A stretch of DNA of 64,000 nucleotides, taken from the NCBI GenBank assembly GCA_009782215.1, contig WRKO01000009.1, forward strand, positions 1 to 64,000, read 5' to 3'. Below the pieces are notes generated by a model, which did no database searches, was not told the origin of the DNA, and saw only the letters and a list, made by a program, of their open reading frames with translations. Origin of the DNA: Oscillospiraceae bacterium (lineage in GTDB: Bacteria > Bacillota > Clostridia > Oscillospirales > UBA929). Below are positions 1-64,000 of the stretch, piece by piece. The translations under genes and the position numbers were made by a program. Within the stretch, counting starts at the first letter, position 1. The number at the start of each line of letters is the position of its first letter.

Positions 1-2
1 GC

Positions 3-647
3 GAGCTGGTCGCCGCGACCGGGGACGAAGCGCTGCATGACTACGTTAAGTCCGCCCCCATATCTACGGGGCTGGGGTGGCAGAATATGGGCACCTATGG
101 AATCCTCGCCTATCTGCTCCATGCGGGGGACAGAGCCGACCCGGAAACGGCAGGACGGATGAGGAGCGCGCTGATGACCGAAGCGGCGGGCGTGATAGAG
201 AGCTACCGCGCCGAGCCTTACGGCATTTCGCTGGGAACAAATTATTACTGGGGGAGCAACTTAGGCGTGGCAAACAACGCCATGACGCTGTTGCTGGCAA
301 ATATTTTCGCGCCCGATCAGGAATATGTGGAAGCCGCGCTGGAGCATATGAGTTACCTTGTGGGCAAAAACGCCCTCAGCCAAAGCTATATTTCGGGATT
401 TGGCTCCAGACCCATGCAGAACCCGCACCACCGGCCTTCTGTCGCGGTGGGGCAGACTGTGCCGGGGATGGTGGCGGGGGGGCCCAACTCCGGCGGCACC
501 GGCGGCGACCGCGTGCTGGAGCGGGCGAGGGAAGGCTTGTCTCCGATGAAGAGCTACATAGACGATAACGGCAGCTACGCGTCCAATGAGGTCACCATCT
601 ACTGGAATTCGCCGGTTTACTTTGTTCTGGCGCTTCTGAACCTCTAA
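3..647 (+). CDS. Glycoside hydrolase family 9 endoglucanase, C-terminal part (cut by window start)
   Basis: The reading frame is open from base 3 to the stop at 647, so the N-terminus lies outside the window. Both GH9 signatures are visible: the histidine signature (SYISGFGSRPMQNPHHR) and the acidic signature (YIDDNGSYASNEVTIYWN), whose Glu is the family's catalytic acid. GH9 enzymes cleave internal beta-1,4 bonds in cellulose and related glucans. The protein ends about 13 residues after the second signature, so no cellulose-binding, dockerin or SLH module follows the catalytic domain. A lipoprotein gene starts 17 bases downstream. Substrate and any N-terminal module cannot be judged from this fragment. 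Confidence 0.9.
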   Translation, partial: ELVAATGDEALHDYVKSAPISTGLGWQNMGTYGILAYLLHAGDRADPETAGRMRSALMTEAAGVIESYRAEPYGISLGTNYYWGSNLGVANNAMTLLLANIFAPDQEYVEAALEHMSYLVGKNALSQSYISGFGSRPMQNPHHRPSVAVGQTVPGMVAGGPNSGGTGGDRVLERAREGLSPMKSYIDDNGSYASNEVTIYWNSPVYFVLALLNL

Positions 648-663
648 GAGAAGGGTGTTTTGC

Positions 664-1608
664 GTGAAGAATAGGCGCTTTGGGATTTTGGCGGGTCTCG
701 CGGCGAGCGTTTTGACTATCCTGTGCGTGAGCGCTTGTTCATTGATATTGGATGCGCTGGAGGCGTCTTTGGATGGGGTGCTGGACGGCGTTTTGGAATG
801 GGACGGCGGTTCCGTTGAGACGCTCCCGACGCCAAAGCCGTCTCCGTCCCCGGCGCCGACGCCGGAAACCCCCGTGTGGGGGCCCGATATACAGGGCATA
901 CCGGATGTGCCGGATATGTCCTCCCCAGAGACATTTATTCAGGATATCAAGAGAATGTATTCCATTACGCTGACAGACGAACACAAGCACCTGTCCGGGC
1001 CAGACGGCGGATGGATGATGAAGGAGATTAGCCGGTGTCTCGCGCTGTATTCACCCGGATTTGTGCGGGAAATGACGGCTATGTACGCCGAATACGGGTC
1101 GCGCTTTTTCATCCGGCTGGACAGCCCGTCGGAGGATGATTACGGCGCCATAGAGTGGGAAGACGACGTAATCATTTATCTGCGGTATGACAGCGTCCCG
1201 GAGTGGAACGGCATCACGGCAGCGACCCTGAGCCATGAAATGGCTCACGCCGTGCATTTCATCGTCGAGGAGATGGTAGGCGAGGAGGAAATCAAGAGGG
1301 AAATGAGAATGGCCAACAAGGATTTCGCGTATGTGGGGAACCGCTACGATAGCGTTTGGCAGGAACGGATTCACGCGGCGGCGTTCGCTTATGACTACGG
1401 TATGTACGACGCCTACGAGGACGCGGCGACAATCCTTGAAATGCTGGTGGACGACCCCGAGGGGATGCGCCGCCGTCTGAACAATCCAGAGAACGCCATT
1501 CTGCGCCGGAAAACGGAATACTTATATGCGCTGGCAAGTATGATATCTGACGAGTGCGGCGCACTGTTCGCGCCGCTGTTTGCCGAGGCGTACCCCGCCG
1601 CGGCCTAG
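664..1608 (+). CDS. Lipoprotein with HExxH zinc-metallopeptidase motif
   Basis: The GTG at 664 is chosen because AGAAGGG sits about eight bases upstream; a GTG at 655 overlaps that ribosome site. The N-terminus is basic then hydrophobic and ends in the lipobox VSAC, so the protein should be a membrane-anchored lipoprotein. A Pro/Thr/Ser linker (PTPKPSPSPAPTPETP) follows. In the second half the motif HEMAH, followed by VHF, is a typical zinc-binding HExxH helix, with acidic residues downstream (EEMVGEEE) as possible third ligands. I do not recognise the peptidase family. It follows a GH9 gene and is separated from spo0A by a two-way terminator. Confidence 0.7.
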   Translation: MKNRRFGILAGLAASVLTILCVSACSLILDALEASLDGVLDGVLEWDGGSVETLPTPKPSPSPAPTPETPVWGPDIQGIPDVPDMSSPETFIQDIKRMYSITLTDEHKHLSGPDGGWMMKEISRCLALYSPGFVREMTAMYAEYGSRFFIRLDSPSEDDYGAIEWEDDVIIYLRYDSVPEWNGITAATLSHEMAHAVHFIVEEMVGEEEIKREMRMANKDFAYVGNRYDSVWQERIHAAAFAYDYGMYDAYEDAATILEMLVDDPEGMRRRLNNPENAILRRKTEYLYALASMISDECGALFAPLFAEAYPAAA

Positions 1609-1621
1609 CCGGATACAACAA

Positions 1622-1648
1622 AAGGGGCTGACGTTGCGTCAGCCCCTT
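1622..1648. terminator. Bidirectional intrinsic terminator
   Basis: An 11-bp perfect stem (1622-1632 with 1638-1648) and a 5-base loop lie between the convergent lipoprotein gene and spo0A. It is flanked by an A run on one side and pyrimidine-rich sequence on the other, so it can serve both strands. Confidence 0.8.
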
Positions 1649-1652
1649 CGGG

Positions 1653-2432
1653 TTATCTCTGTTCGGCTTTGAGCTGTAACTGAAGCCTGTCGGCAATCAT
1701 GGCGATGAATTCGGAGTTGGTGGGCTTGCCTTTGGCGTTGCTGACGGTGTAGCCGAAGATGGATTGCAGCGTCTCAAGGTCGCCCCGATCCCACGCCACC
1801 TCAATGGCGTGGCGGATGGCGCGTTCCACGCGGGAGGGGGTGGTGCGGAAGGTTTCGGCGACGCTGGGATAGAGGATTTTGGTCACGGCGCCGATGACCG
1901 AAGGGTCGTGAACGGCGGTGACGATGGCCGTTCTGACGTATTGATAACCCTTGATGTGCGCCGGTATGCCGATTTCGTGGATAATCTCGGTGACCCGGCT
2001 TTCAAGACTGAGGGACGATTTGTCAATCACGGGCGGAATGAGGTGCTGGGAGGTCTCTCCGCCGAAGGTTCGGATGCGGTCGATGAGGGAGCCGATGTCG
2101 CACGGCTTGACCATGACAAACTGCGCGCCCAAGGCGATGGCTTCGCGCGTCACGCCGTCGGTGGCCAGCCCGGTGAGAACCAGAACGCGCGGACGCGACA
2201 TGGGGTGGTGGCGGTTGAATTGCTTGAGGACTTCGATGCCGTCCATGCGGGGCAGCATGATTTCCAGTAGGACGACGTCCGGCTTGAGGGAGTCGGACAT
2301 TTTGCACGCGTCCACTCCGTCGCGGGCAAAACCGATGATTTCGAGGCGGGGGTCGGATTCGATGCTCTCGGCGAGCAGCGCTGTGAAGTCCGCGTTGCTG
2401 TCGGCGATGAGGATTCTAATCTTTTTCTGCAT
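1653..2432 (-). CDS. spo0A: Spo0A sporulation master regulator with altered receiver residues
   Basis: This 259-residue protein has the Spo0A architecture: a CheY-like receiver (about 1-125) and the Spo0A-specific DNA-binding domain (about 150-259), including [15 protein letters not shown] and [15 protein letters not shown], nearly identical to the family. The ATG at 2432 has GGAGA upstream. Unusually, the position of the phosphorylated Asp (Asp56 in Bacillus subtilis) is Glu57 in [11 protein letters not shown], and the acidic pocket reads ADSN instead of ADDN, so Ser12 replaces one metal-binding Asp. The switch Thr (VLTG) and Lys (VKPCD) are kept. The family normally acts after phosphorelay phosphorylation. 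This protein may be phosphorylation-independent, but that is inference. spoIVB, a common neighbour, is not adjacent here. Confidence 0.95.
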
Positions 2433-2663
2433 AACGGTTCTCCTTTATTACGTTTTTCACGGCATAGCCACATCGCAATATGTAAACTCCTGCCGGGGCT
2501 TGACAATCAATACGATAACACAGAATAATTCACAATGCAAGAGCAAAAATAGAAAAATATGAAGAATCGTTCGTTGTAAAGTGATGATAAACGCGATAAT
2601 ACGACAAATGTGGTTGCAAAAATATAGAATTATGTTTATCCGTGTCGATAAATCCGCGAAAAA

Positions 2664-2689
2664 ATCCCCCGCCCGTCAAGGCGGGGGAT
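2664..2689 (-). terminator. Intrinsic terminator of the small gene at 2705-3106
   Basis: A 10-bp GC-rich perfect stem (2664-2673 with 2680-2689) and a 6-base loop are followed on the minus strand by five T residues. Confidence 0.85.
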
Positions 2690-2704
2690 GAGGCTTCGGG
2701 GGCG

Positions 2705-3106
2705 TCAGTCGGTGGGTATCATAGCGGTGTGGATGCTGACTTTAAGTATAATCATTTCGGCGTGGAAGACACGCAGGCAGTCGGTGAGCGACGCGCTGTC
2801 CGAACGGGCGACCGCTTCGGAAATATCGTCAAGGAGCGGAGGGGCGTCCTTGACGAGCAGCGACGTCAAAAGGACTCGAACCTCCTCCAGCTCTTTGAGG
2901 AAGGCTTTTCTGGTGTCGCTGTCGTACAGCACGACCGAGGCTGTGTAGTCGCGCAGATAATGGTCGGCGTCAACCGACACCTTTGCCAGCGCGACCCAAA
3001 AATCATCGCGGGAGGGAAAATTCTGAATGGCCCTCACCGCGTCGAACAATTCTATTTTAGACAGGACAGACATATCAAAACGCACGGCATCAATCACCTT
3101 GTTCAT
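2705..3106 (-). CDS. Hypothetical protein, 133 residues
   Basis: I do not recognise this protein. It is soluble, probably helical and acidic, with no signal peptide or membrane segment. The ATG at 3106 (MNKVIDAVRF) has AGAAAGAAG seven bases upstream and is preferred over a TTG five codons earlier. Leu- and Val-rich stretches (LLTSLLVK; the C-terminal MIILKVSIHTAMI) suggest a small helical domain. It has its own strong terminator and is divergent from rplS, so it is probably a single-gene transcript. The calm codon use, the start site and the terminator support it being a real gene. Confidence 0.6.
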   Translation of the reverse strand: MNKVIDAVRFDMSVLSKIELFDAVRAIQNFPSRDDFWVALAKVSVDADHYLRDYTASVVLYDSDTRKAFLKELEEVRVLLTSLLVKDAPPLLDDISEAVARSDSASLTDCLRVFHAEMIILKVSIHTAMIPTD

Positions 3107-3150
3107 TTTCTTCTTTCTCAAAGTCTATCACACTTCGGGCAAGCGCGCAA

Positions 3151-3172
3151 GAGAAAAATATGAGAAAAATAT
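3151..3172. repeat. Perfect 11-bp A-rich tandem repeat upstream of the rplS promoter
   Basis: GAGAAAAATAT occurs twice in a row, ending 12 bases before the -35 box at 3185. The 11-bp period puts the A5 tracts about one helical turn apart, as in an UP element or a bent-DNA activator. That role is inferred. Confidence 0.6.
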
Positions 3173-3184
3173 GTTAAGAATGGG

Positions 3185-3214
3185 TTGACAGGGAGGAGCC
3201 TTGTATGGTATATT
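3185..3214 (+). promoter_or_regulatory. Sigma-A type promoter of rplS
   Basis: TTGACA (3185-3190) and TATATT (3209-3214) are separated by 18 bases. They lie just upstream of the structured leader and the rplS gene. Confidence 0.75.
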
Positions 3215-3227
3215 GCTAGGGTATGAC

Positions 3228-3286
3228 TGTATTCCTCTGCCGAAAAGAGCCGTTCCGGCAACCGGGACGCGCCGGGCAAGAATACA
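3228..3286 (+). promoter_or_regulatory. Putative L19 ribosomal-protein leader
   Basis: The 5' leader between the promoter and rplS is closed by a perfect 7-bp pairing (TGTATTC at 3228-3234 with GAATACA at 3280-3286). Inside are GC-rich segments able to form further hairpins, and the 3' arm ends a few bases before the AGGAGGAG ribosome site. This position and closing stem fit the L19 autoregulatory leader known in Firmicutes (Rfam L19_leader). The assignment is by layout only; a covariance-model search was not possible. Confidence 0.5.
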
Positions 3287-3302
3287 TTAGGAGGAGAAAG
3301 CA

Positions 3303-3644
3303 ATGGATTTGCTCAAGGCCGCCGTCGCGGAACACATCAAGAAGGAACCCCCGGTCTTCGCCATCGGAGATATGGTGCGCGTCCATGTGAAAATCAAGGA
3401 AGGGGCGCGCGAGCGTGTACAGGTCTTTGAAGGTCTTGTCATCGCGAAAAAGCATGGCGGTGTTTCCGAGACGTTCACTGTCCGCCGCGTATCTTACGGC
3501 ATCGGCGTGGAAAAGGTTTTTCCCATCCATGCGCCCAACATCGCGAAGGTAGAGGTCGTCAGACGCGGCAAAGTGCGCCGCGCCAAGCTCTATTATCTAC
3601 GCGGGCGCGTCGGCAAACGCGCGAGGGTTAAAATCCGCATTTAA
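3303..3644 (+). CDS. rplS: 50S ribosomal protein L19
   Basis: This is a full-length L19 of 113 residues, with the family's central stretch ([16 protein letters not shown] and [19 protein letters not shown]) and the basic C-terminus ([17 protein letters not shown]). It sits at the 30S-50S interface of the large subunit. The ATG at 3303 follows a strong AGGAGGAG. A hairpin followed by T residues comes directly after the stop, so only part of the transcription is expected to continue into lepB. In Firmicutes rplS commonly precedes lepB-rbgA-rnhB, as it does here. Confidence 0.97.
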
Positions 3645-3649
3645 CCGCG

Positions 3650-3674
3650 AGGGGCGAACACGGGGTTCGCCCCT
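3650..3674 (+). terminator. Terminator between rplS and lepB
   Basis: A perfect 10-bp stem (3650-3659 with 3665-3674) and 5-base loop are followed by TTT. It may be leaky, because lepB starts 34 bases later with no obvious promoter of its own. Confidence 0.7.
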
Positions 3675-3707
3675 TTTCGTAAAGCCTGTTAAAGAAAGGT
3701 GACGGTT

Positions 3708-4331
3708 GTGGACGAGAAAATGGAAACGCAGGAACTGGAAAATCTGCCCGAAGAGGGCGGCGAACCGGAAAAGAAAAGGTTTGATTTTGCCCGTGAGCTG
3801 TATGAATGGGTGGATTCGCTTGTCTTTGCGTTTGTGGGCATTGTGGTGGTGTTCGCTTTCTTGGCGAACGTCTTTTACGTTGACCAGACTTCGATGACCC
3901 ATACGCTGGAAGAAAATGAAATGGTGATGATATTGCGCCTTCCCTATACACCCAAGCGCGGCGATATCATCCTGTTTACCAAGCACGGTTATGCGTACAA
4001 TGAGGATACGGGGAGCTACAATCCGCTGGTCAAGCGTGTCATCGGGCTGCCGGGCGACGAGCTTGACTTTGTGCTGGACGGGAACACCGGAAAGGTTTTG
4101 CTCAACGGCGAGGCACTGGATGAGCCGTACATCCGTGAGGCGATGACGTACTGGGGTTCGACTCCGCTTCCCGTCATCGTGCCGCCGGACAGTGTTTTTG
4201 TCATGGGCGACAACCGCAACAAGTCGTCGGACAGCCGCAACAGTGAAATCGGGCTGGTGGAGCAGCGCAGTATTCTCGGGCCCGTGGTTCTTCGTCTGAC
4301 GCCGCTGAATAAGTTCGGTTCCGTAAAATAG
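3708..4331 (+). CDS. lepB: Signal peptidase I
   Basis: Type I signal peptidase that removes signal peptides from exported proteins at the outer membrane face. One N-terminal transmembrane segment (about residues 36-55) precedes the catalytic domain. Catalytic Ser62 lies in QTSMTHTL and Lys109 in VKRVIGLPGDEL; the conserved GDNRNKSSDSR box follows. The usual SMxPTL motif has His in place of Pro, a small deviation next to the nucleophile. GTG at 3708 is chosen because AAAGGTG lies six bases upstream; a GTG at 3699 overlaps that site. The stop shares a base with the rbgA start, so the two are translationally coupled. Confidence 0.95.
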   Translation: MDEKMETQELENLPEEGGEPEKKRFDFARELYEWVDSLVFAFVGIVVVFAFLANVFYVDQTSMTHTLEENEMVMILRLPYTPKRGDIILFTKHGYAYNEDTGSYNPLVKRVIGLPGDELDFVLDGNTGKVLLNGEALDEPYIREAMTYWGSTPLPVIVPPDSVFVMGDNRNKSSDSRNSEIGLVEQRSILGPVVLRLTPLNKFGSVK

Positions 4332-5143
4332 TGGACATCCAATGGTATCCCGGTCATATGGCGAAGACACGCCGTCAATTGTCGGAGGACGTTTCCGGGG
4401 TGGACGCCGTAATTGAATTGTGTGACGCGCGCGCGCCGCGTTCCAGCCGCAACCCCGATTTAGAGACACTGCGCGGCGGGAAGCCGCGCTTTCTTGCGTT
4501 GGGAAGCGCCGACCTTGCCGACCCTTCCGTCACGGCTCTCTGGCTGAAAGCCCTGCCGGACTGCGCCGCCATCAACTCCGCTTCCCCAAGCGCCGCGAAG
4601 ATTGTGATTCCCGCCCTGCGGAAGCTTCTTGCGGAGCGGATAGGCAAAGATATAGACAAAGGCCAGCCCGGCCGGGCGCTCCGCGTGATGGTTGTGGGTG
4701 TGCCGAACGTGGGGAAGTCCACGCTGATTAACACCCTTCTGCGCCGCAGGGCGGCCAAAGCCGAGGACAGGCCGGGCGTAACCCGCAGCCGCCAGTGGTT
4801 TCCGATGGATTCGGGCTTTTTGCTGATGGATACGCCGGGGATGCTTTGGCCGAAGTTTGAAGACGAGGAAACAGGCTTGAACCTCGCCTTTACGGGCGCC
4901 ATCCGCGACGAGATTATGGATACCGAGACGCTGGCCGCGAGGCTTGCCGAACGTTTGAAGGCGTTGTATCCCGGCGCGTTGGAAAAGCGCTACGGTGTGG
5001 GCGGAGGGCTGGAGGATTTGGCGAAGAAGCGTGGGTTTTTGCTGCCCGGCGGGGTTTTGGATACCGGACGCATGGCCCTGACGCTGCTGGACGAATTTCG
5101 CGCGGGGAAGCTGGGACGGCTGAGTTTGGAGCGTCCGTTATGA
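4331..5143 (+). CDS. rbgA: Ribosome biogenesis GTPase RbgA/YlqF with degenerate G4 motif
   Basis: A circularly permuted GTPase for late 50S assembly, recognisable from [15 protein letters not shown] at the start to [11 protein letters not shown] at the end. In RbgA the motif order is G4-G5-G1-G2-G3. G1 (GVPNVGKST), G2 (GVTRSRQW) and G3 (DTPGML) are intact, as is FEDEETGL. However, the G4 position, NKAD in relatives, reads GSAD here (LGSADLAD), so the Asn and Lys that recognise guanine are absent. The protein starts with GTG and overlaps lepB by one base; its end overlaps rnhB (ATGA). Whether GTP specificity is relaxed is unknown. Confidence 0.93.
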
Positions 5144-5697
5144 GGATTGCCGGAGTGGATGAGGCGGGCCGCGGGCCCCTCGCGGGGGATGTATACGCCG
5201 CCGCCGTCATTCTGCCGGAACGGATTGACTTGCCGGGACTGGACGACTCGAAGAAGCTCACGGCCAAGAAGCGGGAAAGCCTGTTTGACGCCATCTGTAA
5301 GCAGGCCGTCGTGTTTTCCGTCGCTCTGGCAACGATTGAGGAGATTGAACGGCTGAACATTCTGGAGGCTGCGCTTTTGGCAATGCGCCGCGCCGTTGAG
5401 GGGCTGTCTGTTCAACCGGACTTGCTGCTGGTAGACGGCAACACGGCCCGGGGGTTTGATATTCCCGCGAAAGCCATCATCGGCGGCGACGCGCTTTACC
5501 CTTGCATTTCGGCGGCGTCCATCCTCGCCAAGGTATCCCGTGACCGGGCAATGGCGGAGCTGGACGCGCGGTATCCGCAATACGGGTTTGCCAAGCACAA
5601 GGGCTACGGGACGGCGGCGCATATCAAGGCCATACGGGAACATGGGCCTTGCGCGGCGCATAGACTGTCATTTTTAGGGAGGATACTTCATGCGTAA
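5140..5697 (+). CDS. rnhB: Ribonuclease HII
   Basis: This 185-residue type 2 RNase H removes RNA from RNA-DNA hybrids and misincorporated ribonucleotides. The N-terminus has the signature [11 protein letters not shown], with catalytic Asp7 and Glu8. The third metal ligand is Asp99 in LLVDGN, and the C-terminal [11 protein letters not shown] region carries the fourth. The start overlaps the rbgA stop as ATGA, and the end overlaps yraN by eight bases, marking a tightly packed operon. Confidence 0.96.
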
Positions 5698-6043
5698 GGA
5701 AGGCGGCAGGGGAGAGCAGATTGCCTTGCAGTATCTCGTTAAGAAAGGCTACCGTCTCCTGCAAAGCAATTACAACGCCCCCTGCGGTGAAATTGATTTG
5801 ATTGTGTACGACGATAAATATCTCGTTTTTGTCGAAGTGCGGATGCGGGCCAGCCGTGAATACGGTCATCCGCTGGAAACCGTGACGCCCGCCAAGCAGA
5901 AGAAAATCCGCAAAACAGTTGAACATTTCTTAATCAAAAACCGGCGCTCCACCCTCCAGCCGCGCATAGACGTTGTCGCCATCGACGCGCCGGGCGGCGG
6001 GTTTGAGGAAGTAAGGATAGAGCATATTGAGAACGCGTTTTGA
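5690..6043 (+). CDS. yraN: UPF0102 (YraN) family protein, endonuclease-fold
   Basis: At 117 residues it matches the YraN family: an N-terminal basic helix ([20 protein letters not shown]), the nuclease-like core [22 protein letters not shown], and RIDVVAI near the end. The G-E-I-D-L-I and E-V residues correspond to the PD-(D/E)xK-like fold of the family. Its biological role is poorly defined. The ATG overlaps rnhB, the usual gene arrangement. Confidence 0.92.
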
Positions 6044-6056
6044 GGAGAAGCCGCTT

Positions 6057-6719
6057 ATGACATTCAAGAACCATCTGACAGCGTCTTCAGAGGTCAAAGC
6101 CCAAATCAGCCAAGTGGCCGACATATGGAAAGAGCATTTGCGGAAAGACTTGACCGGAGTATACCTGCATGGTTCCCTTGCGCTGGATGCCTTTGTTGAG
6201 GGGAGCAGCGATATTGATATTCTGATTGTCTGCGACAGACGCATACCAAGAGAAGAACGGCTCTTGATAGCACAGCGGATTATTGATGTTGACCGCACGC
6301 CGTCGCCGCTTGAGATGTCGGCTGTTTTCATTAACGACCTCGACCCGTGGCGGCACCCGACGCCTTGTCAGTTTCATTACAGCGACCTATTTACAGAGAG
6401 TTACAAGCAAATGCTGTCCGGCGGGGTTAAGGATGATTTTCTCATAGAAGCGGATTTTACTGATCCGGATATCGCCTGCCATGTCCGTCTGACGAAGCAG
6501 TATGGCGTTTGTATATGTGGAGAGCCTATAGCCGAAGTTTTCCCGGATGTGCCGGAGACAGATTTTTGGGACGCTATCAGTTATGACCTAGATGAAAGCG
6601 ACATCATGACATTGGGGCGCGTCCTTTCGTATAAGCGCGAGAAACGGATACTGTCCAAGCACGAAAGCGCCTTGTGGATGAAAAACTTCCTCATTGGTGA
6701 GATAAGACGGGAGGGGTAA
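6057..6719 (+). CDS. Nucleotidyltransferase-domain protein (aminoglycoside adenylyltransferase-like)
   Basis: The N-terminal motif LHGSLALDAFVEGSSDIDIL is the nucleotidyltransferase active site (G-S, then D-x-D). The rest resembles the domain found after it in streptomycin/spectinomycin 3''-adenylyltransferase-like proteins (DUF4111). The ATG at 6057 follows TGAGGAGAAG. It lies between yraN and thrC on the same strand with short spacing. It could adenylylate a small molecule; antibiotic resistance cannot be concluded from the sequence alone. Confidence 0.75.
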   Translation: MTFKNHLTASSEVKAQISQVADIWKEHLRKDLTGVYLHGSLALDAFVEGSSDIDILIVCDRRIPREERLLIAQRIIDVDRTPSPLEMSAVFINDLDPWRHPTPCQFHYSDLFTESYKQMLSGGVKDDFLIEADFTDPDIACHVRLTKQYGVCICGEPIAEVFPDVPETDFWDAISYDLDESDIMTLGRVLSYKREKRILSKHESALWMKNFLIGEIRREG

Positions 6720-6722
6720 CCT

Positions 6723-8111
6723 GTGCGTTATATCAGTACACGCGCTCAATCGACGGCGGTTAGCGGCGCCGAGGCGATTTTGCAGGGGCTTGCGCCGGAC
6801 GGCGGGCTATATGTGCCGGAAGTGATGCCGGTTTTGCCGGAAGACTTCGTAAAGCGCTTTGCGCCGCTGGATTACGCGGAGCGGGCGGCGTTTGTGCTGT
6901 CGCTCTTTTTGCCGGAGTTTGACGGGTTGGACGCGTTATGCCGGGACGCTTACCGGCGCTTTGACGGGCATCCGGCGCCGCTGGCGCGGGCAGGAGAAAT
7001 GTCAGTGCTGGAGCTTTGGCACGGGCCTACGTGCGCGTTCAAAGACATGGCGCTGCAAGTTCTGCCCGGCTTGATGAAAAAGGCGAAAACCTTGACGGGG
7101 GAGACGCGGGACATCTATATCCTCACGGCGACCTCGGGCGACACGGGAAAAGCGGCGCTGGAAGGGTTCCGCGACGCGCCGGGCTTCCGTGTGCTGGTCT
7201 TTTACCCCGAGGAAGGCGTGAGCGAGATTCAAAAGCTGCAAATGGTTACGCAGGAGGGCGAAAACGTCTGCGTCTGCGCCGTGCGGGGAGACTTTGACGA
7301 CGCGCAGAACGGCGTTAAGCAAGTCTTTGCGAAGAATCTGTCTAACGACCGCTTTCTGCTTTCCTCCGCCAACTCCATCAACCTTGGGAGGCTGCTGCCG
7401 CAGGTGGCGTACTATGTCTCGGCGTATGTCGACTGGACGGCGCAAAAACCCAGCGCGCCAAGTCCCGCTGTGGTTGTACCGACCGGGAATTTCGGCAACA
7501 TTCTGGCGGCGCTGTACGCCAAGCGGATGGGCGTGCCGTTCGGGAGACTGGTGTGCGCGTCGAACCGGAACCATGTGCTGACCGACGTGATTCAAACCGG
7601 CGTCTATGACCGCAAGCGCCCGATGGTCAGGACTGATTCGCCGTCGATGGATATTCTCGTCTCCTCCAACTTTGAGCGCGCGCTGCATCTGCTCGGCGCG
7701 GATGTGGCGGAGTGTATGGACAGTTTGAGCAAGGACGGAAAATACACGCTGGGCGCGGACGTGAGCGCCGGGCTGCAAACAGAGTTTGACGCGTTCTGGC
7801 GGAGCGATATGGAGGGGAGAGCTTGTATTCATAAGGTTTACGAGGAAACGGGCTATCTCCTTGACCCGCACACCGCCGTCGCTGTTTCGGGTGTGTGCGG
7901 CAATCCCCTTTACAGGGATGCCATTATCGTCGCTACGGCACATCCCGGGAAATTCCCGGAGGCTGTGGGGGCGGCGCTGGGCGGCAGGGCGCCGGAAGAT
8001 GTTATTGACGTCCCGCAGGCCTTGACGGACGCGAAGACAAAGCCGCGCAGGTTCTCGCGCGCCGTGGCGCCGGACGGGATTCTTGATTTTGTTCTTGAGT
8101 GGATTATGTAG
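6723..8111 (+). CDS. thrC: Threonine synthase
   Basis: A PLP enzyme of 462 residues converting O-phosphohomoserine to threonine. The N-terminus (MRYISTRAQS) and PDGGLYVPE are typical. The PLP-binding Lys107 lies in GPTCAFKDMALQ, and the ATSGDTGKAAL loop binds PLP phosphate. The GTG start lies four bases after the stop of the upstream gene. A small hairpin (8112-8129, GGGCGAT/ATCGCCC) follows the stop but has no clear T run, so termination there is uncertain. Confidence 0.96.
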   Translation: MRYISTRAQSTAVSGAEAILQGLAPDGGLYVPEVMPVLPEDFVKRFAPLDYAERAAFVLSLFLPEFDGLDALCRDAYRRFDGHPAPLARAGEMSVLELWHGPTCAFKDMALQVLPGLMKKAKTLTGETRDIYILTATSGDTGKAALEGFRDAPGFRVLVFYPEEGVSEIQKLQMVTQEGENVCVCAVRGDFDDAQNGVKQVFAKNLSNDRFLLSSANSINLGRLLPQVAYYVSAYVDWTAQKPSAPSPAVVVPTGNFGNILAALYAKRMGVPFGRLVCASNRNHVLTDVIQTGVYDRKRPMVRTDSPSMDILVSSNFERALHLLGADVAECMDSLSKDGKYTLGADVSAGLQTEFDAFWRSDMEGRACIHKVYEETGYLLDPHTAVAVSGVCGNPLYRDAIIVATAHPGKFPEAVGAALGGRAPEDVIDVPQALTDAKTKPRRFSRAVAPDGILDFVLEWIM

Positions 8112-8138
8112 GGGCGATGTCTATCGCCCGCAGGACTT

Positions 8139-8312
8139 TTACGAGGTTTTGTGTTCGTAGGTTGAGCAGAAGGTTTCGGTTTTGTCCAGCGCGTACTCGG
8201 TGCCGACTTTGATGCCGCCGGCGTTGCATTGGTTGTTCGATCCGTGGAAGGCGCAGGTGCCGACGGTGCAGTTGACGACGTTTGACTTTCCCTTGGTTTG
8301 ATGGCCCAACAT
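8139..8312 (-). CDS. DUF1540 cysteine-rich small protein, 57 residues
   Basis: This short minus-strand gene begins at the ATG at 8312, with AAGGAG nine bases upstream, and ends at TAA 8139-8141. The protein contains four Cys in the DUF1540 pattern: NCTVGTC, then NNQCNAG, then TFCSTY, a probable metal-binding or disulfide module. DUF1540 proteins are common in Clostridia and their function is unknown. It faces the thrC end and is divergent from the phosphoesterase gene. Confidence 0.85.
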   Translation of the reverse strand: MLGHQTKGKSNVVNCTVGTCAFHGSNNQCNAGGIKVGTEYALDKTETFCSTYEHKTS

Positions 8313-8368
8313 AAACGACGCTCCTTACTTACTGTAGTAACCGTATTATATCACAATGCGGAGGAATT

Positions 8369-9073
8369 ATGCTTTACGCAATCGGCGACCTGCATCTCTC
8401 TCTCTCGTCCGGCAAGCCGATGGACGTCTTCGGCGGCGCTTGGGAGGGCTATCTTGACAAAATTGAGAAGGGCCTGTCCGCGCTGACGGAGGAGGACTCC
8501 CTTGTGCTTGCCGGCGACACCTCGTGGGGGATGTCGCTGGCGGACGCGCTGGCGGATTTTGAGTTTTTGGAGCGTTTTCCCTGCAAAAAGCTGCTCCTGA
8601 AGGGCAATCACGACTATTTTTGGGAGACCGCCGGTAAGATGGAACGCTTCTTTTCCGCGCATAATCTGAACACATTCCGCATTCTTCACAACAACGCCTT
8701 TATACAGGACGGCGTAACCGTCTGCGGGACGCGGGGCTGGTTTTATGAGGAGGAGCGCGGGAAGGCCGCCACGCCTGACACCGCGCACAGCGCCAAAATG
8801 ATTAACCGCGAGGTTCTGCGCCTACGCGTGTCGCTGGAGGCCGGCGCAAAGCTGGGCGGCGAGCCGGTGGTCTTCCTCCACTACCCGCCGCTCTACGAGG
8901 GCTACCGCTGTGACCCGCTGGTCAGCGTCCTGCAAGAGTTCAAGGTGCGCCGCTGCTACTTCGGCCACCTGCACGGCCCCGCCCGCGCCCGCGCCATAGA
9001 GGGCGGCTACCAAGGCATAGACTACCGCCTAATCTCCGCCGACCACATAGGCTTCATGCCCGTGAGGGTGTAG
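8369..9073 (+). CDS. Calcineurin-like metallophosphoesterase
   Basis: All metal-binding blocks of the family are visible in order: IGDLHLS, LAGDTSWG, GNHDYFW, LHYPP and FGHLHG. No signal peptide or membrane segment is present, so it should act in the cytoplasm on a phosphoester that cannot be named from sequence. The ATG follows GCGGAGG. It appears to be a single gene between DUF1540 and hicA. Confidence 0.88.
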   Translation: MLYAIGDLHLSLSSGKPMDVFGGAWEGYLDKIEKGLSALTEEDSLVLAGDTSWGMSLADALADFEFLERFPCKKLLLKGNHDYFWETAGKMERFFSAHNLNTFRILHNNAFIQDGVTVCGTRGWFYEEERGKAATPDTAHSAKMINREVLRLRVSLEAGAKLGGEPVVFLHYPPLYEGYRCDPLVSVLQEFKVRRCYFGHLHGPARARAIEGGYQGIDYRLISADHIGFMPVRV

Positions 9074-9092
9074 GGCTGCCACCAAATTGTAG

Positions 9093-9120
9093 TTGCTTTT
9101 TTTGAATATTGTGATATAAT
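9093..9120 (+). promoter_or_regulatory. Promoter of the first hicAB module
   Basis: TTGCTT (9093-9098) and TATAAT (9115-9120) are spaced by 16 bases and sit 20 bases before the hicA start. Confidence 0.65.
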
Positions 9121-9140
9121 AACAGTAAAGAGGTGTGAGC

Positions 9141-9392
9141 GTGGGTAAAAAGGAAAAACTGATAGAGCGGCTGAAAGGAAAACCCAAGGATTTTACCTTT
9201 GACGAAATGCGGGGCGCGCTTGAATCCTTGGGGTTTGAAATCTCCTTCAAAGGGAAGACGAGCGGTTCCCGCGTGAAATATCTGAAAGGCAATATTGCCG
9301 TCATTCTGCATAAGCCGCACCCGCGAAAAGAGCTTCTGGAATATCAAATCAAATATGTTTTGGAAATTTTGGAGAAGGAGGACTTGGTGTGA
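9141..9392 (+). CDS. hicA: HicA-family mRNA interferase toxin
   Basis: A small basic protein (about 83 residues) with the HicA dsRBD-like fold pattern: LKGKPKDFTFDEMRGALESL, then KTSGSRVKYL, then ILHKPHP. In this subgroup the usual active-site His of GSH reads Arg (GSR). The GTG at 9141 is preferred, as AAAGAGGTG lies just upstream. Its end overlaps hicB by four bases. HicA toxins cleave mRNA; HicB neutralises them and represses the operon. Confidence 0.85.
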   Translation: MGKKEKLIERLKGKPKDFTFDEMRGALESLGFEISFKGKTSGSRVKYLKGNIAVILHKPHPRKELLEYQIKYVLEILEKEDLV

Positions 9393-9724
9393 GCAACATA
9401 TTGGAATACAAGGGGTATTACGGAACGGTGGAATTTTCTGCCGCTGATCGGCTCCTTTACGGAAAGGTGATTGGGGTGAACGGCCTTATTTCCTTTGAGG
9501 GGGACAGCGTGCAGAGCCTGAAAGAGGATTTTGAGGGCGCCGTGGACGACTACCTCGAAATGTGCGCCGAAAAAGGCGTTGACCCGGAGAAGGCATACAG
9601 AGGAAAGTTTAACGTGCGCGTGTCGCCCGAGCTTCACAGGACGCTCGCCTTTTATTCCGCGTCGCACGGCAAAACCCTGAACTCAACCGTGGAAGAAGCC
9701 ATCAAACGCCTCTTGCTCGCCTGA
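9389..9724 (+). CDS. hicB: HicB-family antitoxin
   Basis: This 111-residue protein has the partially degraded RNase H-like HicB domain at its start (YYGTVEFSAADRLLYGKV and ISFEGDSVQSLKEDFEGAVDDYL). A C-terminal HicB/ribbon-helix-helix region follows (RGKFNVRVSPELHRTLAFYS and LNSTVEEAIKRLL) that should bind the operator. It starts with GTG inside the hicA stop region. Toxin-first order is common for this hic subtype. Confidence 0.88.
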   Translation: MSNILEYKGYYGTVEFSAADRLLYGKVIGVNGLISFEGDSVQSLKEDFEGAVDDYLEMCAEKGVDPEKAYRGKFNVRVSPELHRTLAFYSASHGKTLNSTVEEAIKRLLLA

Positions 9725-9747
9725 TAATTCAATCCAAAAATCCCCAA

Positions 9748-9782
9748 TCACATGGGTGTATTTCGGTCACATGGGTATATTT
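9748..9782. repeat. Imperfect 16-bp direct repeat upstream of an SLH gene
   Basis: TCACATGGGTGTATTT (9748-9763) and TCACATGGGTATATTT (9767-9782) differ at one base and have a 19-bp period. They lie between hicB and the promoter at 9818. A regulator-binding role is possible but only inferred. Confidence 0.5.
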
Positions 9783-9817
9783 TACCCAAAAATTTTCGGC
9801 AACTGCAAAAAAAAAAC

Positions 9818-9846
9818 TTGCTTTTTCTCTGATAGTATGCTACAAT
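9818..9846 (+). promoter_or_regulatory. Promoter of the SLH protein at 9912
   Basis: TTGCTT (9818-9823), a 17-base spacer and TACAAT (9841-9846), preceded by a long A run. The -35 region CTTGCTTTTT is identical to that of the SLH gene at 32773. Confidence 0.65.
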
Positions 9847-9911
9847 CCAAAAATCGGGCCGTGTATTTGGGCAAAATTTGCGGCTTAGAAAAATTTTTGG
9901 AGGGCAAAATT

Positions 9912-12731
9912 ATGAAAAAGCGAATCCTTTCCCTAGCCGTGGCGGTGGCTTTGGTTCTTGGTATGCTGCCGATTTTAGGAGCGCTGGGCGCGGAACTTAC
10001 GGCACCTGAAGTCGCTCTGTGGCCCGGCTTTGCAGATGGTGCCGGCGCTCCCGGGACAGTCAGTATTTCCGGCGAAAAAACAGAAGGAGCTTTTACGTAT
10101 TATGACATTGACGTCAAGCTCGATTCAAGAGTATTAAGCACCGAAAATATCAATGCAATTTTGAACAACGGAAGATTTGGAGACAGCGTCGCATCACCAA
10201 ACGCGAGGCTTGGTACCGTCTATTTCCCAATATTTTGGGATGATTCATTACAATATTTACATGGATTGTATTACGCAGAAGATGATGGATTAGAAACAAA
10301 TCTCACTGCTTTTTCTAGCGCGCTCGGAAGCACGACCAGAGTATCTGCGGTGTCACCCAAATCCTCAGATTGGATGACCATTTTTTATGTAGAGTATTGG
10401 AATCCTACCCTCGGTGAGTGGACACGAATACAAGGTTTTGTGGATACAGGCCTTTCGGCAGATGGGATAGCGGCTCAATTAAATGCCGCCCTACCCGGTA
10501 CTTACGATGAGACTACCTACGGCACGGCATGGCGTATCAGCACATATGACGCAAACTATAACTACGCCTTAATCGGAAGCACGGACCAAGATATAACGTC
10601 TCCTCAAACTCAAATAGCGCGTGTAAACTTCCTGCCGGAGTTTGACATTATTGTGCCGTTTGTGGCCGAGGGTGCCGGTCTCTTGGGGGAGGCAGTCAAG
10701 GTTGACGACCACATTCCCAATAGGATAACCACCTATTCCACCCTTGCCCAAGCGCTTGACGAGGATAAGGGCGGCAAACACGTTATTGTGAACGCTGACC
10801 AAACCATCAGCGCTAACCTCACCGTTGTTCCCGCCGGCAAGACGCTGGAGATTGCCGAAGACGCGACGCTGACCGTCCCGAACGGCGCGATACTGGAGTT
10901 TGAGGTAGGCAGCTTTTTGACTGGGCCGGGGAAAATATCCGTCGCCAGTGGCGGGATAATCATTGTTCCTCACGAGCTGCACCCGCTATTCGCGGCACCG
11001 GGCGGCCCCGGCGGCGGTATCGACGTCAATGCGGGCGGGACGTTTGTCCTCAGCACCCCCACCGTGCCTTGGGTGTGGATTGGCAACGACTTCACAGATT
11101 ATACAGACCTCAACGCCGCCAGCACCGGCAAGCCCGACTTGGAGCTGACCGCCGGCTATGTGGCTATTGTTCCTACAATCAGTGGAGCGGCGCCGCAAGG
11201 TACGCTCACCCTGAACGGCAACGCGACGATTCGGGGCTTCGGCTATACGCCCGATACCACCAATGTCGCGCCCGTGGAAATCAAGGCGGGGCAGACACTT
11301 GTTGTACCCGCTACCAGAACCTTGACGATTCCCGAAGGTGCGTCGCTTAAAGTCGATGGGACGCTGACAAACAACGGGACGATTGGGCTTCAAACGAGAA
11401 ATCAGATTATCGGGGATGTCGGAGGAGATCTTCGTTATCCCCCCGGCCCCTCAGAATCCCAAGACGGCTCCGATGTTGGGCTATTCCCCACGACTCCTCC
11501 CAGCACCGGCGACGGTGAGGAAGGCGAAGACGGCGAGGGCGAGCCGGAGACGACTGTGGAAGTGGAACTGAGCGAAGAAGCAATCGCGGAGATTGTGGAA
11601 GCGGTGGAGGAAGCGGTTGCCGATGCGTTGGAGGCGATTGCGGAGGCTTTGGAAGCGGAGAGCGGCGAGACGGTTGTTGTGGCGGTTGAGATTGACCTCG
11701 GCGTAGAGGTGACGGACGACACGACAACGGTGACGGCGCCGGTGCCGGAAGAGATTGCGGCGGCGATTGTGGAAGCGCTGGAAGCGATAGAAGAGGCGCT
11801 GGAAGACGGCGCGAGCGTGGACTTCTCGGTGACGCTTGACCTCGGGCTGGTGAGCCTGACGCTTGACCTCGATGCGCTGGTTGAGATTTTCGGCGCGGGC
11901 GAGACGGTGGTGCTTGAGGTTGCGCTTGTGGCCGCGGACGACCTTGACGAAGACGCGGCGGCGCTTGTGGGCGACCGGCCGGTGTATGGCTTCTCGGTGC
12001 TGGTCAATGATGAGGCGGTCACGGAGTTCGGCGGCGGGACGATTAGCATCGCGATTCCGTACGAGCTGGGCGCGGGCGAAGACCCGAACGCGATTGTGGT
12101 GTACTACCTCAACGCGGACGGCGAGCTGGACGTCATCCGGGGCTACTATGAAGACGGCTTTGTGTACTTCATCACCGATCACTTCTCGAAGTTTGTCGTC
12201 GGCTACAACCCCGTGACGTTTACCGACGCGGACGATATTCCGACATGGGCAGCCGGCAACATCCTGTTCAGCGCTTCGCGCAAGCTGTTTGTCGGCAACG
12301 GCGGAGCGTTCATGCCGGATATGAATGTCAGCTATCAGCAGCTCGCAGCGGTTCTGAGCAACTACCTTGGACTGGGCGCGGAGCTTGACTGGGATACCGG
12401 CGGCCACATCACATGGGGCGAGGCGTTTGGAATCTTCGCCGGACTGGATATTGAGGACTACACGGTTGCGGCGACCCGCGCCGACGTGGCGGTCATCCTG
12501 TACAACTTCATCGTGAAGAGCGGCATCAAAGTCAGCGCGATAGACGACGCGCCTTCGTTCAGCGACATCGGCGACTTGGACGATGTGTATGTCACGGCGA
12601 TAGAGTACATCGCGGCGATTGGCGTCACCGCGGGCACCGAAGGCGGAACGAAGTACAGCCCGGATATGACCCTTACCCGCGCGCAGGTGTCCTCCTTCAT
12701 CACCAACATTGTGAAGGCGTTCGGCGGTTAA
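9912..12731 (+). CDS. Secreted SLH-domain surface protein, 939 residues
   Basis: The ATG at 9912 follows GGAGG and encodes a Sec signal peptide (MKKRILSLAVAVALVLGML, cleavage near ALGA). The N-terminal region (about 30-250) is not recognised and has lower GC. Residues about 280-480 are rich in short beta-strand-like repeats with NADQTISANLTVVPAGKTL. From about 550 there is a Glu/Ala-rich helical stretch. A conserved domain (RPVYGFSVLVN to FVVGYNPVTF) follows, then SLH repeats from about 770 to the end. SLH domains bind wall polysaccharides, so the protein should be cell-surface-anchored. About 390 C-terminal residues are closely similar to those of the giant protein at 52049. A strong terminator follows. 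Confidence 0.85.
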   Translation: MKKRILSLAVAVALVLGMLPILGALGAELTAPEVALWPGFADGAGAPGTVSISGEKTEGAFTYYDIDVKLDSRVLSTENINAILNNGRFGDSVASPNARLGTVYFPIFWDDSLQYLHGLYYAEDDGLETNLTAFSSALGSTTRVSAVSPKSSDWMTIFYVEYWNPTLGEWTRIQGFVDTGLSADGIAAQLNAALPGTYDETTYGTAWRISTYDANYNYALIGSTDQDITSPQTQIARVNFLPEFDIIVPFVAEGAGLLGEAVKVDDHIPNRITTYSTLAQALDEDKGGKHVIVNADQTISANLTVVPAGKTLEIAEDATLTVPNGAILEFEVGSFLTGPGKISVASGGIIIVPHELHPLFAAPGGPGGGIDVNAGGTFVLSTPTVPWVWIGNDFTDYTDLNAASTGKPDLELTAGYVAIVPTISGAAPQGTLTLNGNATIRGFGYTPDTTNVAPVEIKAGQTLVVPATRTLTIPEGASLKVDGTLTNNGTIGLQTRNQIIGDVGGDLRYPPGPSESQDGSDVGLFPTTPPSTGDGEEGEDGEGEPETTVEVELSEEAIAEIVEAVEEAVADALEAIAEALEAESGETVVVAVEIDLGVEVTDDTTTVTAPVPEEIAAAIVEALEAIEEALEDGASVDFSVTLDLGLVSLTLDLDALVEIFGAGETVVLEVALVAADDLDEDAAALVGDRPVYGFSVLVNDEAVTEFGGGTISIAIPYELGAGEDPNAIVVYYLNADGELDVIRGYYEDGFVYFITDHFSKFVVGYNPVTFTDADDIPTWAAGNILFSASRKLFVGNGGAFMPDMNVSYQQLAAVLSNYLGLGAELDWDTGGHITWGEAFGIFAGLDIEDYTVAATRADVAVILYNFIVKSGIKVSAIDDAPSFSDIGDLDDVYVTAIEYIAAIGVTAGTEGGTKYSPDMTLTRAQVSSFITNIVKAFGG

Positions 12732-12744
12732 GAAAGAGCGGCAA

Positions 12745-12777
12745 TGCCCCCGTCCGGGCGGACGGGGGCATTTTTTT
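12745..12777 (+). terminator. Intrinsic terminator after the SLH gene
   Basis: An 11-bp perfect stem (12745-12755 with 12760-12770) and 4-base loop are followed by seven T residues. Confidence 0.95.
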
Positions 12778-12788
12778 ACAGCAAAGGC

Positions 12789-12817
12789 TTGATTCTTTCC
12801 GCGTGCCGTGATATAAT
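12789..12817 (+). promoter_or_regulatory. Promoter of tig (and probably the downstream proteolysis genes)
   Basis: TTGATT (12789-12794) and TATAAT (12812-12817) are spaced by 17 bases, ending 40 bases before the tig start. Confidence 0.7.
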
Positions 12818-12857
12818 CCATCGGGCATATATTATTCCGAAGGGATTGGACATACGA

Positions 12858-14288
12858 ATGAGTGTAAAAAGCATGGAGAAAAAAGAAAAGAATTTGGTGG
12901 AACTGACCATCGAGGTGAGCGGAGAGGTATTCGCCGCCGCCACCGAAAAGGCGTACAGGCGGAACGCGGCAAAGATGAACGTGCCGGGCTTCCGCAAAGG
13001 CAAAGCGCCGCGCAAGATTATCGAGGCGATGTACGGTCAGGGCGTCTTTTTCCAAGAGGCCGTTGACGGCACATGGACGGAGGCCTATGAGCAGGCGGTG
13101 GAAGCGGAGGGTCTGGAGCCGGTCGAGCGCCCCGAGGTCGAGGTGGAGGAGATTGGCGCGGACGGCTATACGTTCGTGGCGCGGGTTCATGTATACCCGG
13201 AGATTGAGATTGGGCAGTATAAAGGCTTGAGCGCCTATGCGCCCCCGGCCGCCGCAGACGAGGCGCAGGTTGACGCCGATGTAGAGCGTCTGCGCGAACG
13301 CAACGCCAGTCTGGTGACGGCGGAGCGCCCCGCTAGAGCGGGGGATACCGTGATACTGGACTATGAGGGGTTCATCGACGGCGTACCGTTTGAAGGGGGC
13401 AAGGGTGAGCGTCAGACGCTGGAGCTGGGAAGCGGGCGGTTCATCCCGGGATTTGAGGAAAAGCTGGAGGGCGCGGTCGCCGGCGAAGAGCCGGAGGTGG
13501 CGCTGAGCTTTCCCGAAGAATATCACGCGAAGCATCTGGCGGGCAAGGCGGTGGTGTTCAAGTGCAAAATCCATGAGGTCAAGGAGAAGGTTTTACCCGA
13601 CGCGGACGATGAGTTTGCCAAGGATATTTCTGAGTTTGACACGCTGGAGGCGTATAAAGAGTCCGTCCGCAAGCGGTTGCTTGAGGCTGCGGAGCGGGAG
13701 TCGGAGGCGGCGTTTGAAAACGCTCTGCTTGCGAAAATCATCCCCACCATCACCGGCGACATACCCGAGGCGATGATTCAGCAGCGGCTGGAGAACATCG
13801 TGAACGATTTTTCGTATAGCCTGCGGCAGCGCGGGATGAATCTGCAAAGCTATATGCAGATGGCGGGACTGGATGAACGGGCGCTGCTGGAGCAGTTCCG
13901 TCCGCAAGCGGAGAACCACACCAAATGCGGCTTGGTTTTTGACAAGATTGTAGAGCTGGAAAACCTTGAGCTATCCGAAGGCGAGCTGGACGCCGAATAC
14001 GCCCGTCTGGCGGAGTTATACAGCATGAACGCGGACGAGACGCGTAAAGCGGTAGGCGAGAAGTCTCTGACGCGGGATCTTTTGGCCTTGAAAGCCTCCA
14101 AGCTGATTACAGGCTCGGCGGTGAGGTTGGATAAGCCGGAGGAGGAAGAGGCTGCGAAGCCACAACCTAAACCTAAGACGCCGGCGAAGACCCCAGCGGC
14201 CAAAAAAAGCACGGCGGCTAAGAGCGCCGACAAACCTGCCGCCGCGCCTAAAAAGAAGCCGGCGGTAAAGAAAGAGGAGGAAGCGTAA
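12858..14288 (+). CDS. tig: Trigger factor chaperone / peptidyl-prolyl isomerase
   Basis: A ribosome-bound chaperone for nascent chains. The N-terminal ribosome-binding domain carries the signature FRKGKAPR. The FKBP-type isomerase domain (about residues 155-240: [14 protein letters not shown] and [14 protein letters not shown]) and the helical C-terminal domain follow. An unusual Lys/Ala/Pro-rich tail of about 45 residues (from [17 protein letters not shown] to the end) extends beyond the normal domain and is likely disordered and nucleic-acid-prone. ATG at 12858 is chosen (GAAGGGA upstream); an ATG five codons later is possible. Confidence 0.95.
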
Positions 14289-14289
14289 A

Positions 14290-14898
14290 ATGGCGTTAGT
14301 TCCTATTGTCATTGAGCAAACCAACCGGGGAGAGCGGTCGTATGACATCTACTCCAGATTGTTGAGCGACAGGATTGTGTTTTTGGCGGATCAGGTCAAC
14401 GACGTCACGGCGTCGCTGGTCATCGCGCAACTGCTGTTTTTAGAGGCGCAGGATCCGGAAAAGGATATCAGCTTTTATATTCACTCGCCGGGCGGCTCCA
14501 TCACCTCCGGCTTGGCCATCTACGATACGATGAATTTCATCACCGCCGATGTTTCCACCATCTGCGTGGGCATGGCGGCGTCGATGGGCGCGTTGCTGCT
14601 GGCGGCGGGCGCCAAGGGCAAGCGTTACGCTCTGCCCAACTCCGAGATGCTGATTCACCAGCCGTCGCTACACGGCGGCCTGTCGGGGCAGGCGACCGAC
14701 ATTAAAATTCACGCCGACCATATCATACGCTCCAAGGCCAAGCTGAACAACATTCTCGCCTCCCTCACCGGGCAGACGGTGGAGAAGATTGCGGAGGATA
14801 CCGAACGCGACCGCTATCTCACGGCCGAAGAAGCGCTGGCCTATGGGTTAATCGACAAGATTTATGATAAACGCGCCAATATTCCGGCGCAAAAATAA
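14290..14898 (+). CDS. clpP: ATP-dependent Clp protease proteolytic subunit
   Basis: A serine protease that forms two heptameric rings and works with ClpX. The catalytic triad can be placed at Ser98 ([11 protein letters not shown]), His123 (MLIHQPS) and Asp174 (ERDRYL). The 202-residue length is normal. It begins one base after the tig stop and is followed by clpX, the standard tig-clpP-clpX order. Confidence 0.98.
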
Positions 14899-14931
14899 CT
14901 GTCAAACGATATTTGACGAAAGGATGCAACA

Positions 14932-16218
14932 ATGCCAAGAGACGACCGCAAACATGTACGCTGTAATTTCTGCGGAAAGCATCAGGACATGGTGCGCAGG
15001 CTGATTGCCGGCCCCAGCGCCTGTATCTGCAACGAATGTGTACACCTTTGCCTGACCATACTCGACGACGGGGTGGACTACAACCGCACCCCAATCACCG
15101 CGCACACCGATACGCTCAAGCGTCCGCATGAAATCCGCGCTCTGCTCGACGAGTATGTGGTGGGGCAGGAGGACGCTAAAATTGCGTTGTCTGTTGCCGT
15201 GTACAACCACTACAAGCGCGTTTTCGCCGCCGCGGACGACGACGATGTGGAAATTCAAAAGAGCAACATTCTCATGCTCGGCCCTACAGGCTGCGGCAAG
15301 ACCTATTTTGCCGCGACACTGGCCAGAATCCTCAATGTCCCCTTCGCCATTGCCGACGCCACGACGCTGACCGAAGCGGGGTATGTGGGCGAGGACGTGG
15401 AAAACATCCTGCTCCGCCTTATCCAAGCGGCCGACCATGACATCGAGCGCGCCGAGCGTGGCATCATCTATATAGACGAGATGGACAAAATCGCGCGGAA
15501 GAGCGAAAATGTCTCGATTACCCGAGACGTTTCCGGTGAGGGTGTTCAGCAGGCTTTGCTCAAGATTTTGGAGGGGACAATCGCCAACGTGCCGCCCACC
15601 GGCGGACGCAAGCATCCGCATCAGGACTTTTTGCAAATCAACACGGCGAACATCCTGTTTATCTGCGGCGGAGCGTTCGACGGGATTGAAAAAATTGTGG
15701 AAAACCGCATGGGCAGACGCACCATGGGCTTTTCCGGCGTGGTTGAGAGCAAGAAGGATAAAGACCTCACCACCCGTCTGCGTGAGGTGACCCCGCATGA
15801 TTTGCTGAAATACGGCATCATCCCGGAGCTGGTCGGGCGTTTGCCCATCATCGCGCCGCTGGGTCAACTGACCCGCGAGGAGCTGGTGTCAATCCTCACC
15901 GAGCCGAAAAACTCTCTGGTCAAGCAATATAAAAAGCTGTTTGACTTGGACAACGTGACGCTGGAGTTTGAGGATGAGGCGCTGGCTGAAATTGCCGAAA
16001 TTGCTTACGAGCGCGGTATCGGCGCGCGCGGCCTTCGCGCGGTTATTGAGTCGGTGATGACCGATGTGATGTACCGCACGCCGATGGATCCGTCCATCGA
16101 GAAGGTGGTCATAACGCGTGAAACCATACGGGACAAAATCGAGCCGGAAATGACGCGCAACCCCGAGATTCAAGCGCGGATTATGCCTGTGATGAAGAGA
16201 AAGAAAAATGTCTCATAG
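14932..16218 (+). CDS. clpX: ATP-dependent Clp protease ATP-binding subunit ClpX
   Basis: An AAA+ unfoldase feeding ClpP. The N-terminal zinc finger (CNFCGKH and [10 protein letters not shown]) is complete. Walker A is GPTGCGKT and Walker B is IIYIDEMDK; the pore-region [14 protein letters not shown] and the RKH loop [10 protein letters not shown] are present. The 428-residue length is normal. A 6-bp inverted repeat (GTCAAA/TTTGAC, 14901-14917) lies in the gap after clpP, just before the ribosome site GAAAGGA. Confidence 0.98.
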
Positions 16219-16246
16219 ACATTACTCATAACTGGAGCGAAGCGAT

Positions 16247-18535
16247 ATGCGACTGCCGATGATTGCCTTGCGCGGGCTGACCGTGTTCCCGGAAATGTAT
16301 ATCCATTTCGATATCGGCCGCCACAAATCGGTACGAGCGCTGGAGGACGCGCTCAAGGGCGACCAGATGGTCTTTTTAGTGGCTCAGAAGGATATGCGCG
16401 ACAACGACCCCGGCGCGGGCGACGTTTGCCGCGTCGGCACCATTTCTGTCCTGCGGCAGATTATCCGTCTCCCGGGAAACAATATGCGCGTACTTGTTGA
16501 GGGACGCCAACGGGCGGTTTTGAAGAGCATCGCGGAGGAAGACCCTTTTCACATCGCGGAGGTGGAGCCGCTGAAGGAACCTAAGCGCGTCTCGATTCGG
16601 CTGGAGGCTCTGATACGGGAGATTAAGGATAAATTTGAGGACTATTGCGCGCATCAGCCGCGCCTTTCGCCGGAAGTGATTATTAACGTCCAAGCTGCGG
16701 ACAGCGCGGGGTATTTGGCGGATTACATCACGCAGCATATTCCGGTCAAGCCGATGGCAAAGCAGTCGATTCTTGAGGCGGCGCATCCTGTCAAGCGTTT
16801 GGAGCGGCTGTATGTCATCCTCTCGAATGAGGTGGAAATCCTCTCGGTCGAAAGTGACTTGCATGACCGTCTCCGTGACCGTCTGGTCAAAAACCAAAAG
16901 GACTATTACCTTCGTGAACAGCTTAAAGCCATCAAAAGCGAACTGGGCGACGGCGGCGAAGACGAGGCCGAAAACTATGAGACAAAAATCAATGCGCTGA
17001 GTTTGGCGGAGGAGACGGCGGAAAAGCTCAAAAAGGAAGTGGCGCGCCTTTCGCGGCAGCCGGGTGAATCCCATGAATCGGCGTTGATACGCACGTATCT
17101 CGACACTTGCCTTTCTCTGCCTTGGAACACCTCGACCAAAGACCGTCTGGACGTCAAGGCCGCGCGGCGTATTTTGGATAAAGACCATGACGGCTTGGAA
17201 AAGGTCAAAGAGCGCATTTTGGAGTATCTGGCCGTAAAAAAACTCGCGCCGGGAATCAAGGGGCAGATTCTTTGTCTTGTTGGGCCGCCCGGCGTCGGGA
17301 AAACCTCGGTCGCCATATCAATGGCGCGCGCGATGGGGCGTAAGCTGGCCCGGCTCTCACTGGGCGGTGTGCGTGATGAAGCCGATATTCGGGGACACAG
17401 AAAAACATACATCGGCGCCATGCCGGGACGGATTATCAACGCCGTGCGTCAGGCGGGAAGCAACAACGCGCTCATACTCCTTGATGAAGTGGACAAGCTG
17501 GGCGCGGACAGCAGGGGAGACCCGTCGGCGGCGTTGTTGGAGGTGCTTGACCCCGAGCAGAACGTCTCTTTCCGCGACCACTATCTTGAGGTGCCGTTTG
17601 ACTTATCCCAAGTTCTTTTCATCACCACCGCCAACGCGACCTCGACCATCCCGCGTCCGCTCCTTGACCGTATGGAGCTGATTGAGCTTTCCAGCTATAC
17701 CGACGAGGAAAAGGTACGTATCGCCAAGCGGCATCTGATTCCCAAGCAGATGAAGCAACACGGCGTAAGCAGGCAAATGCTCGCTTTTTCAACCACCGGG
17801 CTGCGCGACTTAATTGCGGGGTGGACTCGCGAGGCGGGTGTGCGCGTGTTAGAACGCAATATTGCGGCCGTCTGCCGTAAAACGGCCATGCGTTTTGCCG
17901 ATGGAGAGACTGAAAAGGTCATCGTCAGGTCTCTGAATTTGCCGGATTTTCTTGGTGTGCGCAAGTACCGCCCGGAACGTCCTTTGGGGCAGGCGGAGGT
18001 TGGGCTTGTGTGCGGGCTGGCTTGGACGCCGGTGGGCGGAGAGGTGCTTGAAGTAGAGGCGGGCGTGAGCGAGGGAAGCGGAAAGGTAGAATTGACAGGC
18101 AATATGGGCGACATAATGAAAGAATCCGCCAAAGCCGCATTTACCTGCATACGCGGACTGGACAACAGTTGGTGCATTGATAAGGAATTTTACAAAAACC
18201 GCGACATCCACATCCACTGCCCGGAGGGGGCCATTCCCAAGGACGGGCCTTCCGCGGGAATTACGATGACGGTGTCTATGGTTTCAGCCTTGACAGGGCG
18301 TCCGGTACGGAGGGACGTCGCCATGACGGGGGAAATCACGCTCAGAGGGCGGGTTCTTCCGGTAGGCGGGTTGAAAGAGAAAACGATGGCGGCCTTTCGC
18401 GCCGGAATCCATACGGTTATCATCCCTGCTGAAAACGAGAGAAACCTAGAGGATATAGATTCAGATGTACGCAAGGCGCTGAGGTTTATCCCTGTCGATA
18501 CGATTGAAACGGTTTTGAAAGAGACGCTTTTATGA
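16247..18535 (+). CDS. lon: Lon protease
   Basis: An ATP-dependent serine protease of 762 residues that degrades misfolded and regulatory proteins. Domains are the N-terminal substrate-binding domain (about 1-190), a helical region, the AAA+ module with Walker A GPPGVGKT, and the C-terminal protease with Ser669 (PKDGPSAGIT) and Lys712 (GGLKEK) as catalytic dyad. It follows clpX by 28 bases and its stop overlaps ysxC (ATGA), as in many Clostridia. Confidence 0.98.
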   Translation: MRLPMIALRGLTVFPEMYIHFDIGRHKSVRALEDALKGDQMVFLVAQKDMRDNDPGAGDVCRVGTISVLRQIIRLPGNNMRVLVEGRQRAVLKSIAEEDPFHIAEVEPLKEPKRVSIRLEALIREIKDKFEDYCAHQPRLSPEVIINVQAADSAGYLADYITQHIPVKPMAKQSILEAAHPVKRLERLYVILSNEVEILSVESDLHDRLRDRLVKNQKDYYLREQLKAIKSELGDGGEDEAENYETKINALSLAEETAEKLKKEVARLSRQPGESHESALIRTYLDTCLSLPWNTSTKDRLDVKAARRILDKDHDGLEKVKERILEYLAVKKLAPGIKGQILCLVGPPGVGKTSVAISMARAMGRKLARLSLGGVRDEADIRGHRKTYIGAMPGRIINAVRQAGSNNALILLDEVDKLGADSRGDPSAALLEVLDPEQNVSFRDHYLEVPFDLSQVLFITTANATSTIPRPLLDRMELIELSSYTDEEKVRIAKRHLIPKQMKQHGVSRQMLAFSTTGLRDLIAGWTREAGVRVLERNIAAVCRKTAMRFADGETEKVIVRSLNLPDFLGVRKYRPERPLGQAEVGLVCGLAWTPVGGEVLEVEAGVSEGSGKVELTGNMGDIMKESAKAAFTCIRGLDNSWCIDKEFYKNRDIHIHCPEGAIPKDGPSAGITMTVSMVSALTGRPVRRDVAMTGEITLRGRVLPVGGLKEKTMAAFRAGIHTVIIPAENERNLEDIDSDVRKALRFIPVDTIETVLKETLL

Positions 18536-19104
18536 AAGCCGTATTTATCAAATCGGCGGCACGGGAGGATCAGTTTATCCGGGACGGGAAGAAAGCCGTT
18601 GTGTTTGCGGGGCGTTCCAATGTGGGCAAAAGCTCGGTCATCAATCTGCTTACGGGGCGCAAAGGCTTGGCGAAGATTGGCAATACACCGGGGAAAACGT
18701 CTCATGTAAACTATTTTCTGATAGACGATGCGTATTACTTTGTCGATTTGCCCGGTTATGGGTACGCGAAGGTTTCCCATTCCGAAAAGCTGCGCTGGGC
18801 GGCGCTGCTGGAAGCCTTTTTCCGCGTCCCGGACGCCGTTACGCTGGGGGTATTGGTAACGGACGCGCGGCATAAGCCGACAGCGCTGGACAGCCAGATG
18901 GCGCAGCTTTTCCGGCAGACAGGCAAGCCGTTCATTACGCTGGCGAACAAGGCTGACAAGGTGAAAACTTCACAGTTGTCGAGTGCGCTGGCGCTGATTA
19001 AAGAAACCCTTGCTGTAGACAGTGTTTTGCCCGTTTCCTCCGTGAAGGGAGCCGGCAAGAAGGAGGTTTGGCATGAAATTGGTATCCGAATGTCTGGGGA
19101 TTAA
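18532..19104 (+). CDS. ysxC: Ribosome biogenesis GTP-binding protein YsxC/EngB
   Basis: A 190-residue GTPase for 50S subunit assembly. G1 GRSNVGKSS, G2 GNTPGKTSH, G3 DLPGYGYAK, G4 NKAD and the G5 region VSSVKG are all present. Its start overlaps the lon stop and its end overlaps lysA by 32 bases, so the lysA ribosome site lies inside this gene. Confidence 0.96.
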   Translation: MKAVFIKSAAREDQFIRDGKKAVVFAGRSNVGKSSVINLLTGRKGLAKIGNTPGKTSHVNYFLIDDAYYFVDLPGYGYAKVSHSEKLRWAALLEAFFRVPDAVTLGVLVTDARHKPTALDSQMAQLFRQTGKPFITLANKADKVKTSQLSSALALIKETLAVDSVLPVSSVKGAGKKEVWHEIGIRMSGD

Positions 19105-20371
19105 CGCCAGCGGTCATTTGACCATCGGCGGCGTTGACGTTCCGGCTCTGGCGAAGGAGTACGGCACGCCGCTCTATATTATGGACGAGGGGCATATTCG
19201 CGGGAACTGCCGCGCCTTTACCGAGGCGGCGGCGGAGCGGTATCCCGGGAAATGTTCGATAGCCTACGCGAATAAGGCTATGGCTTGCAAGCATATCGTC
19301 CGCGTCACGCATGAGGAAGGTCTGTATGCCAACGCGGCGTCGGGCGGGGAGGTGTATACCGCCCTGCAAGGCGGTATGCCGCCGGAAAAAATCATCTACC
19401 ACGGCAACAACAAAACCGACGAGGAATTGCTGCTGGCCGTCAAAAGCCAGATTCTCCGCATCGTAGCCGACGGGCCGGAGGAGCTGCATAACATATCGCG
19501 CATCGCCGGGGAACTGGGCGTGACGGCGTCCGTATCCCTACGCCTGTCGCCGGGTGTAACGGTGGATTCCCACTCCTCGCTGCAAACGGGGAAGCTGGAT
19601 TGCAAATTCGGCATCCCGATTGAAACGGGCGCCGCGATGGATGTGGTTAAGCTCGCGCAGTCGCTGGGCGGCGTTGCGCTGGACGGTATACATTGCCACC
19701 TTGGCTCACCGATTTTTGAGACAAGGCCTTATGCGGACGCGATTGACATTATGACGGCGTTTATGGCGCGGGTGCAAGCTGAAACGGGGCTTCAGCTCAA
19801 GGAGCTCAACCTCGGCGGCGGGTTTGCCGTGCGCTATCTGCCGGACAAAGGCGCGCCGCCTATACGGGATTACATCGCCGTCATCTCCGAGGAGGTGCGG
19901 AACGCGGCGGCGCGGCATGGGTTGCCGCTGCCGGAGCTTGTGCTGGAGCCGGGGCGCAGCATTGTCGCGGGGGCGGGCATCACCGTCTACACCGCCGGCG
20001 GCGTCAAGGAAATTCCGGGCATACGCACCTATGTGTCGGTGGACGGCGGCATGACCGATAATCCGAGATATATGCTGTATGGCTCGCAATACGACGTTAC
20101 CCTGCCGGAACGGGCGGGGGAGGAAAAGACGCAAATCATCACCCTTGCGGGCCGCTGCTGCGAAAATGAGCTGCTAGGCAAGGATATGCCCATACAGCCG
20201 GTTAAGGCGGGCGACCTTGTGGCTGTCCTCTGTACCGGCGCGTACAACTATTCTATGGCGTCAAATTACAATCGCATCCCGCGACCGCCCGTGGTGATGG
20301 TGAGGAACGGCGAAGCCTTTGTCGCGGTGCGCAGGGAAACGTGGGAGGACGTTGTAAGACTTGATGTTTGA
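19073..20371 (+). CDS. lysA: Diaminopimelate decarboxylase
   Basis: A PLP enzyme that decarboxylates meso-diaminopimelate to lysine, the last step of lysine synthesis. PLP-binding Lys68 is in YANKAMA; HCHLGSPI, LNLGGGFAV, EPGRSIVAGAG and the active-site Cys-Glu (RCCENELLGKD) are conserved. The ATG at 19073 has AAGGAGG upstream, inside ysxC. The 432-residue length is normal. Its position after a proteolysis and GTPase block is incidental. Confidence 0.95.
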   Translation: MKLVSECLGINASGHLTIGGVDVPALAKEYGTPLYIMDEGHIRGNCRAFTEAAAERYPGKCSIAYANKAMACKHIVRVTHEEGLYANAASGGEVYTALQGGMPPEKIIYHGNNKTDEELLLAVKSQILRIVADGPEELHNISRIAGELGVTASVSLRLSPGVTVDSHSSLQTGKLDCKFGIPIETGAAMDVVKLAQSLGGVALDGIHCHLGSPIFETRPYADAIDIMTAFMARVQAETGLQLKELNLGGGFAVRYLPDKGAPPIRDYIAVISEEVRNAAARHGLPLPELVLEPGRSIVAGAGITVYTAGGVKEIPGIRTYVSVDGGMTDNPRYMLYGSQYDVTLPERAGEEKTQIITLAGRCCENELLGKDMPIQPVKAGDLVAVLCTGAYNYSMASNYNRIPRPPVVMVRNGEAFVAVRRETWEDVVRLDV

Positions 20372-20380
20372 GGTGTTTTC

Positions 20381-21037
20381 ATGTTAATACGGATTTTTGA
20401 GAATATGCGCGGCATGGATGTGTCGGACATCGCCATTCAGATTATGGCGACTGTCGCGGCTGTACTCATTTGCCTGATTGTACACGAAATTTGTCATGGG
20501 CTTGCCGCTTACGCGCTGGGAGACCCCACCGCCAAACGGATGGGGCGGTTCAGCTTCAATCCCGTACGGCATATCGACCCTATCGGCGGGCTGATGCTTT
20601 TGCTGCTGGGATTTGGCTGGGCGAAGCCGGTGATGGTGGATCCGCGGTATTTTGAAAACCCTAAACGGGATATGGCGCTGACGGCGCTGGCGGGGCCGGT
20701 TTCCAACTTTATTCTGGCATTTCTTTCAATGGGTCTGCTGGCCAATACGGCTAGGTGGGCGCTGGGGGCTGGACTCGTGGGCGCCGCGCTGTTTAGTTTT
20801 TTAAGAACCCTAGTTTTCCTCAATATCGGCCTTGGCGTTTTCAACCTCATCCCGATTCCGCCGCTTGACGGCTCAAAGGTTCTCGGCGCGTTTCTGCCCG
20901 ACCGTATGTACTGGCAGCTAATGCGGTTTGAACGATACGGGATGTTTATTCTGCTCTTTCTTCTGATGTTCGGTCGTATTGATTTGAACAGGTTTGTAAA
21001 TGGGATATTTAACGCCATGCTCGGCGTGTGGACGTAG
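20381..21037 (+). CDS. Site-2 protease family (M50) membrane metalloprotease
   Basis: This multi-pass membrane protein has the zinc motif HEICH (His35 onward) inside a transmembrane segment and the second M50 block NLIPIPPLDGSKVL, whose Asp is the third zinc ligand. There is no PDZ domain, so it belongs to the short FwdE/YwhC-like group rather than RseP. Members cleave substrates within membranes; the substrate here is unknown. It lies immediately before scpA, a gene order often seen in Firmicutes. Confidence 0.9.
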   Translation: MLIRIFENMRGMDVSDIAIQIMATVAAVLICLIVHEICHGLAAYALGDPTAKRMGRFSFNPVRHIDPIGGLMLLLLGFGWAKPVMVDPRYFENPKRDMALTALAGPVSNFILAFLSMGLLANTARWALGAGLVGAALFSFLRTLVFLNIGLGVFNLIPIPPLDGSKVLGAFLPDRMYWQLMRFERYGMFILLFLLMFGRIDLNRFVNGIFNAMLGVWT

Positions 21038-21041
21038 CGTC

Positions 21042-21803
21042 ATGGATGAAACGCTGACATTCCGCCTTGAAAAGGTGGTGCAGGCCCCGCAGGAGGTCAT
21101 GGAGGATTTTGAAGGGCCGCTGGATCTCATCCTCTTTTTGATGGGGCGGAATAAAATTGCCATTGAGGACTTGCAGATTACCCTCTTGTGCGGCCAATTC
21201 TCCGCGTGGATTGAAGCGCGCCGGACGCTTGATATGGATGTGGCAAGCGAGTTTATCGCTATGGCGTCGCATTTGGTGTATCTCAAGAGCAAGAGTTTGT
21301 TGACGGCCGGAGAGGCGGACGAGGAGATTGACTTGCTAAAAAAGGCGTTGGAGGAACGGCTGGCGCTGGAAGAGCGTCAAAAGATGGAGTTCATCCGCGA
21401 TTTTCTAAGCGACAGGTCGGAGCTGTACCGGCAAATTCTGACCAAGCCTCCTGAACCGGCGGAACGTCCCGTCGAATATATCCACAGCCACGAAGCGGAC
21501 GTTTTGATTGAAGCCCTTGAGAGGATGTTTGAGCGTTCCGAGCGCAAACGCCCGCCGCCGACCACAGTTTTCACCGGCATTGTCGGGCGCGAGCCTTATC
21601 CGGTGAGGGCGATGATTGAAGCGATTAGGGCGCGGCTTGAGGATACCGGCAAATTGCCTTTAGAGATGCTGTTTGAGGGCGCTTGGAACCGTTCGGCGGT
21701 GGTCGCTTCTTTTCTGGCCGTCTTGGAGATGTGCCGCAACCGTGAGATCGACTTATGCGAAGAAGGTGGAACGTGGAACATTATTCAATCGAAACCGCTA
21801 TAG
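21042..21803 (+). CDS. scpA: Segregation and condensation protein A
   Basis: The kleisin subunit of the SMC-ScpAB condensin. The N-terminal signature FEGPLDLILFLMGRNKIAIEDL and DMDVASEFIAMASHLVYLKSKSLL are typical; the C-terminal winged-helix is at about 190-245. Protein length is 253. The ATG at 21042 has only a weak ribosome site, but it gives the usual N-terminus. It overlaps scpB. Confidence 0.95.
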   Translation: MDETLTFRLEKVVQAPQEVMEDFEGPLDLILFLMGRNKIAIEDLQITLLCGQFSAWIEARRTLDMDVASEFIAMASHLVYLKSKSLLTAGEADEEIDLLKKALEERLALEERQKMEFIRDFLSDRSELYRQILTKPPEPAERPVEYIHSHEADVLIEALERMFERSERKRPPPTTVFTGIVGREPYPVRAMIEAIRARLEDTGKLPLEMLFEGAWNRSAVVASFLAVLEMCRNREIDLCEEGGTWNIIQSKPL

Positions 21804-22303
21804 AGGGCATTCTGTTCGCTTCGGGCGAGCCGGTGGCCGTTTCGCGTCTCGCGGCGGCAATCGGCGTGGAGGGGCGAGAGGTTGAGGAAGCCGCCGAGCT
21901 ATTGTCAGGGCGCTACCGCTATGAACAGCGCGGGTTTCGCTTGGTGCGTTTGGATAAGTCCTTGCAGATGACCACGGCGCCCGAGCTTGCCGACGTAATC
22001 CGAAAAACCTTGGAGGAGCGCAAGCCGCCGCCCATGAGCCGCGCCGCGCTGGAGGTTTTGAGTCTCGCCGCGTATTATCAGCCGATTACCCGTGCCCAAG
22101 TGGAGAGGGCGAGGGGAATCGAGAGCGGCGCGACGCTGGCGGGTCTTGTGGATAAGGGGCTGCTGGCTGAAGCCGGAAGGCTGGAGGTTCCGGGACGTCC
22201 GATACAATATAAAACCACGCCGAGCTTCCTGCGGGCGTTCGGGCTGTCAAGCCTTGACGACCTTCCCGACACGGAGCTGGACGGTCAGTTGACGTTGGAG
22301 TAG
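21773..22303 (+). CDS. scpB: Segregation and condensation protein B
   Basis: The dimeric winged-helix partner of ScpA. IEGILFASGEPVAVSRLA opens the protein and PMSRAALEVLSLAAYYQPITR is the signature of the second winged helix. GTG at 21773 is preferred over ATG at 21755 because AGAAGGTGG lies directly upstream and the N-terminus then matches the family. It overlaps scpA by 31 bases. Confidence 0.93.
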   Translation: MEHYSIETAIEGILFASGEPVAVSRLAAAIGVEGREVEEAAELLSGRYRYEQRGFRLVRLDKSLQMTTAPELADVIRKTLEERKPPPMSRAALEVLSLAAYYQPITRAQVERARGIESGATLAGLVDKGLLAEAGRLEVPGRPIQYKTTPSFLRAFGLSSLDDLPDTELDGQLTLE

Positions 22304-22306
22304 AGT

Positions 22307-22858
22307 ATGCTTGTAACGGGTATCATCTTATTATGTTTATTGCTGTTAGGTTTTGTCCGCTTTGGCGTACGCGTCGCGCGAACCGCGGATGGGGAAACAC
22401 GCTTGGTTTTGCGCGTGGGTCTGCTTCGGATAAACCTATTGAAGTGGATGCGCAGGAAAAAGGCGGTGAAACCCAAGGAAAAGCGTGTCCTTCCCTCAAC
22501 GGTGAAGGATTTCCGAAGCGTTGTTATGCCCGTCCTGCGCGCGCTCCGGCGGGGCGTGAGGATAGATTGTTTGAGGCTGAGACTTGCCATCGCGGGCGAA
22601 GACGACCCGTGCGCCGCCGCGCTGCTGTATGGACGGCTGCATACGGCGTGGGGGATTCTGTACCCCCTGTTGGATGAAACCCTGCGCTTCAAAAAACGGC
22701 GGATTGAGTTTAAGCTGGATTTCGATAGCGCGAAAACCGTTTGGGAGGGTGATTTTTCCGTTACGATTTCTATCGGGCGGCTTATCGGGGTTTTTCTGAC
22801 GGCGGCGGGCGCGTATATGAAGCAAGAAAAAGCAAGTATTCCAAGGAAGGCGGTATAG
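22307..22858 (+). CDS. DUF2953 family membrane protein
   Basis: An N-terminal transmembrane segment (MLVTGIILLCLLLLGF) precedes a basic region and the DUF2953 core with ALLYGRLHTAWGILYPLLD, FKLDFDS and VWEGDFSVTISIGRLIGV. DUF2953 genes usually sit between scpB and ytfJ/gerW in Clostridia, exactly as here, and may be linked to sporulation, although no function is known. Confidence 0.85.
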   Translation: MLVTGIILLCLLLLGFVRFGVRVARTADGETRLVLRVGLLRINLLKWMRRKKAVKPKEKRVLPSTVKDFRSVVMPVLRALRRGVRIDCLRLRLAIAGEDDPCAAALLYGRLHTAWGILYPLLDETLRFKKRRIEFKLDFDSAKTVWEGDFSVTISIGRLIGVFLTAAGAYMKQEKASIPRKAV

Positions 22859-22862
22859 AAAG

Positions 22863-23252
22863 ATGGAAAACAAGAAAGGCGTCGCGGAGATTATGAGCGC
22901 GACCATGTCCGGGCTGAGGGAAATGGTTGATGTCAACACCATTGTGGGCGAGCCGGTCACGACGGCGGACGGGACGACCATCATTCCCGTGACACGCCTG
23001 TCTATGGGCTTTTGTTCTGGGGGCTCAGAATTTGGCACGGACAAAAGCTTCAGCGGCGGAGGCGGCGGAGGCGGCGTTAAGGTCGCGCCTGTGGCGTTTT
23101 TGATTGTCAACAACCAAAACGTGAAGCTGATGCCCATATCCGGGACTGCGGAGACTACGTTTGACAAAGTGGTGGATTTGATTCCAAAGCTGGTCAAGCA
23201 GGCGGAAAAATTACTCGCAAAGCACAAAAAAAAGGAAGAAGACGACGAATAA
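22863..23252 (+). CDS. gerW: GerW/YtfJ family sporulation protein
   Basis: This 129-residue protein matches YtfJ: IMSATMSGLREMVDVNTIVG, TTIIPVTRLSMGFCSGGSEF, a Gly-rich stretch, KVAPVAFLIVN and a Lys/Glu tail. In Bacillus the protein is made in the forespore and needed for normal germination. Together with the DUF2953 gene and a DacF-type carboxypeptidase it forms the typical sporulation neighbourhood. Confidence 0.93.
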   Translation: MENKKGVAEIMSATMSGLREMVDVNTIVGEPVTTADGTTIIPVTRLSMGFCSGGSEFGTDKSFSGGGGGGGVKVAPVAFLIVNNQNVKLMPISGTAETTFDKVVDLIPKLVKQAEKLLAKHKKKEEDDE

Positions 23253-23294
23253 CGGACACAGGCGCAGGGAAAACTTTTTGTTGAGGTGAATTTC

Positions 23295-24329
23295 ATGCGC
23301 CGAATGATTGCGATGATTGTATCCGTTTTTCTTCTTTCCTCGCCAGCACTGGCGGCTGGGCCGCCAGTGTCTGCCGCCGGGGCGGTTTTGATGGACGCCG
23401 AGACTGGAACCGTGTTGTTTGAGCATAACGCCGACGCGCGCAGTTTGATTGCGTCCACGACCAAAATTGTTACCGCGCTGGTCGTTTTGGAGGCTTGCGC
23501 AAACCTTGATGAGGTGTGTGTGGTTCCCGCTGAAGCGGTGGGGGTGGAAGGCTCTTCAATGTATCTGCAAGCGGGGCAAAGCGTCACGGTGCGTGATTTG
23601 CTCTACGGGTTGCTGCTGAAATCGGGGAACGACGCGGCTGTGGCGCTGGCGATTCACTGCGCGGGCAGCGTTGAGGCGTTTGCGGCGATGATGAATGAAA
23701 AGGCGGCGGCCTTGAAGCTGAAAAACTCCAGTTTCAGCAACCCCCACGGCTTGAACGCTGAGCATCACTTTTCTTCGGCGCGGGATTTGGCTTTATTGAC
23801 CCGCGCAGCGCTGAAAAACGAGACCTTTTCGCATATGGTTTCGAGTAAGTACGCGCAGATAAACGGCGTTACGATTAAAAACCACAACCGTATGCTGTGG
23901 TCATATTCGGGTTCGGACGGCGTGAAGACGGGTTATACGGTCAACGCGGGGCGGTGCCTTGTTTCCAGCGCGACGCGTGATGGGATGCGCTTGATTGCGG
24001 TGACGCTCAACGACAGGAACGATTGGGTTGACCATGCCGCTATGCTGGATTACGGCTTTGAAGCGTACCTCTTAAAGACGCTCTGTCTTGAGGGGGCTGA
24101 AATAGGGGTCGTTCCCATGCTCGGCGGGGGAGACGCGTTGGTCAAGGCCGCGCGGTCGGTGCGTGTTTTGCTGAAAAAGGAACAGGCCGATTCAGTTGAT
24201 GTACAGATTATGCTGCCCCGGTATCTCTGGCAGCCCGTGATAGAAGGCCAGCGGGTGGGGTTGCTGACGGCGGTTTTAGACGGCGAAGTGATAGCTCAAT
24301 GCCCCTTGATTGCGGAGGTTGGAGCGTGA
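23295..24329 (+). CDS. dacF: D-alanyl-D-alanine carboxypeptidase (DacF/DacB type)
   Basis: A penicillin-binding protein of the S11 family that trims peptidoglycan stem peptides. The signal peptide runs to about ALAAG. The active-site motifs are STTK (Ser54, Lys57), SGN (LLKSGNDAAV) and KTG (DGVKTGYT). A C-terminal PBP5-like beta domain follows. ATG at 23295 is chosen (TTGAGGTG six bases upstream). Placement after gerW suggests a spore-cortex role, though a vegetative role cannot be excluded. The stop overlaps the next start (GTGA). Confidence 0.92.
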   Translation: MRRMIAMIVSVFLLSSPALAAGPPVSAAGAVLMDAETGTVLFEHNADARSLIASTTKIVTALVVLEACANLDEVCVVPAEAVGVEGSSMYLQAGQSVTVRDLLYGLLLKSGNDAAVALAIHCAGSVEAFAAMMNEKAAALKLKNSSFSNPHGLNAEHHFSSARDLALLTRAALKNETFSHMVSSKYAQINGVTIKNHNRMLWSYSGSDGVKTGYTVNAGRCLVSSATRDGMRLIAVTLNDRNDWVDHAAMLDYGFEAYLLKTLCLEGAEIGVVPMLGGGDALVKAARSVRVLLKKEQADSVDVQIMLPRYLWQPVIEGQRVGLLTAVLDGEVIAQCPLIAEVGA

Positions 24330-24934
24330 AGGAACGGCTGCAAAAAATCATATCGTCCCGCGGATTGATGTCGCGCCGCGCCGCCGAAGCGCTGATTGGG
24401 CGGGGCGGCGTCTCTGTGGACGGGAAGAAGGCGGTGATTGGGGATTCCGCCAATCCTGAAACGCAGGAAATCCTTGTTTCCGGCCGCCCGCTCCCGCCCC
24501 TCCCCAAGGCGGTGTACATACTCTTGAACAAACCGCGCGGGGTGACGACCACCTTGCGGGATGTTCACGCGAAAAAAACGGTGCGGGAATTGCTGCCAGA
24601 GAACCTCGGCTATCTTGTGCCGGTCGGCAGGCTGGATAAGGAGTCGGAGGGACTGCTGCTGATGACCAATGACGGGGCCGCCGTGCGGCGGCTGACGCAT
24701 CCGTCCTCCGGCGTTGAGAAGGAATACAGGGTCACTGTTCTGCCGGATGAGGAGCTGACCATTACGATTACGGAAGGGAAAAAGCATCAGGTGAGGAATA
24801 TGTGTAAAGTAAGAGGCTTAACAGTAACAAGGCTGATTCGCGTGCGCGAGGGCGCGCTGATGCTTGGGACTCTCAAGCCGGGAGAGTGGCGTTATTTGAC
24901 GGAGAAGGAAATTGGCTATGTGCGCGGAAAATAG
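24326..24934 (+). CDS. rluB: RsuA/RluB-type pseudouridine synthase, shortened
   Basis: An S4 RNA-binding domain (RLQKIISSRGLMSRRAAEALI) precedes the synthase domain with the catalytic Asp104 in VGRLDKESEGLLLMTNDG. Relatives have about 35 more residues between the strand EYRVTVLPDEEL and the GKKHQVR motif; here these almost touch, so an internal part of the catalytic domain is missing. The C-terminal RLIRVREGALML is kept. It may still modify 23S rRNA or may have lost activity. The GTG start overlaps the dacF stop. Confidence 0.85.
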   Translation: MKERLQKIISSRGLMSRRAAEALIGRGGVSVDGKKAVIGDSANPETQEILVSGRPLPPLPKAVYILLNKPRGVTTTLRDVHAKKTVRELLPENLGYLVPVGRLDKESEGLLLMTNDGAAVRRLTHPSSGVEKEYRVTVLPDEELTITITEGKKHQVRNMCKVRGLTVTRLIRVREGALMLGTLKPGEWRYLTEKEIGYVRGK

Positions 24935-26123
24935 GGTTACGGTGGTCGGCGCGGGAGCGGCGGGGCTGATTGCAGCGGTACGGGCCGCGCAGTGTGGCGC
25001 GAATGTGCGGCTGCTGGAGCGGAACAACCGGCCCGGCGTGAAGCTGTCAATCACCGGGAAGGGACGGTGCAACGTCACGAACAACTGCGACGCGGACACG
25101 TTTCTGCGGCATTGCAACAACGGAAAGTTTTTGCGAAGCGCGCTGGCGCATTTCTCTCCGGCGGACGTAATGGCGTTTTTTGAGTCGCTGGGCGTCCCTT
25201 TGGTTACCGAACGGGGGCGGCGCGTCTTTCCGCAAAGCGGACAAGCGTCCGATATCGTAAATGCGCTTGTCCGCGAGGCGGCGCGATTGGGCGTCTCGAT
25301 AGAATACGGACGCCGCGTCCGCGCCTTGGACGCGGGTTTTGAAAAAGGCGGCGCGCTGATACTGGCGACCGGCGGGATTAGCTATCCTAAAACCGGCTCT
25401 ACCGGGGACGGATATCGGCTCGCCGAGCAAGCCGGGCATACGGTAGCGCCCCTTTCGCCGTCGCTGATTCCTCTGGAGTCTCCCGACGTGTTTTGCTCTG
25501 AGCTGCAAGGGTTATCCCTGCGGAATGTGACGCTCCGCCTGATAGACGGGCAGGGAAGGGAGCTTTTCCGTGAGGGGCCGGGCGAGATGCTGTTTACCCA
25601 TTTTGGAATTTCAGGGCCGTTGGTACTGAGCGCGTCGGTGCTATGGAATAAAGGATGCGCGGCGGTCATAGACCTCAAGCCGGGATTGACGGAACAGCAG
25701 TTATATGCCCGTATTGAGCGTGATTTTATCCAATACGGCGCGAGGGAGACGGGCAACGCGCTTACCGACTTGTTGCATAAACGCATGATTTCCGTTATAA
25801 TAAACCTTGCGGGGCTTAATGCCGCAAAAAGGGCGGCGGAGGTTACGCGGGCGGAACGGTTGGCGCTGCTTCAAACGATTAAGCGGTTTCCGATAGCCGT
25901 ATCGGGCACGCGCCCTGCCGACGAGGCCGTTGTGACACGCGGCGGCGTGGTTTTGAAAGAAGTTGACCCGCGCACTATGCGGTCAAAGCTCCATAAAGAT
26001 CTATATTTTGCGGGGGAGATTCTGGACTTGGACGGCTGCACGGGCGGATACAATTTGCAAATCGCGTGGTCTACAGGCTGGGCGGCCGGTGAAGCGGCGG
26101 CGGCGGGCCGCGGCGGAGAATGA
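24918..26123 (+). CDS. HI0933/YhiN-family FAD-dependent oxidoreductase
   Basis: The N-terminal FAD-binding motif is VVGAGAAGLIAAVRAAQCGA. Family blocks GKGRCNVTN, GGISYPKTGSTGDGY and LFTHFGISGP follow, and the end has the typical AGEILDLDGCTGGYNLQIAWSTG (read in two parts). Members are flavoproteins of uncertain substrate; one group (BaiN) reduces bile acids, so a precise role cannot be stated. It overlaps the pseudouridine synthase by 17 bases and starts with ATG at 24918. Confidence 0.88.
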   Translation: MCAENRVTVVGAGAAGLIAAVRAAQCGANVRLLERNNRPGVKLSITGKGRCNVTNNCDADTFLRHCNNGKFLRSALAHFSPADVMAFFESLGVPLVTERGRRVFPQSGQASDIVNALVREAARLGVSIEYGRRVRALDAGFEKGGALILATGGISYPKTGSTGDGYRLAEQAGHTVAPLSPSLIPLESPDVFCSELQGLSLRNVTLRLIDGQGRELFREGPGEMLFTHFGISGPLVLSASVLWNKGCAAVIDLKPGLTEQQLYARIERDFIQYGARETGNALTDLLHKRMISVIINLAGLNAAKRAAEVTRAERLALLQTIKRFPIAVSGTRPADEAVVTRGGVVLKEVDPRTMRSKLHKDLYFAGEILDLDGCTGGYNLQIAWSTGWAAGEAAAAGRGGE

Positions 26124-26150
26124 TTTGGGTGAACGGAAAGGAGCGGCGTT

Positions 26151-26804
26151 ATGCAGGTTTGCAGCGTTGCCATCGACGGACCGTCGGGGGCGGGTAAAAG
26201 CACCATATCGCGCACGGTTTCAAAAAGGCTGGGGTTTGTCTACATAGACACAGGCGCGCTGTACCGTGTCATTGGCTTGAGGGTTGTGGAAACAGGCTTG
26301 ATGGACTTGGACACGCTCAAGCTCTCCATTGAGTTTACAAACGGGGAACAGCGGATGTTCGACGGCACGCGCGACGTGACGGAGGCTATCCGCAGACACG
26401 AAGTCTCCAAGGCGGCCAGCGATTGCTCCGCGCTGCCGGAGGTGCGCGCTTTTTTGCTTCAGCTCCAGCGAGACCTTGCCGGCAAAAATAACGCGCTCAT
26501 GGACGGGCGGGACATCGGTACGGTGGTACTCCCCAACGCGGATCTTAAAATTTTTCTTACCGCCACGCCCGAATGCCGCGCGCAGAGGCGTTTTGAGGAG
26601 TTATCCCAAAAGGGCGGCGTGTTTACCTACGAGCAAATCCTGTCGGACATCAAGCAGCGCGATTTCAATGACAGCACCCGCAAGGAAGCTCCGCTGAAAA
26701 GAGCGCCTGACGCCGTTTTACTGGATACCACAGGGAATACGTTTGATGAAAGCGCGTCCTTGGTGGAGGCCTTGATACGGGAGAGACTGACCGATGTTTT
26801 ATAA
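26151..26804 (+). CDS. cmk: Cytidylate kinase
   Basis: Phosphorylates CMP and dCMP. The P-loop IDGPSGAGKSTISR, the substrate-binding DTGALYRVIGL and DGRDIGTVVLPNADLKIFL are conserved, and KQRDFNDSTRKEAPL is the lid region. Length (217) is normal. The ATG follows AAAGGAG. It overlaps plsC by 11 bases in the common Clostridial order cmk-plsC-ispH/rpsA. Confidence 0.96.
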   Translation: MQVCSVAIDGPSGAGKSTISRTVSKRLGFVYIDTGALYRVIGLRVVETGLMDLDTLKLSIEFTNGEQRMFDGTRDVTEAIRRHEVSKAASDCSALPEVRAFLLQLQRDLAGKNNALMDGRDIGTVVLPNADLKIFLTATPECRAQRRFEELSQKGGVFTYEQILSDIKQRDFNDSTRKEAPLKRAPDAVLLDTTGNTFDESASLVEALIRERLTDVL

Positions 26805-27381
26805 ATTCGCTCATATCGTCGTCGGTGTCATCTTTCGGGTTATTTTTCGGTTTAAGGTTATCGGGCGCGAAAATGTACCGGCGGGCGGCGCGCTGATTTG
26901 CGCCAACCATTCCTCGCTGACAGACCCGGTTTTTATCGCCCTTGCCTTGAAACGGAAAGACCGCCCGCGCTTTATGGCGAAGAAGGAGCTTTTTAAGATA
27001 TTCGGTTTCAAGCAAATCATCATAGGCTTGGGGGCGTATCCGGTTGACCGCGGCGCGTCTGATTTGGCGGCTGTCCGAACGACGCTTCAAATCCTCAGGC
27101 AGGGACAGAATGTGCTTATTTTTCCTCACGGTCACCGTATTACGGCGGGCGGAGAGAACATGACGATGAAGAATGGCGCGGCGATGCTGGCTTTTCATTC
27201 GGGAGCGCCGCTGCTCCCGGCGTATCTGACGGCGGGGCGCAGGGTGTTTTTCGATAAAATCCAAGTGGTCTTCGGCAAGCCTTTCAACGTCGAGCAAAAG
27301 CCCGGCGTTAAGAGTTCGGAGCTATACGCGGCGCTGGCCGAGCGCTTGAAAGAGGAGATATATGCTCTCAAACCGAATTGA
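26794..27381 (+). CDS. plsC: 1-acyl-sn-glycerol-3-phosphate acyltransferase-like protein
   Basis: A membrane-associated PlsC-family acyltransferase with an N-terminal hydrophobic segment and the catalytic NHSSLTD motif (HxxxxD). Block III, which reads FPEGTR in most homologues, reads FPHGHR here, so the usual Glu and Thr in the glycerol-phosphate site are both His. The final GAPLLPAYL block is present. The protein is 195 residues long. It overlaps both neighbours. The substrate may differ from lysophosphatidate. Confidence 0.85.
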   Translation: MFYKFAHIVVGVIFRVIFRFKVIGRENVPAGGALICANHSSLTDPVFIALALKRKDRPRFMAKKELFKIFGFKQIIIGLGAYPVDRGASDLAAVRTTLQILRQGQNVLIFPHGHRITAGGENMTMKNGAAMLAFHSGAPLLPAYLTAGRRVFFDKIQVVFGKPFNVEQKPGVKSSELYAALAERLKEEIYALKPN

Positions 27382-29578
27382 AATCATCCCCAACGCGGGA
27401 TATTGCAGGGGTGTGGCCCGGGCGGTCAGGATGGCGGCGGACGCCGCGCCCTGTTATACGCTTGGCCCGCTGATTCACAATCGCCGCGCGGTGAGCGAGC
27501 TGGAAGCGGCCGGCGTGCGCGTCATAGAATCGGTGGATGAATTGCCCGAAGGCGGCACGCTGATTATCCGCACCCACGGGGCTTCGCCAGACTTATACGC
27601 CGAGCTGGAGGAGCGGGGAATCAGCTATCTGGACGCCACCTGCCCTGATGTGAGGAAGATACACACGCTTGTGTCCGCCGAAAGTGAGGGGGGAAGGCTT
27701 CTCCTTCTTTTTGGCGACCCGTCGCACCCGGAGGTAAAGGCGACCGTGGCTTGGTGCCGTGAATGCATTGTGTTTTCTGAATTTGAGCGGTTGAAAGAGC
27801 TTGCCGCGGATGCGGATAAGCCGATTACGATGGCGGCTCAGACAACCGCCGAATCGGCGATTTATGAAAAATGCCGTGAATTTCTTAAAAAAGAGTATAC
27901 AAACGCGAAAATTCTTGATACAATATGCGGTGCAACCATTTTGCGTCAGTGGCAAACGGCGGAGTTATCGCGTCGGGCGGGCTTCATGGTTGTTGTGGGA
28001 GACCCGTCGAGCGCCAACACGAGGCACTTGGCAGCGGTGTGCGAATGTCCGGTTTTTATTGTGGAGGGCGGAAACGAAGTCCGCGCTTTGATGAAAGCCA
28101 ATCAGGGCATTATGAGCGGCGTATCGCCGCTTGGCGTTACCGCAGGCGCTTCCACCCCGTCCGCCATCATTGAGGAGGTAGTGTCACATATGAATGAAGA
28201 ACTCAGCGGCCTGACGCCGCAGGACGAACAGTCCCAAGAGCAAAATCAAGAACAGCAGCTCAGCGCGGAGCCGACCTTTGAGGAAATGCTGGAGGATTCC
28301 CTGCGCCCGCTGCACACCGGCGAAAAAATCACCGGCGTCATCACCGGCATTTCGCCTACCGAGATACAGGTCGATTTGGGCAGCAAGCACGCCGCTTATA
28401 TCCCGCTGAACGAGCTGACGGACGACCCTGCCGTTGACCCCCATTCGCTGGTCAAGATTGGCGACGAAATCGAAACGTATATCATGCGCGTCAATGACGT
28501 TGAGGGGACGGCCATGCTCAGCAAGCGGCGCTTAGACACCGTTAAGAGCTGGGAAGACGTTGAATCGGCGCAGGAATCGCACGCTATATTAGAGGGAATC
28601 GTCGTTGAGGAAAACAAGGGCGGCGTTGTCGTCTCGGTCAGGGGTGTCCGTATCTTTGTGCCGGCCTCACAGACCGGGCTGCCCAGAGAGGCTCCGATGA
28701 GCGACCTTTTGAAGCAGAAGGTACGCTTGCGCGTGACAGAATTCCACCGTTCCCGCCGCCGCGTGGTCGGTTCCATCCGTTCCGTGTCGCAGGAGGATCG
28801 CCGCTCCGCCGCAAAAGCCGTGTGGGACAACGTGGAGGCCGGAAAGCAGTATAGGGGAGTCGTCAAGTCGATGACCGCGTACGGTGTTTTTGTGGATATC
28901 GGCGGTGTGGACGGGCTTGTGCATCTCTCAGAGCTTTCATGGCAGCGGCTGAAAGCGCCCACCGATTATGTCAATGTCGGCGACGAGCTGGACGTTACCG
29001 TCATCAGCGTGGATAGGGAAAAGCACCGTATCTCGCTGAGCCACCGCAAGCCGGAAGACAACCCTTGGCTGAAATTTGTCAACGTGTTCAATGTGGGCGA
29101 CGTCGTCAAGGTCAAGGTCAACAAGCTGATGGCGTTCGGCGCGTTTGCCGAAATCACTCCCGGTGTTGACGGGCTGATTCACATATCTCAGCTTTCTGAC
29201 CGCCGTATCGGAAAGCCGTCAGAAATCGTCAACGAGGGGGATACCATCGACGTCAAAATCACCGACATCGACCTCATCCGTAAAAAGATTTCTCTCTCTG
29301 CCCGCGCCCTCATTGAGCCGGAGCCGGAAGAGCAGTTTGACACCGGGCCGGACGAAATTGTCGCCATGTCTGACGAGACGGAAACGATTGTCGCGGAGAA
29401 GCTGGACATTGCGCCGGAAGAGCCGCCTGCCGAATCCACTGAGACCATTGAAATCATTGAAGAAGAGCCGGTGGCGGAGACGGCTGAAGAACCGGCCGAA
29501 ACGCACATAGAAGAAACCGCGGAAGAAGCTGCCGAAGAAACGAAAGAAGAGACTCCCGCAGAGTCATCGGAAGAATAA
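27362..29578 (+). CDS. ispH-rpsA: Fused IspH (HMBPP reductase) and ribosomal protein S1
   Basis: The N-terminal half (about 1-285) is IspH, the [4Fe-4S] enzyme making IPP and DMAPP in the MEP pathway. Cluster ligands are Cys15, Cys94 and Cys189, with the substrate residues in GPLIHN, RTHGAS, SHPEV and SSANT. The C-terminal half has four S1 RNA-binding repeats at about 319-390, 405-475, 492-562 and 578-650. An acidic tail rich in Glu, Thr and Ala ends the protein. The fusion is uninterrupted and is a known Clostridial arrangement. With ispA and dxs also present, the MEP route is used. Confidence 0.96.
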   Translation: MLSNRIEIIPNAGYCRGVARAVRMAADAAPCYTLGPLIHNRRAVSELEAAGVRVIESVDELPEGGTLIIRTHGASPDLYAELEERGISYLDATCPDVRKIHTLVSAESEGGRLLLLFGDPSHPEVKATVAWCRECIVFSEFERLKELAADADKPITMAAQTTAESAIYEKCREFLKKEYTNAKILDTICGATILRQWQTAELSRRAGFMVVVGDPSSANTRHLAAVCECPVFIVEGGNEVRALMKANQGIMSGVSPLGVTAGASTPSAIIEEVVSHMNEELSGLTPQDEQSQEQNQEQQLSAEPTFEEMLEDSLRPLHTGEKITGVITGISPTEIQVDLGSKHAAYIPLNELTDDPAVDPHSLVKIGDEIETYIMRVNDVEGTAMLSKRRLDTVKSWEDVESAQESHAILEGIVVEENKGGVVVSVRGVRIFVPASQTGLPREAPMSDLLKQKVRLRVTEFHRSRRRVVGSIRSVSQEDRRSAAKAVWDNVEAGKQYRGVVKSMTAYGVFVDIGGVDGLVHLSELSWQRLKAPTDYVNVGDELDVTVISVDREKHRISLSHRKPEDNPWLKFVNVFNVGDVVKVKVNKLMAFGAFAEITPGVDGLIHISQLSDRRIGKPSEIVNEGDTIDVKITDIDLIRKKISLSARALIEPEPEEQFDTGPDEIVAMSDETETIVAEKLDIAPEEPPAESTETIEIIEEEPVAETAEEPAETHIEETAEEAAEETKEETPAESSEE

Positions 29579-29590
29579 CCCTCAATAAAT

Positions 29591-29627
29591 ACACCGCCTT
29601 TGGTTAGAATATATCCAAAGGCGGTGT
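29591..29627 (+). terminator. Terminator hairpin whose stem holds the next gene's ribosome site
   Basis: A perfect 13-bp inverted repeat (29591-29603 with 29615-29627) and 11-base loop follow ispH-rpsA, with TTATT after it. The downstream ATG is at 29633, and its only Shine-Dalgarno-like sequence (AAAGGCGG, 29617-29624) is inside the 3' arm of the stem. Confidence 0.75.
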
Positions 29628-29632
29628 TTATT

Positions 29633-31276
29633 ATGTTCAGAAAGTTGTTTATATGGATAATTCTGCTCTGCAATGTATCCCCCTGCATCGCGCTGCCCTA
29701 CGAGAGCCTAACCTATCTCTACGGCGGCACAAGCCCCATTTACCAAAATAACATAGCCCGTACGCGGGGGAATCTTTCCACCGTTGCCGCCGACTATTTC
29801 CACATCGACGGAAACGGAAACGCCGCGCTTTCAAAAACGCCCGACAGACTCTTTATCCAAGCGCGGCAGCGGGAAGGGATTCGCGTCATTGCGTTCGTAT
29901 CCAACCACTGGGATCGTGAGGCAGGGCGGAAAGCAATGGCGAAGCGCGCGTCGGTGGCGGCGACGCTGACTTATTGGGTAGAGCATTACGGTTTGGACGG
30001 TATTGATGTGGACATTGAAAACCTCACACATGCCGATCAGAATGATTTTACCGATTTTGTCCGTATGTTGAGTCATTTGCTGCCGAAGGACAAGCGCTTG
30101 AGCGTGGCGGTCGCCGCCAACCCGTACCGGCTGACCACCGGCTGGCACGGGCAGTATGACTACGCCGAGCTGGGGCGTTTATGCAATGTGGTGATGCTGA
30201 TGACGTACGACCAGTCCTACGAGGGGAGCGCCGCCGGGCCGGTCGCGTCTTACAACTTTACCGAGGCGTCGGTTACCGAGGCCTTGCGGCATATCCCCAA
30301 GGAAAAGCTGGTGATGGGTATTCCGTTCTATGGGCGCTACTGGGCGTCGCTGAACAACGGGACAAAAATCGCCGGGCGGGCGTTCACCGTCTCGGATATC
30401 GACACCATCACCAAGCATTACGCCTCCGGCTTGTGGTATGACGAGGGGAATCACTGCGCCCGCGCCGCCGTGACCGTAAAAAGTACCGACCCCGCTATCG
30501 GGTTGTGGGGCGGCAGGCATCTGGCGGCGGGGACGTATGACATTTGGTATGAAAACGAGCAGTCTTACGCGGCGCGGATGGCTTTGTGCCGGAAGTATGA
30601 CATCCTCGGCGTTGGAAGCTGGGCGCTGGGGCAGGAGCCGGAACGGGTATGGACGGGTTACCGCTTATGGCTGGGCGGCGTCCCGTTTGCCGATCTCGCG
30701 GGGCATTGGGCGGAGGAGGCGATGGCGGGGCTGTATGAGCTGGATGTCCTCTCGGGCGTGGGGAGCGCGCGCTGCGAGCCGGACAGGCCGGTCACCCGCG
30801 CCGAAGTCTGCGTCCTGCTTTGCAAGCTGCTGGACGTTCCGCCCCAGACGCCCTCCTCCGCGGCGCCCGCCGAAATCCGAAACCACTGGGCCGCGCCCTA
30901 TCTGTGGAGTGCCGTACGGCGGGGTTTGATGGCGGGGGACAGCGGCGAGCACCCGCTCTACAGGCCGTCCGACCCGGTGACCCGCGCCGAGCTGGCGGCG
31001 TTCTGCGCCAACGCGCTGCATGTTCCGGGCGCAATTGACTACAATCAGGCGCATTTCCCGGACGTCGCGCCGCCGATGTGGTTCAACAACGCCGTCGTTA
31101 CACTGCGCGTTTTCGGCGTTATGAGCGGGCTGCCGGACGGCAGCTTTCAGCCCTACGGCGGCGCGACCCGCGCTGAAGCGTCCAGCGTGATTTTCAAAAT
31201 GCTCAACACCGAGCGCAAGGACTTCTCCGGGCAGCTCCAGCGCGCACGCCCACCGTATGTGCTGGATCCGAGGTAG
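29633..31276 (+). CDS. GH18 glycosidase with three SLH domains
   Basis: A Sec signal peptide (FRKLFIWIILLCNVSP) leads to a GH18 catalytic domain (about 25-345) of the spore-cortex/YaaH type. The catalytic motif DGIDVDIE ends in Glu129; MTYD and GIPFYGRYW are also conserved. The C-terminal 200 residues form three SLH repeats (FADLAGHWAEEAM; RNHWAAPYLW; FPDVAPPMWFNNAV). GH18 enzymes of this type hydrolyse chitin-like or N-acetylglucosamine linkages, possibly in peptidoglycan. The substrate is unknown. The SLH end indicates surface anchoring. Confidence 0.92.
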   Translation: MFRKLFIWIILLCNVSPCIALPYESLTYLYGGTSPIYQNNIARTRGNLSTVAADYFHIDGNGNAALSKTPDRLFIQARQREGIRVIAFVSNHWDREAGRKAMAKRASVAATLTYWVEHYGLDGIDVDIENLTHADQNDFTDFVRMLSHLLPKDKRLSVAVAANPYRLTTGWHGQYDYAELGRLCNVVMLMTYDQSYEGSAAGPVASYNFTEASVTEALRHIPKEKLVMGIPFYGRYWASLNNGTKIAGRAFTVSDIDTITKHYASGLWYDEGNHCARAAVTVKSTDPAIGLWGGRHLAAGTYDIWYENEQSYAARMALCRKYDILGVGSWALGQEPERVWTGYRLWLGGVPFADLAGHWAEEAMAGLYELDVLSGVGSARCEPDRPVTRAEVCVLLCKLLDVPPQTPSSAAPAEIRNHWAAPYLWSAVRRGLMAGDSGEHPLYRPSDPVTRAELAAFCANALHVPGAIDYNQAHFPDVAPPMWFNNAVVTLRVFGVMSGLPDGSFQPYGGATRAEASSVIFKMLNTERKDFSGQLQRARPPYVLDPR

Positions 31277-31281
31277 GGGGC

Positions 31282-31323
31282 AGTTGATAGTTGACAGTGG
31301 ATAGTTGATAGTTGACAGTTGGG
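31282..31323. repeat. Heptanucleotide tandem repeat, copy 1 (six units)
   Basis: Six consecutive 7-base units of the type AGTTGAT, AGTTGAC or AGTGGAT run from 31282 to 31323, directly upstream of a toxin-antitoxin promoter. Similar arrays occur at 32049 and, inside a coding region, at 36212. Confidence 0.9.
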
Positions 31324-31388
31324 GGGACGGGGGGTTTACAAGAGTAGGGGGATGCGTTATAATGTAGTCAAAAGGGGGTGCTTCTGTG
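31317..31388 (+). repeat. Duplicated promoter-leader-start cassette, copy 1
   Basis: Bases 31317-31388 match 32077-32148 (constant offset of 760) with three mismatches. The segment covers the promoter TTTACA (31335-31340), a 17-base spacer, TATAAT (31358-31363), the G-rich ribosome site and the GTG start codon. Confidence 0.9.
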
Positions 31389-31613
31389 AACGAGACTGTT
31401 ATGAACGCGAGTGCGTTGCCGTCGTTTTTGGCGGAGACGCTTAAAACCGGCAGAATACGGGTGCGAGAGAACAACCGCGTCGTTACGATAGAGCCTGTTG
31501 ACGAAAAGCCGGATTGCACAGCCGGATTGCGCGGTATTCTTGCGGATTGTCCCGAAATGTCCGCAGATAAATTCGCAGAGCGCAAACGCGCGGACAAGGT
31601 GCTTGACCGATGA
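31386..31613 (+). CDS. Antitoxin of a PIN-domain toxin-antitoxin pair
   Basis: A 75-residue acidic and basic mixed protein beginning with GTG after a G-rich ribosome site. It contains a short strand-rich part (KTGRIRVRENNRVVTIEPV) and a helical C-terminus (EMSADKFAERKRADKVLDR), as in small antitoxins that wrap round a PIN toxin. I cannot assign it to a named antitoxin fold with confidence. Its end overlaps the toxin start by four bases, which strongly supports a two-gene module. Confidence 0.75.
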   Translation: MNETVMNASALPSFLAETLKTGRIRVRENNRVVTIEPVDEKPDCTAGLRGILADCPEMSADKFAERKRADKVLDR

Positions 31614-32029
31614 CCCGCCGATACGTTCTCGACGCTTGCGCATTGCTTGCCTTGCTCCGCGACGAAGAAGGGGCGGATATGGTCGCCGGCGTCATCAACG
31701 CCGCAAATGCCGGTGAAGCCGACGCCGCAATCCATAAAGCCAATTTGCTTGAAGTCTACTATGACGTCTACCGCTTCGCCGGCAAAGCAAAGGCCGACGA
31801 AATCATCCGGGAAATAAAAGCCTGCCCGATATCCGTTATCTCCGATATCAGTGACGCCCTGTTTGAAGAAGCGGGGCGTTTTAAGGCGTCGTACAACATC
31901 TCCTTCGCCGATACCTTCGCCCTCGCAACCGCCTCCGTCACCGGCGCCGCCCTGCTCACGACCGATCACCACGAAATGGATAGAATAGAACAGACAGAGC
32001 AAACTGTCAAATTCCAATGGGTACGCTGA
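31610..32029 (+). CDS. PIN-domain ribonuclease toxin (VapC-like)
   Basis: The PIN fold is visible from the N-terminal Asp (YVLDACALLALL) through a conserved Glu (ANLLEVYYDVY) to the C-terminal acidic pair (FADTFALATAS and LLTTDHHEMD). These four acidic residues bind the metal that cleaves RNA. Length is 139. It overlaps its antitoxin and is followed by a second copy of the promoter cassette. Confidence 0.85.
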   Translation: MTRRYVLDACALLALLRDEEGADMVAGVINAANAGEADAAIHKANLLEVYYDVYRFAGKAKADEIIREIKACPISVISDISDALFEEAGRFKASYNISFADTFALATASVTGAALLTTDHHEMDRIEQTEQTVKFQWVR

Positions 32030-32048
32030 CCCACACAGCCCACGGCTC

Positions 32049-32083
32049 AGTTGATAGTGGATAGTTGACAGTTGATAGTTGGG
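32049..32083. repeat. Heptanucleotide tandem repeat, copy 2 (five units)
   Basis: Five 7-base units (AGTTGAT, AGTGGAT, AGTTGAC, AGTTGAT, AGTTGGG) precede the second toxin-antitoxin promoter. Unit order and number differ from copy 1. Confidence 0.9.
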
Positions 32084-32148
32084 GGGGCGGGGGGTTTACA
32101 AGAGTAGGGGGATGCGTTATAATGTAGTCAAAAGGGGGGGCGTCTGTG
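32077..32148 (+). repeat. Duplicated promoter-leader-start cassette, copy 2
   Basis: This is the second copy of the 72-bp segment: TTTACA (32095-32100), 17-base spacer, TATAAT (32118-32123), G-rich ribosome site and a GTG at 32146. The gene behind it is unrelated to that behind copy 1. Confidence 0.9.
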
Positions 32149-32355
32149 ATGAGTGAAATCCTGTTTTATATCGAAGAGTCCGCAGACGGAGGGTTTGAAG
32201 CCAGCGCGGTGAACCATTCCATCTTTACGCAGTGCGACGACTACGCCGAACTGCCCGACACGCTGCGCGACGCTGTGCGCTGCCACTTCGACGAGGGAGA
32301 AGTCCCCGCGCTGATTCGGATGCACCTCGTGAGGGACGAGGTCATCGCCGTATGA
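32146..32355 (+). CDS. hicB: Short HicB-like antitoxin
   Basis: A 69-residue protein with the N-terminal strand-loop-helix pattern of the HicB/DUF1902 fold (ILFYIEESADGGFEASAVNHSIFTQ, read in part, then ELPDTLRDAVRCHF). There is no C-terminal DNA-binding domain, so it may neutralise but not bind DNA. The GTG at 32146 matches the start position in the duplicated cassette; an ATG immediately follows. It overlaps hicA by four bases. Confidence 0.75.
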   Translation: MMSEILFYIEESADGGFEASAVNHSIFTQCDDYAELPDTLRDAVRCHFDEGEVPALIRMHLVRDEVIAV

Positions 32356-32585
32356 AATTGCCGCGCGATGTTGACGCAGACCAGTTGGTTCGCGTCTTGG
32401 TGCGTTGCGGTTACAGCGTATCAAGGCAGACCGGAAGCCACATCAGACTGCAAAAACAGGACGGAACACACCAAATAACCATCCCAAATCACAGCCCCAT
32501 CAAAATCGGGACGCTGCAAAGCATTTTGAAAGATGTTTGCCGCGAAAACAACATGGGCATGGCGGACTTGTCTGCTATGCTATAA
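32352..32585 (+). CDS. hicA: HicA-family mRNA interferase toxin
   Basis: The 77-residue protein is a textbook HicA: DADQLVRVLVRCGYSV, then the catalytic RQTGSHIRL (His present), then TIPNHSPIKIGTLQSILK. The ATG at 32352 overlaps the antitoxin stop. The order is antitoxin then toxin, the reverse of the hicAB pair at 9141. The two modules are therefore not recent copies of one another. Confidence 0.88.
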   Translation: MKLPRDVDADQLVRVLVRCGYSVSRQTGSHIRLQKQDGTHQITIPNHSPIKIGTLQSILKDVCRENNMGMADLSAML

Positions 32586-32671
32586 CCAACCCACATCCCC
32601 CGCACGCCCGACGGTGGGGGGGTGGATTTTGTTTTTACACAGAATTTACAAAGAAATTTTTAGCGTTTTAC

Positions 32672-32700
32672 TTGCTTTTTGCTTTCGGGCGTGATATACT
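32672..32700 (+). promoter_or_regulatory. Promoter of the beta-helix SLH gene
   Basis: TTGCTT (32672-32677), 17-base spacer, TATACT (32695-32700), followed by a 72-base leader to the ATG. Confidence 0.7.
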
Positions 32701-32772
32701 ACACAAGGTGTGCCATGCGCCGCCCCGCTACTACCCGGGGCGGTGACACTTAAATTACAGGGGGACAACTCT

Positions 32773-35700
32773 ATGAAACGCTCAACACTCAAAAAATCCA
32801 CCGCAAGACTCCTCGTCGCGGTCATGCTCCTCTCCATCTGGCTACCGACGGTGGTTTTGCCGACGGTGGCGGTGGTGACGGATTTTGAGAAATTGAACCT
32901 CGCAATAATCGCGTTCAACGGCGGCAGTGGGGATATGGTGATAGAGATTAGTGGTGAGATAGAGGTTGAAGAGACTCTGAATATAACGAACACTTCTGAC
33001 ACACTCACAATCACGGGCGGTGAGCTTAAACGCTACGTTGGGGACTTTTTTGATTCTACTAAAGTAGCACATCTAGGCTCGTTTTTTTTCGTGGATGAGG
33101 ATGCTACGCTTATTTTGCAGGGCGTTACGATTGACGGAAGTTTGGACGTGAATGACATTAACCCACCTAGTGGTTCTCCTGTGCCGGAGACGCTTATTTT
33201 TGTAGCAGGGACATTTGAAATGGAAACAGACGCGGTGCTGAAGGATAATATACTTATTGCTGATCTGGGAGAGGAACGCAGACCCAATAACGGCGGCGCG
33301 GTGATTATAGCCGGCGGCGGCGAGTTCAATATGAAAGGCGGTACGATTAGCGGCAACAAAGCCAACGTAGGCGCTGCTGTAGCTATTGCCGAGAACGGCG
33401 AGTTCAACATGAACGGTGGTACGATTAGCGGCAATACAACCGAGGGAAGCGGCGGTGCTGTAGCTATTGCCGAGAACGGCACGTTCAACATGAGCGGCGG
33501 GACGATTAGCGACAACGAATCTGGATGGTGGGGCGGCGCGGTAGTTGTAAGCGGCGCGTTCTATATGAGCGGCACAGCCGTGATTACGGACAATAATGCA
33601 GAAACCGGCGGTGCTGTGTATGTAGGTGCGGATGGCGCGTTCATCATGGGCGGCGGGACGATTAGCAGCAACGAAGCCGATACATTCGGCGGCGCGGTGT
33701 ACATACGAGGCGGCTTGTTTATGGATTGTACGTGTGATGATTCATGCTGTGATCCTTGTTTGTGTGACGGCGATTCAGTTTGCGAGAACTGTGTCTTCTC
33801 TAGCGGCACGTTTGACATGGAGGGCGGCACGATTAGCGGCAACGAAGCTGGATGGGACGGCGGCGCGGTGTATATAAGCGACGGCACGTTTACCATGAGC
33901 GACGGCACGGTTAGCGGCAACGAAGCCGAACGAGGCGGCGCGGTGTATGTAAGCGACGGCACGTTTGACATGGAGGGCGGCACGATTAGTGTCAACGAGG
34001 CAGACACCGGCGGCGCGGTGTATATAGGTGGCGGCATATTCGCCATGACCGGCGGAGAGATTACAGATAACGTATCGACAGACAAAAGCGGCGCGGTATT
34101 CGTAGAAGGTGACGGCACATTTAGTTTAGGCGACGCCTTGATTGAAGATAACGATGGAATAAAGATGACGGGCGGAAGTTTGATACTCAGCGATGACATT
34201 ACGCTGAGAGAGCAAATCTGTATTGTGCCGCCGGGCCCAACCGAACAACCGACTGTACTTATAGACGGCAAAAACAAGTCCATCAAGAGAGGTATCGCGG
34301 GTGACCTTATCACCATAGACGCCAGTACGCTTACGGAAGACCGAACCGGAACCCTTACGCTCAAAGACATCATCCTAGACGGCAACAACGCCGTCGCGCC
34401 TTATGCCACAAACGGCGGCGGGTCACTTGTACGCGCCGTGGGTGCTGACGTCGGAGTAGGCGAAGTCATCCTCGACGGCACGGTGCTGCAAAACAACATC
34501 TTCACCGGCGGCACGGGCGGCGGCGTATTTGTGGACGGCTACGGCAAGCTCACCATGAACGCAGACTCAATCATTCGCGGCAATACCGCTGAATGGGGCG
34601 GCGGTGTGTATGTGGGTCAAGACGGCGAGTTTACCATGAAGGCAAACTCAGTCATTCGCGGCAATACCGCTGATGAAAATGGCGGCGGCGTGTATGTGGG
34701 CACTGACGTCGAGTTTACCATGAACGGCATCATCGAAGAGAATGAAGCCGAGGAAGGCGGCGGTGTGTATGTGTATGTTGCCGGCGAACTTATCATGCTG
34801 CCCGGCTCTAGGATTAGCGGCAACCTTGCCGAGTACGGCGGCGGCGTATATTTGAGCCACAACGAATTTGCAAGCGAGGGCGGCGCATTTACCATGAGAG
34901 GCGGCGAGATTTCTTTCAACACGGCGACCGAGTTTGGCGGCGGCGTAATTGTTCGTGCAGAAAGTACGTTTGACATGGTCTTCGGCGCGATTGGGTTTAA
35001 TGAAGCGTTGATGGAAACTGTTGTATATGAAGGCGGGCATGATGTGGATGTGAATTTGGACGCGGGCGGCGTATTCACCATGCAGGGCGGCGCAATCGCG
35101 AATTTTGAGGATAAGATAGAAAACGCCGTTTATATCTACGACGAGTTGGATAATGATACCGGCTTTGCTTTCCCCGGCTCGGCTGGTAACGGTATCTTGA
35201 TAGCGTGGGACGGCGTCAGTAAAGAAACTGACACCGGATTGACGGTGTACTCGAACGGGGTTGAAGTGGATAACCCGGTGGATGGCAAAGGAACGGCTTG
35301 GTGGGTAAATCCGCTCCATTTCATGGACATGGGCGGCACTGCTGGCTTCATGTCCGCGCCGGACGCGGAGCCGAATGAAGACTGCGGCAACCCGAACTGT
35401 GAGTGCGACCCGTGTTCCGGCATCGGCTGCGAGTGCGACCCCGGCAGCGGCAACGGGAACGGCAACGGCGGCGATTATGTATACGTTTCGCCGTCGCCGA
35501 GCGCGGAGCCGACGAAGGACAGGGATGTTGTGTACATCTACGGCGACGGGGAGCTGATTAAGGAGTTTTCGCTGAACGAGCTTTGGGCGGATACCGAGGG
35601 CTTGGCGATGCTGATGACGGTCGAGGGCGAGTATGAGGAGCTGCGGATTGACGTGCCGGTTTGGTGGTTTGGGGAAGAGGAGAGAGCCGGCGCGGAGCTG

Positions 35701-36675
35701 GTGGTCTATAATGAGACGCACGGGGCTGCGGGGATAACGGCGGCGAACGTGGCGGCTTTGGGCGACGGCGCGGAGACGGTGTCGTATCTGCTGGTGAAGG
35801 GGAGCGTGGCGCTGTCGGCGCTGGCGGACGGGACGGAGCTGGAGGACTGGTATGCGTACGGCGCGCCTGTGGTGCTGGGGCTGCCGGGGTTTGACCCGGA
35901 GGCGGACGCGGACGGCGGCGACTGGGTCGCGGTGCGGGTGCTGGCGGACGGGACGGAGAAGATTGTGCCGCTGAGCGTGCTGCGCGGCGAGTTGGTGACG
36001 GTGCTTGCGGCGTCGGCGGGGACGTACGACGTGCGGGCGAACCCGAAGGCGTTTGGGGACGTGTCAGGCTGGGCGACGGCTGCGATAAAGTTTGCGGCGG
36101 CGCGCGGAATCGTGGCCGGCGTGGGCGACGGGCTGTTTGCGCCGGAGCGCGCGGTGACGCGTGCGGAGTTTGTGACGATGCTGGTGCAGATGCTGGGGAT
36201 AGACAGTGTACAGTTGATAGTTGATAGTGGAGAGTTGATTGTGTTTGAGGACGTTTTAGAGGGCGCTTGGTATTATGAGCATGTCATGCTGGCGGCGGCG
36301 CTGGGCGTGACGGCGGGCGTCGGCGGCGGGAAGTTCGCGCCAGACCGTGTGATTACGCGGGAGGAAATGCTGACGATGGCGTGCGCGGCGCTGGCGAAGT
36401 ACGGCCTGCTGGACGATACGGTGTGCGGCTTGGAGCATTGCGCGGGCGAGTGCGGCGAGGAGGGCTGTCTGGCGGGGTATACGGATGTTGACGACGTCTC
36501 GGCGTTCGCGCTGGACGCGGTGACGACGATGGTCTGCCACAGCTTGATTGTCGGCACCGGCACGGGGGACACGCTGAGTCCCAAGAGCGCGGCGTCCAGA
36601 GCGGAAGCGGCGCAGTTCATCGCCAACGCGGTGCGGTACGTGGTGCCGGACTACAGCTCGCTGATAGAGGACTGA
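32773..36675 (+). CDS. Beta-helix SLH surface protein, 1300 residues
   Basis: A Sec signal peptide (RLLVAVMLLSIWLP) opens the protein. Residues about 170-456 and 563-776 are right-handed beta-helix repeats, each close to GGTISGNEA plus GGAVYV and TFDM elements, as in polymorphic adhesin-like proteins. A Cys-rich insert (CTCDDSCCDPCLC) interrupts the helix near residue 320, and another (CGNPNCECDPCSGIGC) lies near 875. Three SLH repeats occupy about 1090-1295. The first SLH linker contains the heptanucleotide repeat at 36212. It is likely an adhesin or fibre-binding wall protein; the ligand is unknown. gdhA begins four bases after its stop. Confidence 0.87.
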   Translation: MKRSTLKKSTARLLVAVMLLSIWLPTVVLPTVAVVTDFEKLNLAIIAFNGGSGDMVIEISGEIEVEETLNITNTSDTLTITGGELKRYVGDFFDSTKVAHLGSFFFVDEDATLILQGVTIDGSLDVNDINPPSGSPVPETLIFVAGTFEMETDAVLKDNILIADLGEERRPNNGGAVIIAGGGEFNMKGGTISGNKANVGAAVAIAENGEFNMNGGTISGNTTEGSGGAVAIAENGTFNMSGGTISDNESGWWGGAVVVSGAFYMSGTAVITDNNAETGGAVYVGADGAFIMGGGTISSNEADTFGGAVYIRGGLFMDCTCDDSCCDPCLCDGDSVCENCVFSSGTFDMEGGTISGNEAGWDGGAVYISDGTFTMSDGTVSGNEAERGGAVYVSDGTFDMEGGTISVNEADTGGAVYIGGGIFAMTGGEITDNVSTDKSGAVFVEGDGTFSLGDALIEDNDGIKMTGGSLILSDDITLREQICIVPPGPTEQPTVLIDGKNKSIKRGIAGDLITIDASTLTEDRTGTLTLKDIILDGNNAVAPYATNGGGSLVRAVGADVGVGEVILDGTVLQNNIFTGGTGGGVFVDGYGKLTMNADSIIRGNTAEWGGGVYVGQDGEFTMKANSVIRGNTADENGGGVYVGTDVEFTMNGIIEENEAEEGGGVYVYVAGELIMLPGSRISGNLAEYGGGVYLSHNEFASEGGAFTMRGGEISFNTATEFGGGVIVRAESTFDMVFGAIGFNEALMETVVYEGGHDVDVNLDAGGVFTMQGGAIANFEDKIENAVYIYDELDNDTGFAFPGSAGNGILIAWDGVSKETDTGLTVYSNGVEVDNPVDGKGTAWWVNPLHFMDMGGTAGFMSAPDAEPNEDCGNPNCECDPCSGIGCECDPGSGNGNGNGGDYVYVSPSPSAEPTKDRDVVYIYGDGELIKEFSLNELWADTEGLAMLMTVEGEYEELRIDVPVWWFGEEERAGAELVVYNETHGAAGITAANVAALGDGAETVSYLLVKGSVALSALADGTELEDWYAYGAPVVLGLPGFDPEADADGGDWVAVRVLADGTEKIVPLSVLRGELVTVLAASAGTYDVRANPKAFGDVSGWATAAIKFAAARGIVAGVGDGLFAPERAVTRAEFVTMLVQMLGIDSVQLIVDSGELIVFEDVLEGAWYYEHVMLAAALGVTAGVGGGKFAPDRVITREEMLTMACAALAKYGLLDDTVCGLEHCAGECGEEGCLAGYTDVDDVSAFALDAVTTMVCHSLIVGTGTGDTLSPKSAASRAEAAQFIANAVRYVVPDYSSLIED
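36212..36239. repeat. Heptanucleotide repeat inside the SLH coding region
   Basis: Four 7-base units (AGTTGAT, AGTTGAT, AGTGGAG, AGTTGAT) lie in frame between the first and second SLH repeats, encoding roughly QLIVDSGELI. They match the intergenic arrays at 31282 and 32049. Confidence 0.85.
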
Positions 36676-36679
36676 TGTG

Positions 36680-38014
36680 ATGAGCTATACGTCGGAAGTA
36701 TTGGAGCGCGCGATAGCGCGGAGTCCGGGGGAACCGGAGTTTCATCAGGCGCTGCGCGAGGTGATTGAGACGCTGGGCGGCATCTTTGAGCGGCGGCCGG
36801 AGTTTGTGCGGTGGAAGATACTGGACAGGCTGGTGGAACCGGATCGATTTGTGTCGTTCCGCGTGCCGTGGGTAGACGGCGCGGGCGAGGTGCAGGTCAA
36901 CCGGGGCTACCGGGTGCAGTACAACAGCGCGATTGGGCCGTACAAGGGAGGCATACGCTTCCACCCGTCGGTGACGGGCAGCGTGATTAAGTTTTTGGGC
37001 TTTGAGCAGACGTTCAAGAACGGGCTGACCGGGCTGCCGATTGGCGGCGGCAAGGGCGGCGCGGACTTCGACCCAAAGGGTAAGAGCGACACGGAGGTTT
37101 TGGCGTTCTGCCAGAGCTTTGTCAATGAGCTGTACCGGCATATCGGCCCGGACACCGACGTCCCGGCGGGGGATATCGGCGTGGGCGCCCGCGAGGTGGG
37201 GTATATGACGGGGCAGTATAAACGGCTGACCGGCAATATGCCGGGGGGCGTCTTCACCGGGAAAGGCCCGTCGTACGGCGGCTCGCTCGGACGCCCGCAA
37301 GCCACCGGCTACGGGCTGGTTTATCTGATGGAGGAGTTGCTGCGCCGCAAGGGGCTTTCGTTCGAGGGCAAGCGCGTGGCTGTCTCCGGCGCGGGCAATG
37401 TGGCGATTTACTCGGCGGAGAAGGTGGCTCAGTTGGGCGGCAAGCCGGTCACCGTCAGCGACTCGGGCGGCTATATTTATGACGCGGACGGCGTAGACAT
37501 TGAGCTGTTGAAGAGGATTAAGTTTGAACGCAATGAGCGGCTGACGGCGTATAGGGACGCGAAGCCGTCGGCGGAATATAAGGCGGGCGGCATGGTCTGG
37601 GAAATTCCGTGCGACGTCGCTCTGCCGTGCGCCACGCAGAACGAGCTGCCCAAAGCGGGCGCGGAGCTGCTGGTGAAAAACGGCTGCAAGGCCGTGGGCG
37701 AAGGCGCGAATATGCCGTCTACGCCGGAGGCTGTGGAGGTCTTTGCGGAAAACGGCGTGATTTTCGCGCCGGGAAAAGCCGCCAACGCGGGCGGCGTGTC
37801 GGTCTCCGCGCTGGAAATGACCCAAAACTCCATGCGCCGCCCTTGGACGTTCGAGGAGGTAGACCGTTCCCTGCTGGAGATTATGAAGGGCATCGTAAGG
37901 CAGATTACCGAGGCCGCGGAGACGTTCGGACAGCCGGACAACTTGGTGCTGGGCGCCAACGCCGCCGGTTTTCTGCGGGTGGCCGAGGCGATGATGGGGC
38001 AGGGCGTGGTGTAA
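36680..38014 (+). CDS. gdhA: NADP-type glutamate dehydrogenase
   Basis: Interconverts 2-oxoglutarate plus ammonium and glutamate. The substrate site is GYRVQYNSAIGPYKGG and the catalytic Lys region is GLPIGGGKGGADFDPKGKSD; the nucleotide-binding motif is VSGAGNVAIY. The 444-residue hexameric type is complete. The ATG at 36680 has AGAGGA upstream and begins four bases after an SLH protein gene, so it may be co-transcribed with it. It converges with the PHP gene 11 bases beyond its stop. Confidence 0.96.
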   Translation: MSYTSEVLERAIARSPGEPEFHQALREVIETLGGIFERRPEFVRWKILDRLVEPDRFVSFRVPWVDGAGEVQVNRGYRVQYNSAIGPYKGGIRFHPSVTGSVIKFLGFEQTFKNGLTGLPIGGGKGGADFDPKGKSDTEVLAFCQSFVNELYRHIGPDTDVPAGDIGVGAREVGYMTGQYKRLTGNMPGGVFTGKGPSYGGSLGRPQATGYGLVYLMEELLRRKGLSFEGKRVAVSGAGNVAIYSAEKVAQLGGKPVTVSDSGGYIYDADGVDIELLKRIKFERNERLTAYRDAKPSAEYKAGGMVWEIPCDVALPCATQNELPKAGAELLVKNGCKAVGEGANMPSTPEAVEVFAENGVIFAPGKAANAGGVSVSALEMTQNSMRRPWTFEEVDRSLLEIMKGIVRQITEAAETFGQPDNLVLGANAAGFLRVAEAMMGQGVV

Positions 38015-38025
38015 AGGGATACGAT

Positions 38026-38697
38026 TTATGGGCGGATTAATTCCGCCGTATTGGCCTTGATGGCGTCGATGATGTCAAAGATGCTGTTCGCTTTGTCCCG
38101 AAGCGCGATTCCGCTCACGAAGGGAATCCCCGTGTCATGGCAATCACTGCCCGCTTGCATCGGCAAACCGTGCAGGCGGGCAAATTCAAGCGCTTTGCGA
38201 TTGACCTCATCGGGCATCCCGGCGTTGTAGACTTCGACGCCGTCCATCAGGCGCGGTTCCACTGGGCCGGGGTTGCGAATCCAAAAGGCCTCGCGGAACG
38301 GGTGTGCCTGCGCCAGATACCCGCCGTTGGCGCGAACGAGGGCGCTGAAACGCGCCACCGACAGCTTGTCCATATCGGTGTTCGCAAGCAGAAAATCGGG
38401 GGACAGCCCGTATGTAAGGAATTCCTGCCCGCTTACGCTGAACTCAAATCCGAAGAAAACATCCAGCCCGCACAAATCGCCCTCTTTCTTTGCCAGCTCG
38501 TAGCCGGAGCAGAAAAACGCCATCTTCTCCGCCCACGGCCAATCGCGCGGGCAGCCGGAGTTGCCGTTTATAAAGTGGTCGGTCACGATGATGCCCGTGT
38601 ACCCCCCGGCTTTATAGGCGCGTACCTGCTCAACCGGCGAGGCGGCGGCGCACGCGCTCACAGGCGCGGTGTGCAAATGGGTTTCATAAAGGAACAC
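38026..38697 (-). CDS. PHP-domain phosphoesterase
   Basis: The PHP metal-binding blocks are all visible: ETHLHTAPVSACA (HxH), IIVTDHF, GFEFSV, AQAHPFR, GVEVYNAG and GSDCHD. It is a cytoplasmic 223-residue stand-alone PHP protein, similar to histidinol-phosphatase-like or RNase AM-like members, but its substrate is unclear. It begins with GTG at 38697 and has AAGGG upstream. It is divergent from the antiporter gene. Confidence 0.87.
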   Translation of the reverse strand: MFLYETHLHTAPVSACAAASPVEQVRAYKAGGYTGIIVTDHFINGNSGCPRDWPWAEKMAFFCSGYELAKKEGDLCGLDVFFGFEFSVSGQEFLTYGLSPDFLLANTDMDKLSVARFSALVRANGGYLAQAHPFREAFWIRNPGPVEPRLMDGVEVYNAGMPDEVNRKALEFARLHGLPMQAGSDCHDTGIPFVSGIALRDKANSIFDIIDAIKANTAELIRP

Positions 38698-38793
38698 GGT
38701 ATCAGCCCTTTCGCGCTATTTTTCTTCGCAGAGACCATTGTACCACGCGCAACAGCAAAACGCAACCAAATCGAACAGAGAGGGGAGCGCTTT

Positions 38794-40212
38794 TTGAACC
38801 TGATATTTGTCCTCGGAATCATTCTTGTGATTGCCGTCCTGTCCTGTAAGGCGACAAAAAGGGCGGGGCTTCCCATCTTAGTGGGCTTTATTTTCATTGG
38901 CATATTGATTGGAAGATGGTTTGGCTTCGCGGACGTCTCCTACGCGGAGCGTATCTGTAACTTTGCCCTCCTGCTGATTATCTTCACCGGCGGTTTCCAG
39001 ACGAATTTTGCCGCCGCCAAGCCCGTGCTGGGCGTGTCGGTTTTGCTTTCGGCAGTCGGGACTGTGCTGACGGCGGGATTGGCGGGTGTGTTTGCCTATT
39101 TTGTGCTGGGGCTTGAGTTTTATGAGGCAATGCTGCTGGGCGCGGTTCTGTCCTGCACGGATGCGGCTTCGGTCTTTTCGATACTGCGCTCGAAGAAATT
39201 GAGCCTGAAAAACAATCTGGATTCAGCCTTGCAAATTGAGAGCGGTTCAAATGACCCGACGGCCTATATGCTTACCGTTGTACTCATTTCAATGGCCTCG
39301 GGCGGTTCGCAAAACGTGCCGTTGTTATTGGCGATGCAGATTATTGTCGGCGCGGCGGCGGGATTTTTGGGCGCGAAATTGGGGCAGCTTATCATAAACA
39401 AGCTGAACTTAGATATCGAAGGTCTTTATGCCGTACTGCTTACGGGCGTCGCGTTTTTTATCTACGGCGCGGCGGCGCAGTTTGGCGGAAACGGGTTTTT
39501 GGCGGTCTATATCGGCGGCATCATCTTGGGGAACAGCCCCTTGATACGCAAGAGAATCCTAGCCGGGCTGTTCGGCGCGTTTTCCATGATTGCGCAGGTA
39601 GCGCTCTTTATTGTCTTGGGCATCCTGTTTGTTCCGTCGACATTTTTGGCCGTTGTGCTGAACGGGCTGCTGTTTGCCTTGTTTTTGTTCTTTGTCGCGA
39701 GGCCTATCGCCGTTTTCGTGCTGATGAAGCCGTTTGGCCGAAGTCTCCGCGAAATCGGGCTGGTGTCATGGGCGGGCTTCAGGGGCGCGTCGTCTATTGT
39801 GTTCGCCACCTACCTGCTTTCGGCGGGGCTTCCTTACGGGGAATATGTATTCAGCGTTGTATTCTTTGTCTGTATGCTGTCTGTTATCCTTCAAGGCTCA
39901 CTAATCGCGCCGGTTGCAAAGGCGTTGAAAGTCCTTAGTCCTGAGAAGCGTGTGTTAAAAACCTTTACAGAGTATACGGCTGAGATTCAGCAAGAATTGC
40001 TGGAGGTGACGGTTCCGTTCGGAAGTGTGGTTTGCGGCAAAGCCATTTTGGAACTTGGCTTGCCGGAGGACTTATATATCCTTATGATTCGCCGGGAGGG
40101 TAGAACCATTGCGCCAATCCAGTCAACCGTCATACAGGAAAACGACATTTTGGCAATCGCCGGTGGCGATAAGGAAAAACTTCTAAAGCTGCACGACGCA
40201 ATCGGCGGATAG
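38794..40212 (+). CDS. Potassium/proton antiporter with C-terminal RCK domain (NhaP2/CvrA type)
   Basis: A CPA1-type exchanger of 472 residues with about 12 transmembrane segments. SGSNDPTAYMLTVV and LLGAVLSCTDAASVFSIL carry the acidic transport residues. Residues about 395-472 form a TrkA-C/RCK_C ligand-binding domain (LPEDLYILMIRREGRTIAP). The TTG start at 38794 is chosen from the ribosome site AGAGGGGAG and because an earlier open frame overlaps the PHP gene antisense. A terminator follows the stop. Confidence 0.9.
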   Translation: MNLIFVLGIILVIAVLSCKATKRAGLPILVGFIFIGILIGRWFGFADVSYAERICNFALLLIIFTGGFQTNFAAAKPVLGVSVLLSAVGTVLTAGLAGVFAYFVLGLEFYEAMLLGAVLSCTDAASVFSILRSKKLSLKNNLDSALQIESGSNDPTAYMLTVVLISMASGGSQNVPLLLAMQIIVGAAAGFLGAKLGQLIINKLNLDIEGLYAVLLTGVAFFIYGAAAQFGGNGFLAVYIGGIILGNSPLIRKRILAGLFGAFSMIAQVALFIVLGILFVPSTFLAVVLNGLLFALFLFFVARPIAVFVLMKPFGRSLREIGLVSWAGFRGASSIVFATYLLSAGLPYGEYVFSVVFFVCMLSVILQGSLIAPVAKALKVLSPEKRVLKTFTEYTAEIQQELLEVTVPFGSVVCGKAILELGLPEDLYILMIRREGRTIAPIQSTVIQENDILAIAGGDKEKLLKLHDAIGG

Positions 40213-40214
40213 AA

Positions 40215-40243
40215 TCAGGGGGCGCACAGTGTGCGCCCCCTGA
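40215..40243. terminator. Bidirectional terminator between antiporter and rubrerythrin genes
   Basis: A perfect 13-bp stem (40215-40227 with 40231-40243) and 3-base loop lie between two convergent genes, with AT-rich flanks. Confidence 0.85.
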
Positions 40244-40254
40244 AATTTTGCTGC

Positions 40255-40797
40255 TTAATAATTCACAGCACGGAGTTCGAAATAGGATTGTGGGTGGACA
40301 CAGACGGGGCATTTTTGCGGTGCGCTCACAAAGTCGGCAATATGCCCGCAGTTGCGGCAAATCCAGACGGATTTCTCTTTTTTGGCGAAAACCGTGCCGT
40401 CCTCGATGTTTTTGAGCAGGGCAAGATAGCGTTCCTCGTGTTCTTTTTCGATATTGCCCACCTTCTCAAACAGAAAAGCAATATCGTCAAAGCCTTCCTC
40501 ACGGGCTTCCTCCGCCATCCGCTTGTACATCGAGGTCCATTCCTCGTTCTCGCCGGCGGCGGCGGCCTTGAGGTTTTCAGCGGTTGAGGGAATTTCCCCG
40601 CCGCAGAGCAGCTTGAACCAGATTTTCGCGTGTTCCTTTTCGTTGCCGGCCGTTTCCTCAAACAAAGCGGCGATTTGCTCGTAGCCGTCCTTTTTGGCTT
40701 TGGAGGCGAAGTATGTATACTTGTTGCGCGCCTGACTCTCGCCGGCAAATGCCTCCATCAGATTTTTCTCGGTCTTGGTGCCTTTCAGATTTGCCAT
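40255..40797 (-). CDS. rbr: Rubrerythrin
   Basis: A diiron peroxidase that reduces hydrogen peroxide in anaerobes. The ferritin-like domain has two Glu-containing helices (AFAGESQARNKYTYF; ETAGNEKEHAK; KVGNIEKEHEERY). The C-terminal rubredoxin-like domain has CRNCG and CPVC to hold one iron. ATG at 40797 has GGAGAGG upstream. It is 38 bases after perR on the same strand, so they form a peroxide-response operon. Confidence 0.96.
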   Translation of the reverse strand: MANLKGTKTEKNLMEAFAGESQARNKYTYFASKAKKDGYEQIAALFEETAGNEKEHAKIWFKLLCGGEIPSTAENLKAAAAGENEEWTSMYKRMAEEAREEGFDDIAFLFEKVGNIEKEHEERYLALLKNIEDGTVFAKKEKSVWICRNCGHIADFVSAPQKCPVCVHPQSYFELRAVNY

Positions 40798-40835
40798 GTT
40801 TACCTCTCCTTTATATATGATTGGGATTACTGTCT

Positions 40836-41228
40836 TTAATCGCGGGCTGAAGCGCATTTTAAGCATAAGCCCCAAAACATGATATCATGCGCATCCACTT
40901 GGAGCCCATATTTTTGCTGAACCACGCAGTTAAGTCCCGAAAGAATTTCAATTTCCACGTCCGAAATGCTGCCGCAGCCGTCGCACTTGAAGTGATAATG
41001 CTGTTTTGCAGTCCCATCGTACCTCTCCAAGCTGTCGGAAAGGGAAAGTCTCCGCGCGCCGCCGCTTTCGGCAAGCTGGCGCAAATTGCGGTACACGGTC
41101 GTCTTACTAATTGTGGGGTGGGTTTTGTGAACCTCCGAGTATACCTCGTCAACCGTCGGATGGGTGCGAAGCATTTTCAGCGTGTCTAGGATAATTTGCC
41201 GCTGCACGGTATTTCTTTGAGCCGCCAT
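40836..41228 (-). CDS. perR: PerR-type Fur-family peroxide regulator
   Basis: The winged helix (TISKTTVYRNLRQLAESG) is followed by the regulatory metal site HYH and the structural zinc Cys pairs CDGC and CLKC. Asp residues line up with those that define PerR (YDG before HYH and the Asp of ISDVEIE), rather than the Glu of Fur. It senses peroxide by metal-catalysed oxidation of His. The downstream gene is rubrerythrin. A Per/Fur-like box overlaps the start region of its promoter, indicating self-repression. Confidence 0.9.
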   Translation of the reverse strand: MAAQRNTVQRQIILDTLKMLRTHPTVDEVYSEVHKTHPTISKTTVYRNLRQLAESGGARRLSLSDSLERYDGTAKQHYHFKCDGCGSISDVEIEILSGLNCVVQQKYGLQVDAHDIMFWGLCLKCASARD

Positions 41229-41246
41229 AGTATAACCAGCCTTTAA

Positions 41247-41296
41247 TAACAATCATTATCAATTAACATTATACTGCATAGGTATTCCGGCGTCAA
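41247..41296 (-). promoter_or_regulatory. perR promoter and Per/Fur-like operator
   Basis: On the minus strand the promoter reads TTGACG (41291-41296), 17-base spacer, TATAAT (41268-41273). Just downstream is a 7-1-7 inverted sequence (41247-41261), whose halves TGATAAT and ATTGTTA resemble the Fur/PerR box. The -35 box lies within the last codons of the upstream gene. Confidence 0.75.
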
Positions 41297-42360
41297 TAGG
41301 CTGCCGCAATATTTGCAAATTCTTTTTCTGTAAGCGGTATGCCATCAAGCCCTTGCTTCAGCCACATTCCGCTTTGGACAATCTCATATTCAGGGCTATA
41401 TTTGCCGCGCCAACTCGGACTTGCTGAGAAATCTCTTGACAAATGAAGCGCTGCTATAATCCCCTCCTCTATATGCAATCGCTCCCGCTCAGTTGCCACA
41501 GGAAAACAGATAAACGTGAAGTGAGCGCGCATATATTTCGTGACTTGTTTCTCAACCTTTGATTGAAATATCGGGTCATATCTGCTGCCTAAACGAGTGA
41601 CATTTTTAGGTTTACTTGTATCAACAGTCCAGACATCAAGATAAGGGTGATGGTTCTTGTTCAAAATGGCTTTACCGATGTTTTTACGGAAGATACTTCC
41701 ATCCTTGTTCTCTCTTATAAAGTGATCTTTCAACCTACTCCGTAATCGTCCATCGCTCCTGTGTGTGCCAACACGAACAATTCTGTCCATACCGCAATAA
41801 GATTCGCCAACTTCAAAAACGACATAAATGCCGCTATCAAAATCAATTTTGCTAATCGTATCCCACTTAAATCGCGGCATAGTGTTAAACAGCTTATGCA
41901 ATCGGTAACAGATGGAAGATTGATTCGTTGTATCTGCGCGAAGCAACTCGTTCAACCTTGCCAGTCGTTCACCCATAGGTAGTCCTAGCAAAGGAAGTTT
42001 TATATTTGGAAGTTGCGCCTGTAAAGGAGCGTAATAATTTCTTCCAGCGAGAATTATAAATTCTGTTTTATGGATATCATACAGCATCGCTATTTGTTCC
42101 GCAGTCCTTATACCCCAATCCGACAATTCTGTCGGGGATTTATCGTTAAGTGATTCATCATATGGAGCTATCGTTTCATCCAGTCGAACCAGTCCATACT
42201 TTGCAGAAATTACATAAATATTATTATCGCTTGAAAGGATTTGCGCGTAAGCAAGAGATTTGCTGAATAAATTACTTGCAGTGTAAAGTAGACGCGCTTC
42301 GCATGGATATGTAAGTTTCAGTTTTGAGCAAGATATTAAGACAACAATATTATGTTCCAT
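41293..42360 (-). CDS. DUF6884 plus GIY-YIG-like domain protein
   Basis: This 355-residue protein has an N-terminal domain with VVLISCSKLK, ARLLYTASNLFSKSLAYAQ and VISAKYGLVRLDETIAPYD, resembling the DUF6884 / YaaA-like group. The C-terminal half begins GIYVVFEVGES and RIVRVGTHR with LRSRLKDHF, which resembles a GIY-YIG nuclease core. A His-Tyr-Asp/Glu-rich end follows. Base composition is AT-richer than neighbours, suggesting acquisition. ATG at 42360 has AGGAGG seven bases upstream. A defence or DNA-processing role is possible but not shown. Confidence 0.65.
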   Translation of the reverse strand: MEHNIVVLISCSKLKLTYPCEARLLYTASNLFSKSLAYAQILSSDNNIYVISAKYGLVRLDETIAPYDESLNDKSPTELSDWGIRTAEQIAMLYDIHKTEFIILAGRNYYAPLQAQLPNIKLPLLGLPMGERLARLNELLRADTTNQSSICYRLHKLFNTMPRFKWDTISKIDFDSGIYVVFEVGESYCGMDRIVRVGTHRSDGRLRSRLKDHFIRENKDGSIFRKNIGKAILNKNHHPYLDVWTVDTSKPKNVTRLGSRYDPIFQSKVEKQVTKYMRAHFTFICFPVATERERLHIEEGIIAALHLSRDFSASPSWRGKYSPEYEIVQSGMWLKQGLDGIPLTEKEFANIAAAY

Positions 42361-42405
42361 ACGCAATCCTCCTGCGAAATATTTTGTCTAAATAATAATA
42401 CAAAC

Positions 42406-42435
42406 CTCTCCCCGACGAAAAAGCATCGGGGAGAG
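42406..42435 (-). terminator. Terminator of tRNA-Ser
   Basis: A perfect 10-bp stem (42406-42415 with 42426-42435) and 10-base loop lie downstream of the tRNA on the minus strand, followed by a T-rich stretch. Confidence 0.75.
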
Positions 42436-42452
42436 TTCGCATTAGTTCCTAA

Positions 42453-42542
42453 TGGCGGAGAGGAGGGGATTTGAACCCCTGGTGCGTTTTTGCGCACACA
42501 CGATTTCCAGTCGTGCTCCTTCGGCCGCTCGGACACCTCTCC
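42453..42542 (-). tRNA. tRNA-Ser (GGA anticodon)
   Basis: The 7-bp acceptor stem GGAGAGG/CCTCTCC, an encoded CCA end (42453-42455), the D-arm and the long variable arm of a class II tRNA are visible. The anticodon stem CACGA/TCGTG encloses the loop CTGGAAA, giving anticodon GGA (serine codons TCC and TCT). The T-arm has GGTTCAAATCC. Confidence 0.95.
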
Positions 42543-42569
42543 TTGCCGCTGGCGGTCAAGCCGTCTTCT

Positions 42570-42620
42570 ATTATAATCGTCTCATTGGGACTTGTCAAGC
42601 CCGAAAACATGATGTATAAT
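42570..42620. promoter_or_regulatory. Divergent promoters of tRNA-Ser and comFB sharing a -35 box
   Basis: On the minus strand TTGACA (42593-42598) and TATAAT (42570-42575) are 17 bases apart and serve tRNA-Ser. On the plus strand TTGTCA (42592-42597) and TATAAT (42615-42620) are 17 bases apart and serve comFB. The two -35 hexamers overlap by five bases. Confidence 0.8.
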
Positions 42621-42652
42621 AAAGTTGAGTTTCTTGGAGGAGGTTTTTGCCA

Positions 42653-42913
42653 ATGCTGCATAATGTTGTGGAAGACCTTGTGGAGGAGTGGATTGAAAAG
42701 GTTTTGCCGCAGTATACCTGCTGTAAATGCGCCAAATGCCGGCTGGATATGATGGCGATGTCCTTGAATAAACTGAAGCCGCATTACGTCGTGGCGCGCG
42801 ATTTATTTTCAAAAACACGCTATTTGAATACCAGCTTGCAAAATGACATTATGATGGCGGTCGTGACCTCTGTGGAATTTATCAAAGACCACCCAAGGCA
42901 CGATACGGAGTAA
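42653..42913 (+). CDS. comFB: ComFB-domain protein
   Basis: An 86-residue protein with the ComFB signature: VVEDLVEEWIEKVLPQY, CCKCAKCRLDMMAMSLNKLK (Cys cluster probably binding zinc), and NDIMMAVVTSVEFI. ComFB is encoded in the late competence operon of B. subtilis; in cyanobacteria such domains bind cyclic di-nucleotides. Here it is not beside comFA or comFC. The ATG at 42653 follows GGAGGAGG. Confidence 0.85.
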   Translation: MLHNVVEDLVEEWIEKVLPQYTCCKCAKCRLDMMAMSLNKLKPHYVVARDLFSKTRYLNTSLQNDIMMAVVTSVEFIKDHPRHDTE

Positions 42914-42969
42914 CTGGCGGCGCGGGAATTTGAAACGATACGAACTATACTACATTAAGGAGAGGTTTT

Positions 42970-45354
42970 ATGCAGTACGGACAATTTGACCTGCAAAACA
43001 GGGAGTATGTCATCACCAACCCGGCGACGCCGTCGGCATGGGCGAACTACCTCGGCTCCCCTGAATACGGCGCCATCATCTCCAACAACGCGGGCGGCTA
43101 CAGCTTTGTGAAGTCCGGGGCTAACGGGCGGATTCTCCGCTACCGCTTCAATTCGGTGACGTCGGACCAGCCGGGACGCTACATCTATCTGCGCGACGCC
43201 GAAAGCGGAGACTTTTGGTCTGGCTCATGGATGCCGGTCGGCAAGCCGCTGGACACCTACGCGTCAGAGTGCCGCCACGGCACGGCGTATACGGTCATCG
43301 GCTCGGAGTACTCCGGGATCAAGACCGAGACGCTGTATTACGTGCCGCTGGACGCGACGCATGAGGTCTGGCGCCTGAGGGTGACCAATACCGGCGATAA
43401 AGCAAGAAAATTGGCTGTTACGGGTTACTGCGAGTTCACGAATGATTCAAATTATGAGCAGGATCAAGTCAATCTGCAATACACGCTTTTTATCACCCAT
43501 ACCTATTTCAAAAACAATTTCATCCTCCAAAAAATCAATGAAAATTTCAACGATCCGAGAAAAGAGCGTTTTTTCGGCGTGGCGGGCGCGGAGGTTTCCG
43601 CCTATTGCGGCGACAGAGACAAATTTGTCGGCTCCTACCGGGGCTATCATAACCCAGCGGGGATTACCGACGGGCTGAAAAACGAACTCAACTACAACGG
43701 CAACTCCTGCGGCGCACTGCAAAGCGATATCACGCTGGCGCCGGGTGAAACCAAAGAAATCATCTACATCCTCGGCGCCAAGCCCGAAGCTGAGGCGGCG
43801 GAGCTGGTGGCCGCATATAAACAGCCGGGGCGCGCGGACGCGGAGCTTGCGGAGCTGAAAAGATTCTGGCACAGCAAGCTGAACAATCTGCAAGTCAACA
43901 CCCCGGACGAGAAATTCAACAACATGGTCAATGTCTGGAACGCCTATCAATGCTTTATTACGTTCATTTGGTCACGCGCCGCGTCTTTCCAATACTGCGG
44001 GCTGCGCAACGGGTTTGGCTACCGCGACACGGTGCAGGATATTCAGGGGATTATCCACCTCGCGCCTGACTTGGCCCGTAAACAGATTGAGTTTATGCTC
44101 TCGGCGCAGGTATCCAACGGCGCGGGACTGCCGCTGGTGAAATACAACCATACCCCCGGCAAGGAGGACACGCCGGACGACGTTTCCTATGTCAAAGAGA
44201 CGGGTCATCCTAGCTATCGCGCCGACGATGCGCTGTGGCTCTTCCCGACGATTAAAAAATACATCGACGAGTCAGGCGAAATCTCCTTCCTCGACGAGGA
44301 AATCCTTTTTGCTGACAAAGAGGAGAAAGCGTCGGTTTACGAGCATCTCAAACGCGCTATACAGTTTTCGCTCGACAACCTCGGGTCGCATGGGATGCCC
44401 GCCGGCCTGCACGCCGACTGGAACGACTGTCTGCGCCTAGGCAAGCTGGGCGAGAGTACCTTTGTGCTGTTTCAGTTCTTCTATGCCTTGCGGATTCTCA
44501 AGGACTATGCTGCCCTTAAAAACGACACAGACTACGCGGCTTTTCTGGATAAGGCAATCGCCGACGTTGACGGCAAAATCAACGGTTTTTGCTGGGACGG
44601 CGACCGCTGGATTCGCGGTTTCCGTGAAGACGGCGTTGTCATCGGCAAGCGCGGTGACCCGGAGGCTTCGATGTGGCTTAACCCGCAGTCTTGGGGCGTC
44701 ATTTCGGGCGCGTCCTCGCCGGAGCGGGGCGCTGCGACGATGGATACGGTGTACAAGGAGCTGAACACGCCGTACGGCGTCATGCTGATGTATCCCGCGT
44801 ATCAAAAGCACGCGTTTCCCGGAGCGCTGGCGGTTTGCTTCAACAAAGGCATCAAGGAAAATGCGGGAATCTTCTCCCATTCCCAAGGCTGGGCGATTCT
44901 TGCCGAGGCGCTTTTGGGGCGCGGCGGCAGAGCCTATGAATACTGGCGCGAGGCAAGCCCGGCGACGTATAACGAGGACGCCGACCGCCGGGTGCTGGAA
45001 CCGTATGCCCACGGGCAGACTGTTGAGGGAAGGGACAGCCCGTTTGCCGGACGCGCCCATGTGCATTGGCTGACCGGAACCGCCTCCACCGTTATGGTGG
45101 GGACGGTCGAGGGCATCCTCGGTCTGCGGCCCGCGCCGGACGGCATCACCGTCAACCCGTCCGTTCCGGGCGAATGGAAGGATTGGTCGATGACCAAAAA
45201 GCTGCGCGGGAAGACGCTGAACATCAAAATCAGCAACCCCGCCGGACGCGAGAGCGGCGTCAAAGCCGTAACGGTCAACGGGCAAAAGCTGGACGGAATC
45301 TTTATTCCCGATACCGCGCTGAAGGATGAAAACGACGTTGTCATTGAAATGTAA
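42970..45354 (+). CDS. GH94 beta-glycoside phosphorylase (cellobiose/chitobiose type)
   Basis: A cytoplasmic enzyme of 794 residues that splits a disaccharide with phosphate, giving sugar-1-phosphate. The GH94 N-terminal domain (GQFDLQNREYVITNPATP, NNAGGYSF and RHGTAYTVI) and the catalytic region GLHADWNDCLRLG with Asp483 are clear. YGVMLMYPAY and MVGTVEGILGLRPAPDG are near the end. Substrate could be cellobiose, cellodextrin or chitobiose; the GH9 gene at 3 favours beta-glucans. A LarA-like gene overlaps its end. Confidence 0.9.
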   Translation: MQYGQFDLQNREYVITNPATPSAWANYLGSPEYGAIISNNAGGYSFVKSGANGRILRYRFNSVTSDQPGRYIYLRDAESGDFWSGSWMPVGKPLDTYASECRHGTAYTVIGSEYSGIKTETLYYVPLDATHEVWRLRVTNTGDKARKLAVTGYCEFTNDSNYEQDQVNLQYTLFITHTYFKNNFILQKINENFNDPRKERFFGVAGAEVSAYCGDRDKFVGSYRGYHNPAGITDGLKNELNYNGNSCGALQSDITLAPGETKEIIYILGAKPEAEAAELVAAYKQPGRADAELAELKRFWHSKLNNLQVNTPDEKFNNMVNVWNAYQCFITFIWSRAASFQYCGLRNGFGYRDTVQDIQGIIHLAPDLARKQIEFMLSAQVSNGAGLPLVKYNHTPGKEDTPDDVSYVKETGHPSYRADDALWLFPTIKKYIDESGEISFLDEEILFADKEEKASVYEHLKRAIQFSLDNLGSHGMPAGLHADWNDCLRLGKLGESTFVLFQFFYALRILKDYAALKNDTDYAAFLDKAIADVDGKINGFCWDGDRWIRGFREDGVVIGKRGDPEASMWLNPQSWGVISGASSPERGAATMDTVYKELNTPYGVMLMYPAYQKHAFPGALAVCFNKGIKENAGIFSHSQGWAILAEALLGRGGRAYEYWREASPATYNEDADRRVLEPYAHGQTVEGRDSPFAGRAHVHWLTGTASTVMVGTVEGILGLRPAPDGITVNPSVPGEWKDWSMTKKLRGKTLNIKISNPAGRESGVKAVTVNGQKLDGIFIPDTALKDENDVVIEM

Positions 45355-46525
45355 AGAGACGGAAAAAGCCATAGGCCGCCTTTTAGAAGCAAAAGGCGGC
45401 CTTCGCCGTACCCTGCTGGTTGTGCCGGACTATACGCGTCTTCACTCCGGGGCGGGGGCTATCGCGCAGACAATTTACCGCGTGTTGGAACCGGGGTGCA
45501 GGGTGGATTTACTGCAAGCGCTTGGTACACACGCGCCGATGACGGCAGAGCAATGCGCCGAAATGTACGAAAATATCCCGTTTGAGCGGTTCATCCCGCA
45601 CCGTTGGCGGGATGATGTGATACGGGTGGGCGAGGTTCCGGGGGCGTTTATGCGGGAGCTGTCCGGCGGGCTGATGGAAGAGCCGGTCGGCGTGGACGTC
45701 AACAGACGGCTGTTTGACCGTTATGATTTCATCCTGTCTATCGGGCAGGTCGTGCCGCATGAGGTGGCGGGGATGGCCAACCACGCCAAGAATATTTTTG
45801 TTGGCATCGGCGGCGAGGAGATGATACACGCGAGCCATATGCTGGGGGCGTTTGCCGGCATTGAGCAGGTGCTGGGCAAAACCGACACGCCCGTGCGCCG
45901 ACTCTTTGACTACGCTTCCCGCTTTATTGAAAAACTGCCGCTGACCTATATCCTTACCGTCACGGACGGAAGCATGTTCATAGGGGAGGGGAGGGCGTGC
46001 TTTGAGCAAGCCGCCGCCCGTTCGCAAGAAACCGACATAACCTTCTTGGATGCGCCGCTGCAAAGGGTGATTGTCAAGCTGGATGCGCGGGAATACCGGA
46101 GTATGTGGCTTGGCAACAAAGCCATTTACCGCACCCGCATGGCGATGGCCGACGGCGGTGAACTAATCATCCTTGCGCCCGGTGTGGAGCGTTTCGGCGA
46201 AGACGCGGTGATTGACGCGCTGATTCGCAAGTACGGCTATCGCGGCAGGGAGGAAATCATCCGCCTGTTCCGGGAAAACAAGGATTTACGGCAAAATATG
46301 TCCGCCGCCGCCCACCTGATACACGGCAGCGGCGACGGACGCTTTACGATAACTTACTGTACGCGCCACCTCACCGAAGCGGAGGTGACCGGCGTCGGGT
46401 TCGGGTATATGCCGTATGACGAGGCGGTTGAGAAGTACGGGAATGACAGGGAAGCGTACCGCATCGCAAACCCCGCGCTCGGACTGTGGGCGGCGAAAGA
46501 GCGGTTCACCCCGCCACCGGAATAG
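45326..46525 (+). CDS. LarA-like (DUF2088) lactate-racemase homologue
   Basis: A 399-residue protein with LarA-type blocks: VPDYTRLHSG, ALGTHAPMT, VVPHEVAGMANHAKNIFVGIGG and GFGYMPYDEAV. LarA uses a nickel pincer nucleotide attached to a Lys; the NHAKN and PHEV blocks match where LarA has its ligands. No cofactor-maturation genes (larB, larC, larE) are in the window, so lactate racemase activity is not certain. The ATG at 45326 lies within the GH94 gene, with only a weak ribosome site, so the start is provisional. Confidence 0.75.
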   Translation: MKTTLSLKCKETEKAIGRLLEAKGGLRRTLLVVPDYTRLHSGAGAIAQTIYRVLEPGCRVDLLQALGTHAPMTAEQCAEMYENIPFERFIPHRWRDDVIRVGEVPGAFMRELSGGLMEEPVGVDVNRRLFDRYDFILSIGQVVPHEVAGMANHAKNIFVGIGGEEMIHASHMLGAFAGIEQVLGKTDTPVRRLFDYASRFIEKLPLTYILTVTDGSMFIGEGRACFEQAAARSQETDITFLDAPLQRVIVKLDAREYRSMWLGNKAIYRTRMAMADGGELIILAPGVERFGEDAVIDALIRKYGYRGREEIIRLFRENKDLRQNMSAAAHLIHGSGDGRFTITYCTRHLTEAEVTGVGFGYMPYDEAVEKYGNDREAYRIANPALGLWAAKERFTPPPE

Positions 46526-46552
46526 CCTTTTAAGGGCGGAGTATGCTTATTT

Positions 46553-47086
46553 CTAAACATAATATCCATCAGCGAGTAACCCGAAATTTAGCCTGTCGTA
46601 TCTTTTCCCGCCAAAATAAACTGCTTTGCGTTCCCGTCCTTCGAATTCAAATCCTAAACCCTCAAGAGATTTTTTTGCGGAAATATTTATCTCAAGCGTA
46701 TTCGCGGTGATGCGTTCTATACCAACATGCTGAAAGGCATAATCAATCATCAATTCAGCGGCTTCTTTTCCGTATCCTTTATTTCGGTTTTCAATTTTAG
46801 CAATTCCCATACCTATTGAGCAAGAGCGGTTTTTGTTATCAATGTCTTGTAATGCCACATCACCGATAATTGTGTCGCCGCCAAGAAAAATACCAAGCCT
46901 TATATGTTTGTTCCCCTGTAATTTCTGTATTTCATCAAACCATTCGTCCGCTTTTTCTACAGAGTGCCCGATGTTCAAAGGTTCGGCCTGATTATCAAAA
47001 TCATATTCAAAATCTTCCCATAGTTTTTTACAATGCGCCCTTTCCATAGCGGCAAGGTAAAGTCGTTTGCCTTGTAGTTTTAACAT
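46553..47086 (-). CDS. GNAT-family N-acetyltransferase (RimJ/RimL-like)
   Basis: A GNAT fold with GKRLYLAAMERAH at the start, the acetyl-CoA loop IENRNKGYGKEAAELMIDYAF, and ITANTLEINISAKKSLEGLGF, typical of ribosomal-protein or antibiotic acetyltransferases. Base composition is AT-rich relative to flanking genes, which suggests horizontal acquisition. It is convergent with the LarA-like gene. Its substrate is unknown. Confidence 0.85.
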   Translation of the reverse strand: MLKLQGKRLYLAAMERAHCKKLWEDFEYDFDNQAEPLNIGHSVEKADEWFDEIQKLQGNKHIRLGIFLGGDTIIGDVALQDIDNKNRSCSIGMGIAKIENRNKGYGKEAAELMIDYAFQHVGIERITANTLEINISAKKSLEGLGFEFEGRERKAVYFGGKRYDRLNFGLLADGYYV

Positions 47087-47149
47087 TCGTGTAACCTCCG
47101 CAAAATATCAATTCGCTTCGTCAAAAATTCACTAGGTCGTTGTAAAGGC

Positions 47150-47689
47150 TTACCATTTACATGTCCCGTAAGACACGCGCTGTTCAAACGGCAGCTTCTC
47201 ACGGCGGGAGCCGGGGCCGTCGGGCAGGCCGATGGGCAGGACGACGCGGAGGTGAAATTCCGCAGGCGCGTTTAGGACGGCGAGGGCGGCTTTTTGTTTG
47301 TCTTCGTCGAAATACGGGCTGTCCAGCCAGAGGGAAGCGTAGCCGAGCGCGGTTGCGGCCAGCAGCATTTGAGCGGCTGCGGCGGCATAGTCCTCGACTT
47401 CGAAGTTGTATTGTCCCGTTTGCGTTGAGCTGTCGGTCAGCAGGGCGATGGCCGCCGGGGCGGTCAGCATTCCGTCGGTCGGCATGACATCACAAAGAGG
47501 TTGTAAAGCCTCTTTGCTTGACAGAATAACCAAGCGGACGCATTGGCTGTTCATCCCGGTGGGCGCGGCAAGACCGGCTTTAGCGATTCGCTCAAGATCG
47601 GCAAGCGGTACAGGCGTCGGCTTGAAGCGTTCCTTGTGGGAGTAGCGGTTTTCGACCGCCTCAAAAAAATCCATCATTGCTTCCATCAT
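47150..47689 (-). CDS. Nitroreductase-family flavoprotein
   Basis: A 179-residue FMN-type nitroreductase: AVENRYSHKERF near the start (FMN phosphate site), GLAAPTGMNSQ, LLAATALGYASLWL and LPIGLPDGPGSRREKLPFE at the end. The ATG at 47689 overlaps the stop of the upstream small gene (ATGA), so translation is coupled. An ATG five codons later is an alternative start. It is the last gene of the minus-strand SPFH cluster. Confidence 0.88.
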   Translation of the reverse strand: MMEAMMDFFEAVENRYSHKERFKPTPVPLADLERIAKAGLAAPTGMNSQCVRLVILSSKEALQPLCDVMPTDGMLTAPAAIALLTDSSTQTGQYNFEVEDYAAAAAQMLLAATALGYASLWLDSPYFDEDKQKAALAVLNAPAEFHLRVVLPIGLPDGPGSRREKLPFEQRVSYGTCKW

Positions 47690-47904
47690 CTTTTCCCCGC
47701 CGAACTGCTTGACGCAACCTTTACCCGCGTGGTATGCGTACGCAGGAAGCTGTCCTCGGCGACGGTCATCCGTGCTTCGCCGGCCACAATGTAGTCGTCC
47801 GCGCAGGACGCCGCCTTAACGGGGCGGTGCTTTTTGTACTCCACAGTTAGGACAATGGCTGCAATGATGCCGCCGCCAAAGAAGAATAAGGCCAGAAATA
47901 ACAT
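47686..47904 (-). CDS. Small membrane protein resembling the tail of TPM-domain proteins
   Basis: A 72-residue protein: N-terminal hydrophobic helix (FLALFFFGGGIIAAIVLTV), then KKHRPVKAASCADDYIV, AGEARMTVAEDSFL, and a Ser-rich end. The pattern after the helix (AD-Y-V, then a D-FL, then T-R, then Ser run) resembles the region that follows the TPM domain in Clostridial TPM/YgcG-type membrane proteins. The TPM domain itself is absent. GGAGGTG lies eight bases before the ATG at 47904, so this looks like a real gene. It couples tightly to the zinc-ribbon gene upstream. Confidence 0.65.
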   Translation of the reverse strand: MLFLALFFFGGGIIAAIVLTVEYKKHRPVKAASCADDYIVAGEARMTVAEDSFLRTHTTRVKVASSSSAGKR

Positions 47905-47905
47905 A

Positions 47906-48982
47906 TCAAAGCACCTCCATCAGTTGCAGCAACAACCCGAGCAGAGCGCAGGCCGTGCCGCTGAGTCCGAATACCAGCAGCCCAAATCTGAACATTTTAC
48001 CCTTATCTATCGGCAGATTGCCCAGCATTTTACCTGTTTGCCCGTTCATCGCGAAGAGATAATCCTTGCCGTTGAAATAGGAATGCAGCATCCAAACCGG
48101 GAGCAGGGCGTAGCGCGCCGACACGCCGTCGGCGTGTTTGTTATCTGTTTGTCTCCGCACACGGCTGTAGCGGGTTAGAGACGCTTTGATTTTCTTCTCC
48201 GCCGAGGCTTCCATTCGGCGGTTTGCGCGGCCGAACGATTCATCTTGGGTCACATCGTAACGCTCGGCCAAAAACCCGGATAAAAACGGCGTGGCAAACG
48301 GCTTTAACTCAGAAAATTCATACGGTTCAATGGAATCCATGATATCGTCGGGCGTTTTGGACGAGGCGTCCGTGGGGACGTCTTTCACGCCGAGACTGCC
48401 CGTGCGGACGATTCTGTAGGTGTCTGTTTTGGTGACCTTGTAATCACCTTGGCGCGAGGTGGTGACGATGTCGCCCTCCCCGGCCACATGGAAGTGGATT
48501 GTACTGTTAAAGAGCCAGAACGGGATATAAACGCCGGTCAGCTTTTCCAAGTTTTTTTCGGCGCAATACGAATTCGGAACAAACCGTTTACCTTTCAGAA
48601 AATTCTTAAACTGCGCCATCGCGTCGGCCCTAACGAGTTTGAACGGGAGCACGACTTCCGGCTTGAACTCCCCGGATATTTGGCTGAGGATGGTAATCGG
48701 CCTTTGGCAATAGACGCAGAAGGTTTGGCTCGTCTCTTCGGCGGTGACCACCTCCGCCCCGCAATAAGCGCACTTATACGCCGCGACAACGCCGTCGTCG
48801 GTCTCTTCAAGCCGAACCTTTACGGCGACCTTCTCGTTCAGCATCTCGTCCGCTTCTTGCGTAAAGCCTTTGAGGTCGCTCTCGGTATGCTCTTTATCGC
48901 ACCATTCACATTTCCATAGCTGCAACGCCGGAGTAAACCGTAAGTCCCCCCCGCAATTACCGCATTTCAGCGTAGCCGGCAT
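47906..48982 (-). CDS. Zinc-ribbon membrane protein (YdjG-like)
   Basis: The N-terminus has a zinc ribbon (CGNCGG and CEWCDKEHTE), and a second ribbon sits at CAYCGAEVV and FCVYCQR. A beta-rich middle and a hydrophobic C-terminal segment (MFRFGLLVFGLSGTACALLGLLL) suggest a membrane anchor. This organisation resembles YdjG, encoded next to the SPFH protein YdjI and PspA in B. subtilis, which act at the membrane in envelope stress. It is the second gene of the minus-strand cluster after the SPFH gene. Confidence 0.75.
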   Translation of the reverse strand: MPATLKCGNCGGDLRFTPALQLWKCEWCDKEHTESDLKGFTQEADEMLNEKVAVKVRLEETDDGVVAAYKCAYCGAEVVTAEETSQTFCVYCQRPITILSQISGEFKPEVVLPFKLVRADAMAQFKNFLKGKRFVPNSYCAEKNLEKLTGVYIPFWLFNSTIHFHVAGEGDIVTTSRQGDYKVTKTDTYRIVRTGSLGVKDVPTDASSKTPDDIMDSIEPYEFSELKPFATPFLSGFLAERYDVTQDESFGRANRRMEASAEKKIKASLTRYSRVRRQTDNKHADGVSARYALLPVWMLHSYFNGKDYLFAMNGQTGKMLGNLPIDKGKMFRFGLLVFGLSGTACALLGLLLQLMEVL

Positions 48983-49030
48983 AAGTCAGCCTCCCACTAT
49001 AATACAAAGCTCACAGCGCATACTGTATGA

Positions 49031-50347
49031 CTATAATTTCGTCCCGCATTCCGGGCAGAACTTCGGCGGCGCCGCCATGTCGGCGGGCGTCCAGCCGCAG
49101 CTTGGGCAAGGCGAGATTTTCTTAGCGCCGCACTCCACACAAAAGTTGCCCATATTGTCTGAACGGCCGCATGAACCGCACGTCCAGCCGGCAGGGGATT
49201 CGGGCTGCTTGGCGCCGCACTCCATGCAGAAGTTGCCTTGGTTGCCCGCGTGACCGCTCTTGCACGTCCAACCGGAGGCGGCTGGGGCGGCGGGTACCGG
49301 AGTCGGGGAAGGCTGCTGCGGCATCGGCGGGGGCTGCGGAACGCCGCCGCCCGGCTGCTGCGCGCCCATTTGGAACAGATTCGCGGCGTTCATTCCGCCT
49401 GCATTCTGCGCCATACCCAACCCCATGAACGCGCCAACCGCGCCGCCTTCGTTTGCCGCGGCGGTTTCCATCGCCGTCGCCTGTCCGGCGACCAAGCGCC
49501 CGGCGGCGAGCGTCGGGTTGGAGAGGGCACGGGCTTCCTGCATTTGCTCGATTTTTTTTGCGGACTGCTCATCAACCGTCACGCTCTCCATAGCAAGGCT
49601 GACGATTTCGATACCGCGGCGTTCCGCCCACTCCGCGCTCATTTCCGTGTTCAGCGCATTGCCAATCTCACGCGGATAGTTAATCAGCATATCGTAGGCG
49701 ACGCCCTGCTGCGCGATTTTGCCGAGCGCGGGCTGCAAGGCGGAGATGACCTCACTCTTCATCTGGCTTGTCAAATCGTCGCGGCGATATTCCCCGGAGG
49801 TATTTCCGACAATGTTTACATAGAAGAGCAGTGGGTCAGTGACTCTGAAGCTGTATTGCCCGAAGCCCTGTACGCGCACCGTCATTTGAAACTCGGAATC
49901 ACGGAAAGGGATATTGCCCCAGCCGATTTTGTTGCCGATAATCTCTTTGGTGTTGATAAAGTAAATTTTCTGCTGGTCGGTGGGCGCACCGCCCGCTAAA
50001 AAGCGCTTGCCAACCTGCGCGAAGGAAGGCCCGAGGTCTTTCAGCCCGCCACCCAACAGGGAAGGCTGTAGCTTGGTGTCGTATGTATACTGGCCCGGTT
50101 CGGCGCAGAAATCGGCGACCCGGCCGTTTTCGATAATCAGCATACATTGGCCGTCGGCCACGTTAATTTTGGAGCCGTTGGAGATGATATTCTCGGAGTG
50201 CTTGGTATTGCCGCTCCTTGATTGCTGCGGTCTTGCGCCCGGACGCATCAGCACCTCGGGCGGCATGGCGTCGCACGCAAAAAAGTCTACCCATTGGTCT
50301 GCCAGAACCCCGCCCGCCGCGCCGATAATCGCTTTAATTAAGCCCAT
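49031..50347 (-). CDS. SPFH-domain protein with C-terminal zinc ribbons (YdjI-like)
   Basis: A 438-residue protein: the N-terminal SPFH/virion-core-like domain is followed from about residue 250 by a long helix (TVDEQSAKKIEQMQEARAL), and then a Pro/Gln-rich linker. It ends in three zinc-ribbon-like Cys pairs (CMECGAKQ, CVECGAKK, CPECGTKL). This is the architecture of YdjI in B. subtilis, part of a PspA-linked membrane complex. No PspA gene is in the window. ATG at 50347 follows GGAGGG. It is the first gene of the minus-strand cluster. Confidence 0.82.
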   Translation of the reverse strand: MGLIKAIIGAAGGVLADQWVDFFACDAMPPEVLMRPGARPQQSRSGNTKHSENIISNGSKINVADGQCMLIIENGRVADFCAEPGQYTYDTKLQPSLLGGGLKDLGPSFAQVGKRFLAGGAPTDQQKIYFINTKEIIGNKIGWGNIPFRDSEFQMTVRVQGFGQYSFRVTDPLLFYVNIVGNTSGEYRRDDLTSQMKSEVISALQPALGKIAQQGVAYDMLINYPREIGNALNTEMSAEWAERRGIEIVSLAMESVTVDEQSAKKIEQMQEARALSNPTLAAGRLVAGQATAMETAAANEGGAVGAFMGLGMAQNAGGMNAANLFQMGAQQPGGGVPQPPPMPQQPSPTPVPAAPAASGWTCKSGHAGNQGNFCMECGAKQPESPAGWTCGSCGRSDNMGNFCVECGAKKISPCPSCGWTPADMAAPPKFCPECGTKL

Positions 50348-50411
50348 GATATTCCCTCCAGATTCATTTTTGTCTCCCTCCGCTTTATAGAGGGATGTGG
50401 TTATGACTATA

Positions 50412-50783
50412 TCACAATTCCTCGAAAATTGCAATCCGCTGTGCATAGTTTGCTTCCAGCTCCAGCAGACGCAGCCCGGTTTCCGACCATTCCCGCTTGG
50501 CGTCCCTCAAACAGGCCGCAAAGCGCGGGTCACGGGTTTCCAGCATTCTTTGCAGCGTTTCAAGACGTCCCTCCGGCCTCGGTTCGGCGGGAGCGTCGGA
50601 CAAAAGCGACCCGGGCGGCAGCCCCATCGCCCCTGCCAGATACTCCAATGTCCGCACCGATGGCGTCGCCGCGTCGTTTTCAATCTTGCTGAGCATATTG
50701 CGCGTGATGAAGTCACCCACAAGCTCCTGCTGCGTCATCTGCCTGTTCAGCCGGGCCTCCCTGATTCGCTGCCCGATGGTCAT
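50412..50783 (-). CDS. XRE-family helix-turn-helix regulator
   Basis: The N-terminal HTH (IGQRIREARLNRQMTQQELV, then ITRNMLSKIENDAATPSVRTLEYLA) is a standard Cro/CI-type domain. The rest (about 65 residues) is helical and may sense a ligand. A divergent-looking inverted repeat at 50838-50860 overlaps its promoter -35 box, consistent with autoregulation. It is 64 bases upstream of the SPFH gene on the same strand, so it may control that operon. Confidence 0.88.
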   Translation of the reverse strand: MTIGQRIREARLNRQMTQQELVGDFITRNMLSKIENDAATPSVRTLEYLAGAMGLPPGSLLSDAPAEPRPEGRLETLQRMLETRDPRFAACLRDAKREWSETGLRLLELEANYAQRIAIFEEL

Positions 50784-50817
50784 ATGGTCATCCTCCCTTT
50801 ACGGGTGAGCTATATTT

Positions 50818-50860
50818 ACTATACCATAGAAAAAAATACTTTCAACCCCTTGGTGAAAGT
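50818..50860 (-). promoter_or_regulatory. Promoter and likely operator of the XRE regulator
   Basis: On the minus strand TTGAAA (50840-50845) and TATAGT (50818-50823) are 16 bases apart. A 7-bp inverted repeat (ACTTTCA-N9-TGAAAGT, 50838-50860) covers the -35 box, as expected for a self-binding repressor. Confidence 0.65.
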
Positions 50861-50893
50861 TATACCACTATTATAACGTAAACATTATTTACA

Positions 50894-51802
50894 TTAAGAA
50901 TAGCGCGTTTCATCGCCAACGGACACGCCGCCCCGTCTGTACTCCGACGGGGTTACGCCCATGTATTTCTTAAACTCGCGGTTGAAGGGGCTAAGGTTGT
51001 TATAGCCGCACAGCGAGGCGATTTCGGATATCATTTTGTCGGTATTCACCAGCAGCGCGCGGCTTTGCAGGATTCTGTACTTGCTCAGATACCGGAACGG
51101 GGTTATTCCCATCAATCTCTTGAAATATCTGTAGAACGTGCCGACGGCCATGTTGCCCTGCTCGGCAAGGACTTCTTCCTTGATATCTTCCCGATAGTTT
51201 TGGTGGATATACTCAAGCGGGCCGAGCATCTTTTTATACAGCTCCTGATAGGCAAGAATAGCCGGGGTGTCCGCGTACGCGTTTTTATAGATGATGCTCC
51301 ACAGAATGAATATCAGCCCGTGAAACTCAAGTTCCCACGAGTCAACGCCGGGCATATTGCAGTAATGCGTCATTTTCGCCAGCACTTCGAGCGCGTCCCT
51401 CTGCCATTCGGCATCACCGTTCAGCTTCAGCACGAATGCCTTTCCGTCCAGCAGCAAGGGCTGCATGAAACGGCGGTAGCCTTTTCCCGAAAACATCAGA
51501 GGGTGAAAACACACCGTTTTGTAAGCGCATGGCCCGTCTCCGGTCCATTCCGCCATATGGGAGAGGTTGGGCGGAATCAGCAGCGCCTCGCCTTCGCGCA
51601 GGATGAACTCTTTATCCTCCACAAGCAGTTTCAGCCATGCACCGCCCCCTCCCTGCGGGGCAAAAAACATAAACTCAATCTCTTCATGCAAACGCCGCGC
51701 CGTACAGCCGTACGGCGCTATGTCTGTACGCCCTACGGCAAACCGCCGCCCTTCCGTTTGATAAGGCGTCGTTTCCTGCGTACGGTTGTCCTTTGTATTC
51801 AT
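50894..51802 (-). CDS. AraC-family transcriptional regulator
   Basis: Residues about 30-110 form a cupin-like sensor domain (EGEALLIPPNLSHMAEWTGDG). The C-terminal AraC domain has two helix-turn-helix units (EEVLAEQGNMAVGTFYRYFKR and ISEIASLCGYNNLSPFNREFKK). ATG at 51802 is chosen because GGAGGTGG lies just upstream and an upstream frame extension is not conserved in character. It is divergent from the giant SLH gene at 52049 and is the likely local regulator, given that position; this is inference. Confidence 0.88.
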   Translation of the reverse strand: MNTKDNRTQETTPYQTEGRRFAVGRTDIAPYGCTARRLHEEIEFMFFAPQGGGGAWLKLLVEDKEFILREGEALLIPPNLSHMAEWTGDGPCAYKTVCFHPLMFSGKGYRRFMQPLLLDGKAFVLKLNGDAEWQRDALEVLAKMTHYCNMPGVDSWELEFHGLIFILWSIIYKNAYADTPAILAYQELYKKMLGPLEYIHQNYREDIKEEVLAEQGNMAVGTFYRYFKRLMGITPFRYLSKYRILQSRALLVNTDKMISEIASLCGYNNLSPFNREFKKYMGVTPSEYRRGGVSVGDETRYS

Positions 51803-52048
51803 GTCTCCACCTCCTCGATAATTCTCCGTATTCCGTACACCTATATAGTACATCGTTTTCCACAATTTGTCAAGGTCATAATGTCATCAACATGTATATA
51901 TTGGTCACCTACGGTGGTAGCCAAGCAATTTTTTTGTTGTTACAATAAATACCAGAAATGGTTGCTGACACCCTATCAACCTCCGATAAATTCTATATTT
52001 ATTCCGTAATCAAAAACCCCAAAAAATAAAAGAAAGAAGGCTGAGAAA

Positions 52049-55000
52049 ATGAAAACACGCAGAATCGCATCCCTGCTCATGGCGCTGATTATGATAATCG
52101 GTCTGATTACTGTGCCGATTGCGTCGGCGGCCGATGAAGACTGCGACGGAGGCGGCTGGATATCCGTTTGGAATCCCGGCAGCTCGTGGGACGCGGTAGA
52201 CCCAAACAATACCGCAAGCACTCGCCCAAGCGTGAACAACGCGAACGGAGACAGAATGGGAATATCCACCACTTCCGGCGGAGGTAATATGTCCGTTGAA
52301 AATGGCAACCTCATTTTAATCAGTAATATGCGCGTAAACATACTGTATGTCGGCACGAATTGGTCGTCCGAAGCAGGATTCAACGCTAAGGTCAATACAA
52401 ATTATCGGCTGGCCCTGTCCGTGACCGCCACCGCCAGCGCGAACTTGCATTTTCGTGATAACGGCGTCAGCGCCGAGCTTAATGTTACGCCTTTAACGGC
52501 GGGGATGCAAACCCCCGTTAATCATGACTTTATGTTTACCAATGTTTCCACCTCAAACACCGCTGAAGCCGTATCCTTCGGAATCCAATCGGCGGGATTG
52601 CCGCTGACAATTCATTCGCTCGAAATCTTCGAGGCGTGTCCCGGCTGCGAGACGTGTACCACTCCCCCCGCTTGTGACGGCGACTGTCCCTTCGGCGGGG
52701 TTATCGCGCCGCCGCTCAATCCTCCCGGCACACAAATTACAAATGGAAACAGCACGCACACAAATGGCCGTTCTGCCCTCGATATTGATGTGTTAGCTCT
52801 TATTTCCGGCACCGATGTAAAGGCGGAAGAAATATACGGGGTAGAAGCCACAATAGTGGCTCCAAGTACGAATAATCGCCAACTGTTCATTGATGTCAAC
52901 GGGGTTTCCTCACCTCGATATCAAAGAGTCGGCAACAACTTTCCTGAGGACGGATATGGGATGCACCACAACTCTCACGGGCCTAATACGAATAAACTGA
53001 GGTTTATGAATATGTATTCAACGCCGGGAGACGCGAGGACTGCGGGAACCGCAACCCCGTTCGTTTCTGCCGGAGCAGCTTCATTCAGCGTAACCATTTG
53101 GCCCAATAACGATAACCCTTTTAGCGTCACTTCCGTTACGCTGCTTGGGGCGCCTACAGGCGCTAAATGCCCGGGAAATGATTGCAGCATACTGCATGTA
53201 CTCAACACGGCAAATCCCCAGAGCGCTTGCGACGGAACCTGTCTCGAACCAGAGATTTTAGGCTTTGCCGCATACAACGCCGTTACAAGCACATGGTCTC
53301 CCTTTGCGGTTTGCGACACTTGCGAACCTCCCGCTGACCCGAATGAAGACATTGCGCTCGCGAAAACCCGCATTGAGGCGGCGTTCCCCGCAACTGCGGC
53401 GCAAGAGCTTATCAATACTCAGGCTGCCGCGAAGGGTTATATCGAAAGCCTTATTGCTATAGCCACCGCCGGCTTAGACGTAACCCACGTAGTGAACGAT
53501 ACAGACGGCGGCTTGGGCTTTACTGCGGCGATTGCGGGGGATGCGACGACGCCGGGCGGGACGGACGGCTCTTATATGTTTACGGTGACGGTGAGCAAAG
53601 GTTCGGGCATCCCGGCTGATACAGTCTTGCTGACGCTGAACATCACGGCGACGCGGTTTTTCCAGCGGGGGGAAGATATTGTTCGCCTTGCTGTGAATCC
53701 GAACGCTCCGCCGTACACGATGGTCGTTGATTCGATTCTCGGCACGAATTTAAGTAGGTGGGCAACCCACGCGGGAACCGGCTGGTTTTATTCCACAACC
53801 AATGGCGTTGCTTCGGGTTCGCAGGGTTCGGGGATACGGATGCAGCCTTCTACCTACCCTTGCGCGTCAGCCGCAGGCAACCGGATGCTGAACATACAGC
53901 TCAGTTCAAGCTCAAGTAATGACAGAGCATACAACATCCCCTTAATTGCGCCTATTGTGGGTGATACAGGGGTATACGGTGTTGCTTTCAGCTATTATTT
54001 CACGGGAATTACTTCGCCCGGAGCCAGCAACGCGGGTATTTTTGACCCGCAAAACTATTTTATTCTCAGTCTGTCCGACACCGACTTCGCCACACAGACA
54101 AATGGCACGGTGGGAACCACCACTACAAACGGGCATCTCCGCATTTACCACAACAGAATAACAAATGGCACCGGCGTTAACATTACCGCTCCCGGTGACG
54201 GAGAGGGAGGCGCGGTTGTCCCCGGGCTGGCGGCGGGATGGAATACGGTCTATGCCTTAATTGACACAACCGCGGCTTTGGAGAATGTTTCTTGGTATGT
54301 CGCTCCTGTCAGAACCGCTCTTAGCTTTGCCGATTTTGCCGCCGACGCAACAACGAACAGAGTCGGAACCGGGACATGGAACACCGCCAATAACATCAAC
54401 TCGATTAGCTTCCTCGCCGACGGGCGAAATCTTACCGCGAGTTCCAATGCCATTGATATGAGCTTGTCAAACTTAAATGTCTTTGAATACGGCGACAACT
54501 CATTCGCGGGACCCGGCGCTTATGCCCCTTGCGGTGACTGCATTGACTGCATTGCAGTTACATCTATAGCGGCGCTTGTTCCGGCCGTGAGAAGTATTGG
54601 CGTGGGCGATTTCTTCAACGTCGTCAGACCCGCCATATTGCCGGAAAACTCCAATCCGGCTGTAACGTGGCATTCCAGCGATACGACTGTCGCAACGGTT
54701 TCGGCAACTGGCACGGTAACCGGCGTGGGTGAGGGTACGGCGCAAATCACCGCCCGCACCGTTGCTTTGACCTCTGACGGTCAGTCGCTTACCTCGGCGG
54801 CAATGGAGGTTACTGTCGGCCCGGCTACACAGAAAATTCTGGCTGAATGGGTATTTACGACCGAAAACTACCCGGGTATGCGCGCAAGCAGCTCCAGCAA
54901 TCCGCCGGATGAACTCCAAAATCAAACGATACTGCCCGCTTCCGGCGGTTTGCAGGAAGGCACGCCGGAAGACCGTGCAAACGTGAATGTTCGAGACGGC

Positions 55001-58000
55001 ACCATCGCTCCGCTGGCGGGTACAGCCATATTGAGAAGAATGAATGACGCGGATATGCCCACGGTTTCCCTCTTCTTTAATACCGAGACCGGCGGCTGGC
55101 TGAGGATGTACAGATGGCATTGGAACGACAATGCCGTTGCCACCACCCGCTGGATGCAAATGGAAGTAAGCACGCTGGGAGAGAGCGACTTGGCGCTGAT
55201 GTATGAACTACGCAAGAATGGCAGCTCGGCTCCCGACGCGGTGATGCTCCAATACAGCCTTAACGGCGGAGCAACTTGGGCAAATGTCCCGAACGGGGTT
55301 ATGTCTACGGACGCGCGGCCGACAGAGCTGGAAAGAATCAACTATCTGCCCGCGGCGGTAAATAATCAAGCGTCTGTGTTGATCCGTTGGTCGGCTTCGA
55401 GAAACAGCAGCGGCAGCGGCAGCATTGATTTCAGAAACATGAGGCTGATAAGCGGTCTTGCCAATCCGGGTTCGTGCAGATGTGAATTGGCCGGCTGTTT
55501 GGAATGTTATCCTGAAGTGTGGGTTTTCCCGCTCCCGATAACAGAAAGGCCGACACAAAGCCATAATGACGGCAGCGGTTGGGATAAGAGCTTCAGTTCC
55601 AGTAATCAGTTCATCATTCCCTCCGGCAACCCGTCCGTTGGCGCCGCCAACGCGCGTTACTTGGTGTTGGAGTTCAGCGAAGACCCCGGAATGTGGGAAT
55701 ATTTCCATCAAGACAACACATGGCGGGGAGTCATCCTTGACTACAGTCAAATTTCTACCGCTACTTTAGACGTGCATGGGCAGTCGGTTCCCGCAAAAAG
55801 GACGCTTGAAAACGGAAGGATACAATATGTAATCGACTTTGACACCGCGTTCCCCTTGATGCCCACCCATCCCACCACACGCACAAGAGCGGCGCTTTGG
55901 GGGGTATGGCAAAACAGCTTCACACCCCGCGAAACAAACTGGGATCAATTTATGTCCCACCTCAGTGTCATGTATTTGACCAACGTACATCCGTCGCGCC
56001 ATCCGGTCTTTGACGAAACGGAAGTTAAAGCGTGGGCGACACCGATTGCCGCACACGGCGGGACTGTTGCCGACACAAACCTCCTGCAAGCGGACACCAC
56101 GGGGCGCGGCGGCCTGAAGCTCACCTACAACTACACGGCGACAGGAGCGGGGCTTTCGGGTGTAAGGATGCAGTACAGCGTTGACGGCGGCGATACATGG
56201 GTTAATATACACCGCGCTTTCAGCATCATCAACACGCCAAGCGTCACCGCGACAGGGAGCAGGACGGAGGTACTTCCTGTTGATACCTACAACAAGGAAG
56301 ACTTGCGAATCCGTTGGATCCCCCACGGCCTTTGGGGTGATACCGTATGGGGCGCCGATGAGTTTACGGTAACCAACGCGAAGCTGGTATCCGGCTTACA
56401 GATATCCGACGTGGTGGCCACAGCCTCACCCATATCGGGGATAACCTCAATGGTAGACCCCGTGAACAACATTACGCTGAACGCGGGCGGGAAAACTAAA
56501 GATGTCGCAATACCCGAAGTTCAGCTCAGCGCGGGCGGCACGACAACGAGTACCACATGGTCGTCCGGGAACCCTGTCATAACAAACATAAGCAACATAA
56601 CGGAAAGCCATGCCACGATACGGTCATTCGGTACTGCCGGAACGGCGACCGTTAGGGTCGCGGCGCTGGCTGACCCTTCTGTGTATACCGAATTTGAGGT
56701 GACGGTAGAGGCCGTTCCCTTGGATACAACCATCCAATACTTAATCACCAGCCCCTATGAGGGCGTCAACTGGGAAAGCTGGGAGCAGTATAAAGCCGCG
56801 CACCACACGCACACCACAAACTCCGACGGCAGAAATACAGTTGCCGATACAGCGGAACGGTTTTATGAACTCGGCTACAGCGTAGCCGCCATCACCGAAC
56901 ACGCCCCGGACTTCACTTCTTGGCTCGACACACCGGCTCCCAACAAAAGCGGCTTGGCGTTGTCGCGCCTTGAGGAAATGGCAGCCGGAGTCGGGCGCGG
57001 CGGCAAAGGGCTGATTTTCATACCAAACTCAATGGAACACTCCGAGCAATTAGGCCCGTTTGCCCGCCATCACGCCAATGTTTACTGGGGAACCCCGGAA
57101 AGAGGCGGCGGAATATTGGGTGTGCTCGAAAGGCTTGAAAGCGTTGGAACAGGCGGCCTTCTCCGCATCAATCATCCGGGCCGCTACACCGGGTCACAGT
57201 ATGCAACACCTTGGGCGCAAGCCGAGGCGATTGCCAGAACTTCCGCGAACTTCCTGCCCTATGCGGACATTTTCAGAAGCAGCCATAACGTCATCGGAAT
57301 GGAAATCATAAACAAGTTTGACACAGAAAGCCAAGCGGACAGAGTCTTGTGGGACAACATTCTTTCAGTGACCATGTCGGGAACCGTACCGATGCCGGTT
57401 TGGGGCTTCTCTGACGACGACTCCCACCACAATAACAACATCGGCTTTTCCTACAACCTTCTGCTGATGCCCGAACTGAACATCTCGGAAGTTCGGAATG
57501 CCATGAACGTGGGTTCGTTCTTCGCCTTCGCCCGTACAGACCGCCAGTATGGAATCCGTCCGGCTCCTATGGAAGTGTGGCATTGGCCCGGCGACAACGG
57601 CCTTGACGGCTTGGCGGCAGCTTCGCTGCTCACCATGCCCACGCCCAAAGTAAACAGCATCATAGTAGACGAAGAAGCCGACTCCATTACCATAAACGCT
57701 TCTATGATACAGCACAACGGCTCACCGTATACCGGCACGGGGGATTTTGACGCTTGTGTCGTCACCTGCGAAACCATCTGTGTGATACATCCCGCGTTCA
57801 TTCACTGGTATGCAGACGGCATCATGATTGCCAAAGGTTCAACCCTCAACCTCATAGAGCATCAGCTTTCGATTGGAAGCTATGTCAGAGCCTCGGTAGG
57901 GCATAGAAGCTATGGCGTTTTGTATACGCAGCCGTTTGAGGTTCAAGTAATACACGCAGCCAGCGCGGATATTGCCCCCCGCGCATTGCCTAACCTAACC

Positions 58001-59587
58001 GGCTTTGCCCAGATTGCCGCGCCCGATTTGAGCGGCAGCCCGACAAGGCTTGCGACGGAACGCAGCCTGCCGATGGCCGTTCGCATGAACACGGACGCCG
58101 CCGACAATGCCACGCATCCGCGTTTTGCGACAATCACATGGGATTTGTCCCGCTACAACCCCGACAATCCCCAGCTCTCCGATATTATGGGAACCATCTC
58201 GCTCCCAACGGGCATCAAGGAAGTGACAAACACAGGCAGCATTGGCCTGCACATTGTATTCGCAGGCACCGGATGCGCTCATAATAACTGGAGCGAATGG
58301 GACGCTGAACCGGGAGACGAACCGGCCTGCGAAGAAACCGGAAGGGAAACCAGAACTTGTCAGACCATCGATTGCAACACAGCGGAGTACCGCTCTATGC
58401 CTTCCCTTGGCGGGCATCTATTGAGCGACTGGGAGGACAATACCCCCGAAGCCGGAAAGCGCACAAAATTCTGCACTCGTGTCGGTTGTGACTATGCTCT
58501 GACGGAAAATATGGTCATCGACGAGCCAAGCGACGGCCCCATTGTCATCGGCGGCGGCACCACAACCGACCCCGAATCCGCCCCGGATAAGCCGGAAACG
58601 GCGAAGCTTACGTTCAGCGAGGAGGAAATCGCGGAAATTTTGGAAGCGATTCAGAACGGTGGCGACGACTTTGCGATGACGTTTGAGCTGGAGGGTGATA
58701 TTGCGGCGGCGTTCACGCTGGACTTTGAGGCGCTGACGGCGATTTTCGGCGAGGGCGTGACGATAGAGTTTGTGGTAGAAGCTGTGGGCGCTGAGACGCT
58801 TGATGAAGGCACGGCGGAGCTTGTGGCCGGCCGGCCGGTATATGGCTTCTTGATTTTGGTCAACGGCATCCCGGTCACCAACTTCGGCGGGGGAGCCATC
58901 ACGGTCAGCCTGCCTTACACCCTCGGCGCGGGAGAAGACCCGAACGCCATCTTGGTCTACTACCTCAGTGCGGACGGCGAGTTGGACGTCATCAGAGGCT
59001 ACTACAACGACGGCTTCGTCTACTTCATCACCGAACACTTCTCCATGTTCGTCGTCGGCTACAACCCTGTGACGTTCACCGACGCGGACGACATCCCGGC
59101 ATGGGCCGCCGGCAACATCCTGTTCAGCGCGGCACGCAAGCTGTTTGTCGGCAGCGGAGGAAACTTCATGCCTAAGCGGGAACTCACCTACGCGGAGCTG
59201 ACCGCCGTTCTGTCCAATTACAGCGGCAACAGCTTCACCGCGACAGCCGGCGACTGGGCGGCTCCTCACATCGCTTGGGGCGAAACGCTCGGCATCTTCG
59301 GCGACAAGAGCTACGACTACACGGAAGCCGTCACCCGCGCCGACATGGCGTATATCATTTACAACTTCATTGTGAAGAGCGGCGTCAAGGTCAGCGCGGT
59401 GGACGACGCAATGGCGTTTACCGACCTCGGCGGCTTGGCGGATGAATACGTCACGGCCATCAACTTCCTCGCAGGCTACGGCATTGTTCGCGGCACCGGC
59501 GGCACTACTTACGGCCCCGACACCACCATCACCCGCGAGCAGGTCGCCTCCATCATCGCCAACCTCGTGAGGGCGTTCAGCAAGTAA
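52049..59587 (+). CDS. Giant SLH surface protein with PHP hydrolase domain, 2512 residues
   Basis: Signal peptide (RIASLLMALIMIIGLITV), then several Cys-motif linkers (CPGCETC, CGDCIDC, CRCELAGCLEC). Ig-like (Big_2-type) domains lie near 830-915 and 1461-1556. Near 1570-1850 is a PHP hydrolase of the CehA/McbA type: HHTHTTNSDG, AITEHAPD, NSMEHSEQLG, RINHPGRY and FSDDDSHHN supply all metal-ligand blocks. A Cys/His segment (CAHNNWSEW ... FCTRVGCDYA) follows, then a domain shared with the SLH protein at 9912 (about 2190-2340) and SLH repeats at the end. It should be an extracellular wall-bound hydrolase. The substrate is unknown. The promoter is not obvious. Confidence 0.88.
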   Translation: MKTRRIASLLMALIMIIGLITVPIASAADEDCDGGGWISVWNPGSSWDAVDPNNTASTRPSVNNANGDRMGISTTSGGGNMSVENGNLILISNMRVNILYVGTNWSSEAGFNAKVNTNYRLALSVTATASANLHFRDNGVSAELNVTPLTAGMQTPVNHDFMFTNVSTSNTAEAVSFGIQSAGLPLTIHSLEIFEACPGCETCTTPPACDGDCPFGGVIAPPLNPPGTQITNGNSTHTNGRSALDIDVLALISGTDVKAEEIYGVEATIVAPSTNNRQLFIDVNGVSSPRYQRVGNNFPEDGYGMHHNSHGPNTNKLRFMNMYSTPGDARTAGTATPFVSAGAASFSVTIWPNNDNPFSVTSVTLLGAPTGAKCPGNDCSILHVLNTANPQSACDGTCLEPEILGFAAYNAVTSTWSPFAVCDTCEPPADPNEDIALAKTRIEAAFPATAAQELINTQAAAKGYIESLIAIATAGLDVTHVVNDTDGGLGFTAAIAGDATTPGGTDGSYMFTVTVSKGSGIPADTVLLTLNITATRFFQRGEDIVRLAVNPNAPPYTMVVDSILGTNLSRWATHAGTGWFYSTTNGVASGSQGSGIRMQPSTYPCASAAGNRMLNIQLSSSSSNDRAYNIPLIAPIVGDTGVYGVAFSYYFTGITSPGASNAGIFDPQNYFILSLSDTDFATQTNGTVGTTTTNGHLRIYHNRITNGTGVNITAPGDGEGGAVVPGLAAGWNTVYALIDTTAALENVSWYVAPVRTALSFADFAADATTNRVGTGTWNTANNINSISFLADGRNLTASSNAIDMSLSNLNVFEYGDNSFAGPGAYAPCGDCIDCIAVTSIAALVPAVRSIGVGDFFNVVRPAILPENSNPAVTWHSSDTTVATVSATGTVTGVGEGTAQITARTVALTSDGQSLTSAAMEVTVGPATQKILAEWVFTTENYPGMRASSSSNPPDELQNQTILPASGGLQEGTPEDRANVNVRDGTIAPLAGTAILRRMNDADMPTVSLFFNTETGGWLRMYRWHWNDNAVATTRWMQMEVSTLGESDLALMYELRKNGSSAPDAVMLQYSLNGGATWANVPNGVMSTDARPTELERINYLPAAVNNQASVLIRWSASRNSSGSGSIDFRNMRLISGLANPGSCRCELAGCLECYPEVWVFPLPITERPTQSHNDGSGWDKSFSSSNQFIIPSGNPSVGAANARYLVLEFSEDPGMWEYFHQDNTWRGVILDYSQISTATLDVHGQSVPAKRTLENGRIQYVIDFDTAFPLMPTHPTTRTRAALWGVWQNSFTPRETNWDQFMSHLSVMYLTNVHPSRHPVFDETEVKAWATPIAAHGGTVADTNLLQADTTGRGGLKLTYNYTATGAGLSGVRMQYSVDGGDTWVNIHRAFSIINTPSVTATGSRTEVLPVDTYNKEDLRIRWIPHGLWGDTVWGADEFTVTNAKLVSGLQISDVVATASPISGITSMVDPVNNITLNAGGKTKDVAIPEVQLSAGGTTTSTTWSSGNPVITNISNITESHATIRSFGTAGTATVRVAALADPSVYTEFEVTVEAVPLDTTIQYLITSPYEGVNWESWEQYKAAHHTHTTNSDGRNTVADTAERFYELGYSVAAITEHAPDFTSWLDTPAPNKSGLALSRLEEMAAGVGRGGKGLIFIPNSMEHSEQLGPFARHHANVYWGTPERGGGILGVLERLESVGTGGLLRINHPGRYTGSQYATPWAQAEAIARTSANFLPYADIFRSSHNVIGMEIINKFDTESQADRVLWDNILSVTMSGTVPMPVWGFSDDDSHHNNNIGFSYNLLLMPELNISEVRNAMNVGSFFAFARTDRQYGIRPAPMEVWHWPGDNGLDGLAAASLLTMPTPKVNSIIVDEEADSITINASMIQHNGSPYTGTGDFDACVVTCETICVIHPAFIHWYADGIMIAKGSTLNLIEHQLSIGSYVRASVGHRSYGVLYTQPFEVQVIHAASADIAPRALPNLTGFAQIAAPDLSGSPTRLATERSLPMAVRMNTDAADNATHPRFATITWDLSRYNPDNPQLSDIMGTISLPTGIKEVTNTGSIGLHIVFAGTGCAHNNWSEWDAEPGDEPACEETGRETRTCQTIDCNTAEYRSMPSLGGHLLSDWEDNTPEAGKRTKFCTRVGCDYALTENMVIDEPSDGPIVIGGGTTTDPESAPDKPETAKLTFSEEEIAEILEAIQNGGDDFAMTFELEGDIAAAFTLDFEALTAIFGEGVTIEFVVEAVGAETLDEGTAELVAGRPVYGFLILVNGIPVTNFGGGAITVSLPYTLGAGEDPNAILVYYLSADGELDVIRGYYNDGFVYFITEHFSMFVVGYNPVTFTDADDIPAWAAGNILFSAARKLFVGSGGNFMPKRELTYAELTAVLSNYSGNSFTATAGDWAAPHIAWGETLGIFGDKSYDYTEAVTRADMAYIIYNFIVKSGVKVSAVDDAMAFTDLGGLADEYVTAINFLAGYGIVRGTGGTTYGPDTTITREQVASIIANLVRAFSK

Positions 59588-59605
59588 CTGCGGAGCAAAA
59601 GTTAT

Positions 59606-59643
59606 AAACCGGGTGGCAGGCCTGAGTTCCTGCCACCCGGTTT
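59606..59643 (+). terminator. Intrinsic terminator of the giant gene
   Basis: A perfect 15-bp stem (59606-59620 with 59629-59643) and 8-base loop lie 19 bases after the stop codon, followed by T-rich sequence. Confidence 0.92.
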
Positions 59644-59671
59644 TCCTTCTAACTTGGCTCAAATCCCGTGG

Positions 59672-59700
59672 TTGCTTTATGCATGATTATACTGTATACT
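59672..59700 (+). promoter_or_regulatory. Promoter of nusB
   Basis: TTGCTT (59672-59677), 17-base spacer, TATACT (59695-59700), 31 bases before the nusB start. Confidence 0.7.
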
Positions 59701-59731
59701 GATACAGGAATGATTTGGCGGGAGGGTTTGA

Positions 59732-60175
59732 ATGACGCGGATGGCCGCGCGCGAGATTGCGGTGCATACAATCTACGCGCTTGATTTTACCGATGATTTA
59801 GCGGAGCTTGTGGACGAGCGCGTCGGATCCGGCTTTTTTGAGCGGATGGCGGGGGAGAGCGAGCTGTTTGCGGCGCCGCCGGATGAAGCCAGCGAGCTGT
59901 ATATCCGTTCGATTGCCGAGGGCGCTGCGGCGCATCTGGCCGAACTGGACGGCTATATTGAAAAATACGCCTCCGGCTGGAGCTTCGGGCGGATTCCGCG
60001 CGTCGCCGTCGCCGTGATGCGTGTGTGTATGTATGAAATCCTTTACCGTCCCGACATCCCAAACTCCGCCGCCATTAACGCCGCAGTGGAGATATGCAAA
60101 AATTACGAGGAGCCGGAAGTCGCGGCGTTTGTCAACGGCATCTTGGGAAGCTTTGTAAGAGAGGAAATGGCATGA
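59732..60175 (+). CDS. nusB: Transcription antitermination factor NusB
   Basis: A 147-residue helical RNA-binding protein for rRNA antitermination with NusE. The opening REIAVHTIYALDF and the C-terminal RVAVAVMRVCMYEILY, PNSAAINAAVEICKNYEEP and FVNGILG are typical. The stop overlaps the xseA start as ATGA. It is the first gene of an xseAB-ispA-dxs operon, as in many Firmicutes. Confidence 0.95.
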   Translation: MTRMAAREIAVHTIYALDFTDDLAELVDERVGSGFFERMAGESELFAAPPDEASELYIRSIAEGAAAHLAELDGYIEKYASGWSFGRIPRVAVAVMRVCMYEILYRPDIPNSAAINAAVEICKNYEEPEVAAFVNGILGSFVREEMA

Positions 60176-61320
60176 GGGACGCCGTCAGCATCTCGGATTT
60201 GACCGAACACATCCGCCGCCTTTTTGAAAGCGACGAGATTTTAGAGAGCGTTCTGGTGCGCGGCGAAGTGTCGAACTATAAGCGCTATCCGTCGGGACAT
60301 CATTATTTTACGCTGAAAGACGCGGACAGCGTCCTCCGCTCCGTGATGTTCAGGGGCGACGCGCAGTCGCTGGCGTTTCAGCCGGAGGACGGCATGTCGG
60401 TTTTGGCGGCGGGGCGGGTCGCCGTTTACCCCCGCGACGGGCAGTATCAGCTTTACTGCCGCAAGCTGACGCCGGACGGCGCAGGGTCGCTGACGATGGC
60501 GTATGAGGCTTTGAAAAAGAAATTGGAAGCCGAAGGTTTGTTTGATTCGCGCCACAAAAAGCCGCTCCCGCCTTTTCCGCGCCGTATCGCTCTGGTCACC
60601 AGCCCCGCCGGGGCCGCCGTGCGCGATATGATTCGTATTTTGGAACGGCGCTGGCCGTTGAGCCAGATTGTCGTTGCGCCGGTGCGGGTACAGGGCGAGG
60701 AAGCCCCAAGCGAAATCGTCTCGGCGCTGCGGTACTGCAACCGGCAGAACATCGCCGACGTCATCATCACCGGGCGGGGCGGCGGTTCTCTGGAAGACCT
60801 TTGGGCGTTCAACGATGAACGGGTGGCGCGGGCTATATTCGCGAGCGTGATTCCCGTCGTCAGCGCCGTAGGACACGAGCCGGACTTTACCATCGCAGAC
60901 TTTACCGCCGACGTCCGGGCCGCAACGCCCAGCCACGCCGCGGAGCTTGTGTCTCCCGATTGCGAGGAATGGGTTGGAAGACTGGCCGAAGCCCGCCGCA
61001 AGCTTTCGCCGGAACGGTATTTTACCGATAAGCGGCTGCAGCTTGACCGCTTGGTCGAACGTCTTGCCGGCGCTTGGCAGCGGAGTTCGCCGCAACGGGC
61101 AAAAACACTGGCGTCACTTGCCGCGAGACTGGACGCGCTCAGCCCGCTCAAGGTGCTGGCGAGGGGTTATGCCGTGGCGATGGGCGCGGACAGCGTCCCG
61201 TTGCGCTCAGTTAAAGGAATCGCCGTCGGCGATATGCTGAATATACGCCTAAGCGACGGACGGATTATGACACGCGTGGAACAGATAGGAGGGCAGCTCA
61301 ATGCCAGAGAAAAAACCTGA
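60172..61320 (+). CDS. xseA: Exodeoxyribonuclease VII large subunit
   Basis: This 382-residue protein has the N-terminal OB-fold (LVRGEVSNYKRYPSGHHYF) that binds single-stranded DNA and the catalytic domain with RGGGSLEDLWAFNDE and SAVGHEPDFTIADFTAD. It forms a complex with several XseB subunits and degrades single-stranded DNA from both ends. ATG at 60172 overlaps the nusB stop, and its end overlaps xseB by 20 bases. Confidence 0.96.
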   Translation: MRDAVSISDLTEHIRRLFESDEILESVLVRGEVSNYKRYPSGHHYFTLKDADSVLRSVMFRGDAQSLAFQPEDGMSVLAAGRVAVYPRDGQYQLYCRKLTPDGAGSLTMAYEALKKKLEAEGLFDSRHKKPLPPFPRRIALVTSPAGAAVRDMIRILERRWPLSQIVVAPVRVQGEEAPSEIVSALRYCNRQNIADVIITGRGGGSLEDLWAFNDERVARAIFASVIPVVSAVGHEPDFTIADFTADVRAATPSHAAELVSPDCEEWVGRLAEARRKLSPERYFTDKRLQLDRLVERLAGAWQRSSPQRAKTLASLAARLDALSPLKVLARGYAVAMGADSVPLRSVKGIAVGDMLNIRLSDGRIMTRVEQIGGQLNAREKT

Positions 61321-61531
61321 TTTTGAACAGTCGGTCATAAGAATGAGCGAGATTATCCGCGCCTTGGAGCGGGGGGATACCCCGCTTGCCGACTCAATTA
61401 AGCTCTTTGAGGAGGGCGCGAAGCTGGCGGGGCATTGCGAGGCTTTATTGGAGAAAGCGGAGCAGCGCGTGACCAAACTGGTGAAAACCGGGGATAGTGT
61501 GGAGGAACAGCCCTTTGAATCTGCTGAATGA
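61301..61531 (+). CDS. xseB: Exodeoxyribonuclease VII small subunit
   Basis: A 76-residue helical protein with the family core FEQSVIRMSEIIRALERGDTPL and LFEEGAKLAGHCEALLEKAEQRV. It overlaps both neighbours, so XseA and XseB production are coupled. Confidence 0.95.
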   Translation: MPEKKPDFEQSVIRMSEIIRALERGDTPLADSIKLFEEGAKLAGHCEALLEKAEQRVTKLVKTGDSVEEQPFESAE

Positions 61532-62303
61532 GACGTATGCCGAAGCCATAGAAGCCGAACTGGAAGCCCTTTTGCGTGAACGGGACATCCCGCAGAAGAG
61601 GCTGCTGGAGGCCATGCGCTACAGTCTCCTCGGAGGAGGCAAGCGGCTGCGCCCGTTAATGCTTTTGGAGTTTTGCCGGATGTGCGGCGGGGATTGGCGG
61701 CTTGCCATGCCGTTTGCCTGCGCGCTGGAAATGATTCATATCTATTCGCTCATCCATGACGATTTGCCCTGTATGGACGACGACGATATGCGGCGGGGAA
61801 AGCCCGCCTGCCACAAGGTATACGGTGAAGCCACCGCGCTTTTGGCAGGGTCGGCGCTGTTGTCTTCGGCATTTGAAACGATATATGCGTCTAAGCTCCC
61901 TGCGGAGAAGACGCTGAGGGTTGCGCGGATACTGGCGCGGGCGTCGGGACTGGACGGGATTGCCGGAGGGCAGGAGATTGATTTGTGCCGGGAGAGAAAA
62001 TTTTATAAGGCGACCATCTACCGGCTGAAAACATCGGCGATGTTTATGGCGGCGGCGGAGGCTGGCTGTGTCATCGCGGGCGCGGCTTGGAAGCTGGAGG
62101 ACGCGGCCTTGCGGTTCGGCGAGGCGTTTGGCATGGGATTTCAATATGCCGACGACTATGCCGACGGGGACTGCGAGGATGTAATCTTAAAAGCGGCGCT
62201 TGCCAATTACAAGGAAGCTTTGAAGTGTTTGGACGCGTTTCAAGACGCCGCGTTCTTGCGAGAGATGGTAAAGGAGAGAATGGACAATGCGGGCGGCTGT
62301 TGA
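61515..62303 (+). CDS. ispA: Farnesyl/geranyl diphosphate synthase (IspA family), shortened
   Basis: A trans-prenyltransferase joining IPP to allylic diphosphates. The first Asp-rich motif is DDLPCMDDDDMRRG and the second is DDYAD (FQYADDYADGDCED); GGQEID and LKTSAMF are also recognisable. Relatives carry about 25 residues after the second motif, including a GK-x-x-G-x-D / KxTY region; here that segment is missing and the protein is 262 residues long. TTG at 61515 is chosen (GGAGG upstream). Neighbouring dxs supports the role. Activity or product length may be altered. Confidence 0.85.
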   Translation: MNLLNETYAEAIEAELEALLRERDIPQKRLLEAMRYSLLGGGKRLRPLMLLEFCRMCGGDWRLAMPFACALEMIHIYSLIHDDLPCMDDDDMRRGKPACHKVYGEATALLAGSALLSSAFETIYASKLPAEKTLRVARILARASGLDGIAGGQEIDLCRERKFYKATIYRLKTSAMFMAAAEAGCVIAGAAWKLEDAALRFGEAFGMGFQYADDYADGDCEDVILKAALANYKEALKCLDAFQDAAFLREMVKERMDNAGGC

Positions 62304-62733
62304 CTTTTTGACCGGAAACAAAATCATCAATGTGGCGCTGATTGCGTTTATCGCCGCGCAGACGATGAAGGTAATCATCGTCCTAGTCGTCTATAAAAAA
62401 CTGGACTTCCGCCGTCTTGTGGGTTCGGGCGGGATGCCCAGTTCTCATTCTGCGACCGTATGCGCGATGGCCGCGTCCGCGGGGAAGCTATACGGCATTG
62501 AGTCGGGGCTGTTCGCCGTTGCCGCCGTCACCGCCGCCGTGGTCATGTTCGACGCGTCCAACGTGCGCCGCGCGGCCGGGGAACAGGCGAAAATACTCAA
62601 CTACATCATGGAAAACTGGGGACACCAGAAGCCGGAGTTTGTCTTAAAGGAACTGAAAGAGCTGCTGGGGCATACGCCCCTTGAGGTTATCGCGGGCGCC
62701 GCGCTGGGCGTCGCGCTGGGGAGCGCACTGTAA
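62287..62733 (+). CDS. Divergent PAP2-family membrane protein (DUF212/YuiD)
   Basis: This 148-residue membrane protein has the signature GGMPSSHSATVCAMA, the conserved Ser-His of the divergent PAP2 family, and MFDASNVRRAAGEQAKILN. Members are integral membrane proteins of unknown function, possibly lipid phosphatases. It starts within the end of ispA and shares one base with the dxs start. Confidence 0.88.
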   Translation: MRAAVDFLTGNKIINVALIAFIAAQTMKVIIVLVVYKKLDFRRLVGSGGMPSSHSATVCAMAASAGKLYGIESGLFAVAAVTAAVVMFDASNVRRAAGEQAKILNYIMENWGHQKPEFVLKELKELLGHTPLEVIAGAALGVALGSAL

Positions 62734-64000
62734 TGCGGCTGTTCGACAAATACATAGCGTCGGTGAAAGACATTCCGGCGTGTCGGCTTGACCGATTTTG
62801 CGCCGACATACGCCGTTTTCTCATCCAAAACATCAGCCGTACGGGGGGACATCTGGCCTCCAACCTCGGCGTGGTGGAGCTTACCGTCGCCCTCCACCGC
62901 GCTTTTGACGCCTCGCGGGATCGTATCGTCTTTGATGTGGGGCATCAATGCTACACCCACAAGCTGCTGACCGGGCGGAAAGACGGCTTTGGCAGCTTGC
63001 GTCTGCTGGGGGAGATGTCGGGTTTTCCTAAACCGGCGGAGAGCATCTGCGACGCCTTTGTGGCCGGACACGCCTCCACATCGGTGTCCGCCGCGCTGGG
63101 GATGGCGCGGGCGCGGACTTTACTGGGGGAGAATTACCGCTGCGTTGCCGTGCTGGGCGACGGCGCCTTAACCGGAGGTCTTTCCTATGAAGGACTGAAT
63201 GACGCGGGGCAGAGCGGCGAGCCGCTGATTGTTGTCCTCAACGACAACGGAATGTCCATTACGAAAAACGTCGGCGGCGTGGCGCGGCATCTCGCCCGTC
63301 TGCGCCTGAAACCGCAGTATTTTAAGGCGAAAAAAATGACGCACAGAATCCTTGACCCTTTACCCGGCGGCAAAATGCTGGGCAAAGCCATCCGCCGGGG
63401 CAAGCAGATGGTCAAAGACGCGCTGATACCCGGCACCCTGTTTTCCCAAATGGGCTTTGAATACCTCGGCCCCGCCGACGGGCATGACGTGAGGGCGGTG
63501 ACTTATCTGCTCCGCCGCGCGGCGGCGATGAAAAAGCCTGTGGTCATCCATCTGGTGACGCAGAAAGGACGCGGATATCCCCATTCGGAGCGCGACCCCA
63601 GCGCATACCACGGCGTGCAGAAATTCAACATCGGTTCGGGTGAGACGGTGGAATACGGGGAGACGTCTTTCGCGGGGCATTTTGGGGAGGAGCTGGTCAG
63701 GCTTGCCGAAAAAGACCGGCGCATCGTCGCGGTTACCGCGGCAATGCAGTCCGGGACGGGACTTGACTTGTTCGCTAAGCGCTTTCCTAAGAGGTTTTTT
63801 GACGTCGGCATCGCGGAGAGTCATGCCGTGACGATGGCGGCGGGGATGGCAAAGCAAGGGCTGCGCCCGGTGGTTGCGGTTTATTCCACCTTTTTGCAGC
63901 GGTCGTATGACCAAATCATGCACGACGTGGCGCTGCAAAATCTGCCGGTGGTTTTTGCCGTGGGCAGCGCGGGATTGTGCGGTGAAGACGGGGAGACGCA
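62733..64000 (+). CDS. dxs: 1-deoxy-D-xylulose-5-phosphate synthase, N-terminal part (cut by window end)
   Basis: The first enzyme of the MEP isoprenoid pathway; it joins pyruvate and glyceraldehyde-3-phosphate with thiamine diphosphate. HLASNLGVVELTVALH, DVGHQCYTHKLLTGR, GHASTSVSAALGMA and the thiamine motif VLGDGALTGG, with LNDNGMSI, are present, as is the pyrimidine-domain region (FFDVGIAESHAVTMAAGMA). The reading frame is open to the last base, so the C-terminal part lies outside the window. Confidence 0.95.
   Translation, partial: MRLFDKYIASVKDIPACRLDRFCADIRRFLIQNISRTGGHLASNLGVVELTVALHRAFDASRDRIVFDVGHQCYTHKLLTGRKDGFGSLRLLGEMSGFPKPAESICDAFVAGHASTSVSAALGMARARTLLGENYRCVAVLGDGALTGGLSYEGLNDAGQSGEPLIVVLNDNGMSITKNVGGVARHLARLRLKPQYFKAKKMTHRILDPLPGGKMLGKAIRRGKQMVKDALIPGTLFSQMGFEYLGPADGHDVRAVTYLLRRAAAMKKPVVIHLVTQKGRGYPHSERDPSAYHGVQKFNIGSGETVEYGETSFAGHFGEELVRLAEKDRRIVAVTAAMQSGTGLDLFAKRFPKRFFDVGIAESHAVTMAAGMAKQGLRPVVAVYSTFLQRSYDQIMHDVALQNLPVVFAVGSAGLCGEDGET

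Follow-up and report, generated by a model that had tools for sequence, protein, structure and literature searches.

A spo0A gene with a substituted receiver

The window, by which we mean the whole 64,000-nucleotide stretch of DNA analysed here, belongs to a genome (G000) of 2.36 Mb in 54 contigs that is 93% complete. On its minus strand it carries a spo0A gene (1653..2432) encoding 259 amino acids in which, as in the canonical Spo0A of Bacillus and Clostridioides, a receiver domain (residues 7-121; 2070..2414, minus strand; Pfam Response_reg, 68 bits) precedes a Spo0A_C DNA-binding domain (residues 147-250; 1683..1994, minus strand; Pfam Spo0A_C, 149.7 bits along the full profile, with matches to PDB 1fc3 and 1lq1). 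The protein scores 305 bits against TIGR02875 (Spo0A), where the cut-off, also exceeded by all 5 relatives tested, is 200, and its best matches in the PDB are the solved DNA-binding and receiver domains of Spo0A. The receiver is predicted to adopt its usual fold with confidence (pLDDT block means of 82-97 over residues 1-120); the solved structure closest to the predicted receiver is 1qmp, the phosphorylated Spo0A receiver, which we do not take as a sign of the protein's state.

What distinguishes the window protein from its canonical counterparts is a pair of receiver residues. Codon 57 (2262..2264, minus strand) is GAA and places Glu at the phospho-acceptor position, and codon 12 (2397..2399, minus strand) is AGC and places Ser where the second metal-binding acid (DD2) should be. 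An earlier note on this DNA had read both substitutions from the bases, together with an intact switch Thr, Lys and DNA-binding domain, and these readings hold up: alignment to 1dz3, a solved Spo0A receiver, places Glu57 on the acceptor Asp and 'iliadsna' on 'vciaddnr', no alignment places a different Asp at the acceptor position, and Asp11, the switch Thr87 (2172..2174, minus strand), the conserved Lys109 (2106..2108, minus strand) and the DNA-binding domain are all retained, as judged from the receiver alignment, the Pfam Spo0A_C match and the PDB alignments. The canonical trio of acceptor Asp and two metal-binding acids is therefore broken at E57 and S12, and the protein has what defines an aspartate-less receiver or pseudo-receiver: the acceptor Asp is gone and the receiver fold is retained. 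Judged by its sequence, it is a Spo0A by descent and domains and not a canonical phospho-activated Spo0A. As a within-genome control, seven of the 25 other receiver matches in G000 were aligned, and Asp occupies the acceptor column in all seven. Receiver-level matches apart, no second full-length or canonical Spo0A was found in G000; the Spo0A_C domain is matched there once, as it is in the congener G004, versus four matches in G001 and three each in G002 and G003. The extra Spo0A_C genes of the congeners include paralogues with a truncated receiver or none, in G001 (L024) and G003 (L023).

Upstream of spo0A lies a truncated gene, X (2705..3121, minus strand), whose 138 amino acids comprise a helical N-terminal domain only, as seen by comparison with congeners. 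Three signals read from the sequence frame spo0A: a terminator-like GC-rich hairpin with a T run between X and spo0A (2659..2687, minus strand), a putative sigma-A-like promoter, TTGCAT-17-TATCGT (2512..2540, minus strand), whose counterpart in G002 and G003 occupies the same position with TATGGT as its -10 element, and a further terminator-like GC-rich hairpin followed by TTTT just past spo0A (1620..1648, minus strand). X was considered as an operon partner of spo0A, a role weakened by the first two of these signals, which make co-transcription of the two genes unlikely. The leader from the promoter-like site to the start codon of spo0A (2433-2514, minus strand) is similar in the window, G002 and G003; a 5' leader hairpin folds no better than shuffled sequence in the window (z of +1.1, with -1.6 and -2.5 in congeners). 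Taking TGTCGAA as the 0A box consensus, which is our assumption, and allowing at most one mismatch, putative 0A boxes 5' of spo0A are exact in G003 and G004 and carry one mismatch in the window, G001, G002 and G007; we gave these sites no weight. A relaxed-threshold Rfam search around spo0A returned three weak matches, none near its gathering score.

The substitutions are shared by close relatives

Two aberrant residues in a single genome that is probably metagenome-assembled (as inferred from its 54 contigs and its relatives) may simply reflect a sequencing or assembly error, an explanation that, as the earlier note pointed out, Asp in other isolates of the same species would favour. Spo0A is present in four of the five congener genomes searched (G001, G002, G003 and G004), with no match in G005 (89% complete). 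All three close congeners have Glu at the acceptor position, and position 12 is Ser in G003 (81% identity), Ser in G002 (77%) and Cys in G004 (73%); Asp occurs in one distant congener, G001 (57% identity), where position 12 is Asn. Because Glu is paired with Ser or Cys at position 12 in three further genomes, we reject error as an explanation and regard its probability as negligible. The nearest named loci, from the best 80 of 411 retrieved with two patterns, one of which demanded Ser or Asp at DD2, are from the Oscillospiraceae MAGs Cx337_bin19 (81%) and Nt197P3bin64 (77%), labels that we take to denote termite-gut samples. Their Spo0A proteins are identical to those of G003 and G002, respectively; note that L055 (equal to L011) and L056 (equal to L012) are thus two of the Glu congeners under their public names and not additional cases.

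Across the 6 pairs that can be formed from G000, G002, G003 and G004, the four genus members with Glu, receiver dN/dS is 0.09-0.13, and in the 5 unsaturated pairs that of the DNA-binding domain is 0.03-0.09, ratios that are rough as synonymous sites are nearly saturated. At a dN/dS of about 0.1, purifying selection is acting on the receiver. Elsewhere in the family, the acceptor position is Asp in genus g2 (L015-L018), where both acids are present, and Glu in g4 (L019) and g5 (L020-L022), whose residues at position 12 are Gly, Asn, Lys and Lys.

Acceptor and DD2 residues across Oscillospirales-type receivers

Among 176 distinct Spo0A receiver rows from the window's order and the closest named matches, a sample that is not random (the genome list was ranked by DNA-binding-domain score, part of the matches were listed, 363 of 394 genomes were positive, and the named loci carry the pattern bias given above), the acceptor residue is Asp in 131, Glu in 37, Asn in 5, Gly in 2 and Trp in 1, and all five canonical residues are present in 63. 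Glu receivers largely retain Lys (35/37) and Ser/Thr (35/37). DD2 is non-acidic in 35 of the 37 Glu receivers versus 62 of the 131 Asp receivers, an association with a Fisher p of 4e-8 when kinship is ignored. An independent-pairs test, which respects kinship, is not significant for the same association because DD2 losses are few (5 changes) and deep.

The latter count comes from a tree of 116 distinct rows, obtained from 125 tabulated rows by removing L023, L024 and L027 and collapsing six pairs of identical rows, in which the acceptor is Asp in 82, Glu in 29, Asn in 4 and Gly in 1. On this quick tree, which has SH-aLRT support only and excludes the three key columns, Glu requires 13 changes, at least 6 of them forced on starred branches, and acidic versus non-acidic DD2 requires the 5 just mentioned. 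One starred branch holds 65 rows, most of which bear the names Oscillospiraceae, Ruminococcaceae or Clostridia and whose printed labels show no acidic DD2; Sporobacter termitidis DSM 10068 (L103) sits in this branch and has kept the acceptor Asp, with Ala at DD2. Another 60 Spo0A genes, hand-picked, one per genome, from rank 31 down of the Spo0A_C match list, have Asp (49), Glu (8), Asn (1), Gly (1) or Trp (1) at the acceptor position, and DD2 is acidic in 36 of the 60.

A separate observation concerns position 111 of the window protein, two residues past the conserved Lys, where a Cys (in the motif KPC) is found in 76 of the 100 receivers whose DD2 is non-acidic and in 6 of the 76 whose DD2 is acidic, uncorrected for kinship. 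A redox or partner-contact feature is possible.

Proposed phosphorylation independence and its precedents

How might a Spo0A with these residues work? From the missing residues we infer a loss of phosphotransfer, and phosphotransfer of the ordinary kind is very unlikely on the window protein. Ser12, with the second metal-binding acid lost, would cripple the Mg2+-dependent reaction, and Glu57 would occupy the place of phospho-Asp and, with Thr87 and Lys109, keep the receiver active-like. Spo0A would then dimerise and bind 0A boxes with no kinase needed, and control of sporulation would move to the quantity of Spo0A or to partner proteins.

The combination has an engineered parallel in PDB entry 2jb9, titled 'PhoB response regulator receiver domain constitutively-active double mutant D10A and D53E'. 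By BLASTP, PhoB D53 pairs with E57 and PhoB E9-D10 with D11-S12, and going by the title the same two positions are changed, one to a non-acidic residue and the other to Glu; the PhoB variant, however, is engineered, carries Ala and belongs to the OmpR/PhoB family, whereas the window case is natural, carries Ser and is a Spo0A. According to one paper on aspartate-less receivers, D-to-E alone is often insufficient and other changes are needed as well, with CheY, PhoB and Spo0A named (PMC4395418, citing 1991 Spo0A work). Because such a further change is needed and is present in 2jb9, Glu57 plus Ser12 is a pair with a working precedent, and the second substitution may be what lets Glu57 work.

Several points caution against reading too much into Glu itself. 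Glu is not the sole route to constitutive activity since 2jba, PhoB D53A and Y102C, is likewise titled constitutively active with no acid at the site. In ChxR, one of the aspartate-less receivers or pseudo-receivers, activity survived replacement of the Glu (PMC4395418), and phosphomimicry has been disproved for some pseudo-receivers (PMC12632262). The window Spo0A resembles such receivers in that Glu is the most frequent substitute for their acceptor Asp (PMC4395418, PMC12632262). As about 80% of pseudo-receivers have no acid at DD2 (PMC12632262), finding DD2 lost alongside Glu does not point specifically to phosphomimicry. It also counts against our preferred reading that many Asp receivers (the 62/131 above) lack DD2 too.

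Could phosphorylation persist after all, on Glu57 or on another residue near the pocket? Two-component kinases are plentiful, with 27 HisKA matches in G000, compared with 23 in G003 and 18 in G007, which is of the Asp type, and it has been demonstrated that Glu can be phosphorylated (PMC4395418). The same paper, however, is aware of no bacterial signalling system in which Glu is phosphorylated; moreover, the window protein also lacks the second metal-binding acid, and no substitute Asp aligns at the site, so that we consider persisting phosphorylation highly improbable. A Spo0B-like domain (SPOB_a) has one match in G000 (93% complete), below the cut-off (22.3 versus 28.1 bits) and inside a 522-aa frame.

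The reading we prefer, held tentatively and at slightly less than even chance, is that the window encodes a natural phosphorylation-independent Spo0A pseudo-receiver, locked in an active-like state and controlled through the amount of Spo0A or through partners; what would replace phosphorylation as the regulator, whether amount or partner proteins, is speculative. The earlier note had proposed that this Spo0A may be constitutively active, or regulated without the phosphorelay, a real change to sporulation control: the receiver change stands, is shared in the genus and recurs in the order, and constitutive activity is suggested only by analogy to PhoB D10A+D53E. For the Glu-type group of uncultured clostridia as a whole, the receiver residues suggest that spore control probably no longer runs via Spo0A phosphorylation. 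A broader scenario, which we hold to be somewhat less likely than not, is that a broad branch of Oscillospirales-type clostridia repeatedly uncoupled Spo0A from phosphorylation by a single route, losing DD2 first and then exchanging the acceptor Asp for Glu, thereby recreating PhoB D10A+D53E; the sporulation decision would then be set by Spo0A abundance or partners and not by a phosphorelay or orphan kinases.

Spo0A and Glu-type pseudo-receivers are each known already; what appears new is their combination in a natural Spo0A. We found no description of a natural Spo0A without the acceptor Asp in the literature searched, where most subscription papers were outside reach and absence is not proof. 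A 2024 review of clostridial sporulation states that all endospore formers start sporulation via Spo0A phosphorylated on the conserved Asp (PMC11210211). Of two papers on aspartate-less receivers, one touches on Spo0A only in the D-to-E remark and one reference (PMC4395418), and the other, a 2025 review on pseudo-receivers, does not mention it (PMC12632262). The latter does describe C. difficile CmrT, which is likewise a clostridial pseudo-receiver regulator but belongs to the OmpR family, shares its operon with a kinase and a receiver protein of its own and is not the sporulation master regulator (PMC12632262). If the phosphorylation step is missing in a recurrent set of clostridia, the search for their 'sporulation kinases' would be misdirected, and predicting sporulation from the presence of Spo0A and kinases would require checking the receiver residues. 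The receivers also offer a natural before-and-after protein set for studying how a response regulator turns phosphorylation-independent.

Sporulation genes in the Glu-type genomes

A different explanation is that the receiver is a decaying relic, with sporulation being lost in the lineage and Spo0A inactive or on its way out. Some of what we see in G000 fits this idea: sigG is interrupted, X is truncated, and no SpoIIAB over cut-off and no sigF-like gene were found in this 93% complete assembly. The other four Spo0A-bearing congeners (G001-G004) have SpoIIAB with an adjoining sigma gene, which is probably sigF, and the absence of the pair from G000 may be either an assembly gap or a real loss. 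The gene that we name sigG from its sequence is interrupted at the same codons (PMI/IGEI) in G000 and G001, where the split was read from loci L188 and L189, and is in one piece and full length in G002-G004. In G000 its halves (L183:1121-1453 and 18545-19066, within G000:C1:104000-123900) are separated by about 17 kb, an interval that encodes a large serine recombinase (L183:16154-17539) close to the second of them; the 9-base string CCGATGATT occurs at both junctions, and the 3' end diverges as well past EIGIS. Skin-type elements are known in sigK, and the arrangement in G000 resembles them. With neither sigF nor spoIIAB detected and sigG in two parts, the ability of G000 to form spores looks uncertain; by gene content, G002-G004 look more complete.

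Spo0A and spore genes are also decoupled in parts of the family. Spo0A is present and a SpoIVA match absent in G009, G010 and G015, and G012 has kept SpoIVA, SpoIIE and SpoIVB with a weak Spo0A_C match, so that the two are not always tied; note that some family genomes in this comparison are just 64-68% complete.

Other observations argue against decay. The open reading frame of spo0A is intact and its receiver is constrained, as described above. G002-G004 combine a full-length sigG and a probable sigF beside spoIIAB with SpoIIE and SpoIVB matches. Spo0A is missing from G013 (97% complete), and so are SpoIVA, SpoIIE and SpoIVB. G000 itself has matches to SpoIVA (700 bits), SpoIIE (365 bits) and SpoIVB (344 bits), and all three are matched in each of the Glu members G000, G002, G003 and G004, SpoIVB over the cut-off and SpoIIE below it, as in all 17 genomes searched; the SpoIVA match of G004 is a contig-edge fragment below the cut-off. 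We therefore regard a decaying relic as improbable. Adjacency of SpoIVB to spo0A proved uninformative as a marker: a single probe matched 24 of the 92 loci, and their flanks were uneven. In G001, G012 and G017, the last ~85 residues of SpoIVA match a separate frame of 632-652 aa; the main match ends near residue 411-417 in G001 and G012, and in G017 the first part ends at the contig end.

Gene X as a candidate partner

The receiver may also be gated and not locked on, with a phosphorylatable receiver protein (X, for example) or a small molecule binding it and controlling dimerisation, a mode already suggested for other pseudo-receivers. The window's X corresponds to the first half of a protein of ~255 aa sited identically in three Glu congeners (48-61% identity), in which the helical N-terminal half is followed by a canonical receiver with Asp. 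In a search of 93 loci, the window X has matches at E <1 only in L001 (its own), L011 = L055, L012 = L056 and L013, all of them beside spo0A in the four Glu genus members, and the best E in the remaining 87 is 1.1. Heterodimers of WhiI and BldM provide a precedent for gating by a partner (PMC12632262).

Against this stand the terminator-like hairpin that divides X from spo0A and the promoter-like site of the latter, the loss of the receiver half of X in the window (it is intact in the three congeners), and the fact that synteny is expected among close relatives anyway. Moreover, among the matches listed, homologues with the N-terminal half of X occur in G014 (full length) and G016 (N-terminal half), both Glu-type genomes, and that of G014 is located away from spo0A. 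On balance gating seems unlikely, though less so than decay, and X is a candidate Spo0A partner in the congeners, not in G000. The N-terminal domain of the window X matches no Pfam family over cut-off, and the predicted model of intact X, built from three sequences, has a mean pLDDT of 71; its structure matches are filled by the receiver half, so that the structure search barely probed the helical domain.

In G014, the X homologue overlaps the end of an HPt-like phosphotransfer gene (L269:861-1499 and 1486-2247). The latter has no NCBIfam match at 1e-5, and we presume from its AHGLKG-type motif that it encodes an HPt phosphotransfer protein. Going by this gene arrangement, X may elsewhere form part of a phosphorelay module.

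Follow-up and report, generated by a model that had tools for sequence, protein, structure and literature searches.

Two toxin-antitoxin (TA) modules lie side by side on the forward strand of the window, by which we mean the whole 64,000-nucleotide stretch analysed (G000:C9:1-64000, from a draft genome of 2.36 Mb in 54 contigs). The first consists of a 75-aa antitoxin (31386-31613), assigned to no Pfam, NCBIfam or PADLOC family, and a 139-aa PIN-domain toxin (31610-32029; PF01850, 8.1e-14) whose open reading frame, on the same strand, shares 4 nt with the end of the antitoxin gene, the arrangement of a PIN/VapC-type module. The second consists of a short HicB antitoxin of 69 aa, counted from its GTG (32146-32355), and a 77-aa HicA toxin (32352-32585; PF07927, 1.1e-16; HicA-like in PADLOC), with the hicB frame overlapping hicA by 4 nt. 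The HicA domain is that of the HicBA type II modules. An earlier reading, made from the sequence alone, had described the two pairs as different, PIN and HicBA, and the toxin families (PF01850 and PF07927) agree with that description.

Neither antitoxin has a Pfam match, and both were recognised by position, size and homologues beside the same type of toxin. Searches of Pfam, NCBIfam, PADLOC and PDB gave no credible match for either of them, and the PIN antitoxin still had none in Pfam or PDB when a 6-sequence alignment was used and AbrB, RHH and Phd folds were sought. A single-sequence fold model of this protein reached a mean pLDDT of 54, and the antitoxin fold predictions were too poor for structure searching. 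A homologue of the PIN antitoxin in G062 (62% identity) aligns with it from residue 1, and homologous antitoxins followed by a toxin-like frame were found in G062, G021 and G009. HicB has homologues in the sister genome G001 (83%) and, beside HicA, in G008 (62%). Both align gap-free from residue 1 at the GTG, which rules out a hicB start at the ATG one codon later. Viral contigs held two weak relatives of HicB and none of the PIN antitoxin.

A direct repeat reaching through both start codons

Pairwise comparison of 31317-31388 with 32077-32148 found 69 of 72 positions identical at a constant offset of 760, as the sequence-only reading had it, with mismatches at 31327, 31379 and 31382 only. Identity is unbroken for at most 51 nt (31328-31378). 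The match was correctly seen, but its limits were drawn too short: it reaches 28 nt further 5', so that the full forward-strand repeat is 101 nt at 94% identity (31289-31389 and 32049-32149), and its 5' part belongs to a genome-wide repeat. Three further mismatches in this extension, at 31295, 31309 and 31316, bring the differing positions to six. The window holds exactly two copies of a 48-mer taken from the core, and no match to it with up to 3 mismatches was obtained in 100 dinucleotide shuffles, which rules out a chance match.

Each copy carries a predicted near-consensus promoter on the forward strand, P1 (31335-31363) and P2 (32095-32123), in which TTTACA and TATAAT are separated by a 17-nt spacer (consensus score 11/12 at both). 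A short leader and an AGGGGG ribosome site follow. In copy 1 the ribosome site, spacer and GTG read AAAGGGGG (31371-31388, forward strand), with the GTG at 31386 aligning with residue 1 of the G062 homologue. In both copies, identity stops 1 nt beyond the GTG. Because this GTG corresponds to the start codon in homologues of both antitoxins and the match ends 1 nt past it, the repeat amounts to a complete 5' expression unit; the claim that the duplicate spans -35, -10, leader, ribosome site and GTG start holds, with the two promoter boxes as predicted elements. The pattern TTKACA-N17-TATAATG has 19 sites in the genome (a reversed control pattern has 0), and among these the spacer is common only to P1 and P2. 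AGGGGG also lies 5' of another gene in the window, that of an SLH protein at 32773. RNA structure around the two ribosome sites was not unusual (z 1.1 and 0.5).

Dispersed heptads and a unique core

The 5' end of the repeat lies in tandem heptads that could be read directly from the sequence. Upstream of copy 1, on the forward strand, there are five units (AGTTGAT, AGTTGAC or AGTGGAT) plus AGTTG (31282-31321), and upstream of copy 2 there are four units plus AGTTG (32049-32081). Heptads of the form AGTTGAY followed by G-runs, up to about 31334, make up the dispersed part of the duplicate and resemble the short tandemly repeated repetitive (STRR) sequences. AGTTGAY heptads, often with G-runs after them, recur at about a dozen further sites across the genome, most of them within ordinary protein genes and some in the 16S rRNA gene, so this 5' part consists of tandem 7-nt units present at many unrelated sites. 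The match to the nearest other site (C13:29198) runs up to query position 46, equivalent to 31334, and covers the first 18 nt of the 72. Two loci carry the heptads in the sister genome, while tracts of three strict units were absent from 55 other relatives. Among the matches listed (loci L090-L203), they are common in (filamentous) cyanobacteria and Bacteroidales and less frequent in Clostridia and Chloroflexi. A plasmid search returned the heptad part only, on seven E. coli plasmids.

The promoter-leader-start core (about 31335-31389) has a different distribution. It has no third copy in the genome, and BLAST found none in 56 relatives or in 390 other members of the class. Exact searches with a 30-mer of the core gave no hit in species-representative genomes or viral contigs, and a phage search found none. 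The duplicate is thus a composite of a dispersed-repeat 5' part and a promoter-leader core unique to two sites. The sequence-only reading had named a general repeat at many non-toxin loci as the finding that would undo it; this describes the first 18 of the 72 nt only, and for the other 54 nt the genome has no further match.

The heptads within coding and rRNA genes are a more unusual finding than the promoter duplication, and a separate puzzle. The literature searched contained no mention of the heptad sequence itself. In IspG of the source genome (L005 1501-1535) and of the sister genome (L211), an in-frame tract inserts QLSTINYQLST-like residues immediately ahead of the conserved AVMGCxVNGPGEA motif, and IspG of G002, G003, G004 and G005 is without the insert. 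Most other tracts also lie inside long open frames (L003, L004, L006/L011, L010, L012 and L014 in the source genome, L064 in the sister genome, and 36210-36237 in the window). Judged by eye, the host frames resemble those of a decarboxylase, two MurE-like ligases, an acyltransferase E2 linker (two tracts), a Zn-dehydrogenase, a methionine gamma-lyase-like enzyme, an SLH protein and a laccase-domain protein. The copy number is nearly always four units plus AGTT, and in tracts read in the AGTTGAY sense the AGTGGA variant removes an in-frame TGA. Such in-gene tracts are reminiscent of the Rickettsia palindromic elements. In the V1 region of the source 16S rRNA, assigned by an RF00177 match from L088 8285, heptads occupy both arms of an enlarged stem (L088 8382-8505, equivalent to C10:78381-78504), and the sister genome has a tract at the matching 16S site (L060 783-810).

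Origin of the duplicated unit

In the sister genome, which is the nearest relative, a block of plsC, ispH-rpsA and GH18-SLH is collinear with 26.5-31.2 kb of the window. A kinase-like ORF then follows, with no TA module after GH18-SLH, and in G003 a two-component system stands there. The ground after GH18-SLH is thus variable in the genus. Within the collinear block, 27362-29578 reads as an ORF that fuses IspH (LytB) to ribosomal-protein-S1-type repeats, also collinear in the sister genome; IspH-S1 fusions occur in several Clostridia. The orthologous GH18-SLH proteins of the two genomes are 73% identical, and the 3 mismatches in 72 therefore make the duplication young relative to the split from this relative.

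Both TA types are present in the sister genome only as decayed pieces at separate loci (contigs C38 and C34). The PIN piece (L025 1450-1887, C38) lies right after a tRNA-like sequence, and an internal deletion near a KADE-coding microhomology has fused its antitoxin to its toxin. The HicB piece (L210 1543-2139, C34) is cut at residue 53, keeps its own promoter and is joined to another small ORF. It is bracketed by a different direct repeat, with copies of 63 bp at 94% identity lying 513 bp apart, which also carry GC-rich palindromes. TA modules bracketed by intergenic direct repeats were thus met twice in a small sample, with two different repeats, which is suggestive of repeat-mediated movement. 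The leader of hicB in the sister genome has the same layout as the cassette (TTGACG-18-TATAGT, AAGGGGG, ATG), with a similarity that was not significant (shuffle P 0.06) and may reflect only shared promoter and ribosome-site motifs. A choice of donor module from the leaders of HicB and PIN homologues was likewise not significant (P 0.06 to 0.16), and no close intermediate carrying a single module behind a single cassette turned up.

We consider the 101-bp repeat to be, probably, a recent local duplication of one module's 5' unit that was captured by the neighbouring TA module through recombination. Heptads, a near-consensus vegetative promoter, leader, ribosome site and start codon of one module would have been copied locally and recombined onto the coding sequence of an unrelated neighbour, giving the order repeat, PIN pair, repeat, HicBA pair. 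The heptad tract would be a plausible substrate for such recombination. Promoter capture is favoured because it predicts identity that ends at the start codon; this boundary, and a core confined to two sites, make promoter capture or recombination, already suggested by the sequence-only reading, the best explanation. Each module would then start from the same promoter, probably a constitutive one. A RecA-type deletion between the direct repeats could remove the PIN module in one step and leave an intact repeat-hicBA unit.

The main rival is that an incoming TA cassette bearing the same repeat and promoter, as a circle or a transferred piece, was integrated by homologous recombination into the resident copy. 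The alternation of repeat and module fits such an event exactly. TA modules are described as mobile, and clustered TA islands of mixed classes are known, which tandem duplication does not explain (PMC2701414); the second TA piece bracketed by another direct repeat, in the sister genome, points the same way. However, integration needs a donor that already carried the unique promoter, and searches of relatives, sampled class members and viral contigs turned up no such module, so that we regard it as possible but rather unlikely.

A further alternative is that selection keeps the two promoters identical as binding sites for a shared regulator or for the TA complexes, which would be true co-regulation. 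The two toxin systems do have the same expression signal, a near-identical predicted promoter, leader and start, as had been claimed, and 31328 to 31378 is identical in both copies. Yet copies made recently should be identical even if no selection acts on them, and a search of the cassette for inverted repeats, with arms of 6 nt or longer, one mismatch and a loop of at most 12 nt allowed, found none. HicB proteins frequently, though not universally, carry a C-terminal DNA-binding domain. The HicB described here ends at 69 aa with no HTH or RHH match in Pfam and, at about 68-69 aa, leaves no room for such a domain. The TA survey attributes DNA binding only to fused HTH or RHH domains and presumes that a HicB domain by itself does not bind (PMC2701414). 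With no palindrome, a HicB of 68-69 aa and a plain near-consensus promoter, the suggested co-regulation finds no support, and we judge it highly unlikely. Identical promoters before two TA systems need not imply co-regulation. No forward-strand terminator was called between 30900 and 33000, so read-through is possible and transcripts from P1 may run on into hicBA. If the modules are co-expressed, such read-through would be an equally simple cause.

More doubtful still is a reading in which the repeat-promoter-start unit serves as an exchange platform, with TA coding regions swapped by recombination at the heptads, as an integrase-free analogue of promoter-bearing gene cassettes. We give the least credence to two others. 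The first, in which the 72 bp are simply a scattered repeat unconnected with TA genes in particular, would suit the heptads and G-runs, which recur at about a dozen further places, mostly in non-TA genes, but is refuted for the core in this assembly by the lack of another genomic copy. The second, an assembly artefact in which the repeat led a short-read assembler to duplicate or join two loci, is conceivable in a 54-contig draft with a multi-copy heptad repeat, but the copies differ at six positions, both genes behind them are intact, and ordinary read pairs should span copies lying within 1 kb.

Relation to known systems

The heptads are like the cyanobacterial STRR sequences in being 7-nt tandem units that are dispersed, intergenic and also found inside a structural RNA gene. 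STRR have been described within RNase P RNA (Vioque 1997, as cited in PMC2858038) and in a promoter region (PMC2670836). Unlike the cyanobacterial sequences, those described here are non-cyanobacterial, have a near-constant four units plus AGTT, and lie mostly inside protein genes.

Mobile promoters and promoter capture have been described by Matus-Garcia et al. 2012 and van Passel et al. 2014, as cited in PMC8049555 and PMC9944727. Going by those citing accounts, the present case shares with mobile promoters a near-identical promoter sequence before non-homologous genes in one genome, and differs from them in consisting of two side-by-side copies only, with no dispersed family and no sign of transfer. 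The closely spaced TA pairs of different classes resemble the TA islands of a 2009 survey (PMC2701414); in its passages on islands the survey describes clustering but no duplicated 5' unit common to the pairs, as seen here. The order of repeat, module and repeat is also that of superintegron TA cassettes, unlike which the repeat here contains a promoter and a start codon.

Selection experiments in E. coli and B. subtilis have yielded promoter capture through spontaneous tandem duplication or illegitimate recombination (PMC11111574). As in those experiments, a promoter appears to have been copied beside another coding region without a transposase, whereas the event here is deduced from sequence and not from experimental selection. 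Promoter capture, mobile promoters and TA islands are already known, and the present locus is a tidy, fairly ordinary new instance. If the capture reading is true, it would offer a clean natural case in which a newly acquired TA pair gains expression at once through its neighbour's promoter and start codon.
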